Shown here: in pieces, positions 1 to 39,389 of the stretch
Position numbering within the stretch: position 1 is the stretch's first letter
How the letters are laid out: every line of letters begins with the position of its first letter
NCBI GenBank assembly: GCA_026989215.1
Contig: JALSJV010000323.1
Location: 1 to 39,389, forward strand
Source of the DNA: Acidimicrobiia bacterium
Lineage (GTDB): Bacteria; Actinomycetota; Acidimicrobiia; Spongiisociales; ZC4RG35
Direction: 5' to 3'
Length of the DNA stretch: 39,389 bases
Translations under genes and position numbers: made by a program
The notes under the pieces: generated by a model
Told to the model about the DNA's origin: nothing
What the model saw: only the letters and a program-made list of their open reading frames with translations
The model's database searches: none

Positions 1-1
1 C

Positions 2-805
2 CTCACAGTCGGCTGCCTTTTCCTGGTCGCTGCAGCGGAGCCTGGCGCGGCAGCGGTTGCGGAGAGCCCTCGGCTTCGCATCGAGAGATTCGAGTTCGAC
101 CATTCTGGTGAGCCCATCTTGTCGAACTCGCGGATCGTCGTGGTGGCCGGAACTCCCACCTCCGACGGTGGATGCCGGCTCGGCGTACCGTCGTTGGAAC
201 TGCCTCCAGGGGCGGCAGCCATCCAGGCCCGCCAGGTCTCCATCGACTTCGACACCTGTCGGGCACGCTTCGAGATCGGCATCCCCGCGGGATCGGCCGA
301 GCCTGAGGGTTCGGCTGCCGAGTCGGTGACCGTCATCGACCGAGAACTGCTCGGTCTCTTTCCGGGAGACGCCGTCGGGGCGTTCTCGGCGAACTCCCAA
401 ACCACGTCGACCGGCTATTGGAAGACCTGGTGGGAGGACATGGTGCACATCGATGTCCACTCGGTGAAGAAATGGATCTCCTGGTCGTGGAACGGTACGT
501 GTGTCCTGTCTGCGAGCGGGTGGACGGACTATTGGTGGCGGTCAGGAACCGGCTGGTCGAAGGCATCCAGTGGAGGCTGGATACAGACGAGCGGGTGTTC
601 CCAGCGATCTGCATGGGCGGACGCCACGTACCGGAACGGTCTGTTCTGCTGGCCGGGTACGGTCTGGAGCTACTATGACGACGTGAAGGTCACCGGCAAG
701 AAGGATGGGTCGATGGCCAGCTCTACGCGCGCCACCTGGACGACCTATCCCGCCGGATGCCCGCCTCTTCACGTTCATTCGGAGTTGCGGAAGACGGCAG
801 GCTGA
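2..805 (+). CDS. Secreted Trp-rich protein of unknown function (5' end outside window)
   Basis: The reading frame is open from the first base of the window, so the true start lies upstream. The first visible residues, LTVGCLFLVAAAEPGAAAVA, look like the hydrophobic core and Ala-rich cleavage region of a signal peptide, which implies export. The mature part (about 245 residues) has no family I recognise. It contains a Trp/Tyr/Gly/Ser-rich stretch in its second half (SWSWNGTC, WTDYWWRSGTGW, YYDDVK) and several Cys residues that could form disulfides outside the cell. The TTG/ATG-like codons inside the window are not needed as starts because the frame is open before them. The stop is at 803-805, one base before the next gene, so the two are probably cotranscribed. 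Confidence 0.7.
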   Translation, partial: LTVGCLFLVAAAEPGAAAVAESPRLRIERFEFDHSGEPILSNSRIVVVAGTPTSDGGCRLGVPSLELPPGAAAIQARQVSIDFDTCRARFEIGIPAGSAEPEGSAAESVTVIDRELLGLFPGDAVGAFSANSQTTSTGYWKTWWEDMVHIDVHSVKKWISWSWNGTCVLSASGWTDYWWRSGTGWSKASSGGWIQTSGCSQRSAWADATYRNGLFCWPGTVWSYYDDVKVTGKKDGSMASSTRATWTTYPAGCPPLHVHSELRKTAG

Positions 806-806
806 G

Positions 807-1250
807 ATGATCCCGTTGGTCTCCCTCGTCGTCGTGTTGGGAGTGTTGGCGTGGGAACGGAGCGGGCATCGTGAGGGTCGTCTCAGCGCTGCGGAGGCCC
901 AGAGTTTTTTCAGGGGAGCTGGTCTCATCGTGACTCTTGGGCTTCTCGCAGCCGCAATCGCGGTGAGTGTTCCCGGTCTTCAGGAGGGGAGCATGCCGGG
1001 CGGTGCGCTGGCTCTGGGTGTGGGTGCGGCGGTCCTCGGGTGGGGATTGCTGCGTTGGTGGGGACGGTGGGCATTGGGAGCCAGAGTCTCGGGTTGGCTC
1101 GCGTGCTTCGTGAGCCTCGCGCTGATGGCCAATCCGGCCGCGTGGTTGCTGGTGGTGTTGGCGCCCCTCGTCCTCGGTTTTCGGAGGTTCGACCGAGCAC
1201 CGGTTTCGCAACCGGTCCGGCAACGATCAGCACCCCCCATCGGGGGTTGA
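807..1250 (+). CDS. Small hydrophobic membrane protein, unknown function
   Basis: The product has 147 residues and starts at ATG 807, directly after the upstream stop codon. It begins with a membrane segment (MIPLVSLVVVLGVLAW). Two or three further hydrophobic segments follow (GAGLIVTLGLLAAAIAV, GALALGVGAAVLGWGLL, WLACFVSLALMANPAAWLLVVLAPLVLG), and then a short polar tail. The arrangement suggests four membrane spans. No known domain is apparent. The one-base spacing to the secreted-protein gene suggests an operon and perhaps a shared envelope role, which is inference. A frame extending upstream to 705 exists but would overlap the preceding gene by about 100 bp, so ATG 807 is preferred. Confidence 0.6.
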   Translation: MIPLVSLVVVLGVLAWERSGHREGRLSAAEAQSFFRGAGLIVTLGLLAAAIAVSVPGLQEGSMPGGALALGVGAAVLGWGLLRWWGRWALGARVSGWLACFVSLALMANPAAWLLVVLAPLVLGFRRFDRAPVSQPVRQRSAPPIGG

Positions 1251-1267
1251 ACCGTCGCCGCGGTCGC

Positions 1268-1317
1268 GACCCAGGGTTCGTAGGGGTGACGGTTCCCCTG
1301 GGGAACCCTGGGTTCGG
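1268..1317. repeat. Nested inverted repeats downstream of the tRNA-like element
   Basis: GGTTCCCC (1291-1298), one base, then GGGGAACC (1300-1307) form a perfect hairpin. A second inverted pair, CCAGGGTT (1271-1278) and AACCCTGG (1304-1311), encloses it, so two folds compete. The part at 1291-1317 is similar to 1479-1507, which lies downstream of tRNA-Leu. Both copies therefore sit 3' of a minus-strand tRNA-type sequence. They could be processing or termination elements or a dispersed repeat; no T-run follows. Confidence 0.5.
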
Positions 1318-1328
1318 AATCTCGGTGG

Positions 1329-1397
1329 TGCGCGTGGCGGGAATCGAACCCGCTGGTCCCGGGCGGTGGTCCCGGTCGCTCCACCAGGGGCGCACGC
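1329..1397 (-). pseudogene. Degenerate tRNA-like element, anticodon position CAC (Val-like)
   Basis: Read on the minus strand, the element has a perfect T-arm (GCGGG-TTCGATT-CCCGC) and a perfect 5-bp anticodon stem (CCGGG/CCCGG). The 7-base loop ACCACCG places CAC at the anticodon. The variable loop has 5 bases. The acceptor stem GCGTGCG/CACGCGC has one mismatch and one GU pair, and CCA happens to follow. The D-arm is shortened: only 14 bases lie between the acceptor stem and position 26, with TGGTGGAGC surviving from the usual D-loop sequence. Base 33 is C rather than the near-universal U. This looks like a decayed tRNA or tRNA-derived element; a functional unusual tRNA is less likely. Confidence 0.5.
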
Positions 1398-1478
1398 GTC
1401 GAGGTTCTCGTCGGCGTGCCGCGGCGTCGCTTGAGGGATTCTTCGGCGGAGGTGTGTCCTCCGGGTCGTGAGGGGTGG

Positions 1479-1528
1479 AGATTCCCCCTGGTGACCCTGG
1501 GTTCGGGGAGCGGTCCGTCGGGCCGCTC
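1479..1528. repeat. Second copy of the post-tRNA element, plus hairpin after tRNA-Leu
   Basis: The stretch at 1479-1507 shares the core CCCTGG..ACCCTGGGTTCGG with 1291-1317. Directly beside it GAGCGGTCC (1508-1516) pairs with GGGCCGCTC (1520-1528) through a 3-base loop: nine pairs including one GU. It lies 12 bases beyond the 3' end of minus-strand tRNA-Leu, so it may act as a U-less terminator or processing signal. Confidence 0.45.
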
Positions 1529-1539
1529 GGTGGCTCCGG

Positions 1540-1622
1540 TGCGGGCGAGAGGACTCGAACCTCCACGGGCTGTGCCCACCAGGACCTAAACCTGGCGCGT
1601 CTTCCAGTTCCGCCACGCCCGC
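1540..1622 (-). tRNA. tRNA-Leu(TAG)
   Basis: The acceptor stem is GCGGGCG/CGCCCGC with discriminator A at 1540. The anticodon stem CCAGG/CCTGG carries the loop TTTAGGT, giving anticodon TAG. The long class II variable arm (GGGCAC..GCCCGTGG) and the T-arm GAGG-TTCGAGT-CCTC support leucine. CCA is not encoded. Confidence 0.95.
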
Positions 1623-1626
1623 AACG

Positions 1627-1689
1627 GGAGAGCCCCCGCCACCGACCTCCGGCGCGCCAGGGGCTGGAGGCTGGAGGCGGGGGCTCTCC
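1627..1689. repeat. 14-bp perfect inverted repeat between tRNA-Leu and tRNA-Lys
   Basis: GGAGAGCCCCCGCC (1627-1640) is exactly complementary to GGCGGGGGCTCTCC (1676-1689), with a 35-base loop. It lies 3' of minus-strand tRNA-Lys and 5' of tRNA-Leu. It could be a processing or termination hairpin for tRNA-Lys; no T-run follows. Confidence 0.5.
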
Positions 1690-1692
1690 GGG

Positions 1693-1765
1693 TGGGTCGC
1701 CAGGGACTCGAACCCTGAACCTGCGGGTTAAGAGCCCGTTGCTCTGCCAATTGAGCTAGCGACCC
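1693..1765 (-). tRNA. tRNA-Lys(CTT)
   Basis: The acceptor stem is GGGTCGC/GCGACCC, with the D-arm GCTCAATTGGCAGAGC. The anticodon stem ACGGG/CCCGC has loop CTCTTAA, giving CTT. The T-arm is CAGGG-TTCGAGT-CCCTG with discriminator A at 1693. CCA is not encoded. Confidence 0.95.
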
Positions 1766-1772
1766 GCCGAGC

Positions 1773-1801
1773 AGTGTAGCCCGCGTCGGAAGGGGCTCAG
1801 A
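1773..1801 (-). promoter_or_regulatory. Putative promoter of tRNA-Lys
   Basis: On the minus strand TACACT (1778 down to 1773) is a good -10 box (TANNNT) lying 7 bases before the tRNA 5' end. A weak -35-like TCTGAG lies 17 bases upstream. Confidence 0.35.
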
Positions 1802-1865
1802 AGCCGGAATCGACGTCCGGTTCCACCGGTTGACAACGACGAAGGTGCGGGCGGCCTTCCCCATC

Positions 1866-1874
1866 TGCGAGAAT
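1866..1874 (+). promoter_or_regulatory. Putative extended -10 promoter of tRNA-Pro
   Basis: TGC-GAGAAT at 1866-1874 resembles an extended -10 element and predicts a start near 1881, five bases before the mature tRNA end. A TTGACA at 1830-1835 is too far upstream (33 bp) to be its -35. Confidence 0.3.
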
Positions 1875-1885
1875 GGCTCGGCAGC

Positions 1886-1960
1886 CGGGCTGTGGCGCAG
1901 TTTGGTCAGCGCACCTGCTTTGGGAGCAGGGGGTCGCCGGTTCGAATCCGGCCAGCCCGA
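1886..1960 (+). tRNA. tRNA-Pro(TGG)
   Basis: The acceptor stem is CGGGCTG/CAGCCCG with discriminator A. The anticodon stem CCTGC/GCAGG has loop TTTGGGA, giving TGG. The T-arm CCGG-TTCGAAT-CCGG is intact. It is the first of four plus-strand tRNAs before tig. Confidence 0.95.
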
Positions 1961-2056
1961 CCCCACAGGTTCCCCGCGGCCTCGGCCGCGTGGAGCCCAC
2001 GCGATCGGACGTCGCGGGCCGAAGGGGACGGCCGATGGCGCTATCCTGTCGGCTAC

Positions 2057-2128
<72 letters not shown>

Positions 2129-2155
2129 GAGGGTCGTCGGTCGTCCCCGATCTGT

Positions 2156-2228
2156 GCCCCCGTAGCTCAGCGGACAGAGCAGGAGCCTTCTAAGCTCTTG
2201 GTCGGGGGTTCGAATCCTCCCGGGGGCG
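2156..2228 (+). tRNA. tRNA-Arg(TCT)
   Basis: The acceptor stem is GCCCCCG/CGGGGGC with discriminator G. The D-arm is GCTCAGCGGACAGAGC. The anticodon loop CTTCTAA gives TCT. The T-arm GGGGG-TTCGAAT-CCTCC is intact. Confidence 0.95.
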
Positions 2229-2248
2229 CCGACCGCGGCCCTTGCATG

Positions 2249-2322
2249 GTGGCCGTAGCTCAGATGGTTAGAGCGCCAGGTTGTGGCCCTGGAGGTCGGG
2301 GGTTCGAGTCCCCTCGGTCACC
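2249..2322 (+). tRNA. tRNA-His(GTG)
   Basis: The acceptor stem is GTGGCCG/CGGTCAC with discriminator C at 2322. A genomic G at 2248 can serve as G-1, the histidyl-tRNA identity base. The anticodon stem CCAGG/CCTGG has loop TTGTGGC, giving GTG. Confidence 0.95.
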
Positions 2323-2328
2323 CCACCG

Positions 2329-2353
2329 GCCGGGGAGGTTCGCCCTCCCCGGC
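2329..2353 (+). terminator. Hairpin after the plus-strand tRNA cluster
   Basis: GCCGGGGAGG (2329-2338), loop TTCGC, then CCTCCCCGGC (2344-2353) form a perfect 10-bp stem just after tRNA-His and 41 bases before the tig start. It has no T-tract, so it may be a U-less terminator or an RNA-processing boundary between the tRNAs and tig. Confidence 0.45.
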
Positions 2354-2394
2354 ATGGAACGCCCCCTCACCCCCCGACCAGGAGAAGAATCCCC

Positions 2395-3837
2395 GTGACC
2401 GCAACCGTCGTCGATGCCGGGCCCTTCGAGAAACTCGTCCGGTTCACGCTCACCGAGGAGGAGCTGGAAGAGGCGAAGACCGCCGCCGCCCGCCGCCTCG
2501 CCAAGGACCTGAAGATCAAGGGATTCCGGCCCGGCAAGGCTCCTCGTCCCATCGTCGAGGCCACGGTGGGTCGGGAACGGCTCCGTTCGGAGGCGATCGA
2601 GGAGGCCCTCCCCGCCAAACTGGGTGAAGCCCTGGCCGAAGTCGATCTCCAGCCCGCGGTCACCCCGTCCCTCGAATCCGTCGACGAAGGCCAGTCGGGG
2701 GTGGACGTCGAGGTTCGGGTCACCTTGTGGCCCACCCTGGAGGAGGTACCGCAGTACCGCGACCGCACCGTCGAGGTGGGGTCGCCGGAGGTGAGCGACG
2801 AGGAGTTGGAAGCCCAGATCGACCGGATGCGCGACCAGTTCGCCCAGGTCGAGGTGGTCGACCGACCCGCCGACGAGGGCGACTTCGTCACCATCGACAT
2901 CGGAGCGGTCCACGAGGGGGAGCCGGTCGACGAGGCCACAGCCCGGGAGCTGCTGTACGAGGTCGGTTCCGGAGGGTTCATCGAGGGCATCGACGATGTG
3001 CTCGTCGGGGCATCCGCAGGGGACCGGGTGGAGTTCGAGGGAACCCTGCCCCAGGGCTTCGGCGACAAGGCGGGTCTGGCGGTGACCTTCGTCGTCGACG
3101 TCCGTGACGTGCGGGAGAAGGTACTCCCCGAGCTCACCGACGAGTGGGTGTCGGAGGTCACGGAGTTCGAGACCGTCGACGAACTCCGGGCTGCCCTCGC
3201 CGAGCGGCTCGGCCTGATGAAGAAACAGCGCCTCCAGGCGCTGTTTCGAGAGCGTGCCCTCGCCCAGCTCGTCGAGGAGGTCACCGTCGAGCTTCCCGAG
3301 GCTCTGATCCGGGCCGAGATGGACGAGGTCCTGCATCGGTTCGCCCACCGTCTCGAAGAGCAGGGCATCTCGCTCGAGGACTACTTCCGGGTGACCGGCC
3401 AGGATCAGCAGGCGTTCGTGGATGATCTTCGCGCCCAGGCAGAGCGGAACCTCCGTACCCGGCTGCTGCTGGAGGCCGTCGCCGCCGACGCCGGGATCGA
3501 GGTGTCCGACGAGGAGCTCGACGAGATCGTCTCCGCCCTCGCCGCCCGTACCGAGGAGCCCGAGGCGTTCCGTCGGGCCTTCGCCGGCTCGGTCCAGGAA
3601 CAGTCACTCATCGGTGATATCCTGCGGAGCAAGGCACTGGACGCCATCGTCGCCGGGGCCACCCCGACCGACGAAGAGGGAAGACCCGTCGATCTCACGA
3701 TCCCCGATGAAGAGGAGCACGGTCCCGCCGACGGGGAGGACGACCTCGACGAAGGTGTCGTCGAAGCCGAGGTGGTGGATCCTCGACCCGCCGAGACAGG
3801 AATCGTCGAAGCCGAGATCATGGACGAACAGGAGTGA
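2395..3837 (+). CDS. tig: Trigger factor (ribosome-associated chaperone)
   Basis: The product binds nascent chains at the ribosome exit tunnel and helps cytosolic folding; the family also has FKBP-type prolyl isomerase activity. GTG 2395 was chosen as the start because GGAGAAG (2381-2387) sits eight bases upstream and translation begins [19 protein letters not shown], as in the family. The length is 480 residues. The ribosome-docking signature GFRPGKAP lies at residues 43-50, the FKBP domain is around 150-240, and a long helical C-terminal domain follows. The tail is very acidic ([16 protein letters not shown]), as in many actinobacterial trigger factors. The stop is four bases before clpP. 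Trigger factor also delivers substrates to ClpXP, which fits the gene order. Confidence 0.96.
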
Positions 3838-3841
3838 ACAC

Positions 3842-4462
3842 ATGCGGGCAGATGGATACATCCCCGTCCCCTACGTCACCGAGCAGACCAGCCGCGGTGA
3901 GAAGACCTATGACATCTACTCGCGGCTCCTCAAGGACCGGATCATCTTCCTGGGCACCCCGATCGACGACACCGTCGCCAACCTGATCATGGCCCAGCTC
4001 CTCCACCTCGAGTCGGAAGATCCCGACAAGGACATCTTCCTGTACATCAACTCGCCGGGTGGGTCGATCACATCGCTGTTCGCCATCTACGACACGATGC
4101 AGTACATCAAGCCGGACGTGAACACGGTCTGCATGGGCATGGCCGCCTCGGCGGCGGCCGTCGTGCTGGCGGGCGGGGCCCCGGGGAAACGGTATGCGCT
4201 GCCCCACGCCCGTGTGATGCTCCACCAGCCCCACGGTGGTGCGCAGGGCCAGGCGACGGACATCGAGATCCAGGCTCGGCTGATCGTCCAGATGCGGGAG
4301 CAGCTCAACCGGATCCTCTCCGAGCACACCGGCCAGCCCTACGAGAAGGTCTCGTCGGACACCGAGCGGGACTACTGGATGATGGCGGAGGAGGCCAAGG
4401 AGTACGGGGTCATCGATCAGGTACTCACGCGTCGGGAACTCTCTGCGGTAGCCTCCAGTTAG
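3842..4462 (+). CDS. clpP: ATP-dependent Clp protease proteolytic subunit ClpP
   Basis: This is the serine peptidase ring of the cytosolic ClpXP protease. It has 206 residues from ATG 3842, with AGGAG in the end of tig as ribosome binding site. The catalytic triad is complete and correctly spaced: Ser103 in GMAASAAA, His128 in MLHQPHGG and Asp177 in DTERD. The ClpP landmark INSPGGS is at 70-76. It has no propeptide of note. It lies between tig and clpX in one operon, four bases after tig and twelve before clpX. Actinobacteria often have two ClpP proteins forming mixed rings; only one is in this window, so a second may lie elsewhere. Confidence 0.97.
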
Positions 4463-4474
4463 AGGAGGTACCGA

Positions 4475-5728
4475 GTGGCCAAGTTCGGTGAAGGCGGCGA
4501 TCTGCTGAAGTGCAGCTTCTGCGGCAAGTCCCAGAAGCAGGTGAAGAAGCTGATCGCCGGACCCGGCGTCTACATCTGCGACGAGTGCATCGACCTCTGC
4601 AACGAGATCATCGAAGAGGAGTTCTCGGGTGCGGAGGAGATCTCCTTCGCCGAGCTGCCCAAGCCCGTCGAGATCCTCGAGTTCCTCGACGACTACGTCG
4701 TCGGCCAGGACGCCGCCAAGCGCACCCTGGCGGTCGCGGTCTACAACCACTACAAGCGGGTCCGGACGACCTCTCCTCGACCGGAGGACGTCGAGCTCCA
4801 GAAGTCGAACATCCTGCTCGTCGGTCCGACGGGGAGCGGCAAGACCCTGCTCGCCCAGACGCTGGCCCGTCAACTCAACGTGCCCTTCGCGATCGCCGAC
4901 GCCACCGCGCTGACCGAGGCCGGGTACGTGGGTGAAGACGTCGAGAACATCCTCCTCAAGTTGATTCAGGCCGCCGACTATGACGTCAAACGCGCCGAGC
5001 AGGGCATCATCTACATCGACGAGATCGACAAGATCGCCCGGAAATCGGAGAACCCGTCGATCACCCGCGACGTCTCCGGTGAAGGGGTCCAGCAAGCCCT
5101 GCTCAAGATCCTGGAGGGGACGGTGGCCTCCGTTCCTCCCCAGGGCGGCAGGAAACATCCGCACCAGGAGTTCATCCAGATCGACACCACCAACATCCTC
5201 TTCATCTGCGGAGGGGCGTTCGCCGGTCTGGAGGAGATCATCGCCAACCGGATCGGCCGGAAGGGGATCGGGTTCGGTGCCGACGTGCGGTCCCGCAAGG
5301 ACCGCCGTTCCTCGGAGCTTCTCCGGGAGGTGCTCCCCGAGGACCTCATGAAGTTCGGCCTGATCCCCGAGTTCATCGGCCGGCTGCCGGTGGTGGCCAC
5401 GGTGGAGGATCTCGACCGTGAGGCGCTGATCAAGATCCTGACGGAACCCCGCAACGCCCTCACTCGCCAGTACGCCCGGATGTTGGAGATGGACGGGGTG
5501 GAGCTCGTCTTCACCTCCGACGCCCTGGAGGCGATCGCCGACCTGGCGATCCGGCGGGGGACCGGAGCCCGGGGCCTCCGGGCGATCCTGGAAGAGGTGC
5601 TGCTCAACACGATGTTCGAGGCGCCGTCGCAGCCGGAGGGAGGTCAGGTGGTCATCGACGCCGAGGTGGTCGCCAACCGGGTGAACGCGACGGTGCTGCC
5701 GATCGAGGATGTGGAGCGGTCGGCCTGA
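4475..5728 (+). CDS. clpX: ATP-dependent Clp protease ATP-binding subunit ClpX
   Basis: This AAA+ unfoldase recognises tagged proteins, unfolds them and feeds them to ClpP. It has 417 residues from GTG 4475, preceded by a strong AGAGGAGGT ribosome site (4461-4469). The N-terminal zinc-binding domain has Cys13, Cys16, Cys35 and Cys38. Walker A GPTGSGKT is at 117-124 and Walker B IIYIDE ends at Glu183. The ClpP-docking IGF loop is at 265-267. The C-terminal AAA small domain follows ([14 protein letters not shown]). It is the last gene of the tig-clpP-clpX operon; a 245-base leader region for the next gene follows. Confidence 0.97.
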
Positions 5729-5800
5729 ACGGATGGGGCGCCGGACCCATTGTCTCGACCGTCGAGATCTGCTGAAGTGTGGGTCGGTGGGATCTCGGGG

Positions 5801-5829
5801 TTGTCACCGCGGGGAATCCTGCTACAAAT
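5801..5829 (+). promoter_or_regulatory. Promoter of the LPFTG surface protein gene
   Basis: TTGTCA (5801-5806), 16 bases, then TACAAA (5823-5828) form a good sigma-70-type promoter. The predicted start near 5835 would give a leader of about 139 bases before ATG 5974. Confidence 0.55.
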
Positions 5830-5839
5830 AGTGGTATGG

Positions 5840-5915
5840 CGACCACAGCGAGTGGTCGTCGGGGCAACAGGGAGGCGTAGACCTCCGACCCGAGTGCGGT
5901 CACCGTGGGTCGGAG
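5840..5915 (+). promoter_or_regulatory. Structured 5' leader with competing hairpins
   Basis: Three helices are visible. CGACCAC/GTGGTCG pairs 5840-5846 with 5852-5858. GGAGG (5871-5875) can pair with CCTCC (5882-5886). CTCCGACCC (5883-5891) can pair with GGGTCGGAG (5907-5915). The second and third share bases, so they are mutually exclusive. I cannot match the sequence to a known riboswitch core. Confidence 0.4.
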
Positions 5916-5973
5916 CGAGCCAGTGGTGAGACCGGCCCTCCCCGAAGAAGCGGGCAATGAATGGGGAGGCAGG

Positions 5974-7191
5974 ATGGAGAGGCTGACGAGCCGCCGACTC
6001 GCCGGAGCCGGCGCCGCGATGCTGCTGGTGTTCGCGATCGCAGGGACGGGTTTCGCCGCGCAGGAGATTCCGCCCCAGGAGCCGGTGTGTCCGGCCGCGC
6101 CGGCAGGAGCGATCGTGGTCGACCTCACAGGATCGGGGAAGTTGTTCTCGTGGGCGAGCGTCACGTTGGCGACCGGCCAGCGCGTCTCGGTGAACGTGCC
6201 GGCGGGGACCTATGACATTCGACTGACATCCTTCGACCCCCACGTCGACGCCGAGGGAGACGTCCAAGAGACACAGCTCTACGAGCAGTACTTGGTGCGC
6301 GGGTACAACGGGGGCAGCGTCGTATGGACATCGGGTGCGATCGCCGATCTGCCCGACACCGAGAATCTGCTCACCCAGACCGTCGGGGTGGCGGTGACCG
6401 TTCCCGCGCTCGACGCGGTGGAGCCCTTCCACTCCGCCTACCCGGACAAGTCGTCGCCGAACTCGATCGAACCGGTGTGCATCGCCTTCATCCCGGTGAC
6501 GACGACGACGACGGTGCCGCCTACGACGACGACGACGGTGCCGCCTACGACGACGACGACGGTGCCGCCCACGACGACGACGACGGTGCCGCCCACCACG
6601 ACGACCACGGTGCCCGAGACGACCACCACCACGGCACCGGGCGGTCAGATCGGTGACCGGGTCTGGTTCGACGCCGACCGTGACGGGCAGCAGGGACCGG
6701 GCGAGGTCGGGATCGAAGGGGTCACGGTGGAGCTCATCGACGACGGGACCGGTACGGTGGTGGCGACCACGACCACCGACGCCGACGGCCTCTACCTGTT
6801 CGACGGGGTCGCCGCGGGCACGTACCGCGTCCGGTTCACCGCCCCGGCCGGGTTCGTCGGTTTCGCCGATCCGAACGTGGGAGACGAGGCCGTGGACAGC
6901 GACGCCCTGGCTCCGAGCGAGGAGGCGACGGTCGCCGAGACCGCGCCCTTCGCCCTCGCCGCCGGTGAGTCCAACCTCGCCGTGGACGCCGGGTTGGTGG
7001 TGAGGGTCGGAGGGATCCAGGTGACGACCACCACCTCGACGACCGCTCCGCCGGCGACGACGACGCCGTCGACGCTCCCCTTCACCGGCTTCGACGGGGC
7101 CGACGCGGGGCTCCTCGGTTTGGCGGCCCTGGCGTCGGGGCTCCTGCTGTTGGCCCTGGCCCGTGGACGGCGGGAGGACGAAGGGGTCTGA
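5974..7191 (+). CDS. LPFTG-anchored SdrD-type surface protein with TTTTTVPP linker
   Basis: This is a predicted cell-wall protein of 405 residues. ATG 5974 is preceded by GGGGAGG (5963-5969) and opens a clear signal peptide (MERLTSRRLAGAGAAMLLVFAIAGTGFAA). An N-terminal domain of unknown fold runs to about residue 174. A Thr/Pro linker of five TTTTTVPP-type units comes next. The following SdrD B-like (Cna_B type) domain begins GDRVWFDADRDGQQGPGE and contains TDADGLYLFDGVAAGTYRV. A second Thr-rich linker precedes LPFTG at 368-372, a membrane segment and the basic tail RGRRED. This order is typical of sortase substrates. No sortase gene lies in the window. The ligand is unknown. Expression probably starts at 5835. 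Confidence 0.8.
   Translation: MERLTSRRLAGAGAAMLLVFAIAGTGFAAQEIPPQEPVCPAAPAGAIVVDLTGSGKLFSWASVTLATGQRVSVNVPAGTYDIRLTSFDPHVDAEGDVQETQLYEQYLVRGYNGGSVVWTSGAIADLPDTENLLTQTVGVAVTVPALDAVEPFHSAYPDKSSPNSIEPVCIAFIPVTTTTTVPPTTTTTVPPTTTTTVPPTTTTTVPPTTTTTVPETTTTTAPGGQIGDRVWFDADRDGQQGPGEVGIEGVTVELIDDGTGTVVATTTTDADGLYLFDGVAAGTYRVRFTAPAGFVGFADPNVGDEAVDSDALAPSEEATVAETAPFALAAGESNLAVDAGLVVRVGGIQVTTTTSTTAPPATTTPSTLPFTGFDGADAGLLGLAALASGLLLLALARGRREDEGV
6499..6639 (+). repeat. 24-bp tandem repeat encoding TTTTTVPP
   Basis: Five 24-bp units (ACG x5, GTG CCG CCN) run from 6499 to 6618, followed by a decayed half unit to 6639. The first four are nearly identical at the DNA level and the fifth has diverged. The unit length is a multiple of three, so copy-number change would keep the frame and alter linker length. 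Confidence 0.9.
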
Positions 7192-7220
7192 GACCCACAC
7201 CGAGAGCCTGCGAGCATCGG

Positions 7221-7253
7221 GGACCCCGGAGGAAGCTCTAACCTCCGGGGTCC
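7221..7253 (+). terminator. Perfect 12-bp hairpin between the surface protein gene and valS
   Basis: GGACCCCGGAGG (7221-7232), loop AAGCTCTAA, then CCTCCGGGGTCC (7242-7253) form a perfect stem. It ends four bases before the first possible valS start codon. It could terminate the surface-protein transcript, although no T-run follows, or it could sit in the valS leader. Confidence 0.5.
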
Positions 7254-7257
7254 TCAC

Positions 7258-9864
7258 GTGATGATCGAGAACATGGAACCGACCTACAACCCCGGCACGG
7301 TCGAATCCCACTGGTACGAGCGGTGGGAGGAAGCAGGGATCTTCCGTCCCGAGTTCCATCCGGACGGTGATCCCTTCTGCGTCGTGATCCCGCCACCCAA
7401 TGTCACCGGATCGCTGCACATGGGTCATGCGCTGAATCACACGATCCACGACGTCATCGTGCGGCGCCAACGGATGAAGGGCCGATCGGTGCTCTGGCTA
7501 CCGGGAACCGACCATGCCGGCATCGCCACCCAGAACGTGGTGGAGAGGATCCTCTCCGAGGAGGGTCGCTCGCGCCATGACCTGGGACGGGAGGCCTTCA
7601 TCGAGCGGGTGTGGGAATGGAAGGAGCAGTACGGGGGACGGATCACCGCCCAGATTCGACGGATGGGCAACTCCTGTGACTGGTCCCGTGAGCGGTTCAC
7701 CCTCGACGCCGGTCTGTCCCGCGCGGTCCGCGAGGTGTTCGTCCGGCTCTACGAGGAAGGGCTCATCTATCGGGGAAACCGGATCATCAACTGGTGTCCA
7801 CGATGTGCGACCGCCCTCGCCGACATCGAGGTGGAGTACGAGGAAGAGCCCGGCGAGCTCGTCTACATCTTCTATCCCTTCGTCGACGGAGACGGCGGTG
7901 TCGTCGTCGCCACGACCCGGGCGGAGACGATGCTGGGCGACACCGGTGTCGCCGTCCATCCCGACGATCCCCGCTACGCCGCCGCCATCGGCCGCACCGT
8001 CCGCCTGCCTCTGGTGGGTCGGGAGATCCCGGTGGTCGCCGACGAAGCCGTCGACCCCGAGTTCGGAACCGGCGCCGTCAAGGTCACCCCCGCTCACGAC
8101 CCGACCGATTTCGAGATCGGACGGCGCCACGGACTCGAGCCGGTCCAGATCCTCGACGAACAGGCGGTGGTGACGCAGGCAGGAGGGCGCTTCGCCGGTC
8201 TCGACCGATTCGAGGCTCGGGAATCGGTGAAGTTCGCTCTCGCCGAAGAGGGCGTCCTCGAACGGGTCGAGGAGCATCGCCACTCCGTCGGCCACTGTTA
8301 CCGGTGCGGAACGGTCGTCGAGCCGTATCTCTCGCTCCAGTGGTTCGTCGCCGTCGCCGATCTCGCCCGACCGGCGATCGAGGCCGTTCGCCGCGGCGAC
8401 AACCGTTTCATCCCCGCTCGCTGGGAGAAGAGCTACTTCCACTGGATGGAGAACCTCAGAGACTGGTGTATCAGCCGTCAGATCTGGTGGGGACATCGCA
8501 TCCCGGCCTGGTACTGCGACGGCTGTGGAGAGGTGATCGTCTCGCGGGAAGACCCCACGTCGTGTCCCGAGTGCGGCTCGACCGAGCTTCGCCAGGACGA
8601 GGACGTCCTCGACACCTGGTTCTCGTCGGCCCTCTGGCCCTTCTCCACCCTCGGCTGGCCCGACGAGACCGAGGACCTGAAGCGTTTCTACCCCAACTCG
8701 GTGCTCATCACCGGGTTCGACATCATCTACTTCTGGGTGGCTCGGATGCTGATGATGGGCATCCACTTCCTCGACGACGTTCCCTTCCGGGAGACGATCA
8801 TCCACGGGCTGCTCCGAGACGCCGAGGGGAACAAGATGTCGAAGTCGCGGGGGAACACCATCGACCCCCTCGACGTCGTCGAAGAGCACGGTGCAGACCC
8901 GCTTCGGCTGGCCCTCATCCAGGCGGCGAATCCCGGCCAGGACGTCCCCCTCGACATCGAGTGGGTGGTCGGGGCCCGGAAGTTCGGCAACAAGCTCTGG
9001 AACGCCATGCGCTTCACCCTCGGCCACGTCGAGCCGGGAAGCGTGCCCGCCCGGGGCGGATATCCGACGGATCCGACACCGGTGGACGCCTGGATCCTCT
9101 CCCGCCTGGGCGCGGTCGCCGAGCGTTTCGATCGTCTCTGCGACGAGTACCGGTTCTCGGACGCCTTCGGCCTGCTGTACAACTTCGCCTGGTCGGAGGT
9201 GTTCGACTGGTACCTGGAGATGTCGAAGGTGGAGCTCGGATCCGCCGACCCCGCCTCCTCGACGAGGATCACCCTCGGGGTCGTGATGCGGGATCTGCTC
9301 AAGTTGTTCCATCCCGCCATCCCCTATCTCACCGAGGAGCTCTGGTCGCACCTGGTGGGGGACGGACTGCTGGCGGGGGCCGAATGGCCCCAGATCCCCG
9401 CCTTCACCGGACCCGACGTGATGGACGACATTCAGACCCTCATCTCCGGGATCCGGCGGTTCCGATCCGACCAGGGGCTCTCCCCTCGGCGGGAGCTCGA
9501 CCTGAAGCTGCACGACCCCGAGGGCGCTCTCGCTCCGTGGGGGGAGCGCCTCGTGGCGACCCTGGCGAAGGTGGCCGTGGAGCGGATCGGCTCCGAACCG
9601 GGGGACGGACACACGAGGATCCTCGCCGGGCGGCTGGAGGGCTTCATCCCCCTCGAAGGGGTGATCGATCTCGACGCCGAGCGGGCACGGCTCGACCAGG
9701 AGATCGCCCGGGCGGAGGCCGACCTGGCGCGGGTGGAGGGCAAGCTCGCCAATCCGGCCTTCCTCGAACGTGCCCCCAAGGACGTGGTCGACAAAGAGCG
9801 GAGAAAGGCGGTCGAGCTCGAAGGCGTGTTGAGTCGGCTGCGGGAACAACGGTCGATGCTGTGA
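7258..9864 (+). CDS. valS: Valyl-tRNA synthetase
   Basis: The enzyme charges tRNA-Val with valine in the cytosol. The product has 868 residues if GTG 7258 is the start. ATG 7261 and ATG 7273 (MEPTYNPGTVESHWYERWEEAG) are alternatives and none has a good ribosome site, so the start is uncertain by up to five codons. Class I signatures are present: HMGH at 54-57 and KMSKS at 526-530. The editing domain is in between (TTRAETMLGDTGVAVHPDD). An anticodon-binding domain and the C-terminal coiled-coil arm typical of ValRS (DLDAERARLDQEIARAEADLARVEGKLANPAFLERAP) follow. Its stop overlaps the folC start by four bases. Confidence 0.97.
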   Translation: MMIENMEPTYNPGTVESHWYERWEEAGIFRPEFHPDGDPFCVVIPPPNVTGSLHMGHALNHTIHDVIVRRQRMKGRSVLWLPGTDHAGIATQNVVERILSEEGRSRHDLGREAFIERVWEWKEQYGGRITAQIRRMGNSCDWSRERFTLDAGLSRAVREVFVRLYEEGLIYRGNRIINWCPRCATALADIEVEYEEEPGELVYIFYPFVDGDGGVVVATTRAETMLGDTGVAVHPDDPRYAAAIGRTVRLPLVGREIPVVADEAVDPEFGTGAVKVTPAHDPTDFEIGRRHGLEPVQILDEQAVVTQAGGRFAGLDRFEARESVKFALAEEGVLERVEEHRHSVGHCYRCGTVVEPYLSLQWFVAVADLARPAIEAVRRGDNRFIPARWEKSYFHWMENLRDWCISRQIWWGHRIPAWYCDGCGEVIVSREDPTSCPECGSTELRQDEDVLDTWFSSALWPFSTLGWPDETEDLKRFYPNSVLITGFDIIYFWVARMLMMGIHFLDDVPFRETIIHGLLRDAEGNKMSKSRGNTIDPLDVVEEHGADPLRLALIQAANPGQDVPLDIEWVVGARKFGNKLWNAMRFTLGHVEPGSVPARGGYPTDPTPVDAWILSRLGAVAERFDRLCDEYRFSDAFGLLYNFAWSEVFDWYLEMSKVELGSADPASSTRITLGVVMRDLLKLFHPAIPYLTEELWSHLVGDGLLAGAEWPQIPAFTGPDVMDDIQTLISGIRRFRSDQGLSPRRELDLKLHDPEGALAPWGERLVATLAKVAVERIGSEPGDGHTRILAGRLEGFIPLEGVIDLDAERARLDQEIARAEADLARVEGKLANPAFLERAPKDVVDKERRKAVELEGVLSRLREQRSML

Positions 9865-11183
9865 TCGGCGGCTACGGCGACGCGCTCGCGTACCTCGAGG
9901 CCCATATCGGCCGTGGGATGCGTCCCGGCCTGGAGCGGATCCGTGACCTCTTGGCGCTGATGGGCGACCCTCAGGCGACGTATCCGATCGTCCACGTCGC
10001 CGGGACGAACGGCAAGACCTCCACGACCAGGATGCTCGGAGTCCTGGCCCTGGCCCATGGCCTGACGACGGGGACGTTCACGTCGCCCCATCTCGAGAAG
10101 GTGGAGGAGCGGATCGCCGTGGCCGGCCGGATGCTGAGCCCCGAGGAGTTCACCCAGGCCATCGCCGACGTCGCGGCGTTCGCCGACATCTATGAGGAGC
10201 GGTCGGGCCGGACCCTCACCTATTTCGAGCTCGTCACGGCGGCGGCGTTCTCCTGGTTCGCCACCGAGGCGGTGGACCTGGGCGTCATCGAAGTCGGCCT
10301 CGGGGGGCGCCTCGACGCCACCAATGTGGCCCACGGTGCCGTCTCGGTGGTCACCGGCATCGGGCAGGATCATGTCGAGATCCTCGGCGAGGACCCGGCA
10401 CAGGTGGCTCGGGAGAAGATGGCGATCCTCGAGCCGGAGACGCCGCTGGTGGTCGGTCCCCTGCGGCCCGAGGCGGCGGCGGTGGCCGAGGAGCTGTGCA
10501 GCGAACGGGGCGGGAGGCTCTTCCGCTACGGGTACGAGTTCTCGGTGGAGGAGGCGGTCCGGGCGGTGGGAGGGTGGTGGGTGTCGGTCGACGGACTGTA
10601 CGACACCTACGACGAGCTCTACCTCCCGGTGCATGGCCGACACCAGACGATCAACCTGGCGGTCGCGGTGGCCGCCCTCGAAGCCCTGTTCGGCCGGGCC
10701 CTCGACCCCGAGGCGCTCCGGGAGGCGACCCAGGCCATCACCCTCCCCGGTCGGATGGAGCCCATCGCCCACGGACCCCTCGTGCTCGTCGACGGCGCCC
10801 ACAATCCCGACGGGTACCGGATCCTGGCGGCCGCCCTGGGGGAGGAGTTCCCCACCACCCGCTGGGTGCTGGTGACGGCGTCGATGAAGGACAAGGACAT
10901 CGGACGGCTCGTGGACGCGCTCGAGAACAGGACGACACGCGTCATCGCTACCCGGGTGACGTCGAGTTCCCGGGGCATGCCCGCGGAGGATCTGGCGGCT
11001 CTGATCGAGGACCGCGTCGACGTACCCGTCGAGGCCGCTCTCGATCCCAAGGCGGCGGTCGACCGGGCCCGTGAGCTGGCGGGTGAGGAGGGGGCGGTTC
11101 TGGTGGCGGGGTCCCTCTACCTGGCGGGCGAGGTTCGCAGTCACCTGGCCGGGGGAGGCGCCGTCCGGCCTGCAGAACGCTGA
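9861..11183 (+). CDS. folC: Bifunctional folylpolyglutamate / dihydrofolate synthase
   Basis: The family adds glutamates to folates and, in many bacteria, also joins dihydropteroate to glutamate. GTG 9861 overlaps the valS stop (GTGA), so translation is probably coupled. The product has 440 residues. The Mur-ligase-type ATP loop AGTNGKTST is at 47-55, followed by FTSPHLEKVEERI. The motif EVGLGGRLDATN is complete, and the C-terminal domain contains LVDGAHNPDG. The valS-folC pair is common in bacteria. Whether it has both activities cannot be decided from the sequence alone. Confidence 0.95.
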   Translation: MIGGYGDALAYLEAHIGRGMRPGLERIRDLLALMGDPQATYPIVHVAGTNGKTSTTRMLGVLALAHGLTTGTFTSPHLEKVEERIAVAGRMLSPEEFTQAIADVAAFADIYEERSGRTLTYFELVTAAAFSWFATEAVDLGVIEVGLGGRLDATNVAHGAVSVVTGIGQDHVEILGEDPAQVAREKMAILEPETPLVVGPLRPEAAAVAEELCSERGGRLFRYGYEFSVEEAVRAVGGWWVSVDGLYDTYDELYLPVHGRHQTINLAVAVAALEALFGRALDPEALREATQAITLPGRMEPIAHGPLVLVDGAHNPDGYRILAAALGEEFPTTRWVLVTASMKDKDIGRLVDALENRTTRVIATRVTSSSRGMPAEDLAALIEDRVDVPVEAALDPKAAVDRARELAGEEGAVLVAGSLYLAGEVRSHLAGGGAVRPAER

Positions 11184-11189
11184 CCGGGT

Positions 11190-11219
11190 TTGAGCCCCGG
11201 CCCGGACTCCCTCTACCGT
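11190..11219 (+). promoter_or_regulatory. ndk promoter, predicted leaderless
   Basis: TTGAGC (11190-11195), 18 bases, then TACCGT (11214-11219) form a -35/-10 pair. Six bases separate the -10 from A of ATG 11226, which would then be +1. No ribosome binding site is present, which fits leaderless translation. Confidence 0.55.
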
Positions 11220-11225
11220 GGCCGC

Positions 11226-11633
11226 ATGGCGATCGAACGTACCTTCATCATGGTCAAGCCCGACGGCGTCGCCCGCGGGCTCGTCGGCGAGGTCATCTCC
11301 CGCTTCGAGCGGAAGGGTCTCGTGCTGGAACGGATCCGCAAGCTCACCATCGACGAGGCGATGGCTCGCCTCCACTACGCCGAGCACACCGACAAGCCCT
11401 TCTTCGGAGATCTCGTGGAGTTCATCACGAGCGGGCCGGTGGTCGCCATGGAGTGGTCGGGACCGTCGGCGGTGGGGGTCGCCCGCACCTTGATGGGCGC
11501 CACCGACCCGACGAAGGCGGCACCGGGCACGATCCGGGGGGATTTCGGGCTCGAGATCACCAACAACATCGTCCATGGATCGGACAGCCCCGAGTCGGCG
11601 GAGCGGGAGCTGCAGATCTTCTTCGGGGACTGA
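11226..11633 (+). CDS. ndk: Nucleoside diphosphate kinase
   Basis: The enzyme transfers the gamma-phosphate between nucleoside di- and triphosphates through a phosphohistidine. The product has 135 residues from ATG 11226 ([21 protein letters not shown]), the usual bacterial size. The catalytic His117 lies in the signature NIVHGSDS. An upstream in-frame start at 11190 would add a non-conserved extension that overlaps the promoter, so it is rejected. There is no Shine-Dalgarno sequence; the promoter position predicts a leaderless mRNA. It lies 42 bases after folC and before the mre operon. Confidence 0.97.
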
Positions 11634-11645
11634 GGCGAGGTCCAG

Positions 11646-11674
11646 ATGACCGGGCGGCCGGGGAGGGCTACACT
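11646..11674 (+). promoter_or_regulatory. Promoter of the mre/rod operon
   Basis: ATGACC (11646-11651), 17 bases, then TACACT (11669-11674). The predicted start near 11681 gives a leader of about 26 bases before mreB. Confidence 0.5.
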
Positions 11675-11706
11675 GAGCCGTCCGTCGATCCGGAGTTCCC
11701 CGGCTC

Positions 11707-12738
11707 ATGGCTGACAGCCTCTTTGCGTTCGCAGGCCAAGACATGGCCATCGACCTCGGCACCGCCAACACCCTGGTGTTCGTGCGGGGCCAGGGCATCG
11801 TCCTCAACGAGCCGTCCGTGGTCGCCATCAACTCGGTGAACGGCCGCGCCCTGGCCGTCGGGATGGACGCCAAGCGGATGATCGGGAGGACACCGGCGAA
11901 CATCCAGGCCATCCGGCCGCTCCGGGACGGGGTCATCGCCGACTTCGACGTCACCGAGAAGATGCTCCGGTACTTCATCCAGAAGGTGCATCGGCGGCGA
12001 TGGGCACGGCCTCGGATCGTCGTCTGCGTCCCGTCGGGCATCACCCCGGTGGAACGAAGAGCCGTCGAGGAGGCCGCCTACCACGCCGGAGCTCGGCGGG
12101 CCTACACGATCGAGGAGCCGATGGCGGCGGCGATCGGCTCCGGGCTGCCCATCGGGGAGCCGTCGGGCTCGATGGTCGTCGACATCGGCGGCGGCACCAC
12201 CGAGGTGGCGGTCATCTCCCTGGGGGGCATCGTCGTCTCCCGATCCATCCGGATCGGCGGCGACGAACTCGACGAGGCGATCATCGACTGGGTGAAGAAG
12301 GAGTACAACGTCCTGCTGGGGGAACGGACCGCCGAGCAGCTCAAGATGGCGATCGGGTCGGCGTGGCCACGGCCCGACGAGCCGGCGGCCGAGGTGCGGG
12401 GACGTGACCTGGTGACCGGCCTCCCGAAGACGATCCTGCTGTCGAGTCCGGAGATCCGCGAGGCGATCGAAGAGCCGGTGCAGGCGATCGTCGACGCCGT
12501 CAAGTTCACCCTCGACAAGACACCCCCCGAGCTCGCAGCCGACATCATGGAGCGCGGCATCGTCCTCACCGGTGGAGGAGCCCTGTTGGAAGGAATCGAC
12601 CAGCGTCTCGCCAACGAGACGGGCATGCCGATCGTCACCGCCTCCAAGCCCCTGCAGTCCGTGGTGATCGGCTCCGGGAAGTGTCTGGAGGAGTTCGAGG
12701 CGCTCCACGGCGTGCTCGTCTCGTCGTCCCGTCCGTGA
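11707..12738 (+). CDS. mreB: Rod shape-determining protein MreB
   Basis: This bacterial actin forms membrane-associated filaments that guide lateral wall synthesis. It has 343 residues from ATG 11707. The nucleotide-binding signatures of the actin/Hsp70 superfamily are visible: DLGTANT at 16-22, [19 protein letters not shown] in the middle, and [13 protein letters not shown] near the C-terminus. The short N-terminus ([13 protein letters not shown]) could be amphipathic and bind the membrane. It heads an operon with mreC, mreD, the PBP2 gene and rodA, which is the complete elongasome set. Its presence suggests rod-shaped cells or laterally growing cells. Confidence 0.97.
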
Positions 12739-12766
12739 TCGACCCGGGGACGGTCCCGGGGGTCGA
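12739..12766 (+). other. Hairpin in the mreB-mreC junction
   Basis: TCGACCC (12739-12745) pairs with GGGTCGA (12760-12766), with further GC-rich pairing inside (GGGA/TCCC). The G-rich bases that could act as mreC ribosome site fall in this stem, directly before ATG 12769. It may tune mreC translation relative to mreB; this is inference. Confidence 0.3.
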
Positions 12767-12768
12767 CC

Positions 12769-13701
12769 ATGCGTGAGTATCGAGATACCCGGACCGTTCC
12801 CACCCTCGTCACCCTCATCGTCATCGGCTTTCTCGTGATGACGCTCGACATTCGTGCGTCGGGAGGCGGGCTCACGGGGACGTTGCGCGACGGGACCACC
12901 CGGCTGCTCGCGCCGGTGCAGCGGGTCGCGGCGGCGATCGTCAACCCCCTCGCAGACTTCATGGAAGGGCTCGCCGACATCGCCGACCTGCGAGCGGAGA
13001 ACGCCGACCTGCGGAGTCGGCTCGCCTCGGTACAGGCCGAGCTCGCATCGGTGCAGGACTCCTTGGAGCGCCTCGAGGTGCTGGAACGGCTCAACGACCT
13101 CACCCTCGACGAAGCGGATCTCATCCAGACCCCGGCCAACGTGATCGGGCGAACCGACAGCTTCGACCTCAGCTTCCGGATCGACAAGGGCGAAGCGGAC
13201 GGGGTGCTCGCCGGGCATCCCGTCATCGACGAGAACGGGTACCTGGTCGGTCGGGTGCTGTCGGCGACCGCCCACGGTGCCGTGGTCGTCCCCATCGTCG
13301 GTGATCGGGAGGCGGTCACCGTGGTCGCCGGAGGGAGGATCGGCTCGCTCTCGGCGATCCTGGGGAGCGGGCAGATGCGCCTCGACGTATTCGACACACC
13401 CGACCCGATGCTCGCGGGCACCCAGGTCGTCACGTCGTTTCAGTCGGTCAGCTTCCCGCCGGGGATCCCGGTGGGGGAGGTGGTCGAGACGGTGAAACCG
13501 GTCGGGGGAGCCCTCAGAGCGACCGTCGAGCCCTTCTCCGACCTGTCCCGGCTGCGGGTCGTGGTCGTCCTCACCTGGCCGCCGGACCCGACCGCAGTGA
13601 CCGAGACTCCGCCGACGACCGTGGTCGAGGACGGCGCCGGTGGCGGCGATGGTGGGGCTGCCGAAGGCGGCGACGGCGACCATCCGGGAGGTGGGGGGTG
13701 A
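12769..13701 (+). CDS. mreC: Rod shape-determining protein MreC
   Basis: This single-span periplasmic scaffold of the elongasome connects MreB/MreD to PBP2 and RodA. It has 310 residues from ATG 12769. The N-terminal membrane segment is TLVTLIVIGFLVMTLDI. A coiled coil follows at roughly residues 70-110 (LADLRAENADLRSRLASVQAELASVQDSLERLEVLERL). The beta-barrel region contains the family-type sequence RIDKGEADGVLAGHPVIDENGYLVGRV. The C-terminal 30 residues are a Thr/Pro then Gly/Asp-rich tail (GAGGGDGGAAEGGDGDHPGGGG), probably disordered and outside the usual fold. The stop overlaps mreD. Confidence 0.93.
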   Translation: MREYRDTRTVPTLVTLIVIGFLVMTLDIRASGGGLTGTLRDGTTRLLAPVQRVAAAIVNPLADFMEGLADIADLRAENADLRSRLASVQAELASVQDSLERLEVLERLNDLTLDEADLIQTPANVIGRTDSFDLSFRIDKGEADGVLAGHPVIDENGYLVGRVLSATAHGAVVVPIVGDREAVTVVAGGRIGSLSAILGSGQMRLDVFDTPDPMLAGTQVVTSFQSVSFPPGIPVGEVVETVKPVGGALRATVEPFSDLSRLRVVVVLTWPPDPTAVTETPPTTVVEDGAGGGDGGAAEGGDGDHPGGGG

Positions 13702-14207
13702 TCGAACGGCGCCCCGGGCTGACCGTCGTGGTCATGGTCGCCGTGGCGATCCTCGCCCAGACGACACTGTTCGCGCGGGTGCGACTGGTCGGGGTCGCAC
13801 CGGATCTGGTGGTGCTCGCCGTCGTCATCGCGACGCTGCGACTGGCCGACGTCCCCTCGCTCGTCACCGGGTTCGTCGCCGGCATGTTGATGGACGCCCT
13901 CGGGTCCAACGCCCTCGGGTTGCGGGCGGTGGTACTCACCCTCGTCGCGTACGTGGCGCTTCGGACACGAGACCGGGCCGATGTGGGACCCCTCGCCGTC
14001 GCCGTGTGGGTGGCCGGCCTTACCCTGGTCGGGGTGGCATTGCTGCTGCTGCTGGGTACCCTCTTCGATCAGATCGGCCTGACCGGAGGTGAGGCGTTGC
14101 GCCGACTCCTGCTCGTGCCCGTGCTCAACCTGGTCGCCGCCCTGGTCGTGTCACCGCTCACCGGACGCATGCTCGAGGCGGGGTCGGGGAGGAGGGTGCG
14201 CCTGTGA
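13698..14207 (+). CDS. mreD: Rod shape-determining protein MreD
   Basis: This integral membrane partner of MreC has 169 residues and starts at GTG 13698, overlapping the mreC stop by four bases. Five or six hydrophobic segments cover nearly the whole protein (LTVVVMVAVAILAQTTLF, GVAPDLVVLAVVIATLRLA, LVTGFVAGMLMDAL, AVVLTLVAYVAL, LAVAVWVAGLTLVGVALLLLLGTLF, VLNLVAALVVSPLTGRML). The family is poorly conserved, so identification rests on hydrophobic profile, size and its place between mreC and the PBP2 gene. Confidence 0.9.
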   Translation: MIERRPGLTVVVMVAVAILAQTTLFARVRLVGVAPDLVVLAVVIATLRLADVPSLVTGFVAGMLMDALGSNALGLRAVVLTLVAYVALRTRDRADVGPLAVAVWVAGLTLVGVALLLLLGTLFDQIGLTGGEALRRLLLVPVLNLVAALVVSPLTGRMLEAGSGRRVRL

Positions 14208-16174
14208 AGAGCCTGCCCCGGATCGCCGGCCTCGCCGTCGTCTTCCTCTTCCTGTTCGCCATCCTCGCTCTGAGGCTCTGGTCGATGCAGGTGGCCGAAG
14301 GAGCGGCGGCGGCCGAGTACATCTCGGACCAGTCGTGGATCCGGGTGCAGACGCCGGCGCCCCGAGGCGACATCCGGGATCGGCGAGGTCAGCTCCTCGT
14401 CACCAGCCGGTTCCTCCCCGCGGTGTTCGTCGACCGGGCTCGCGTCCGGCCCGCGGAACGGGCCGAGTTGGTGCAACGGCTGTCGGGCCTGTTGGCGGTG
14501 CCGCCTTCGGAGATCGACGCGATGTACGAGGCGGCGGGCATCAACGGGCGATTCCAGGTCGCCACCGTCGACACCGATCTGGCCTACCAGATCGCCGAGC
14601 AGCTCCGCTCCCTGCCCGGGGTCTCGATCGTCAGGGTTCCCGAGCGGGTGTATCTCTCGGGCGACACCCTCGCCCACGTCGTCGGTCACCTCGGCCTGCC
14701 CGACCAGGGTGACCTGGAGGCCCGCCCCGAACTCGACCCGAACGTGCGTATCGGCAAGCTCGGGGTCGAAGGCGTGTACGACGAGTATCTCCAGGGGACG
14801 CCGGGGGAGATCGCCTATCGGGTCAACCGCCGTTCCGAAGTGTTGGAGGAGACCCCCGAGCAGCCCGCCGTGCCGGGCGCGACCGTGTTCCTCACCATCG
14901 ACCTGGCTCTCCAGGAGGTCGTCGAACGGGCACTGGAGGCGGGGATCGACCTCGCCAACCAGGTCAAGGAGGAGCTGCGCGCCGAGGGTAAGGAGGTTCT
15001 GAACGACGCCAAGCGGGGGGCCATCGTCGTCCTCGACGTCAAGACCGGTGCCGTGCTGGCGATGGCGTCCTACCCGGACTTCGATCCCCAGCTCTTCGTG
15101 TCGGGGATTCCCGGGGACGTGTACGCGGAGCTCCGGGATCAACAGGCCTTCCTCAACCTCGCCGTCAGTGGGCTCTACCCGCCGGCGTCGACCTTCAAGG
15201 CCGTCACCTACACCGCCGCCCTCGCCGACGACATCCCGCTCCCAGACGGTGTGGAGGGTGTGGATCCCGCTCGCGGCCGGGTCAACTGCGACGGCAAGCT
15301 CGAGCTCCCCGGCTTCGATCCCGGCAGCCCGCAGCGGTTCCTGGACTGGTACTACCCCCGGCAGCTCGGGTGGCTCGACATCCACGGTGCCTTCGAACAG
15401 TCGTGCAACATCTTCTTCTACAACGTGGCTCTGGGTGTCTGGAGGAACTGGAAGGAGACACCGCGAGAGAACGTGATCCAGGACCAGGCCCGAGCCATCG
15501 GGTTCGGTGCGGAGACGGGGATCGACCTGACCGGGGAGGCGGCCGGGATCGTACCGGACCGTGCCTACTTCGAGGAGCTCAAGGAGTTCCAGCTCGAGAA
15601 TCCCGACGCTCCGGCCCGCATCGACGCCAGCCGCCTCGATCTCCCGAGTCCCTGGCTGGGCGGCGACCTGATGAACCTCGCCATCGGCCAGGGCGAGATG
15701 ACGGCGACCCCCCTCCAGGTCGCCCTCGCCTACGCCTCCCTCGCCAACGGGGGGAAGGTGTGGCGCCCCCACGTCGTCAGCCAGATCCGGGACGTCGACG
15801 GCAACATCGTCTTCGACGCCGAGCCCGAGCTGATCCGCGACGCGCGGATCCCCCCCGAGGTCACCGCCTCCCTGCTCGCCGACATGAACCGGGTCGTCAC
15901 CCGGGGAACGGCCCGTCGGGCCTTCGAGGGGTTTGGGGCCTCCCTGCGCAACGTCGGAGGCAAGACGGGGACGGGCCAGACCACCCCGAACAAGGACAAC
16001 CACGCGTGGTTCGCGGGGGTCGCTCCCCTCGACGACCCCCAATACGCCGTCGTCGTGCTCATCGAAGAGGGCGGCAGCGGCGGCCGGATCGCCGCTCCGG
16101 TGGGGCGGCACATCCTCCAGTACCTGATGGGGATCGAGCCGACCCCCATCGTTCCCGGGGAGGCGGCCGACTGA
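14204..16174 (+). CDS. mrdA: Penicillin-binding protein 2 (elongasome transpeptidase)
   Basis: This class B PBP crosslinks lateral-wall peptidoglycan and works with the glycosyltransferase RodA. It has 656 residues from GTG 14204, which overlaps the mreD stop. One N-terminal membrane anchor is present (IAGLAVVFLFLFAILALRLWSMQV). The dimerisation/pedestal domain begins with PRGDIRDRRGQLL. The transpeptidase motifs are STFK at 329-332 (nucleophile Ser329), SCN at 400-402, and KTG at 587-589. Many PBP2 proteins have Asp in the third position of the middle motif; here it is Asn. Its start is coupled to mreD and its stop to rodA. Confidence 0.95.
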   Translation: MKSLPRIAGLAVVFLFLFAILALRLWSMQVAEGAAAAEYISDQSWIRVQTPAPRGDIRDRRGQLLVTSRFLPAVFVDRARVRPAERAELVQRLSGLLAVPPSEIDAMYEAAGINGRFQVATVDTDLAYQIAEQLRSLPGVSIVRVPERVYLSGDTLAHVVGHLGLPDQGDLEARPELDPNVRIGKLGVEGVYDEYLQGTPGEIAYRVNRRSEVLEETPEQPAVPGATVFLTIDLALQEVVERALEAGIDLANQVKEELRAEGKEVLNDAKRGAIVVLDVKTGAVLAMASYPDFDPQLFVSGIPGDVYAELRDQQAFLNLAVSGLYPPASTFKAVTYTAALADDIPLPDGVEGVDPARGRVNCDGKLELPGFDPGSPQRFLDWYYPRQLGWLDIHGAFEQSCNIFFYNVALGVWRNWKETPRENVIQDQARAIGFGAETGIDLTGEAAGIVPDRAYFEELKEFQLENPDAPARIDASRLDLPSPWLGGDLMNLAIGQGEMTATPLQVALAYASLANGGKVWRPHVVSQIRDVDGNIVFDAEPELIRDARIPPEVTASLLADMNRVVTRGTARRAFEGFGASLRNVGGKTGTGQTTPNKDNHAWFAGVAPLDDPQYAVVVLIEEGGSGGRIAAPVGRHILQYLMGIEPTPIVPGEAAD

Positions 16175-17331
16175 TGGCGTCGATCATGACCCGCCCGGTC
16201 GTCGCCGAGCGGCAGCGAACGCGCCCCGACATCGTCCTCATCGGCAGCGTCGTGGCGCTCACCGCCATGGGGGTGATCATGATCTACTCCATCACCCGGG
16301 TGGCGTTGGAGCGAAACGATCTCCCGGCGTCGTTCTCGATGGAGCGCCAGCTCATCTTCGTCACCGCCGGTCTGCTGCTGATGCTGGCGGTGTCTCGTCT
16401 CGACTACCGGGAGTATCGCAACTTCTTGCCGCTCATCTACGCGGTCACGATCCTGCTGCTCCTCGTCGTCTTCCTCTTCCCACCCACCCAGGGCGCCCGC
16501 CGTTGGATCCCCCTCGGAGCCTTCAAGTTCCAGCCGGGGGAGTTCGCCAAACTCGTCGTGATTCTCGGGGTGGCGGCCGTGCTCTCGCCCGATCAGGGGG
16601 ACACGTCGGTGACGTGGAGGCGCATCGGTCAGGCCTTCGCCATCATGGCGGTGCCCACCGCGCTGATCTTCGCCGAGCCCGATCTGGGGACGTCGGGGGT
16701 GATCCCCTTCGTCGTGCTGGCGATGCTCTTCGCCGCCGGCCTGAGCTGGCGTCGTCTCGGGTTCATCGGGGCCCTGGGAGGGCTGATGGTCGCGGCCATC
16801 TTCCGATTCGGCCTGCTTCAGGAGTACCAGCTCAACCGGCTCCGGGTGCTGTTCGACCCCAACCTCGATCCCCAGGGCATCGGGTACAACCTGCGGCAGT
16901 CCAAGCTGGCCATCGCCTCGGGGCAGCTCTTCGGGCGGGGACTCTTCGAGGGGATCCAGACCAACCTCCAGTACGTCCCGGAACAGGAGACCGACTTCAT
17001 CTTCACGGCCGTCGGCGAACAGCTCGGGTTCATCGGCGGGCTGATCGTGTTGGCGGCGTTCCTCATCCTCATCTGGCGGATCCTCGCCATCGCCGCCTCG
17101 GCTCGGGACCGCTTCGGCAGCCTCGTCGCCGTCGGGATCGCGGCGATGTTCATGTTCCATGTGTTCGTCAACATCGGGATGACGATGGGGATCGCGCCGG
17201 TGACGGGGCTCCCGCTGCCCTTCATGAGCCAGGGGGGATCCAGCTATCTGGCGATGACCTTCGCCGTGGGCATCGCCAACTCGATCTGGCTGCGGCGGTC
17301 GCCCACCCCGGGGGACCCGATCTTCGGCTGA
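16174..17331 (+). CDS. rodA: Peptidoglycan glycosyltransferase RodA
   Basis: This SEDS-family polymerase joins lipid II into glycan strands during elongation, in complex with PBP2. It has 385 residues and starts at ATG 16174, sharing one base with the mrdA stop. About ten membrane segments are visible. Family landmarks include GARRWIPLGAFKFQPGEFAKL, FAEPDLGTSGVI, the LxxLxxFDP-like RLRVLFDPN, QETDFIFTAVGEQLGF, and the C-terminal GLPLPFMSQGGSS. The catalytic Asp of the SEDS family lies in the loop represented here by QETDFIF. It closes the mre operon. Confidence 0.96.
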   Translation: MASIMTRPVVAERQRTRPDIVLIGSVVALTAMGVIMIYSITRVALERNDLPASFSMERQLIFVTAGLLLMLAVSRLDYREYRNFLPLIYAVTILLLLVVFLFPPTQGARRWIPLGAFKFQPGEFAKLVVILGVAAVLSPDQGDTSVTWRRIGQAFAIMAVPTALIFAEPDLGTSGVIPFVVLAMLFAAGLSWRRLGFIGALGGLMVAAIFRFGLLQEYQLNRLRVLFDPNLDPQGIGYNLRQSKLAIASGQLFGRGLFEGIQTNLQYVPEQETDFIFTAVGEQLGFIGGLIVLAAFLILIWRILAIAASARDRFGSLVAVGIAAMFMFHVFVNIGMTMGIAPVTGLPLPFMSQGGSSYLAMTFAVGIANSIWLRRSPTPGDPIFG

Positions 17332-17357
17332 CCGGGTCTCGGCTCGGGACGACCCGC

Positions 17358-17363
17358 TACGCT
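17358..17363 (+). promoter_or_regulatory. tdk -10 element, near-leaderless
   Basis: TACGCT at 17358-17363 fits TANNNT. The predicted start is at about 17370, one or two bases before ATG 17372. There is no ribosome site and no clear -35. Confidence 0.4.
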
Positions 17364-17371
17364 CAGAGCCC

Positions 17372-17956
17372 ATGTTCCAACGACCCCAGGCGGGCTGGGT
17401 GGAGGTCATCTGCGGGCCGATGTTCTCGGGAAAGTCCGAGGAGCTGATCCGCCGGGTCACCCGGTCGAAGATCGCCCGGTTCCGTGTCCAGACCTTCAAG
17501 CCCTCCCTCGACGACCGGTACGCGCACCGAGCCGTGGTGTCGCACAGCTCGCTCAGCGTCGAGGCGATCCCGGTCCGGGACAGCGGCGAGCTGCTGCGGG
17601 CGGTCGAGGACGGAACCCGGGTCGTGGGCGTCGACGAGGGTCAGTTCTTCGATTCCGGTCTCGTCGACGTCGCAGAGACGCTCGCCGATGCGGGCATCCA
17701 GGTGATCGTCGCCGGTCTGGATCTCGACTACCTGCGGAGGCCCTTCGAGCCCATCCCGACGCTGTGTGGCCGGGCCGAGTACGTCACGAAGATGCTGGCG
17801 GTGTGTCACCGCTGCGGCGGTCCGGCGCTGTTCACCCAACGGATCGTCAAGTCGGAGGAGCTGGTCGTGCTCGGTGCCACCGACGCCTACGAGGCCCGGT
17901 GCCGGGTCTGCTACGACCCGGCCGAACCGGAACAGCCCTCCCTCGAACTGGCTTGA
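17372..17956 (+). CDS. tdk: Thymidine kinase
   Basis: This salvage enzyme phosphorylates thymidine to dTMP using ATP. It has 194 residues, type II (bacterial TK1-like). The P-loop GPMFSGKS is at 15-22. The Mg/catalytic segment DEGQFF is at 88-93 with Glu89 as the likely base. The lasso region contains zinc ligands Cys145, Cys148, Cys177 and Cys180 (CHRC...CRVC). ATG 17372 lacks a ribosome site, but a -10 element is placed for a nearly leaderless transcript. It follows rodA by 40 bases and is probably transcribed separately. Confidence 0.95.
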   Translation: MFQRPQAGWVEVICGPMFSGKSEELIRRVTRSKIARFRVQTFKPSLDDRYAHRAVVSHSSLSVEAIPVRDSGELLRAVEDGTRVVGVDEGQFFDSGLVDVAETLADAGIQVIVAGLDLDYLRRPFEPIPTLCGRAEYVTKMLAVCHRCGGPALFTQRIVKSEELVVLGATDAYEARCRVCYDPAEPEQPSLELA

Positions 17957-17989
17957 CGACCGATGGTCGAATACGGAGGCGGGTCCTGC

Positions 17990-18206
17990 TACATTGGGGT
18001 GCCCCGGCCGCCCAGGAGCGGCCGACCTCTCGCCCCGGAGTGCACGGTGTCATCGATCGTACGCCTCCGGCCCGCGGCGCCCCTGCGGCGCGTCTCGTCG
18101 GGCCGTACAGCATGTGTCGACGACGTCCCACGGTCGGACGTCGACAGCTCCGGGCCCGGCCGGGCCCGCCGGCCACGTCTGCCAGGAAACACAGGAGTTC
18201 TCCCCC
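17990..18206 (+). promoter_or_regulatory. Promoter and long structured leader of the RNase E/G gene
   Basis: TACATT at 17990-17995 is a likely -10 element with a poor -35. A start near 18002 would leave about 205 bases before ATG 18207. The leader is GC-rich with several possible stems, for example CGGCCG near 18005 with CGGCCG near 18018, and the GGGCCC/GGGCCC run near 18150-18170. No open reading frame with coding character is seen in it. In E. coli the rne leader mediates autoregulation; the same here is only a hypothesis. Confidence 0.4.
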
Positions 18207-19763
18207 ATGGCATTGTTCCGCCGCAAGACGGCCGAAGTGATCCGCAAAGGCTCCGAGGATCGGGTGATCGAGGAGCGCAAGGTGATCCGCGTCAATGGAC
18301 AGCGGGTCGAAGTGCGTCGTGTCGCCCAACCCGACGTCGTCGAAGAGCAGCCGAAGCGCCAACGCAAGAAGCAGAACCATCAACCCGCTCGTCGTAACCG
18401 ACGAGATCGCCCGGCTCTTCAGACCTCCCGCACCCGCGCCGTCCCCGAGGAGGAGGAGATCATCGTTCCGGTCGAGACCGGCCGGAAGCAGATGCTGGTT
18501 CGGGTTCGACCCCACCAGACGCAGGTCGTCATCCTCGAGGGCCCGGTGCTCGTGGAGCACTACGTCGCCCGCTCCGACCAGACCTCCATGGTCGGCAACA
18601 TCTACCTCGGCAAGGTCCGCAACGTCCTTCCCGGGATGGAGGCGGCGTTCGTCGATTTCGGTGCCGGCAAGAACGGGGTGGTGTACGCCTCGGACGTGAA
18701 GGTGGACCGAAAGGTGCATGGCAACCAGCGCCCCCGCATCGAGGAGGTCCTCTCGGAGGGCGACGAGGTGCTCGTCCAGGTGGTGAAGGACCCGATGGGG
18801 GCGAAGGGCGCTCGGCTCACCGGGATGCCCTCGCTGCCCGGTCGCTACCTGGTGCTGGTACCCGACTCCGACGCCCAGGGGATCAGCCGCCGCCTCCCCG
18901 ACGCCGAGCGGTCCCGACTCCGCCAGATCATCCAGCAGGTGAAACCCGAGGGTTTCGGCGTGATCGTCCGGACCGCCGCGCTCCACGCCACCGCCGAGGA
19001 GATCGCCGCCGACATCGACCGGCTGCGCAAGAACTGGGAGCGGATCCTCGCCGACGCCGAGAAGGGCGGGGCGCCCCGTATCGTCTACGAGGAACCCGAT
19101 CTCCTCATCCGGGTCATCCGGGAGCACTTCACCGCCGACTTCCGCCGCATGCTCATCGACGACGACCGGGCCTACGAACAGGTGCTCGAATACCTGCGGG
19201 CGACCGCGCCCGATCTCGTCGGGAAGGTGCATCGCTACCGGGACGAGCTTCCCCTCTTCGAGCGCTTCCATGTCGAAGACCAGCTCCGCAAGGCCCTCGA
19301 CCGGCGTGTCTACCTCCCGTCCGGTGGGCATCTGGTGATCGACCGGACCGAGGCGCTCACGGTCATCGACGTGAACACGGGCAAGTTCGTGGGCTCGTCG
19401 AGTCTGGAGGAGACCGTGCTCCAGAACAACCTCGAAGCGGCCGAGGAGATCGGCCGGCAGCTTCGTCTCCGGGACATCGGCGGCATCATCGTCATCGACT
19501 TCATCGACATGGAGAAGCCAGAACACCAACGGCAGGTTCTTCGACGTCTCCGGGAGACCCTGGCCAAGGACAAGACCCGGACCCAGGTGTTCGACGTCTC
19601 CCATCTCGGTCTCGTCGAGATGACGAGGAAGAACGTCTCCGCGGGTCTCCTCGAGACGTTCAGCGAGCCCTGTCCGACCTGCGGCGGGCGGGGTGTGCTG
19701 CTGCATGAGGAGGCGGCGACCCAGGGGATCCCGGTGGACATCGCCGAGGACGTCGAAGTCTGA
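18207..19763 (+). CDS. rng: Ribonuclease E/G family endoribonuclease
   Basis: This endoribonuclease acts in rRNA maturation and mRNA decay. It has 518 residues from ATG 18207, with AGGAG at 18192-18196. A basic, low-complexity N-terminal arm (about 80 residues, PKRQRKKQNHQPARRNRRDR) precedes the S1-containing catalytic core (GNIYLGKVRNVLPGMEAAFVDFG). The Mg ligands Asp388 (VIDVNTG) and Asp431 (IVIDFIDM) have the 43-residue spacing of E. coli RNase E. The Zn-link CPTC (Cys489, Cys492) is also correctly placed. It lacks the long C-terminal degradosome scaffold; the basic arm is at the N-terminus instead. It precedes rplU-rpmA, a widespread order. Confidence 0.94.
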   Translation: MALFRRKTAEVIRKGSEDRVIEERKVIRVNGQRVEVRRVAQPDVVEEQPKRQRKKQNHQPARRNRRDRPALQTSRTRAVPEEEEIIVPVETGRKQMLVRVRPHQTQVVILEGPVLVEHYVARSDQTSMVGNIYLGKVRNVLPGMEAAFVDFGAGKNGVVYASDVKVDRKVHGNQRPRIEEVLSEGDEVLVQVVKDPMGAKGARLTGMPSLPGRYLVLVPDSDAQGISRRLPDAERSRLRQIIQQVKPEGFGVIVRTAALHATAEEIAADIDRLRKNWERILADAEKGGAPRIVYEEPDLLIRVIREHFTADFRRMLIDDDRAYEQVLEYLRATAPDLVGKVHRYRDELPLFERFHVEDQLRKALDRRVYLPSGGHLVIDRTEALTVIDVNTGKFVGSSSLEETVLQNNLEAAEEIGRQLRLRDIGGIIVIDFIDMEKPEHQRQVLRRLRETLAKDKTRTQVFDVSHLGLVEMTRKNVSAGLLETFSEPCPTCGGRGVLLHEEAATQGIPVDIAEDVEV

Positions 19764-19802
19764 GGCGACGCCTCGGCTGTCGAGGTCGGGCGTCCCTGCT
19801 GG

Positions 19803-19808
19803 TATACT
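19803..19808 (+). promoter_or_regulatory. Promoter of rplU-rpmA-obg
   Basis: TATACT at 19803-19808 is close to consensus. The -35 region (TCGAGG, 19780-19785) is weak. The predicted start near 19815 gives a 35-base leader. Confidence 0.5.
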
Positions 19809-19849
19809 GCCCTGTCCGAATCCCCCCTCTGGCTCTGCGAGGTTTGTTC

Positions 19850-20203
19850 ATGTACGCCATCATCCGCACCGGCGGTAAACAGGCCAAGGTCAGTCCCGGC
19901 GACGTGATCGAGGTCGAACGGCTCAAGGACGCCGACGACGAGGTGTCCTTCACGCCCCTGCTGGTCGTCGACGACGACGGCACGGCGATCTCGGACCGTG
20001 CCCTTCTCGCCGAGGCCTCGGTGACGGCCAAGGTTCTCGGGGAGGTCCGCGGCCCGAAGATCGATATCTTCAAGTACAAGGCGAAGACCGGGTACCGCCG
20101 CCGTATGGGTCATCGCCAGCTCTACACCTCCCTGGAGGTGACCGCCATCACCCTGCCGAACGAGAGGAAGTCGGCCGCGGCGAAGGCCGACGAGGAGGAC
20201 TGA
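19850..20203 (+). CDS. rplU: 50S ribosomal protein L21
   Basis: This 23S rRNA-binding protein of the large subunit has 117 residues from ATG 19850 (MYAIIRTGGKQAKVSPGD), with GAGG at 19839-19842. TTG 19844 is in frame, but the family begins at MYAII. The signature ..IFKYKAKTGYRRRMGHRQLYT is complete near the C-terminus. A short C-terminal extension (ERKSAAAKADEED) is acidic. It is followed after three bases by rpmA, the usual pairing. Confidence 0.97.
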   Translation: MYAIIRTGGKQAKVSPGDVIEVERLKDADDEVSFTPLLVVDDDGTAISDRALLAEASVTAKVLGEVRGPKIDIFKYKAKTGYRRRMGHRQLYTSLEVTAITLPNERKSAAAKADEED

Positions 20204-20206
20204 ACC

Positions 20207-20458
20207 ATGTCGAAGACGAAAGCCGGAGGCTCCTCCAAGAACGGCCGTGAGTCGCATGCCAAGCGCCTCGGGCCGAAGGTGTTCGACGGGCAGTTCGTGA
20301 ACGCCGGCGCCATCCTGGTGCGCCAGCGGGGGACCCGGATCCATCCCGGCGAGAACGTGGGAAAGGGTGGCGACGACACCCTCTTCGCGCTCGTCCCCGG
20401 CGTCGTTCGTTACGGCCGCCGGCACAACCGGCGCCTCGTGAACGTCATCGCCGACTGA
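20207..20458 (+). CDS. rpmA: 50S ribosomal protein L27
   Basis: This protein sits near the peptidyl-transferase centre. It has 83 residues from ATG 20207. It begins [26 protein letters not shown], without the cleavable N-terminal extension found in some Firmicutes. The core [21 protein letters not shown] is typical. It lies three bases after rplU and 14 bases before obg. Confidence 0.97.
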
Positions 20459-20472
20459 CGTCGGCCCCTTCC

Positions 20473-21729
20473 GTGTTCGTCGACCGCGTCCGCGTTCGGC
20501 TTCGCGCCGGGAGCGGTGGCGCGGGGGTGGTCGCCTTCCAGAAGGTGCGCGGCAAGCCGCGCGGGAAACCCACGGGTGGGTCCGGCGGGGCGGGTGGTGA
20601 CGTGTACGTCGTCGCCGACCCGTCGGTCTCGACCCTGCTCCGGTACCGTCGCCGTCCCCACCTCTCGGCGGGTGACGGCACCCACGGTCGCGGCGACCTG
20701 CGCCACGGCCGGCGTGGCGCCGACCTGGAGGTCCCGGTTCCGCTGGGGACGCTCGTCTACGACGAGGACGGGGTCCTCCTCGCCGACCTGACCCAACCGG
20801 GTCAGCGGGTGAAGGTGCTCTCCGGGGGGAGGGGTGGTCGGGGCAACGCCGCCTTCGTCACCCCCCGCAGCCGTGCTCCGGAGATCTGTGAGCAGGGTGA
20901 GTACGGCCCGGAGGGGTGGTTCACGTTCGAGCTGAAGCTGCTGGCCGACGCCGCCCTCGTCGGATTCCCCAACGCCGGGAAGAGCACGCTCATCTCCACC
21001 GTGTCGGCGGCGAAACCGAAGATCGCCGACTACCCCTTCACCACCCTCGAGCCCCATTTGGGGGTCGTCGCCGCCGACGATCGGGAGTTCGTTCTCGCCG
21101 ACATCCCGGGCCTCATCGAGGGGGCGTCGGAGGGTCGGGGTTTGGGCCACGAGTTCTTGCGGCACGTGGAACGGGCTCGGGTGCTGGTTTTTCTCCTGGA
21201 CCCGTCCCCGATGCAGGAGCACCCACCCGCACGCCAGCTCGAGATCCTGCGACGGGAGCTGGCCGCCCATGCCCCCGAGCTGGCGGAGCGACCATCGCTC
21301 GTGGTGGTCGGAAAGGCCGATCTTCCCGAGGCGGCGACCGCCGTCGCCGACCTCCCCGAGGCGTTGGCGGTGTCGAGCATCACGGGCGACGGAATCGACG
21401 AGTTCGTCCATCGGGTCGCCGATCTCGTCTCCCAGGCGGAACGGGAGGCGCCAGAACGGGAGGGGTACGTCCTCCACCGTCCGGTGGCCGAGGGGTTCCG
21501 GGTGGTGCGCGAGGCGGGCGGCTGGCGGGTGGAGGGCGGTGCCGCCCGGAGGGCGGTGGCCTTCTCCGATCTCACCTTGCCCGAGGCCGTCGACCGGGCG
21601 GCCGCTCGTCTCCGGCGGCTCGGGGTCGATCGGGCACTGCGGGACGCGGGCGTTCGTGAGGGAGATACCGTACGGATCGGAGACCTCGAATTCGAATGGC
21701 ACGACGAACCGGGAGAGGACGAGGACTGA
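20473..21729 (+). CDS. obgE: GTPase Obg (ribosome assembly)
   Basis: This GTPase associates with the 50S subunit and links ribosome assembly to growth state. It has 418 residues from GTG 20473 (FVDRVRVRLRAGSGGAGVVAFQ). The Gly-rich Obg fold occupies about 1-155. The G1 loop GFPNAGKST is at 164-172, followed by the switch regions (DYPFTTLEPHLGVV, DIPGLIEGASEGRGLGHEFLRH) and the G4-like VVGKADL. A C-terminal OCT domain (about 330-400) is present. The ribosome site is poor, and coupling to rpmA is likely. The stop shares one base with the proB start. Confidence 0.96.
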   Translation: MFVDRVRVRLRAGSGGAGVVAFQKVRGKPRGKPTGGSGGAGGDVYVVADPSVSTLLRYRRRPHLSAGDGTHGRGDLRHGRRGADLEVPVPLGTLVYDEDGVLLADLTQPGQRVKVLSGGRGGRGNAAFVTPRSRAPEICEQGEYGPEGWFTFELKLLADAALVGFPNAGKSTLISTVSAAKPKIADYPFTTLEPHLGVVAADDREFVLADIPGLIEGASEGRGLGHEFLRHVERARVLVFLLDPSPMQEHPPARQLEILRRELAAHAPELAERPSLVVVGKADLPEAATAVADLPEALAVSSITGDGIDEFVHRVADLVSQAEREAPEREGYVLHRPVAEGFRVVREAGGWRVEGGAARRAVAFSDLTLPEAVDRAAARLRRLGVDRALRDAGVREGDTVRIGDLEFEWHDEPGEDED

Positions 21730-22835
21730 TGCGCCGCAGGCTCATGCCGGGGAGCAGACTGGTCGTCAAGGTGGGCTCCTCGAGCCTTCTCTCCGGGGAC
21801 GGTCTGCTCGACCCGGAGAGGGTTGCCGGGGTGAGCAGACAGGTGGCGGCTGCCTATCGGAGCGGCAACCCGACGGTGTTGGTCACCTCGGGCGCGGTGG
21901 CCGCAGGGCTCCCCGCCCTCGGGATGCATGCCCGTCCGGAGGATCTCGCCGAGCTCCAGGTGGCGGCGGCGGTGGGCCAGGGAGAGTTGATGGCTCGGTA
22001 CGCCCGGTCGCTGGCAGCCGAAGGGTTCGTCGCCGGCCAGGTGCTCCTCACCAAGGACGTCCTCGCCAATCGCAACCAGTACCTCAACGCCCGCCGTGCC
22101 CTCGACCGGATGCTGAGCGAACGGATCGTCCCCGTGGTGAACGAGAACGACACCGTCGTGGTGGACGAGCTGAAGCTGGGGGACAACGATCGGTTGGCGG
22201 CCCTCGTCGCCCATCTGGTGGGGGCGGGCCTTCTCCTCATCCTCACCGACACGGACGGTCTCTTCTCCGACGACCCCCGCACCGGCAACGGCGAGCTCCT
22301 CGGTGCCGTCCGCCACACCGACCAGATCCTGGACTTGGTCGCCAAGGGCTCGGCGGGACCCCTCGGGTCCGGGGGGGTCGCCACCAAGGTGGCGGCGGCC
22401 AGGATGGCCGCCTGGTCGGGGATTCCCACGGTCATCGCCTCGTCGAAGGAGCCCGACGTCGTGTCCCGGGTGGTGGCGGGGGAGGCGCTCGGCACCTGGG
22501 TGCAGCCGGGTGAGCGTCGGCTCGCGGCCCGCAAACTCTGGATCGCCTTCGGGCAGCCGTCCGAGGGCAGGGTGACCATCGATCGGGGCGCGGTCACGGC
22601 GCTCCTGCAGCGGGGTGCCAGTCTGCTGCCGGTCGGGGTCGTGGCGGTGGAAGGAACCTTCGATCGGGGCTCGGCGGTGGAGGTGCTCGACCCCGAGGGC
22701 CGGACGATCGCCAAGGGCCTGACCCGGTTGTCCTCCGGTGAGATCGGAGCGTTCCGTGGGAAACGGACGGACGACGACGTCCCCGACGAGGTGATCCACC
22801 GGGATGACCTGGTGGTCCTCACCCGTCGACCGTGA
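21729..22835 (+). CDS. proB: Glutamate 5-kinase
   Basis: This enzyme phosphorylates glutamate in the first step of proline synthesis. It has 368 residues from ATG 21729, overlapping the obg stop by one base. The amino-acid kinase domain begins SRLVVKVGSSSLLSGDGLL and contains VTSGAVAAGLPALG, NENDTVVVDELKLGDND and LTDTDGLFSDDPR. A C-terminal PUA domain (about 275-360; GRVTIDRGAVTALLQRGASLLPVGVVAVEG) is present, as in E. coli ProB. The obg-proB pair is common in bacteria. proA is not in the window. The gene converges on the next one with only four bases between stops. Confidence 0.96.
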   Translation: MRRRLMPGSRLVVKVGSSSLLSGDGLLDPERVAGVSRQVAAAYRSGNPTVLVTSGAVAAGLPALGMHARPEDLAELQVAAAVGQGELMARYARSLAAEGFVAGQVLLTKDVLANRNQYLNARRALDRMLSERIVPVVNENDTVVVDELKLGDNDRLAALVAHLVGAGLLLILTDTDGLFSDDPRTGNGELLGAVRHTDQILDLVAKGSAGPLGSGGVATKVAAARMAAWSGIPTVIASSKEPDVVSRVVAGEALGTWVQPGERRLAARKLWIAFGQPSEGRVTIDRGAVTALLQRGASLLPVGVVAVEGTFDRGSAVEVLDPEGRTIAKGLTRLSSGEIGAFRGKRTDDDVPDEVIHRDDLVVLTRRP

Positions 22836-22839
22836 CCGA

Positions 22840-23388
22840 TCAGCCGCGGGGCGGCCGCGCACGGTAGCGCGCCGCGGCGAAGATGAGGGCGGCGAGTACC
22901 AGGAGTGCGATTCCGATCCGTCCGGGTGTGCCCAGCTCCCCCGAGGGCAGTGGTCGGGCAGGATCCAGCAGCGTGATGTCGACCACCTGGACGAACGTCT
23001 CGCCGGAGGCGTCGGCGGCGTGGTAGCGGAACTCGCCGACGACCTGGACCAGGGGACCCCGGTACCGTACCGAGCCGGGTGGTCCCCACCCCTCCGGGTC
23101 GAAGATCTCGACGGGGATCCGCAGTCCGATCCCCTGGTTCCCGCCGGCCGGGGCGCCGCCGCCCGGGATCGGGTTCTCGATGTAGGGGTCGTCGTTGAGC
23201 TGCACCCACACCTCGTCGCCACGGATCCCGTAGTCGCCGATCAGCTCCCCTTCGAGGGTGACGACCTGGCCGTCGTAGGCCTGGGGGTTCTGGTCCAGAT
23301 CGGAGACGTCGACGACCTGTGCCGCCGTCGCTCCGGGTGCGAGGAACATGACGAAGGAGGCGACAACGAGGATAAAGAGCGTCCTCAT
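22840..23388 (-). CDS. Exported, membrane-anchored OB-fold-like protein
   Basis: The product has 182 residues, with start ATG 23388 overlapping the trkH stop (ATGA). A signal peptide is clear (MRTLFILVVASFVMFLAPGATAAQ). The central region has the beta-rich pattern of small OB-fold proteins (YDGQVVTLEGELIGDYG..DEVWVQLND...VQVVGEFRY..SGETFVQVVDI). A C-terminal membrane segment (IGIALLVLAALIFAAARY) and a basic tail follow. It should therefore be held outside the cytoplasm by its C-terminus. I cannot name a family with certainty. Translational coupling to TrkH suggests an extracytoplasmic partner of the K+ channel, which is inference. Confidence 0.6.
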   Translation of the reverse strand: MRTLFILVVASFVMFLAPGATAAQVVDVSDLDQNPQAYDGQVVTLEGELIGDYGIRGDEVWVQLNDDPYIENPIPGGGAPAGGNQGIGLRIPVEIFDPEGWGPPGSVRYRGPLVQVVGEFRYHAADASGETFVQVVDITLLDPARPLPSGELGTPGRIGIALLVLAALIFAAARYRARPPRG

Positions 23389-24884
23389 TCTCCGACCGCC
23401 AGCGACGCCATGAAGCCGAGGAGGGCGAAGACGGCCACGAACTCGAGCCGTCCGACCCACATCTGCAGGATCATCACCAACTCCATGAGGATGGGCATTC
23501 CCGGGGCGGTGACCCCCACCGACAGGCCCACCGCGGCGGAGGCGCTCACCGACTCGAACAACGCCTGATCGAGGGGGTAGCCGTAGGCGTATCCGACGCC
23601 CGCCCCGAGGAGGTAGAGGCCGACGTAGAGGAGGGAGACGGCCATCACCGACTGGGCCATCCTCGGGGTGAGCCGCTGAACGCCGTACTGCTGGAAGGTG
23701 TCGGGGACGACGGCCCCTTCCGGGAGGAGGGCCTCGCGGATCGAGTCGGCCATCGCCTTCACCGTCAGGCCGATGCGGAGGGATTTCACCCCACCGGCGG
23801 TGGACGAGCTCATACCGCCGAGCGCCATGGCGACGGTGATCCCCACGAAGGCGAGTCCCGACCAGCGGGAGAGCTCCGTCGTCGAGACGGTCGAGAATCC
23901 CGTCCCGGTGTGGGCCGACAACACCTGGAACAGGCCCCGCCGGGTGAGGGCGGGGGCATGGGTGAAGACCCCCGAGATCCCCAGACCGACGATCGTGACC
24001 GCCAGGAGGATCCCGAAGGTGGTCAGGATCGTGCGGACCTCGAGGTTTCGGAGCAGGCCGCGTCGGCGGTTCCACAACGCGTGATGCAGTCCGAAACTCA
24101 TCGCCCCCGCCACCATCAGGACCGCCAGCACCCCTTCGTACAGCGCCGAGTGGTAGTAGGCGATCGACGTGCTCTGGGGGGTGAAGCCGCCGGTGTCGAA
24201 CGCCGCCATGAACACGTTGATGGCGTGGAAGAAGGAGCGGACCGGTTCGAAGCCCTGGACGAGGATGCCGTCCACGGTGAGCGCGGTGACGCCGACGACA
24301 CCGTGGATGACGCTCACCAACCAGATGAAGCGGGCCGTGGAGATGACCGATGGGAAGATCCGCTCCTCCCGCCCCTCCGCCTGGTACATCGAGAGGGCAC
24401 CGGACGCGCTGAAGAACGTGAGGGCGGCGAGTACGATCCCCTGACCACCGAGGAACTGCAGGGTGTGCCGCCAGATGTTCACCGATTCGGGGAGATGGTC
24501 GAGATCCTGGACCAGGCTGAGGCCCGTCGTCGTGATCCCGCTCATGGCGTCGAAGAAGGTGTCCAGCCACCGTCCCCAATGTCCCGACAGCCAGAGGGGC
24601 AACGTGCCGACCGCCGGCACCACGAGCCAGGTGAGGGCGACGACGACGAGGCCGTGACTCCAGTCGACCCGCTGGCGGCGGGCGCCCCAGCCCAGGAACT
24701 CGGCGGCGGCGGCCGGGACCGCGGCCGTACCGATCATCAGGAGGAACCAGCCCGCCGCGCTCCATTCGCCGCGAAAGATCGCCCAGCCGAGGGGGAGGAG
24801 GCCGGCGGCGGCGACCACGGCGAGGATCCGGCCCAGGTCGTGGGCGATGAGGCGGAGGTCGGTGACGGAGGGTCGCAGCAGCAT
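23385..24884 (-). CDS. trkH: TrkH-family potassium uptake protein (first)
   Basis: This is a K+-translocating membrane subunit of a Trk/Ktr system, gated by TrkA on the cytosolic face. It has 499 residues. The superfamily's four pore loops are recognisable: SGITTTGLS (Thr-Gly near 120), FDTGGFTP, SAHTGTGFST and SASAAVGLSVG. The segment MSSSTAGGVKSLRIGL matches the conserved TrkH motif. ATG 24884 shares one base with the stop of the 51-residue membrane protein upstream, and its own stop overlaps the OB-like gene. It is clearly diverged from the second TrkH at 26453-27925. Confidence 0.92.
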   Translation of the reverse strand: MLLRPSVTDLRLIAHDLGRILAVVAAAGLLPLGWAIFRGEWSAAGWFLLMIGTAAVPAAAAEFLGWGARRQRVDWSHGLVVVALTWLVVPAVGTLPLWLSGHWGRWLDTFFDAMSGITTTGLSLVQDLDHLPESVNIWRHTLQFLGGQGIVLAALTFFSASGALSMYQAEGREERIFPSVISTARFIWLVSVIHGVVGVTALTVDGILVQGFEPVRSFFHAINVFMAAFDTGGFTPQSTSIAYYHSALYEGVLAVLMVAGAMSFGLHHALWNRRRGLLRNLEVRTILTTFGILLAVTIVGLGISGVFTHAPALTRRGLFQVLSAHTGTGFSTVSTTELSRWSGLAFVGITVAMALGGMSSSTAGGVKSLRIGLTVKAMADSIREALLPEGAVVPDTFQQYGVQRLTPRMAQSVMAVSLLYVGLYLLGAGVGYAYGYPLDQALFESVSASAAVGLSVGVTAPGMPILMELVMILQMWVGRLEFVAVFALLGFMASLAVGE

Positions 24885-25039
24885 CAGCGCAGGGCGACCA
24901 CGAGGAACGACAGGGCGAAGGCGACGACGATCAGGACGAGCACGATCGTGGCCTCGATGGCCAGGCCGCGGGTCCCCTGGACGATGTTCTCGGCCCTTCT
25001 GCGGAGCCAGCGGACCACGGGGTGCGGGTCACTCGGCAT
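24884..25039 (-). CDS. 51-residue single-span membrane protein between trkA and trkH
   Basis: The minus-strand frame from ATG 25039 to a TGA at 24884 encodes 51 residues. A basic N-terminus (HPVVRWLRRRAENIVQGTRG) is followed by one strong membrane span (IEATIVLVLIVVAFALSFLVVAL). The start lies 11 bases inside the 3' end of trkA, and the stop shares one base with the trkH start. The overlaps on both sides and the compact hydrophobic design argue for a real gene. Small single-span subunits are known for other K+ pumps (KdpF in Kdp); a similar stabilising role here is inference. Confidence 0.6.
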   Translation of the reverse strand: MPSDPHPVVRWLRRRAENIVQGTRGLAIEATIVLVLIVVAFALSFLVVALR

Positions 25040-25745
25040 CGTCGATGGTGAGGGGTGGTTCGAGGCGGGGTGTGGTCTCGGCGTCCGTCACATCGGCCTC
25101 TCGGGTGAGGGCGTCACGGACCTCGTCTTCGAGCTCGACCAGGGTGACGGCGAGGACCCGGTCGCCCGGCTCGATCAGCGTGGCCCCTCCCGGAACGACG
25201 ACGGCCCCGTTCCGTCGGATGGCCACCAGCACGCTCGACTCGGGGAGCGTCACCTCGGAGACCCGTCGGGGTGCTCGGTCGGTGGGGATCTCCACTTCGA
25301 GGAGACTCACCTCACCGCGGCCGAGGATCGCCACCCGAACCAGCTCCCCCAGATCCATCTCGTGACTGATCACCTGGACGAGCAGATCCGTCACCGAGAC
25401 GACGGGGATGTCGAGGGTCTCGAAGGTGTGACGGTTCCGAGGGTCGTTGAGCCGGGCCAACACCTTGGTGACGCCGAAGGTGGTGCGGGTGAGCTGGCAG
25501 GCGACCAGGTTGGCCTCGTCGACGCCGGTCACCGCCAGCAGGAAGTCGGAGGGCCGGATGTCGAGACCCTCCAGGAGTCGGAGGTCCGTACCATCACCGA
25601 CGATCACCAGGGCGCCGGTCTGTTCGCCGACCCGCCGAGCCTGGGCTTCGTCGGGCTCGACGACGATGACGGGGTGGCCCGAGCGGCGCAGCTCCTGGGC
25701 CAGGTACCCGCCCACCTTGCCGCCGCCGATGATGATCGCTCTCAC
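25029..25745 (-). CDS. trkA: TrkA-family potassium uptake regulator (single RCK unit, A)
   Basis: This cytosolic NAD(H)-binding gating subunit for TrkH has 238 residues, about half of the two-unit TrkA of E. coli. The Rossmann motif GGGKVGGYLAQ starts near residue 7, and the acidic end of beta-2 is VVEPDE. The C-terminal TrkA_C domain (VSLLEVEIP...GATLIEPGDRVLAVT) is complete. A ~25-residue tail follows (ADVTDAETTPRLEPPLTIDDAE). GTG 25745 overlaps the stop of the neighbouring half-TrkA. Two such units together would equal one full-length TrkA. Confidence 0.9.
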   Translation of the reverse strand: MRAIIIGGGKVGGYLAQELRRSGHPVIVVEPDEAQARRVGEQTGALVIVGDGTDLRLLEGLDIRPSDFLLAVTGVDEANLVACQLTRTTFGVTKVLARLNDPRNRHTFETLDIPVVSVTDLLVQVISHEMDLGELVRVAILGRGEVSLLEVEIPTDRAPRRVSEVTLPESSVLVAIRRNGAVVVPGGATLIEPGDRVLAVTLVELEDEVRDALTREADVTDAETTPRLEPPLTIDDAE

Positions 25746-26401
25746 GATTGGCTCTCCTCCCGGATGAACTTCCGGATCCGACCGCGGGTACCTTCCCGGG
25801 CCGCGGCCACCACGAGATCTCCGGGCTTCAGCTCGAAGTCGTCTCCGGGGATGAAGGTGTGGTCGGCTCGGCGGACGGCGGCGACGCGGAGCCGGTCACG
25901 GACCTGGAGGTCGCGGACGGTGAGGCCGGCGACCTCCGGGCTGAGGACGAACTCGACGATCTCGACGTCGCCTTCCTCGAAGGTGACGTGGTATTGGAAC
26001 TCCTCGGCGAGGATCTGCTCGAAGATGACGTTGGCGATCAGCTTGGTCCCGGTGACGTGCTTGACGTCGAGGGCCCGGTACGCATGCTCCCGTGCCGGGT
26101 CGTACAGGCGGGCCAGGGTGCGGGTCACCCCGAACACGTGGCGGGCCACCTCGACCGCCATCAGGTTGGCGTTGTCGGAGTCGGTGACGGCGACGAACAC
26201 GTCGGTGTCCTCGATGCCCGCCTCGCGGAGGACGTCGACGTCGTAGGCGAGTCCCTCGACGACGGCGCCGTTGAAGGACTTCCCGAGGGTGTCGAGGGCC
26301 TGTCGCCGGCGGTCGACGACGGCGACGTCGTGTCCGGCGTCGGCCAGCCACTGGGCGAGCTGGCTCCCGACCCGTCCGCATCCTGCGATCACCACGTGCA
26401 T
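25742..26401 (-). CDS. trkA: TrkA-family potassium uptake regulator (single RCK unit, B)
   Basis: The product has 219 residues from ATG 26401. The Rossmann motif AGCGRVGSQLAQ is at 6-17, with beta-2 ending VVDRR. A C-terminal TrkA_C domain is present (DVEIVEFVLSPEVAGLTVRDL..DDFELKPGDLVVAA). It lies upstream of and overlaps the other half-TrkA, so the two are likely co-translated and may assemble as a mixed ring. No ribosome binding site precedes ATG 26401, and a -10 element (26412-26417) lies so close that the transcript would have a leader of about four bases. That suggests that the B half begins its own transcription unit downstream of trkH2. Confidence 0.9.
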   Translation of the reverse strand: MHVVIAGCGRVGSQLAQWLADAGHDVAVVDRRRQALDTLGKSFNGAVVEGLAYDVDVLREAGIEDTDVFVAVTDSDNANLMAVEVARHVFGVTRTLARLYDPAREHAYRALDVKHVTGTKLIANVIFEQILAEEFQYHVTFEEGDVEIVEFVLSPEVAGLTVRDLQVRDRLRVAAVRRADHTFIPGDDFELKPGDLVVAAAREGTRGRIRKFIREESQS

Positions 26402-26411
26402 CCGGCGGCGG

Positions 26412-26417
26412 ATGATA
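26412..26417 (-). promoter_or_regulatory. Putative promoter (-10) for the half-TrkA/small protein/TrkH operon
   Basis: On the minus strand TATCAT (26417 down to 26412) is a good -10. The predicted start near 26405 is four bases before ATG 26401. No convincing -35 is seen. Confidence 0.4.
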
Positions 26418-26452
26418 GGACCGGCCGGGCCCGGATCCTCCGTTCCAGGCCC

Positions 26453-27925
26453 TCAGCGGCGCCACAGGTCACGGGTGAAGAGCACCAGCACCGGGAAGAT
26501 CTCGAGCCGTCCCACGATCATCAGCAGGGCGAGCACCCATTTCGCCGGGTCGGGCACCGCCAGATAGTTGGAGGTCGGTCCCACCTCTCCGAGCCCGGGA
26601 CCGATGTTGCCGATCGACGCGGCGACGGCGCTGATCGATGTGAGGAAGTCGAGGGACTCGCGGGTATTGGCGTCGATGAAGGCGACGAGGAACGTGCCCA
26701 CGACGAAGAGGACGATGTAGAAGAGGAAGAAGGATTGGACCGCGGTGACGATCGGATCGTTCACCGTCTGACCGCCGAAGCGGGTGACGAACACGCCGCG
26801 GGGATGGACGATCCGACGGAGGTCGGCATGGGCCGCCTTCCCGAGGATCCCGATGCGGAACGTCTTCACGCCACCGGCCGTGGATCCGGCCATCCCCCCG
26901 AGGAACATGAGACCGAGGATGAGGATCTGCAGGGCGGGCCTCCAGGCGCCGAAATCGGCGGTGGCGAACCCGGTCGTCGTGACGATCGTCAACGCGGTGA
27001 AGACCGCCTCCCGCACCGCCGTCGCCAGGTCGACCCCTGGCCCGAGGAGGCCACCGAGGATGAGGAGGGTCGCGCCGGCGACGATCGAGCCGTAGAGGAC
27101 GAACTCGGCGTTCCTGAAGTAGGCGCCCGGGTCCCGAAGCGCCCGGACGTGGAGGGCGAAGGACGCTCCCGCCAGGAACATGAACACGATGACCACCCAC
27201 TGCGTGTAGGCGCTGAACCCGGCGATGGAGGTCGGCTCGGTGCCGAAACCGCCGGTGGAGAGGGTGGTGAAGGCATGGTTGATCGCCTGGAACAGGTCCA
27301 TGTCGCCGGGGAGCAGCAACAGGACTTGGAGGCCGGTGAGGGCGGCATAGAACAACCAGAGGCGCTTGGCGGTCTCCTGGAAGCGGGGGGTGAGGCGGTC
27401 GGGGGCGGGCCCGGGAGACTCGGCCCGGGCGAGCTGGACGCCGCCGACGCCGAGAAGGGGGAGCACGGCCACCGACAGCACGATGATCCCCATGCCGCCC
27501 ATCCACTGGGTCAGGGACCGCCAGAACAGGATGCCGTGGGAGAGGGACCGCGGATCGGCGACGATGGAGGCCCCGGTGGTCGTGAATCCGGACGCCGTCT
27601 CGAAGAAGGCGTCGGTGAACGACGTGATCTCGCCGGTGAACAGGTAGGGGAGCGTTCCGAACAGGGACATGACGAACCAGGCGAGCCCGACGGCGGCGAA
27701 CCCTTCCCGGGCGCTGATCGGACCGGGACGTCCCCAGACCCGCCACGAGAACATGCCGGCGATCCCGGTGGTGAGGGCGGCGAGGGCGATGAGCCCAGCC
27801 TCCCTGATCTCACCGAAGGCCAGGGCCACCAGTGCGGAGAGGGCCATGGCGACCGAGGAGGAGGCGACGACCGCACCGATGATGAGGGCGAGACGGAACG
27901 AGATCCCGTTCCTCCGTCCGGTCAT
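26453..27925 (-). CDS. trkH: TrkH-family potassium uptake protein (second)
   Basis: This second K+ pore subunit has 490 residues. ATG 27925 overlaps the stop of the full-length TrkA gene, so it is coupled to that regulator. The pore loops are ASGFTTTGASI, TLSTGGFGTEP, VTTTGFATADF and ASIGNIGPGLG. The fourth has the classical GN-x-G form, unlike the first TrkH. The conserved MAGSTAGGVKTFRIGIL is present. About ten membrane segments are seen. A separate pore with its own regulator suggests two systems with different affinity or ion coupling. Confidence 0.93.
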   Translation of the reverse strand: MTGRRNGISFRLALIIGAVVASSSVAMALSALVALAFGEIREAGLIALAALTTGIAGMFSWRVWGRPGPISAREGFAAVGLAWFVMSLFGTLPYLFTGEITSFTDAFFETASGFTTTGASIVADPRSLSHGILFWRSLTQWMGGMGIIVLSVAVLPLLGVGGVQLARAESPGPAPDRLTPRFQETAKRLWLFYAALTGLQVLLLLPGDMDLFQAINHAFTTLSTGGFGTEPTSIAGFSAYTQWVVIVFMFLAGASFALHVRALRDPGAYFRNAEFVLYGSIVAGATLLILGGLLGPGVDLATAVREAVFTALTIVTTTGFATADFGAWRPALQILILGLMFLGGMAGSTAGGVKTFRIGILGKAAHADLRRIVHPRGVFVTRFGGQTVNDPIVTAVQSFFLFYIVLFVVGTFLVAFIDANTRESLDFLTSISAVAASIGNIGPGLGEVGPTSNYLAVPDPAKWVLALLMIVGRLEIFPVLVLFTRDLWRR

Positions 27926-29256
27926 GGCCCGGCGAAGATCTGCTCGACCTGTCCGATGGCTTCGGGGAGGGCGAAGAAGATGACGACGTCGCCGGCGTCG
28001 ATCCGGGTGTCGCCTCGTGGGACCACGGTGGTTCCGTTACGAACCACCCCGCCGATGATGGCGCCCTCGGGAAATTCGAGCTCGACGACGGTGGACCCCG
28101 CGGCGGGAGAGCCACGATCGACTTCCAGCTCGATCGCCTCGGCGTCGGTGTCCTTGAAGGTGGCGACGGTGTGGATTCGTCCTCGACGCACGAACCGGAG
28201 GATCGCGGCGGCGGCCGCCAGGCGGGTCGACACGGCGGCGTCGATCCCGACGCCTTCGAGGAGACCCACATAGGAGATCCGGTTGAAGCGGGCGACGGTG
28301 GTCGACGCTCCGAGGGCCTTGGCGATGAGGCTGCCGAGGATGTTCACCTCGTCCCAACCCGTCAGGGAGAGGACCGCATCGCCGGCTCCGATGTCGAGGC
28401 CCTTCAGCGTCTCGGGATCGGTCGGGTCGTCGCAGAGCACGAGCATGCGGGGATGGCGTTCGGCGAGGGAGCGGCACCGACCCGGATCCTGGTCGATGCC
28501 GACGACATCGAATCCCGCTTCGAGGAGATGATCGACGGTGAGCTCCGCCAGCCGGGTCGATCCGAGGATGATCGCCCTGGAGATCGAGATCGGGCTGACC
28601 CCGAGGAGCGTCGTGGCCCGGTCGACGTCGTCGGCCCGCACCATCATCAGCACGTGATCCCCCGGTTCGACCACCGTGGTACCGCGGGCGACCATCGTCC
28701 GGCCGTGGCGAACGATGGCGGTCACCACCCATTCCCAGTCTGCTTCTTCGGTGCGCAGCGCGGCGAGGGGGATCCCGACGAGCGGGGACGTGTTCGGGAC
28801 CGACGCCCCGACCATCACGAGACGCCCGTCGGCGAACTCGATGAGCTCGGAGACTCCGCTCCGCCGTACGAGCGCCACCAGCTCACGGGCGGCGGTCTCT
28901 GCGGGGTCGATGACGACGTCCACCCCGAGCCCGGCGAGGGCCTCCCGCATGTCGGGGTCCTCCACCCGAGCCACCGTCCTCCCCACACCCAGCTCGGCGG
29001 CGGTGTGGCAGGCGAGCACGTTGGCGCCGTCGCTGTTCGAGACGGCGATCAGGAGGTCGGCCTTGCCGACTTCCGCCTCCTGGAGGACGGCGGGGGAGGC
29101 GCCGTTGCCGCGAATGACGAGGATGTCGAAGCGGTCCTGGAGGTCGGCGGCGACGACGGGGTCGTCTTCCACCACGACGACGTCTTGGCCTTCGGTGGAT
29201 AGGCGTTCTGCGAGGTAGGAGCCGACGGCACCGGCTCCGACGATGACGATCCTCAC
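27922..29256 (-). CDS. trkA: Full-length TrkA (two RCK units)
   Basis: The product has 444 residues from GTG 29256 (VRIVIVGAGAVGSYLAE), the usual size of two-unit TrkA. Unit one has an intact GxGxxG and acidic VVEDD. Unit two starts at about 218 with IILGSTRLAELTVDHLLEAGFDVVGIDQD, where the glycine motif is reduced to GSTRLA, so it may bind nucleotide poorly. Each unit ends in a TrkA_C domain (for example GDTRIDAGDVVIFFALPE at the end). The open frame extends upstream to 29406, but that part overlaps the divergent promoter region and is not conserved in type. It is the first gene of the minus-strand K+ cluster. Confidence 0.92.
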   Translation of the reverse strand: MRIVIVGAGAVGSYLAERLSTEGQDVVVVEDDPVVAADLQDRFDILVIRGNGASPAVLQEAEVGKADLLIAVSNSDGANVLACHTAAELGVGRTVARVEDPDMREALAGLGVDVVIDPAETAARELVALVRRSGVSELIEFADGRLVMVGASVPNTSPLVGIPLAALRTEEADWEWVVTAIVRHGRTMVARGTTVVEPGDHVLMMVRADDVDRATTLLGVSPISISRAIILGSTRLAELTVDHLLEAGFDVVGIDQDPGRCRSLAERHPRMLVLCDDPTDPETLKGLDIGAGDAVLSLTGWDEVNILGSLIAKALGASTTVARFNRISYVGLLEGVGIDAAVSTRLAAAAAILRFVRRGRIHTVATFKDTDAEAIELEVDRGSPAAGSTVVELEFPEGAIIGGVVRNGTTVVPRGDTRIDAGDVVIFFALPEAIGQVEQIFAGP

Positions 29257-29281
29257 ACGCTGCTCGTTCGGGGACCGGGGA

Positions 29282-29287
29282 AGGGTA
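29282..29287 (-). promoter_or_regulatory. Putative -10 of the trkA-trkH unit
   Basis: On the minus strand TACCCT (29287 down to 29282) fits TANNNT and predicts a start near 29275, about 19 bases before GTG 29256. It is divergent from the moxR promoter. Confidence 0.35.
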
Positions 29288-29323
29288 GCCGTCGGGAGTG
29301 GAGGGGTGGCGCGTTCCCGGCGG

Positions 29324-29329
29324 TACACT
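29324..29329 (+). promoter_or_regulatory. Putative -10 of the moxR-VWA operon
   Basis: TACACT at 29324-29329 predicts a start near 29336, 28 bases before ATG 29364. No good -35 is seen. Confidence 0.4.
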
Positions 29330-29363
29330 GGCATGTCCCGATCCCGCGCCGGTCCGGAGATCC

Positions 29364-30227
29364 ATGACGAACAGACTCGACAGCCCAACGGCGGTCGCCG
29401 CCGCACTCCGTGGCCACGGCTACCTCCCCGACGCCCGGATCGCCCAGGTCGTGTTCCTGGCCGAGCGACTCGGTAAGCCGATCCTGGCCGAAGGTCCTGC
29501 CGGGGTCGGGAAGACCGAGCTGGCGAAGGCGATGGCGGCGGTCACCGGGCGGCGTCTGGTACGCCTGCAGTGTTACGAAGGCCTGGACGAGGCGAAGGCG
29601 CTCTACGAGTGGAACTACAAAAAGCAGCTCCTCCGGATCCAGGCCGACGAAGGTCACGACTGGACCGAGATCGAAGGGGACATCTTCTCCGAGGATTTCC
29701 TGCTCACCCGGCCGCTGCTGGAGGCGATTCGGTCCGAAGAGCCGGTGGTGCTGCTGGTCGACGAGATCGACCGAGTCGAGATGGAGACCGAAGCCCTGCT
29801 GCTGGAGGTCCTCTCCGAGTTCCAGGTCTCGATCCCGGAGCTGGGGACGATCACCGCTCGCACCCAGCCGCTCGTGGTGCTCACCTCGAACAACACCCGG
29901 GAGCTCTCCGAAGCCCTGAAGCGCCGCTGCCTGTTCCTCCACATCGACTATCCGACCGTCGAGCGGGAGATGGAGATCCTCCGGACACGGGTTCCGGGGC
30001 TCTCCCAGGCACTCGCCGAGCAGATCGCCCGGGTCGCGCGGAGCATCCGCGCCCTCGATCTGAAGAAGGCCCCGTCGGTCTCCGAGACCATCGACTGGGC
30101 TCAGACGCTCCTCGCGCTGGGGATCGACCACATCGACGGCGACGTCCTCGCCGACACCGTCAACGTGCTCCTCAAGTACCAGGCCGACATCTCCCGGACG
30201 CTCAAGGAACTCGACCTCGGGTCGTGA
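29364..30227 (+). CDS. MoxR-family AAA+ ATPase
   Basis: This cytosolic chaperone-like ATPase usually acts with a VWA-domain partner to activate or assemble metalloenzymes or complexes. It has 287 residues from ATG 29364, with GGAGA at 29355-29359. Walker A GPAGVGKT is at 44-51. Walker B VVLLVDEIDR has Asp133-Glu134. Sensor-1 (LTSNNTRELSEALKRRC) is complete. It is the short form lacking extra domains. It is followed after four bases by the VWA gene. No CO dehydrogenase or other obvious client gene is in the window, so the substrate is unknown. Confidence 0.92.
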   Translation: MTNRLDSPTAVAAALRGHGYLPDARIAQVVFLAERLGKPILAEGPAGVGKTELAKAMAAVTGRRLVRLQCYEGLDEAKALYEWNYKKQLLRIQADEGHDWTEIEGDIFSEDFLLTRPLLEAIRSEEPVVLLVDEIDRVEMETEALLLEVLSEFQVSIPELGTITARTQPLVVLTSNNTRELSEALKRRCLFLHIDYPTVEREMEILRTRVPGLSQALAEQIARVARSIRALDLKKAPSVSETIDWAQTLLALGIDHIDGDVLADTVNVLLKYQADISRTLKELDLGS

Positions 30228-30231
30228 CCCG

Positions 30232-31743
30232 ATGCTGTCACTGCTCACCGACTTCGTCCACGAGCTCAGGGCGGCCGGTGTGCCCGTATCCATGGTGGAG
30301 GCGATCGACGCCATGGAGGCGCTGCGGCACGTCGACTGGGCCGACCGGGCGGGCCTCAAGGCCACCCTCGGGGCCACCCTCGTCAAGAACGCCCGCCATG
30401 AGGCGGCCTTCGAGACGGTGTTCGAGGTCTTCTTCGCGCTGGATCGCCGGTCGGCGATGGGGGACGACGACGCGTCGACGCCCACCACGGGCTCGACGGG
30501 TGACGCCGACGCCTCGGGTCGGGCGGCGGGGGGAGGAGGGATGGACCTCGACGACCTCGTCGAGGCGCTGTTCCATGCCATGGCGTCCCGCGACTTCGAG
30601 GCCCTCCGGGCGGGTGCCCGCCAGGCCGTCTCCCAGCTCGCCGGGATGGAGCCGGGCCGCCCGGTCGGAGGCACGTACTACCTCTATCGGACGCTCCGCC
30701 AGCTCGACGTCGATGCCCTGGCCGAGCGCCTTCGGGAGGCTCTCGCCGCCGAGGCCGGGGAGGGGGAGCTGGCGGAACGTCTCACCGAGGACGAGGTGCG
30801 GGAGCTCATCGAGCGGCTCCGAGAGGAGATCCGGGCCGAGATCAGGCGTCGCCTGGTCGCCGATCGGGGACGGGAGGCGGTCGCGAAGACGCTGCGGGCT
30901 CCCCTCCTCGAGGAGATCGACCTCATGCACGCGACTCGGTCGGACCTGGCTCGGATCGAGGAGGTGATCGAGCCCCTCACCCGGAAGCTGGCGGCCCGGC
31001 TCGCCCGTCGACGCAAGCTGGCCGAGCGGGGACGGCTCGACTTCCGCAAGACGATGCGGGCGTCCCTCGCCACCGGCGGGGTGCCCATCGACCCGCATTT
31101 CCGGACCACCCGTCCCCACCGGCCCGAGGTGTTCCTGCTCTGCGACATCTCGGGTTCGATGGCGACCTTCGCCCGGTTCACGCTCCAGTTCACCTTCGCC
31201 ATGTCCGGGCAGTTCTCTCGGCTGCGGTCGTTCGTCTTCGTCGACGCGGTGGACGAGGTCACCGATTTCCTCACACCGGGGGCCGACTTCTCCGAAGCGC
31301 TCACCAGGATCACCACCGAGGCCGATGTGGTCTGGCTCGACGGGCACTCGGACTACGGGCATGCCCTCGAGCAGTTCGCCGCCACCTACGGACGGGAGCT
31401 GACCCCACGGTCGACGATCATCATCACCGGCGACGCCCGCAACAACTACCGGGAGCCCCGGGACCAGTTCCTCGCCGAGCTGGCCGACGCCGTCGAGGCC
31501 GTGTACTGGCTCAATCCCGAACCTCGGGCATACTGGGACTCGGGAGACTCGGTGATGTCGAGCTACGCCCGGTGGTGCGACGCCGTGTACGAGGTCCGGA
31601 ACCTCGCCCAGCTCGAACGGTTCGTCGAGCACGTGGCGGTCGCCCCCCGAAGACCGCGCCGGAGGAGGAAAATCCCCTCAATCACCCCAGGGTGGGTGCC
31701 GATGAGTGATTCGGTGGCCGCCCGGCCACCGCAGGACAGGTGA
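30232..31743 (+). CDS. CoxE-like VWA-domain protein
   Basis: This is the partner of the MoxR ATPase and has 503 residues. The N-terminal helical region (1-70) is followed by a Gly/Asp/Thr-rich linker (70-105). A long charged helical section (about 150-280) comes next, then the VWA domain with the metal-adhesion motif DISGSM at 305-310. Later metal-site elements appear around SDYGHALEQF and IIITGDARNNYREP. The C-terminus ends in a basic stretch (RRPRRRRK). The fold and gene pairing match the CoxE/YehP-like group (COG3552). It has no signal peptide, so it is cytosolic. Confidence 0.88.
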   Translation: MLSLLTDFVHELRAAGVPVSMVEAIDAMEALRHVDWADRAGLKATLGATLVKNARHEAAFETVFEVFFALDRRSAMGDDDASTPTTGSTGDADASGRAAGGGGMDLDDLVEALFHAMASRDFEALRAGARQAVSQLAGMEPGRPVGGTYYLYRTLRQLDVDALAERLREALAAEAGEGELAERLTEDEVRELIERLREEIRAEIRRRLVADRGREAVAKTLRAPLLEEIDLMHATRSDLARIEEVIEPLTRKLAARLARRRKLAERGRLDFRKTMRASLATGGVPIDPHFRTTRPHRPEVFLLCDISGSMATFARFTLQFTFAMSGQFSRLRSFVFVDAVDEVTDFLTPGADFSEALTRITTEADVVWLDGHSDYGHALEQFAATYGRELTPRSTIIITGDARNNYREPRDQFLAELADAVEAVYWLNPEPRAYWDSGDSVMSSYARWCDAVYEVRNLAQLERFVEHVAVAPRRPRRRRKIPSITPGWVPMSDSVAARPPQDR

Positions 31744-31764
31744 CCGCCGACGAGAGGTACCAAC

Positions 31765-32130
31765 GTGGGTCATCGCATCTTGGTGATCGAAGACTCGGCC
31801 GTGATCCGGCGGCTCATCGAAGTGTGTCTGCGAGCCGCCGACCTCGAGATCGTGATGCGTGACGACGGCCCCTCGGGGCTCGACGCCGTGCGAAGCGAGT
31901 TCCCGGACCTCCTCGTCCTCGACATCGGGCTCCCGGGCATGGACGGGTGGCAGGTCCTCGACCACATCCGGTCGGATCCGGCGACGCGATCGTTGCCGGT
32001 GGTGGTGCTCACCGCCCATGCCGAGGAGGAGTCCCGTCGTCGTGCGGACGAGGGAGGCGCCGACGCCTTCGTGACGAAGCCGTTCCAACCCAACGACTTC
32101 CGACAGACGGTCCTCGATCTGCTCGCCTGA
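31765..32130 (+). CDS. Stand-alone response-regulator receiver domain
   Basis: The product is a single receiver domain of 121 residues from GTG 31765, with no output domain. The phosphorylation site is Asp53 (LLVLDIGLPGMDGW). The acidic pocket is Glu9-Asp10, and the switch residues are Thr83 (VVLTAH) and Lys105 (VTKPF). The receiver is therefore complete and probably active. No histidine kinase lies in the window. It follows the VWA gene by 21 bases and may share its transcript. It could be a shuttle or an anti-kinase partner of the CheY/Spo0F type. Confidence 0.9.
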   Translation: MGHRILVIEDSAVIRRLIEVCLRAADLEIVMRDDGPSGLDAVRSEFPDLLVLDIGLPGMDGWQVLDHIRSDPATRSLPVVVLTAHAEEESRRRADEGGADAFVTKPFQPNDFRQTVLDLLA

Positions 32131-32142
32131 CGGGAGACCCGG

Positions 32143-33162
32143 TCACCTCGCCACGGGGATCCGGGCAAGGCGTTCGATCAGGTCCACGACCCGGTTCGAG
32201 TAGCCCCATTCGTTGTCGTACCACGACAACACCTTCACCAGGTTGCCGCCCAGGACGCGGGTCGCGCCCGCGTCGAAGATGCTCGAATGGGGGTTGCCGA
32301 TGATGTCGGTGGAGACCAGCGGCTCTTCGCTGTACTGGACGATTCCCTTCATCGGCCCCTCCGCCGCCGCCCTGACGGCGGCGTTGACCTCGTCGGCGGT
32401 GACGTCGCGTTCCAGCTCCACGACCAGGTCGACGGTGGACCCGTCGGGTACCGGCACCCGCATCGCCATCCCGTTCAGCTTGCCGTCGAGGCGGGGGAGG
32501 ACCTTGCCGACCGCCTTCGCCGCTCCGGTGGTCGTGGGGATGATGTTCTGGGTGGCGGCGCGGCTGCGACGCAGGTCCTTGTGGGGGACGTCGGCCAGGC
32601 GTTGATCGTTGGTGTAGGCGTGGACGGTCGTCATGATGCCGCGCCTGATGCCGAAGGCGTCGTCGAGCACCTTGGCCAGGGGGGCGAGGCAGTTCGTGGT
32701 GCACGAGGCGTTGGAGACGATGATGTCGGTCGGGTCCAGCTCCTCGTCGTTCACGCCGAGGACGACCGTCTGGTCGATCTCGTCCTTGGCGGGCACGGTG
32801 AGGATCACCCGTCCGGCTCCGGCGACGAGATGCTGTTCGAGCTGGGCCCGTTCCCGGAACCGGCCGGTCGACTCGACGACGATGTCGACCTCCAGCTCCT
32901 TCCAGGGGAGCTTCGCCGGTTCGGGCTCCATCAGCATGGCCACCCGATGGCGGCCGACGGTCATCGTGCCGTCCCCCACCTCGACGGGGATCTCGAACCG
33001 GCCCATCACCGTGTCGTAGACGAGGAGGTAGGCGAGGATGTCGTCGTCGGCCAGGTCGTTGATGGCGACGACCTCCAGATCGGGGTCGTCACGTTCGGCG
33101 ATGATCCGGAACACGGCGCGCCCGATGCGGCCGAATCCGTTGATGGCGACCTTGACGCTCAT
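32143..33162 (-). CDS. gap: Glyceraldehyde-3-phosphate dehydrogenase (active form)
   Basis: This glycolytic enzyme oxidises glyceraldehyde 3-phosphate to 1,3-bisphosphoglycerate with NAD+. It has 339 residues from ATG 33162, which overlaps the stop of the upstream paralogue (ATGA). The NAD-binding GFGRIGR is at 9-15. Catalytic Cys154 lies in SNASCTTNC and His181 in TTVHAYT. The phosphate-site residues are TTGAAK (211-216) and Arg235 (MAMRVP). WYDNEWGYS is at the C-terminus. All key residues are present. pgk and tpi do not follow; the gene ends 12 bases from the convergent receiver gene. Confidence 0.97.
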   Translation of the reverse strand: MSVKVAINGFGRIGRAVFRIIAERDDPDLEVVAINDLADDDILAYLLVYDTVMGRFEIPVEVGDGTMTVGRHRVAMLMEPEPAKLPWKELEVDIVVESTGRFRERAQLEQHLVAGAGRVILTVPAKDEIDQTVVLGVNDEELDPTDIIVSNASCTTNCLAPLAKVLDDAFGIRRGIMTTVHAYTNDQRLADVPHKDLRRSRAATQNIIPTTTGAAKAVGKVLPRLDGKLNGMAMRVPVPDGSTVDLVVELERDVTADEVNAAVRAAAEGPMKGIVQYSEEPLVSTDIIGNPHSSIFDAGATRVLGGNLVKVLSWYDNEWGYSNRVVDLIERLARIPVAR

Positions 33163-34187
33163 GCCGGCACTCCTTCCTTGACGGGGATCCGCATCAGGTC
33201 GAGGACGTCGACGACCCGGGCGGTGTAGCCCCAGCCGTTGTTGAACCAGGTGATCGTCTTCACCAGCGTCCCGTCCATCACCATCGTCGCCAGACTGTCG
33301 TACACCCCCGAATGGGTGGAGGAGTGGACGTCGGAGGAGACGATGGGGTCCTCCACGTACTCGATGATTCCGGCGAGACGTCCCTCGCAGGCCGAGCGGA
33401 TGGCGGCGTTGACCTCGGCGACGGTGGCGGAGGAGCGGACCTGGGTCACCAGGTCGACGGTCGAGCCGTCGGCGACGGGGACGTTGAGTGCCATGGCGGA
33501 CAGCTTGCCGGCGAACCGCGGCATCACCCATTCGAGGATCTCCGCCGAGTTCGTGTCGGTGGGGATGATGTTCTCTGCCGCCGCCCGGCTCTGACGGAAG
33601 CCTTCGGAGGGGACGTCGGCGAGGCGCTGGGTGTTGGTCATGGCGTGGACGGTGGTGAAGAACGCCCGCTCGATCCCGAAGGCCGTGTCGAGGACATCGA
33701 GGATGGGGGCGAGGGCGTTGGAGGTGTTCGAGCCGAGGGCGACGACCGGCACCTCCGGGGTCAAGACCTCGTCGTTGACACCCCGCAGCAGGATCGGGAT
33801 GTCGCCGGGCCGCTCCGGGGTGGAGGCGAGGACGACCTTGGCGGCTCCGGCCTCGATGTGGCGGTAGCACCATTCCGCGGTCCGGTATTTCCCGGTCGCC
33901 TGCACGACCAGGTCGACGCCCAGGTCCCCCCAGGGGGCGTCCCCCGGCTCGCGGGCGTCGATGAACGGGATCCGCCGACCGTCGAGGAACAGGTTGTCGT
34001 CGGCGAACTCGAGGGGGCGGGGGAAACGTCCGTAGATGGAGTCGTACTTGAGCAGATAGGTGAGGCCGGCGGGGTCGGCGATGTCGGCGATCGCCACCAC
34101 CTCGAGGCGGGGGTGGTCGTGCAACATCCGGAACACGTTGCGGCCGATCCTCCCGAATCCCATCAGGCCTACGCGGGCACGGCTCAT
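33159..34187 (-). CDS. GAPDH paralogue lacking the catalytic cysteine (predicted pseudoenzyme)
   Basis: The product is a full-length GAPDH fold of 342 residues from ATG 34187, with GGAAG nine bases upstream; GTG 34193 is too close to that site. It aligns without gaps to the downstream GAPDH across the catalytic domain. Cys154 is Asn (LGSNTSNALAP), TTGAAK 211-216 is DTNSAE, and Arg235 is Asn (MALNVP). His181 is kept. The NAD-site motifs GFGRIGRN and WFNNGWGY are also kept. It should bind NAD but not carry out the thiol-dependent reaction. The frame is clean, so this is not decay. The four-base overlap with the active gene suggests equal synthesis and mixed tetramers, or a regulatory role. Confidence 0.88.
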   Translation of the reverse strand: MSRARVGLMGFGRIGRNVFRMLHDHPRLEVVAIADIADPAGLTYLLKYDSIYGRFPRPLEFADDNLFLDGRRIPFIDAREPGDAPWGDLGVDLVVQATGKYRTAEWCYRHIEAGAAKVVLASTPERPGDIPILLRGVNDEVLTPEVPVVALGSNTSNALAPILDVLDTAFGIERAFFTTVHAMTNTQRLADVPSEGFRQSRAAAENIIPTDTNSAEILEWVMPRFAGKLSAMALNVPVADGSTVDLVTQVRSSATVAEVNAAIRSACEGRLAGIIEYVEDPIVSSDVHSSTHSGVYDSLATMVMDGTLVKTITWFNNGWGYTARVVDVLDLMRIPVKEGVPA

Positions 34188-34219
34188 GTCCACTGCTTCC
34201 TTTCGCGTCGTCGAACGTC

Positions 34220-34225
34220 AACCTA
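34220..34225 (-). promoter_or_regulatory. Putative -10 of the two-gene GAPDH operon
   Basis: On the minus strand TAGGTT (34225 down to 34220) fits TANNNT and predicts a start near 34213, about 26 bases before ATG 34187. No good -35 is seen. Confidence 0.3.
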
Positions 34226-34262
34226 GTACCTGCCCCGTGGTTGGTCTGCAGGGTCGGGGGTC

Positions 34263-34291
34263 TTCCCAGGTCGGGATGGCTCGGATAGGTT
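34263..34291 (+). promoter_or_regulatory. Promoter of the LytM-like gene
   Basis: TTCCCA (34263-34268), 17 bases, then TAGGTT (34286-34291). The predicted start is near 34298, and the ribosome site AGGAGA lies at 34314-34319. Confidence 0.45.
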
Positions 34292-34322
34292 GGGCTGGGG
34301 CGGCGAGCGGGAAAGGAGATCC

Positions 34323-34853
34323 GTGTGGTTCGTCGTCGCCCTCTTGGCACTGGGATGTCCGATCCTGCGCCCACCCGTCGACGGCCCGGTGGTCCGCGCA
34401 TTCGCTCCGGTCGGCGCCTATGCCGGTCATTGGGGAGTCGACGTGGCGGTGACTCCCGGTGCGCCGGTGCGGGCCGCCGGACCGGGTCGGGTGGTGTTCG
34501 CCGGGTCGGTGGCGGGCATGCTCACCGTCACGATCGACCATGGAGGAGGTCTGAAGAGCTCGACGTCGTTTCTCCGCACCGTCGAAGTGGAGACCGGGGA
34601 GCGGGTCGCGGCCGGCACCCGGATCGGGACGTCGGGCACCACCCATCGGGGGGCCGTCCACTTCTCGGTCCGGGTGGACGGGCGCTACGTCGACCCGACC
34701 CCGTGGCTCCGATGCTCGAGGTCGATCCCAAGGGCGCTGTGGCTCCTGCCGTCGGGTTGGCGAACGTCGGCCCCCTATGCTTCCCGCCGTGCACCGGGCC
34801 ATCCTCGGAGGGACCTTCGACCCACCCCATCTCGCCCATCTGGTGGCGGGTGA
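34323..34853 (+). CDS. Degenerate LytM/M23-domain exported protein
   Basis: The product has 176 residues from GTG 34323, chosen for AGGAGA at 34314-34319. A short hydrophobic N-terminus (VWFVVALLALGCPIL) suggests export, although it lacks positive charge. The LytM core spans about 20-130 with zinc ligands His36 and Asp40 (GHWGVD) and His113 (AVHFSV). The family HxH motif would need His at 111; here it is Ala, so the general base is missing and peptidase activity is doubtful. Inactive LytM proteins can act as amidase activators (EnvC type). The basic C-terminal part after about 155 overlaps nadD by 65 bases and is not LytM sequence. Confidence 0.65.
   Translation: MWFVVALLALGCPILRPPVDGPVVRAFAPVGAYAGHWGVDVAVTPGAPVRAAGPGRVVFAGSVAGMLTVTIDHGGGLKSSTSFLRTVEVETGERVAAGTRIGTSGTTHRGAVHFSVRVDGRYVDPTPWLRCSRSIPRALWLLPSGWRTSAPYASRRAPGHPRRDLRPTPSRPSGGG
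34776..34781 (+). promoter_or_regulatory. nadD -10 element, predicted leaderless
   Basis: TATGCT at 34776-34781 fits TANNNT. Seven bases separate it from GTG 34789, which decides that start over ATG 34777, a codon lying inside the -10 itself. Confidence 0.45.
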
Positions 34854-35367
34854 GGCCGCCTACCGTCAGCTCGGGGTGGATGTCGTCTCCTTCATGCCGG
34901 CGGGTTCACCATGGCAGAAGGAAGGGCGGGCGGTGACGGCGGCGCGGCACCGTCTGGTGATGACGCGGCTGGCGACCGGCGGTGTGCCCTATTTCGAGAC
35001 CGATGCCCGGGAGGTGACCCGGGACGGGCCGACCTACACCTTCGACACCCTGGCCACGTTCCCCGAGGACGAACGGATCACCCTGGTCCTCGGAGCCGAT
35101 GCCGCCGCCGGGATCCGGAGCTGGTACCGGGCCGACGACGTTCTGGCTCGATGCCGCATCGCCGTCGCACCTCGGCCGGGAACCGATCGTGGGGCGGTGG
35201 AGGAGGCGGTGGGGGAGCGGTTGGACTGGCTGGACGTCCCCGGGTTGGAGATCTCGGGGACCGCCCTCCGACGGCGGGTGGCGGAGGGTTTCAGCATCCG
35301 GTTCCTGGTGCCCGAGTCCGTCTACCGGTATGTGATGACCTATCGCCTGTACCGGGAAGAGCGGTAG
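34789..35367 (+). CDS. nadD: Nicotinate-nucleotide adenylyltransferase
   Basis: The enzyme transfers AMP to nicotinate mononucleotide in NAD synthesis. It has 192 residues from GTG 34789 (HRAILGGTFDPPHLAHL). The nucleotidyltransferase signature GGTFDPPHLAH is at 7-17. FMPAGSPWQKEG follows, and EISGTALRRRV is the ISSTxxR-type motif near the C-terminus. ATG 34777 would add four residues but lies in the likely -10 box. It overlaps the 3' end of the LytM-like gene by 65 bases and is followed after one base by rsfS, its common neighbour. Confidence 0.94.
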   Translation: MHRAILGGTFDPPHLAHLVAGEAAYRQLGVDVVSFMPAGSPWQKEGRAVTAARHRLVMTRLATGGVPYFETDAREVTRDGPTYTFDTLATFPEDERITLVLGADAAAGIRSWYRADDVLARCRIAVAPRPGTDRGAVEEAVGERLDWLDVPGLEISGTALRRRVAEGFSIRFLVPESVYRYVMTYRLYREER

Positions 35368-35368
35368 G

Positions 35369-35764
35369 ATGGGCGGCGTTCGCACATCCGTGGAGGCAAT
35401 CGTCGAAGACACGTTGAAGCTGGTGAGAGCCGCCGCCGACGCGCTCGTCGAGAAGAAGGGCGCCGAGGTCGTGCTGCTGGAGGTGGGTGACCTTCTGTCG
35501 ATCACCGAGGTGTTCGTGATCGTCACCGGCACGTCCCGCCCCCACGTCCAGACCCTCACCGAGGAGGTCCACAAGCGCCTCGCCGAGCTGGGTCGTCGAC
35601 CGCTCCGTGAGGAGGGGCGCCGGGAGGGGGAGTGGGTGCTGATCGACTACGGAGATTTCGTGGTCCACATCTTCCAGCCGGAGCAGCGGGAGTTCTATGG
35701 GCTGGAGCGGCTGTGGGGCGACGCTCCCCGGATCGAGTGGGAGCCGGCGGTTTCGGAGGCCTGA
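35369..35764 (+). CDS. rsfS: Ribosomal silencing factor RsfS
   Basis: This factor binds L14 on the 50S subunit and blocks joining with 30S when nutrients are low. It has 131 residues from ATG 35369, with GGAAGAG in the end of nadD as ribosome site. An alternative GTG 35390 (VEAIVEDTLKLVRAAADAL) would remove seven residues and cannot be excluded. The family core is clear: ITEVFVIVTGTSRPHVQTL and GEWVLIDYGDFVVHIFQPEQREFYGLERLWGDA. nadD-rsfS is a conserved pair. Confidence 0.95.
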   Translation: MGGVRTSVEAIVEDTLKLVRAAADALVEKKGAEVVLLEVGDLLSITEVFVIVTGTSRPHVQTLTEEVHKRLAELGRRPLREEGRREGEWVLIDYGDFVVHIFQPEQREFYGLERLWGDAPRIEWEPAVSEA

Positions 35765-35779
35765 GGGCCTTGGTAGACT
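35751..35779 (+). promoter_or_regulatory. Promoter of tRNA-Ala
   Basis: TTTCGG (35751-35756), 17 bases, then TAGACT (35774-35779). The predicted start near 35786 is seven bases before the mature tRNA end. It overlaps the end of rsfS. Confidence 0.45.
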
Positions 35780-35792
35780 GCCCGCCCGTCCT

Positions 35793-35866
35793 GGGGCTGT
35801 AGCTCAGTCTGGCAGAGCACTTGCATGGCATGCAAGGGGTCAGGGGTTCAAATCCCCTCAGCTCCA
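35793..35866 (+). tRNA. tRNA-Ala(GGC)
   Basis: The acceptor stem is GGGGCTG/CAGCTCC, including the G3-T70 wobble pair that identifies alanine tRNAs, with discriminator A. The anticodon stem CTTGC/GCAAG has loop ATGGCAT, giving GGC. The T-arm is AGGGG-TTCAAAT-CCCCT. CCA follows directly at 35867-35869, unlike the other tRNAs here. It borders the accessory islet. Confidence 0.95.
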
Positions 35867-35874
35867 CCACCCGG

Positions 35875-35898
35875 AATCCCTTGTGTTTGCAGGGGATT
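35875..35898 (+). terminator. Weak terminator-like hairpin after tRNA-Ala
   Basis: AATCCC (35875-35880) pairs with GGGATT (35893-35898) across a 12-base loop. The T-containing stretch TCGCTTGTTT follows. It is a plausible weak intrinsic terminator. Confidence 0.35.
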
Positions 35899-35930
35899 TC
35901 GCTTGTTTAGGGTCGCGCCGCGGTGACGCC

Positions 35931-35961
35931 GAGTCCGTCGAGAGTCCGCGGAACGTCCGCG
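35931..35961. repeat. Direct repeat, left copy (islet boundary)
   Basis: This 31-base segment matches 39358-39388 at 29 positions with no gaps. The differences are C/G at the ninth and C/A at the 24th base. The repeat is itself built of about three units related to AGTCCGCGGA. No gene overlaps this copy. The region 35870-36077 otherwise holds nothing I can identify. Confidence 0.7.
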
Positions 35962-36077
35962 GGAGATCGCGTCTGGGCGCCCGCGGAGGCGTCTTCGGCC
36001 TCCCGTTCACGGGCTCTCGAGCGGGGCGTCGCCGACATCGGCGCCCGGCGGCGAGCCGGCGTCTGGTCGCCGACGCC

Positions 36078-36096
36078 GACACGGTGCAACCGTGTC
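36078..36096. promoter_or_regulatory. 19-bp perfect palindrome, operator-like
   Basis: GACACGGT-GCA-ACCGTGTC is a perfect 8-bp inverted repeat with a 3-bp spacer. It abuts a possible -10 element (CAGAAT, 36096-36101) of the nucleotidyltransferase gene. A repressor bound there would block transcription. No regulator gene of the TetR/GntR type is adjacent. Confidence 0.5.
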
Positions 36097-36109
36097 AGAA
36101 TCGTTCTCG

Positions 36110-36670
36110 ATGGGAGCGGCCGCCGGATCTCCAAGGCCCGTGTCCGACATGTCGGCAGAGGACGTCGTCTGGTTCCTCGGCCTCGTGGATCGTCTCGGCA
36201 TCGAGGTGTGGCTCGACGGTGGCTGGGGTGTCGACGCACGCTTGGGGGAGCAGACACGGAGGCACCGTGATCTCGACGTCGTCGTCGAACAGCAGGACCT
36301 CAGGGCGCTTCGGGAGGCGCTCGCCGCCTCTGGCTTCGTGGATTCCCCGACGGAGGATCGAACCGACTGGAACTTCGTCCTCGTCGATCCGGAAGGCCGT
36401 CGCATCGACGTCCACGTCATCGTGATCGACGAGCACGGCAACGGCATCTACGGTCCGGCGGAGAACGGTATCTTCTACCCGGCGTCCGCGCTCACAGGCT
36501 CGGGCTCGGTTGGAGGTCGGCCGGTTCGCTGTCTTACCCCCGAGTACCAGGTGCAGTCGCACACCGGCTACGAGTTGGACGAGAACGACCTCAGCGACGT
36601 CATGGCGCTCCACGAACGCTTCGGCGTTCCCTTGTCCGAAGAGCAGCGGCGAGCTTCGGACAGGGGGTAG
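36110..36670 (+). CDS. LinA/ANT-like nucleotidyltransferase (lincosamide/aminoglycoside type)
   Basis: This small nucleotidyltransferase has 186 residues if ATG 36110 is used. ATG 36149 (MSAEDVVWFLGLVDRLG) matches the usual family start, and GTG 36092 is also in frame, so the start is uncertain. Numbering from ATG 36149, the polymerase-beta-type motif is GGW at 24-26 with Asp41 and Asp43 (HRDLDVVV), and a third acidic residue is Asp87 (RIDVHVI). The C-terminal part GGRPVRCLTPEYQVQSHTGYEL resembles LinA/Lnu-type enzymes, which adenylylate lincosamides. The true substrate is unknown; resistance is only a possibility. It lies in the accessory islet. Confidence 0.8.
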   Translation: MGAAAGSPRPVSDMSAEDVVWFLGLVDRLGIEVWLDGGWGVDARLGEQTRRHRDLDVVVEQQDLRALREALAASGFVDSPTEDRTDWNFVLVDPEGRRIDVHVIVIDEHGNGIYGPAENGIFYPASALTGSGSVGGRPVRCLTPEYQVQSHTGYELDENDLSDVMALHERFGVPLSEEQRRASDRG

Positions 36671-36722
36671 GCCGGCATCGCCGCGGGCGTCTCGTGGGTG
36701 GTTGCGGATCGGGGCTGGGCCG

Positions 36723-37616
36723 CTAGCTCCACCGACCCGCCGTGGGATCCCACGTGCCGCCGGCGGTGCCATCGAGGAGCGGGTCGAGGAATGGTGTCAC
36801 GACGGCGAGTGCGGTGTCCAGGGTGAGGGCCGTCGTCAGCAGGGATCGTCGAGCTTCCGCCGCGTAGCCCCGCTCCCAGAGTTGACGATCGGGAACCGAG
36901 AAGGCGGTCGGAAGGTCGATGCTGCGTCGGTCGGCCTCCGACCGGAGCGCGGCGAGCTGCAGTGCCGCTTCGACGGTGGCTCGGGTGACGATGGCGACGA
37001 GGTCCACGAGATCCTTGTATCGGGTCGACGGGACACGTCCGGTGCCGTAGGTCTGCAGGATGGCGGACACCTTGTCGGCGATGTGATCGACGAGCGGATA
37101 GACGACGTAGCCGTGCTGTTCGATGTCCGGCATGGCGACGCGGGCGAGCGCCGGCACCCGCTCGGGCCAGCCGGTGAGACGGACCTCGGCTCCGACGAGG
37201 TCGACCCGGAAGCTGCACCACTGCGTCGCCCCGATCGAGGACGTGACCGGTAGACGGACACCAACAGCACCTGCGGTGAGCGTCTGTCTGGGTCCGATCT
37301 CGAACCGGAACCAGTCTCCGATGTCCTGTCGCGCCGCCTGACGCAGCTCGGCTTCGGCCACCTCCAAGGCGGCGGATCGGTAGAGGTCGACGTCGATCGT
37401 CGCGCGCACACCGAGATCACGGGCCAGGAGCGCGGTCGCGCCCTTCACGATCCAGCCGTCGTCGACGAGGTAGAGGCGCTCGAGCAGCCGGTCGTAGGCG
37501 ATCTGCCGCTGAAGCTGCGGCAGCGACCAGCGACTGGTCTTCGCCATGGCACGCAGCTTGTCCGTCAAGGCACGGCGAAACGCGGTCGGGCTCCCGTACG
37601 ACCGATCGCGGGCCAT
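36723..37616 (-). CDS. abiEii: AbiEii-type toxin (nucleotidyltransferase)
   Basis: This is the toxin component of a type IV-class AbiE toxin-antitoxin and phage-abortive module. The family is DNA-polymerase-beta-like, and members can modify tRNA ends. The product has 297 residues from ATG 37616, overlapping the abiEi stop (ATGA). The nucleotidyltransferase core is visible: IVKGATALLARD near 56-67, then RATIDVDL with Asp75 and Asp77. A helical C-terminal half follows (DKVSAILQTYGTGRVPSTRYKDLVDLVAI). The motif KGAT replaces the more common KGGT. A longer upstream frame overlaps abiEi and is rejected. Confidence 0.85.
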   Translation of the reverse strand: MARDRSYGSPTAFRRALTDKLRAMAKTSRWSLPQLQRQIAYDRLLERLYLVDDGWIVKGATALLARDLGVRATIDVDLYRSAALEVAEAELRQAARQDIGDWFRFEIGPRQTLTAGAVGVRLPVTSSIGATQWCSFRVDLVGAEVRLTGWPERVPALARVAMPDIEQHGYVVYPLVDHIADKVSAILQTYGTGRVPSTRYKDLVDLVAIVTRATVEAALQLAALRSEADRRSIDLPTAFSVPDRQLWERGYAAEARRSLLTTALTLDTALAVVTPFLDPLLDGTAGGTWDPTAGRWS

Positions 37617-38347
37617 CAGCGGCTCCTGGTCGAAGGTGACGCCGATCGAGATCCGGTGTGCCGCATGGCATGGGCCGTCGTCTCGTTGATCCACTGTGCG
37701 GTGTCCGGATCGTCGACGACCTCGAGGAGCCAGCGGAGGAGTGCGAGGCCATCGCCCCGGCGGAGGCCGAAGCGAGCAGCGAGCGGGGCGAGGGAGTCGG
37801 CGAAGGCGCCCGGGTCGTCGCGGCCGCCTCTGATGGCGTCGACGATCACGGCGGCGACCGCCCCGGGGTCCTCGTGGTCTCCCAGGAGATCGGCGGCGAT
37901 GCGGGACGGCCTGGTGACCGGAAGGCCGCGCAGCTCGATCCATTCATGCGCGGCGATGGGTCGCCGGTGGATCCGCACGTCGGCCCGTCGTGTCTGTCGT
38001 CTCGAGGGCAGCGTGAACTCGTGGATGTCCGCTGGGAGGTGCCCGAGCCCGTAGAGCGCTGCCGCGGAGCGGTGCGACACGACTCCCTGCTCTGGGGTGC
38101 GTTCCCATGCCGGGACGGCGGGGGCGAGTTGGAGCCAGGCGGCACGCAGCTCGGCATGATCCGGTAGGGGAGCCCCCGCCAGGTGATACACGCCGTGGGC
38201 GACCCGTTCGAGGATGGATCCGTCCGCGGCGAGCCGGTCGAACGTCGATCGCGGCACGCCGGCCTTCTCGGCCTGGGCGCGCGTGACCAGACCCCATTGG
38301 TCCTCGGCGAGTTCCGCGAGGCGGCGGACGGTGCTGGTTCGGGCCAT
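37616..38347 (-). CDS. abiEi: AbiEi-type antitoxin/repressor
   Basis: This winged-helix antitoxin represses its own operon and counteracts AbiEii. It has 243 residues from ATG 38347. The N-terminal winged-helix region is RRLAELAEDQWGLVTRAQAEKAGVPRSTFDRLAADGSILERVAHGVYHLAG. A C-terminal AbiEi_4-like domain follows (VVSHRSAAALYGLGHLPADIHEFTLPSRRQ). A -10 box (38354-38359) is placed so that ATG 38347 would be the first transcribed base, and there is no ribosome site. Two direct repeats upstream are probable operator sites. The stop overlaps the toxin start, giving coupled translation. Confidence 0.87.
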   Translation of the reverse strand: MARTSTVRRLAELAEDQWGLVTRAQAEKAGVPRSTFDRLAADGSILERVAHGVYHLAGAPLPDHAELRAAWLQLAPAVPAWERTPEQGVVSHRSAAALYGLGHLPADIHEFTLPSRRQTRRADVRIHRRPIAAHEWIELRGLPVTRPSRIAADLLGDHEDPGAVAAVIVDAIRGGRDDPGAFADSLAPLAARFGLRRGDGLALLRWLLEVVDDPDTAQWINETTAHAMRHTGSRSASPSTRSR

Positions 38348-38353
38348 AGCTGC

Positions 38354-38382
38354 ATCATACCCCATAAATGGAGGAAAACGAA
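38354..38382 (-). promoter_or_regulatory. abiE promoter, predicted leaderless
   Basis: On the minus strand TTCGTT (38382 down to 38377), 17 bases, then TATGAT (38359 down to 38354). Six bases separate the -10 from A of ATG 38347. The -35 lies inside the proximal direct repeat. Confidence 0.55.
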
Positions 38383-38387
38383 GTATC
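38368..38387. promoter_or_regulatory. AbiEi operator candidate, proximal copy
   Basis: The copy reads ATGGAGGAAAACGAAGTATC. It matches the distal copy at 18 of 20 positions and overlaps the -35 box, so binding would block RNA polymerase. Confidence 0.6.
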
Positions 38388-38404
38388 GATCTATACACAC
38401 GTCT

Positions 38405-38418
38405 GCGATATCTATCGC
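38405..38418. repeat. 14-bp palindrome between the operator repeats
   Basis: GCGATA-TC-TATCGC is a perfect 6-bp inverted repeat centred between the two direct repeats. A second imperfect palindrome, GTATCGATCTATAC, lies at 38383-38396. Both sit in the AT-rich control region. Confidence 0.4.
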
Positions 38419-38420
38419 CT

Positions 38421-38440
38421 ATGGAGGTAAACGCAGTATC
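38421..38440. promoter_or_regulatory. AbiEi operator candidate, distal copy
   Basis: The copy reads ATGGAGGTAAACGCAGTATC. It lies exactly 53 bp from the proximal copy, about five helical turns, and has the same orientation. Confidence 0.6.
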
Positions 38441-38457
38441 AGCAAAGGACGCCCTTC

Positions 38458-39226
38458 TCACGTCTCGATTCCGATGACCGCGGACGCGGCCTGAGTCGGC
38501 CGGGGACTCGCAAGCGACCGTTTTTGCCCCGCTTCGAGGGCGTCGGCAGCCTCCCGGTGCGCAAACAGGCGCCCGACCACGTCGTAGATGCGCCGGGTCG
38601 AGTCGTGGCAGAGCACATCAGCGTGGGGGTTCCATGCTTTGTTGTACGGTGCGACGTTCGCTCCCCGACGAATGCCCGAGCTGATCGCTCGTCTCGTCAC
38701 CGAGGGTCCTTCACCAAAGCCGATCGACGCTGGTGTGTAGGTCGAGGCCGAGGCGACGGCATGAGCCGAACTCTGACTCCGGGCCGGCTGGTGATCCGTC
38801 GAGGTCGGGCCGCGCAGCGGAGCGCCTGCGCGGCTCGGGGGAGTGCGGTCCTCGAGATGTCGTGGATGCACACGAACAGGGCTCACCGGTCTGCCCAGCA
38901 GTCTGGCGGATCGGGGAGTGATGGAGGCCATCGATGTCGCGGATCTCGAATGTCGTGTGGTGTGTGGCGACGAGGATGGAGGCCGCCGCGCCGTCGCCGA
39001 CCCACGCGATCGTGGCCATCACGTCCTCGAACGGGTGGCCCGGGTAGTTGAGGAGGCGGTAGACGCCCCGGCTGATCCGCTCGAGGTTGCCCGAGCGGAC
39101 GTGGTGGGAGAGATAGCGGCGGTCGACTTCCAGTTCTTCTGCCTGGCTCGTGCTGGAATAGCCGAGCTGGGTATCGGCGAGGGAGTAGAGGCGGTCGAGG
39201 ACCCGCCTCTCGGGCCTGAATGTCAT
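38458..39226 (-). pseudogene. AbiEi-like gene, probably disrupted
   Basis: From ATG 39226 the minus strand encodes a convincing AbiEi-type N-terminus. It reads MTFRPERRVLDRLYSLADTQLGYSSTSQAEELEVDRRYLSHHVRSGNLERISRGVYRLLNYPG in outline, with winged-helix features over about 10-60. After about residue 90 (WVGDGAAAS) the frame becomes Ser/Arg/Pro-rich and ends at 38711. A second frame from about 38931 to 38458 then carries plausible protein sequence (PSVTRRAISSGIRRG). One or more frameshifts probably destroyed the C-terminal domain. No AbiEii partner follows. The start codon lies in a 35-bp palindrome. Confidence 0.5.
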
Positions 39227-39247
39227 AGTAACTATGACATTCAGGCC
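39213..39247. promoter_or_regulatory. Perfect 35-bp palindrome over the AbiEi-like start codon
   Basis: GGCCTGAATGTCATAGT (39213-39229), a single A at 39230, then the exact reverse complement (39231-39247). Each arm contains an ATG reading MTFRP in opposite directions. Its AT-rich core lies in GC-rich DNA. It may be an autoregulatory operator or a recombination site. Confidence 0.8.
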
Positions 39248-39357
39248 ACACCGGCCTTTCCCGATCGACTCCGGGTCGCCTGATCCTCGAGGCTCAGCTG
39301 GGTCGCCGCCGTCGGCGATGACCCGGGGAGGCAGGCCCCAGCGTCGAACCTCCACGG

Positions 39358-39388
39358 GAGTCCGTGGAGAGTCCGCGGAAAGTCCGCG
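39358..39388. repeat. Direct repeat, right copy (islet boundary)
   Basis: This copy matches 35931-35961 at 29 of 31 positions in the same orientation and reaches the end of the window, so its true extent cannot be seen. Confidence 0.7.
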
Positions 39389-39389
39389 A

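Follow-up and report, generated by a model that had tools for sequence, protein, structure and literature searches.

A probable decayed integrative island at tRNA-Ala(GGC) in an Acidimicrobiia genome, with terminal repeats best read as integrase arm-type sites

Introduction

Among described systems, the closest to the locus reported here are tDNA genomic islands as defined by Islander (PMC4383910), which have an intact tRNA gene at one end, a tyrosine integrase gene and a displaced tRNA 3′ fragment, and whose crossover region covers the anticodon arm. In a second group, cargo is retained between attachment-site DNA after loss of the recombination gene, and related complete islands are present elsewhere at the same site; examples are CIMEs (PMC7563491) and the int-less ssrA islands of Dehalococcoides, the latter using a serine recombinase (PMC3146451). 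The attachment sites of lambda-type hetero-bivalent integrases have short repeated sites that flank the core at a fixed distance inside the element, and these integrases have a small N-terminal domain (PMC4880445); a topology of three strands and one helix has been described for arm-binding domains (PMC8138268). AbiE systems are bicistronic type IV toxin-antitoxin and abortive infection systems with a winged-helix antitoxin (AbiEi) and a nucleotidyltransferase toxin (AbiEii), and are reported to resist phage and to stabilise mobile elements (PMC3985639).

The window analyzed here is a stretch of 39,389 nucleotides that forms an entire contig (C323) of a 2.98 Mb Acidimicrobiia assembly (340 contigs, 98% complete). 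Near its right end is an islet running from 35870 to past 39389, and we regard it with good confidence as a decayed integrative island at tRNA-Ala(GGC), in which crossover would have occurred within the 3′ half of the tRNA gene, the repeats would be arm-type arrays, and the cargo comprises nucleotidyltransferase and AbiE genes.

Results

Two 31 bp repeats, at 35931–35961 and 39358–39388 on the forward strand, lie in direct orientation with one at each end of the islet, and direct comparison confirms the 29/31 match given in an earlier note on this DNA. The best separated pair of 31-mers matched at no more than 25/31 positions in any of 300 sequences simulated with a first-order Markov model of the last 5.4 kb of the window. 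The same note had described the repeat as made of short related units, and the right copy indeed corresponds to ~2.8 units of an 11 bp tandem (GAGTCCGCGGA); the array unit shared across the order is ~11 bp (AGTCCGCGgAaAGTCCGCG). The left copy includes a 19 bp core (35943–35961) that starts 74 nt past the end of tRNA-Ala. Being made of 11 bp units, the motif could be an ordinary genomic repeat unconnected with integration, either tandem or dispersed (the latter also allowed by the note), but a scan of the source genome finds it in only two places, both at the islet ends, and in dozens of other genomes it sits at fixed spacing to tRNA ends; we therefore reject the dispersed repeat and give this explanation essentially no weight.

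The 19 bp core is present at 37 places in 22 of the 138 genomes of the order, with no matches for the reversed control, and a separate scan of a named collection identified 53 stretches with the motif; among viral contigs it is in just one. From record titles we grouped 35 of the loci as Acidimicrobiia-type (these include MAGs labelled Acidobacteria with contigs of the order). In 29 of them there is a strong tRNA match no more than 250 bp away; for loci from unrelated bacteria the figure is 1 of 18, and for positions drawn at random within the same loci it is 18 of 175. The remaining six Acidimicrobiia-type loci have no strong tRNA match. The spacing falls into two classes. In the first, a complete tRNA ends 57–76 nt before the motif, with exceptions at 122 and 133 nt where there is extra inserted DNA, and in the second, a ~48 nt tRNA 3′ fragment starts 123–129 nt after the motif, with one case at 139 nt. 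The arrays are thus at fixed core distance on both arms in the relatives, and the 74 nt on the left side of the window is within the first class. The linked tRNAs are Ala(GGC), Pro(GGG) and Val(CAC, GAC), and at a few loci near tRNA-Phe the motif is in the other orientation. The arm motif is also at tRNA-Val in a more distant actinobacterial MAG (palsa_555; L216, 2988–4135), where the integrase is only 41% identical and in the opposite orientation. A limited search of the literature found no Acidimicrobiia island family sharing an arm array across tRNA targets, and the group is apparently both widespread in Acidimicrobiia and undescribed.

The tRNA-Ala that the earlier note had placed beside the islet was identified by ARAGORN as an intact tRNA-Ala(GGC) gene at 35793–35869 on the forward strand. 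The order nadD-rsfS-tRNA-Ala(GGC) is conserved across much of the order, and the DNA that follows the tRNA varies. In a sister species (G001; RsfS 94% identical) homology to the window ends 8 nt after tRNA-Ala, and a ~4 kb variable stretch there contains other DNA, including AbiEi and integrase 3′ remnants of its own. In three genomes of another family (G041, G034 and G126), ~130 nt after the tRNA are homologous to the window, including the 31 bp repeat and a terminator-like hairpin directly after the tRNA (35872–35901, forward strand, z −3.1; homologous in G041 and G034 and not in G001). Because this leader is common to the other family and absent from the sister species, it is island DNA rather than chromosome, which makes the hairpin a probable island-borne terminator. 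The island leader thus begins ~8 nt past the end of an intact tRNA. The islet itself starts at the tRNA-Ala 3′ end, which places its true left boundary ~62 bp before the left repeat. The repeats do not bracket the islet as the note had proposed; they are internal, beside the recombination sites.

On the right, the window ends one base after the right copy, so the islet boundary is cut off by the assembly. The last 103 nt (39287–39389, forward strand) match the right end of the G034 island at 93 positions, and because that island runs on into a tRNA-Ala 3′ fragment, we predict a displaced fragment ~105–110 nt past position 39389. The source assembly has the tRNA-Ala 3′ end only once, contig C323 ending before the predicted fragment, and a DNA query with the G034 attR stretch matches only the intact tRNA-Ala together with weak matches, one of which adjoins a truncated integrase by tRNA-Met on contig C146. 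An att site is kept at the left of the island, and the right one would fall past the end of the contig. The chromosomal DNA to the right of the locus, as known from the sister species, is on contig C54 of the source genome; C54 ends 355 nt short of the shared flank, inside a different gene, and could therefore not be joined to the window contig.

Complete islands of the same family show where the ends lie. L134 has, in order, tRNA-Ala, the hairpin, an array, a convergent integrase, cargo, a second array and a perfect 45 nt copy of the tRNA 3′ end; L136 follows this arrangement in 3.9 kb, and L133 (in genome G103) has both arrays with tRNA 3′ ends on both sides and no integrase match. Their far ends are marked by 45–49 nt copies of the tRNA-Ala 3′ part. 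A genus-mate of G103, G104, provides an empty site, in which tRNA-Ala is followed by sequence homologous to the G103 DNA past its right tRNA fragment, joined at the tRNA end with no array between. The tRNA-flanked layout and the empty site identify the tRNA 3′ half as the crossover site, and in the window the core (attL) would correspond to about 35821–35869. The direct orientation of the 31 bp repeats, their 29/31 identity and the single copy at each end are also what duplicated crossover sites would show, but in the complete relatives the duplicated tRNA 3′ end is outside both arrays, which refutes this for them, island-type sequence begins ~8 nt after the tRNA and well before the left repeat, and the empty site is joined without an array; we therefore reject the repeats as att sites, a role that is now highly unlikely. 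Two side observations concern the complete islands. Right after the displaced tRNA fragment of L134 is a second, broken integrase (10513–11007), as if an older island had been stacked there by accretion, and in L136 (1588–2097), L134 (6417–7073) and L054 (reverse strand) the integrase or left end is followed by a SEC-C-motif protein whose N-terminus is similar from island to island.

The earlier note had proposed a mobilised islet, to be checked by an empty site in close relatives. Such a site is found in a related genus, in the G104 and G103 pair, and none was found within the window's own genus, in which G001 is filled with other DNA. With a repeat that is not dispersed, a variable locus and the empty and filled pair, mobilisation at tRNA-Ala is strongly supported. 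Nor are the same genes at the locus in all relatives, which the note had named as grounds for refuting it; the content differs among those compared. In addition, contig ends are frequent at this locus in relatives: of 36 minus-strand rsfS matches, 12 have a contig end no more than 1 kb away downstream, compared with 2 of 31 plus-strand matches on the upstream side (Fisher p 0.008, hand count), which fits a strain-variable insertion site.

The note had also described the islet genes as accessory, and Pfam and PADLOC support the LinA-like gene and the AbiE pair, with a PF13338 match for a broken AbiEi. The first gene (36092–36670, forward strand) encodes a 192 aa LinA/Lnu-like nucleotidyltransferase (PF10706, E 1e-32), which scores far below every NCBIfam Lnu cut-off, and drug resistance is therefore not claimed; a 78% identical, full-length relative is directly behind the array in G126. 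It is followed on the reverse strand by two intact, overlapping genes identified by both Pfam and PADLOC, coding for an AbiEii-type nucleotidyltransferase toxin (36723–37637, 304 aa) and an AbiEi-type antitoxin (37616–38350, 244 aa). Together (36723–38350) they have the bicistronic architecture of AbiE type IV systems (PMC3985639), with a winged-helix AbiEi and a nucleotidyltransferase AbiEii; the window differs in having a second, broken pair. Upstream of the intact AbiEi is an AT-richer control region (38351–38457), in agreement with the locally AT-rich control DNA of the note.

Beyond it are remnants. A Nudix-like gene is represented by a 3′ remnant (38647–38743, forward strand; the Nudix signature is read from the G034 sequence) within a segment, 38647–38826, that is 91% identical in nucleotides to the G034 island. 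A second AbiEii remnant (38817–38988, reverse strand) is 81% identical in nucleotides to the start of the G034 AbiEii region, and the N-terminal part of a second, broken AbiEi (38978–39235, reverse strand; PF13338, E 9e-10) is 92–95% identical to G034 in nucleotides. From 38978 to 39389 the window is 90–92% identical in nucleotides to the G034 island, of which a 3.3 kb stretch is missing in the window. Several short repeats accompany these genes. The control region contains a 20 bp direct repeat (38368–38387 and 38421–38440; 90%) with copies 53 nt apart, which could be an autoregulatory site, and over the start of the broken AbiEi is a perfect 17 bp palindrome, GGCCTGAATGTCATAGT-A-ACTATGACATTCAGGCC (39213–39247), which is partly kept in G034 and is a possible AbiEi operator. 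Elsewhere in the window there is a 24 bp tandem repeat (6494–6614; 4.8 copies, 96% match).

The cargo resembles that of islands at the same tRNA in other families, with regard to the LinA-like gene, the AbiE pair, the broken AbiE and the Nudix remnant. G041 has the same order as the window: a LinA remnant (80% over 45 aa), AbiEii, AbiEi and a tyrosine integrase that runs off the contig end. Its AbiEii and AbiEi are 87% and 85% identical to those of the window, whereas its RsfS and NadD are only 57–62% identical, RsfS being at 57%; AbiEii is also 83% identical in G036. This AbiEii subtype is absent from the sister species, and elsewhere in the window's own family there are only distant versions (29–35%); two of its closest relatives are downstream of the same tRNA in other families. 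This distribution points to horizontal transfer to one site. The cargo of the complete islands includes an XRE-nucleotidyltransferase pair, a Fic/Doc protein and SEC-C proteins, such that toxin-antitoxin-like genes recur.

The earlier note had reported no integrase, but the C-terminus of one is recognizable at 38500–38613 on the reverse strand. The remnant of the gene, its last ~40–50 codons, occupies 38458–38613 (reverse strand), is 56% identical to the L134 integrase over 41 aa (E 1e-5), and has a nucleotide match to the integrase end of G041. The island thus contains no intact integrase, only this ~40-codon 3′ remnant, and a search of the source genome found no other intact integrase of the family. 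The one clear other relative is 40% identical and truncated (L251, contig C146, 1656–2590); it adjoins tRNA-Met(CAT) and is what remains of another tRNA-targeted element. The family integrases are PF00589 proteins with a profile match to solved Int proteins, and the predicted N-terminus consists of three strands and one helix, as described for arm-binding domains (PMC8138268), at pLDDT ~80 in a model of low overall quality (pTM 0.44).

In intact islands the left array falls within the terminal 3′ part of int, where it codes for some of the final residues of the protein. The array could therefore be kept there merely as coding sequence for the integrase C-terminus, or the arrays could be a part of the recombination site that binds another protein such as an excisionase or a DNA-bending factor; no Pfam arm-binding domain matches the integrase N-terminus, and binding of the arrays by integrase is itself an inference. 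However, left ends without an adjacent integrase (the window, L121, L133 and L054) retain the array, as do right ends where there is no int coding, and tandem short sites on both arms at a fixed core distance fit arm-type sites (PMC4880445). We consider both alternatives improbable, and the arrays are best read as arm-type binding sites for integrase.

Discussion

The following history would account for the islet. A tyrosine integrase would have recombined the chromosomal tRNA-Ala with an island-borne copy of the tRNA-Ala 3′ half, with crossover somewhere within the ~45–49 bp common to both, which reach from the anticodon arm to the 3′ end of the tRNA. This would have made the tRNA whole again on the left, followed by a terminator brought in by the island, and put the displaced 3′ fragment on the right. 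The 31 bp repeats would be arrays of ~11 bp arm-type sites, each from one arm of the ancestral attP, and would be bound by the N-terminal domain of integrase when the catalytic domain works on the tRNA core. Later deletions presumably took most of the integrase, the Nudix-like gene and most of the second AbiE pair.

With most of its integrase deleted, the window copy cannot excise with its own enzyme. Any remaining mobility would come through its arrays (and its att sites, if the right one is intact), which could serve a related integrase in trans, or that of an accreting neighbour in cis; unless helped in one of these ways it is probably stuck. A broader scheme is more speculative, and we consider it possible but doubtful. 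It takes these loci as a family of small toxin-antitoxin-carrying Acidimicrobiia islands, with unchanging arm arrays and a core that switches among Ala, Pro and Val tRNAs, whose integrase-less members (the window, L133, L121 and L054) would be integration parasites, recognised through the shared arrays and mobilised in trans by the integrases of related islands.

The islet appears to work like a tRNA-targeted genomic island, and its present state resembles a CIME. As in Islander islands (PMC4383910), there is an intact tRNA at one end, the family relatives have a tyrosine integrase and a displaced tRNA 3′ fragment, and the crossover region covers the anticodon arm; with only an integrase remnant and the displaced fragment past the contig end, Islander's filters would reject the window copy. 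As in CIMEs (PMC7563491) and the Dehalococcoides islands (PMC3146451), cargo adjoins attachment-site DNA, the island's own functional recombination gene is gone, and related complete islands are present elsewhere at the same site, although here the attachment site is seen on one side only, and the lost enzyme is a tyrosine integrase, unlike the serine recombinase of Dehalococcoides. Among the genes identified in the window island none is a conjugation or relaxase gene, so descent from an ICE or IME would be conjectural, in which it also differs from CIMEs. With the integrase lost and the attR fragment unseen, membership is complete in neither class. The likeness to lambda-type systems (PMC4880445) is in the short repeated sites inside the element at a fixed distance from the core, and in an integrase with a small N-terminal domain, which here is predicted; the differences are that one array sequence accompanies several tRNA cores (Ala, Pro and Val) and that integrase binding of the arrays is putative here.

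By analogy with described AbiE systems, AbiE-type toxin-antitoxin pairs probably stabilise the island and may also block phage, and the window pair would be of benefit as an addiction module or in phage defence. The tRNA-Ala site is a hot spot shared by several families of a single order and loaded with AbiE and other toxin-antitoxin-like genes, and island insertion may explain the frequent metagenome contig breaks just downstream of tRNA-Ala. The 19 bp arm array provides a signature with which to find and delimit small tRNA-targeted islands in uncultured Acidimicrobiia, including integrase-less islands that integrase-based finders reject. Finally, the combination of one arm sequence with several tRNA cores offers a natural test set for the separate evolution of arm and core recognition.

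Follow-up and report, generated by a model that had tools for sequence, protein, structure and literature searches.

According to the accessible parts of two papers, the AbiEi antitoxin of S. agalactiae and Rv2827c of M. tuberculosis bind each inverted repeat as monomers and repress their own promoters (PMC3985639; PMC7319586). In the Rv2827c-Rv2826c operon, as described in the available portion of PMC7319586, the AbiEi-family antitoxin gene comes first and two tandem inverted-repeat pairs lie upstream, each 59 bp wide (23+13+23) and repeating with a 63-bp period, with the proximal pair over the promoter. For that promoter, both the binding order and the negative cooperativity with which Rv2827c binds its two repeat pairs were established; Rv1044, in the same source, showed no binding to its tested upstream region. 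In S. agalactiae the operator consists of a single pair of inverted repeats (23-3-23) that measures 49 bp in all; one arm covers the -35, and a ribosome-binding site follows the start site (available part of PMC3985639; Hampton 2018 as cited). The AbiEi of S. suis ICESsuHN105 represses by binding two palindromic promoter elements, either of which alone is enough for binding, and it also binds oriT, going by the accessible text of PMC11062541. The available excerpt of Dy 2014 (PMC3985639) also points to repeats of a similar kind ahead of other abiE loci, shown in a supplementary figure.

We compared with these systems an abiE locus in 39,389 nucleotides of a draft genome of an Acidimicrobiia bacterium (this whole stretch is called the window). 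The locus resembles Rv2827c-Rv2826c in gene order, in having two tandem inverted-repeat pairs upstream (as do 17 of 19 loci overall) and in the position of the proximal pair over the promoter; the antitoxin autorepression described there is predicted here. It differs in its dimensions, with pairs of 38 bp, flanks included, and a period of 53 bp. With the S. agalactiae operator it shares inverted repeats with one arm over the -35, and the outer end TGTTGC there resembles TACTGC here; AbiEi binds each arm and represses in that system, while binding is predicted in ours. Unlike S. agalactiae, the window has two pairs of 38 bp rather than one of 49 bp, and no leader is predicted. Whereas oriT is also bound in S. 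suis, sites outside the abiE locus were not in excess in the genome here. The differences in width and period between systems are close to one or two helical turns, on the assumption that the outer ends correspond. We found no description of the twin-dyad layout in the present clade in the available portions of the AbiEi operator literature, including PMC7319586, PMC3985639, PMC11062541 and PMC7725324. The control switch is of a largely known kind; its arrangement is new.

The abiE operon and its surroundings

The two genes form an operon with the antitoxin gene first, as in type IV AbiE systems, and the abiEii start overlaps the abiEi stop (TGATG, from sequence). The first protein combines an N-terminal winged helix with an AbiEi C-terminal domain (PF13338 above the cut-off, PF09407 below the cut-off), and the second is a DUF1814 nucleotidyltransferase toxin by both PF08843 and PADLOC. 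No NCBIfam family matched AbiEi or AbiEii at E<=0.1, and a PDB search by sequence with AbiEi alone returned nothing at E<=0.1; searching the PDB with an AbiEi profile gave one weak AbiGI match (E 0.94). An AlphaFold2 model of AbiEi (mean pLDDT 90) had N-terminal-domain helices at residues 2-16, 23-28 and 33-39. Its top Foldseek matches were S. agalactiae AbiEi (6y8q, E 1e-6; VIA Z 11.6, rmsd 5.2, 181 aligned) and Rv2827c (1zel, E 6e-5; VIA Z 9.3, rmsd 4.7, 196 aligned), with TM-scores of 0.4-0.5.

Table 1. Coordinates of the operon and of its upstream elements in the window
Feature	Position	Strand	Details
abiEi, antitoxin, predicted autorepressor	37616-38347	-	243 aa; ATG 38345-38347; PF13338 5.6e-11; PADLOC AbiEi 4.2e-78
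abiEii, DUF1814 nucleotidyltransferase toxin	36723-37616	-	297 aa; PF08843 4.5e-15; PADLOC AbiEii 3.1e-82
-10 hexamer TATGAT	38354-38359	-	-12 to -7 from start codon; leaderless transcript predicted
D2, promoter-proximal operator dyad (predicted), CTTCGTTTTCCTCCATTTATGGGGTATGATGCAG	38350-38383	-	34 bp; left arm 38367-38383, right arm 38350-38366
Spacer D1-D2	38384-38402	-	19 bp; length kept, sequence mostly variable
D1, upstream operator dyad (predicted), CTGCGTTTACCTCCATAGGCGATAGATATCGCAG	38403-38436	-	34 bp; left arm 38420-38436, right arm 38403-38419
Repeat 1, ATGGAGGAAAACGAAGTATC	38368-38387	+	most of D2 left arm plus flank
Repeat 2, ATGGAGGTAAACGCAGTATC	38421-38440	+	most of D1 left arm plus flank
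GCGATA-TC-TATCGC palindrome	38405-38418	.	D1 columns 19-32; incidental

The operon is patchily distributed: of 395 class genomes, 36 have an AbiEii match (E<=0.001). One locus, L065, has AbiEi and both dyads with no AbiEii match in the ~1.3 kb downstream to the contig end, and may hold an orphan antitoxin. The window itself contains a second, truncated AbiEi-like gene at 38711-39238 (-) (PF13338 7.9e-10), whose start codon lies in a 35-bp palindrome at 39213-39247 with 17/17 pairs. A relative 87% identical (L096) keeps this palindrome with 16/18 pairs and changed outer arms, and L097-L099 carry a different palindrome at the same place. The palindrome at the truncated gene is a different operator class.

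A stretch at ~38457-38607 (-) aligns over 157 columns, at 79.6% DNA identity, with the terminal part of a gene that lies directly upstream of abiEi in L063 and matches PF00589 (1.1e-18). By this resemblance it is a probable tyrosine recombinase remnant, a hint that an integrative element brought the operon in. The ORF at 38461-38931 had no Pfam match. A role of tRNA-Ala as attachment site was rejected, since nowhere else in the window are 12 or more bases of the tRNA repeated exactly. In a genome of the same genus (G022), locus L010 has at 1353-1613 pieces like the recombinase end and the middle of abiEi, separated by 76 bp in place of 314 bp; these 76 bp resemble neither the operator nor the 5' part of abiEi, bar a short stretch (1450-1458) like the D2 right arm. 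Beyond abiEii lies a gene that matches the aminoglycoside-2''-adenylyltransferase family (36092-36667, +; PF10706, 1.3e-32), and two neighbouring ORFs at ~32143-34193 (-) presumably encode glyceraldehyde-3-phosphate dehydrogenases, as which they read.

Tandem dyads at the predicted abiE promoter

We kept 19 distinct loci, the window included, with AbiEi 51-100% identical to that of the window. A scan of genome contigs supplied 7, and the remainder came from 34 family genomes, 395 class genomes (searched with AbiEii), 396 phylum genomes (the source of L072 and L074), 138 order genomes and smaller sets; other profile searches for orthologues, beyond the phylum set, added no usable locus. Duplicates, loci without upstream sequence and homologues below 50% identity were left out before counting. 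Also left out were L090, L085 and L045, whose genes are cut by the contig start; L076, which is 50% identical over just 146 residues and gave no dyad with the pattern applied; L010, a decayed fragment; and loci found by AbiEii without a visible AbiEi match, such as L042 and L050. An AbiEi alignment search of viral contigs gave 5 stretches that matched a pattern, none encoding a relative, and phage records gave no match. Among plasmids 95 records matched, all below 60% identity; 6 of the 30 plasmid loci listed were inspected, with dyad-like sites in L101, L102, L104 and L106 and nothing clear in L103 and L105.

Two tandem dyads were present in 17 of the 19 loci, the window among them, 53 bp apart in 15 and 52 bp apart in 2. 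Their consensus over the 19 loci, window included, is CTKCR-N8-C-N6-G-N8-YGMAG. C1, T2, G31, A33 and G34 are invariant in both dyads, the ends CT.CR/YG.AG and the inner C14/G21 are nearly invariant, and TR/YA flanks surround D1 in most loci. To place D2 we used the end that adjoins the start codon; D1 was then taken at a constant distance of 53 bp further upstream (52 bp in L064). D2 was found in 18/18 scored loci and D1 in 16/18, the window counted in both, and in L073 both dyads are 33-bp forms, spaced by 52 bp; D2 is kept and D1 missing in L074 and L039. Of the 16 loci that have two 34-bp dyads, 15 keep a spacer of 19 bp and L064 has one of 18 bp; the inner columns of the spacer mostly hold little information. 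D2 starts at -36 in 13/18 loci and at -35 to -39 in 5/18. In the window it spans -36 to -3, ending 2 bp before the start codon, so that, as expected of an AbiEi autorepressor operator, inverted repeats overlap the abiEi promoter with the -10 inside them. The arms of the window self-pair weakly (8/17 in D1, 10/17 in D2), so the dyads were not callable from the window sequence alone; pairing was 8-13/17 in loci with both dyads. Judged by these 19 loci, the operator is conserved and real, and most likely autoregulatory.

The preliminary description had reported two 20-bp repeats in the same orientation, one of them over the -35 and the two about five helical turns apart. We recovered them where it placed them, 18/20 identical, 53 bp start to start with a gap of 33 bp, and the proximal one does overlap the -35 position; no recognisable promoter lies beneath the upstream repeat (38421-38440). 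Their reading as an AbiEi operator in two copies is most likely right and incomplete: by the alignment of loci each direct repeat supplies the left arm of an inverted-repeat dyad, so that half of each site had been seen. The right arms had been missed, which gives four half-sites in all, with the -10 within a right arm that had gone unlisted. The perfect GCGATA/TATCGC palindrome noted between the repeats is present, and its far end belongs to the conserved D1 right arm, but as an operator of its own it was rejected, its columns 19 and 20 not being conserved (G in 1/16 loci at column 19, C in 6/16 at column 20). We ran the comparison among homologous operons that had been proposed, and the repeats, present as both dyads in 17/19 loci, co-evolve within loci. 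Loss of the repeats beside a kept promoter, which the description had set against its own reading, was looked for as well: L074 and L039 keep D2 with its -10 region and lack D1.

We resampled the 130-bp upstream region 20000 times (first order), and in no resample did two 20-mers at least 18/20 identical lie within 100 bp. Across the whole window, 8 pairs of this similarity stand within 200 bp. A single tandem array near 6.5 kb accounts for 6 of these; each of 20 resampled windows contained 0 or 1 pair. Near that position, at ~6497-6620, repeats stand at multiples of 24 bp, probably as a tandem array. The bacterium's own draft genome (340 contigs, 3 Mb) contained no further site for the repeats at <=3 mismatches.

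A TANNNT hexamer occupies dyad columns 25-30 in 17/18 D2 sites versus 1/16 D1 sites. In the window the D2 left arm lies over the -35 position and the right arm over the -10 hexamer. Positions -12 to -7 are the classical distance of a -10 from the transcription start. Since the hexamer has this distance from the ATG, we predict that the abiE mRNA is leaderless and starts at or next to the ATG. The -35 in the window is poor, and a generic sigma-70 promoter scan found no promoter.

When a profile was built on 12 D1 sites from distant loci, with the window, L081, L082 and L083 excluded, the two best matches in the 39 kb were the dyads of the window, D2 at 27.6 and D1 at 24.3; the next match scored 6.6. 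With a combined D1 and D2 profile (26 sites) D2 scored 33.1 and D1 23.8, against best scores of 2.2-10.4 in ten resampled windows; when the AT-rich upstream region, dyads included, was resampled to 400 kb, the best score was 27.9, above D1 and below D2. Searching for the consensus with flanks at <=2 mismatches returned these two dyads only, versus 0.15 expected. The degenerate dyad pattern, a weak one, gave 190 matches genome-wide at <=1 mismatch versus 252 in a reversed control; there being no excess, we claim no regulon. Among the matches listed, five besides the two window sites matched the degenerate consensus exactly.

Arms also changed together within loci. Agreement between the D1 and D2 left arms was 183 versus 140.4 in permuted pairings (z=5.5, p<=5e-5, the permutation floor; n=16), and agreement likewise exceeded permuted pairings for the two right arms (p=0.011), for D1 left with its own right arm (p=0.012) and for D2 left with its own right arm (p=0.006), each with n=16. 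All four tests gave p<=0.022 without L081, L082 and L083, and the D1 left-right test was marginal (p=0.043) when the conserved outer five columns were removed.

Residue 37 of AbiEi and base 13 of the half-site

Half-site base 13 follows residue 37 of AbiEi, in the third helix, as we first saw in the arm table of 15 loci. Across 19 loci, at least 50% of arms carried C13 in 10/10 loci with an acidic residue 37 and in 0/9 with a non-acidic one (Fisher 1.1e-5). Under a stricter threshold of >50% C13 the counts were 7/10 versus 0/9 (p=0.003); the link depends on the threshold. The chemistry would be that of an acid facing the amino group of cytosine. Predictions made beforehand were an acidic residue for L072 and Q or A for L074 and L039, and we observed D, T and A, respectively, so that all three were right as acidic or non-acidic and the exact residue was wrong for L074. 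Residue 37 of L073 was already visible in the alignment, which placed that locus outside the predicted set.

Residues 1-60 were scanned against the columns, 392 pairs in all, uncorrected for the 392 tests or for descent. Four pairs reached the permutation floor, two of them with residue 37 (columns 11 and 13), one with residue 45 (column 15) and one with residue 40 (column 8). Residue 37 also showed up with columns 10 and 12. On the best AbiEi tree, residue 37 and base 13 each change five times; the tree is poorly resolved, with 2/16 inner branches starred and one independent pair on starred branches, so the five co-changes are not firmly independent. Together the fold match of the model and the co-variation of residue 37 make AbiEi the likely reader of the dyads.

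Proposed mechanism, alternatives and significance

Going by the comparison of loci, the feature is very probably the operator-promoter of a type IV abiE operon with tandem AbiEi dyads, D2 serving to block and D1 to tune. Sequence comparison supplied the dyads, their positions, the kept spacing, the conserved -10 and the co-variation with the recognition helix; AbiEi binding, repression, the leaderless start, cooperation and the helix face are what we infer from it. By analogy with the described systems, four AbiEi monomers would sit through their winged-helix domains on four half-sites along one DNA face, two 34-bp dyads, each of two inverted half-sites, standing in tandem with a 53-bp period of about five helical turns. 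Occupancy of D2 would block RNA polymerase, D1 would strengthen or tune repression through neighbour contacts or bending, and a fall in AbiEi would allow both genes to be expressed again. The kept 53-bp period supports action on one DNA face. Autorepression by AbiEi on one DNA face is likely, and is perhaps cooperative; given that Rv2827c shows negative cooperativity and that Rv1044 did not bind, positive cooperation, and even autoregulation, are not assured here.

It could be argued that D1 is a relic or a weak accessory and that D2 alone represses, which is compatible with the rest of the proposed mechanism. L074 and L039 have D2 only, and an unsystematic look at more distant relatives such as L047, L048 and L101 showed a single dyad-like site, but D1 stands at a fixed spacing in 17/19 loci and its sequence changes together with that of D2, and we regard a relic D1 as unlikely. 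A pair of direct-repeat operators bound separately by AbiEi, with looping or cooperation between them, seems to us quite improbable. Such a pair fits the arms of the window, where left arms match best between D1 and D2 (14/17, versus 7/17 for right arms), and the left arms co-vary most strongly (z=5.5). The right arms, however, are equally placed and carry invariant G31, A33 and G34 (16/16 D1, 18/18 D2), and left and right arms agree within loci beyond permuted pairings. Fifty-three base pairs is a short distance for DNA looping, which the preliminary description had entertained; looping is unlikely at that distance, and side-by-side cooperation or bending would fit better. The AbiEi sites studied earlier are moreover inverted, according to the accessible parts of PMC3985639 and PMC7319586.

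Binding of AbiEi to the dyads is itself predicted here, which leaves room for a host regulator other than AbiEi as their reader. We consider this very improbable: the repeats are unique to the abiE locus in the genome, the degenerate pattern has no genome-wide excess (190 versus 252 in the reversed control), the dyads accompany AbiEi in records labelled Streptosporangiaceae, Kribbella and Chloroflexi, and residue 37 co-varies with them. Inverted repeats could also act as RNA hairpins, in an attenuator or leader structure. With the -10 inside D2 and the start predicted at the ATG, neither dyad would be transcribed from that promoter; pairing is modest (8-13/17 in two-dyad loci) and the length of the D1-D2 spacer is kept, so that hairpins appear scarcely credible.

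For the tandem AbiEi operator, a broader joint reading is tentative, and we think it somewhat more apt to fail than to hold. It combines three elements: a leaderless promoter carrying a fixed operator array for four monomers, a residue-37 code and a whole-turn geometry. Under the code, an acidic residue 37 would read C13, glutamine, alanine or threonine would read T13, and alanine together with tryptophan 33 would read G13; under the geometry, pair width (38, 49, 59 bp) and period (53, 63 bp) would change in whole helical turns across AbiEi families. If the joint reading is true, sequence alone could suffice to predict which operator an AbiEi uses and how the AbiEi is insulated from sister systems. 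In the available parts of the published work that we compared, AbiEi operators have so far been dissected singly, system by system. Nineteen loci with a twin-dyad operator and a recognition-helix residue tied to it offer a testable specificity rule and a predicted leaderless promoter, and the set bears on the joint action of type IV antitoxins on DNA. It also suggests a way in which several AbiE systems could be kept insulated from one another.
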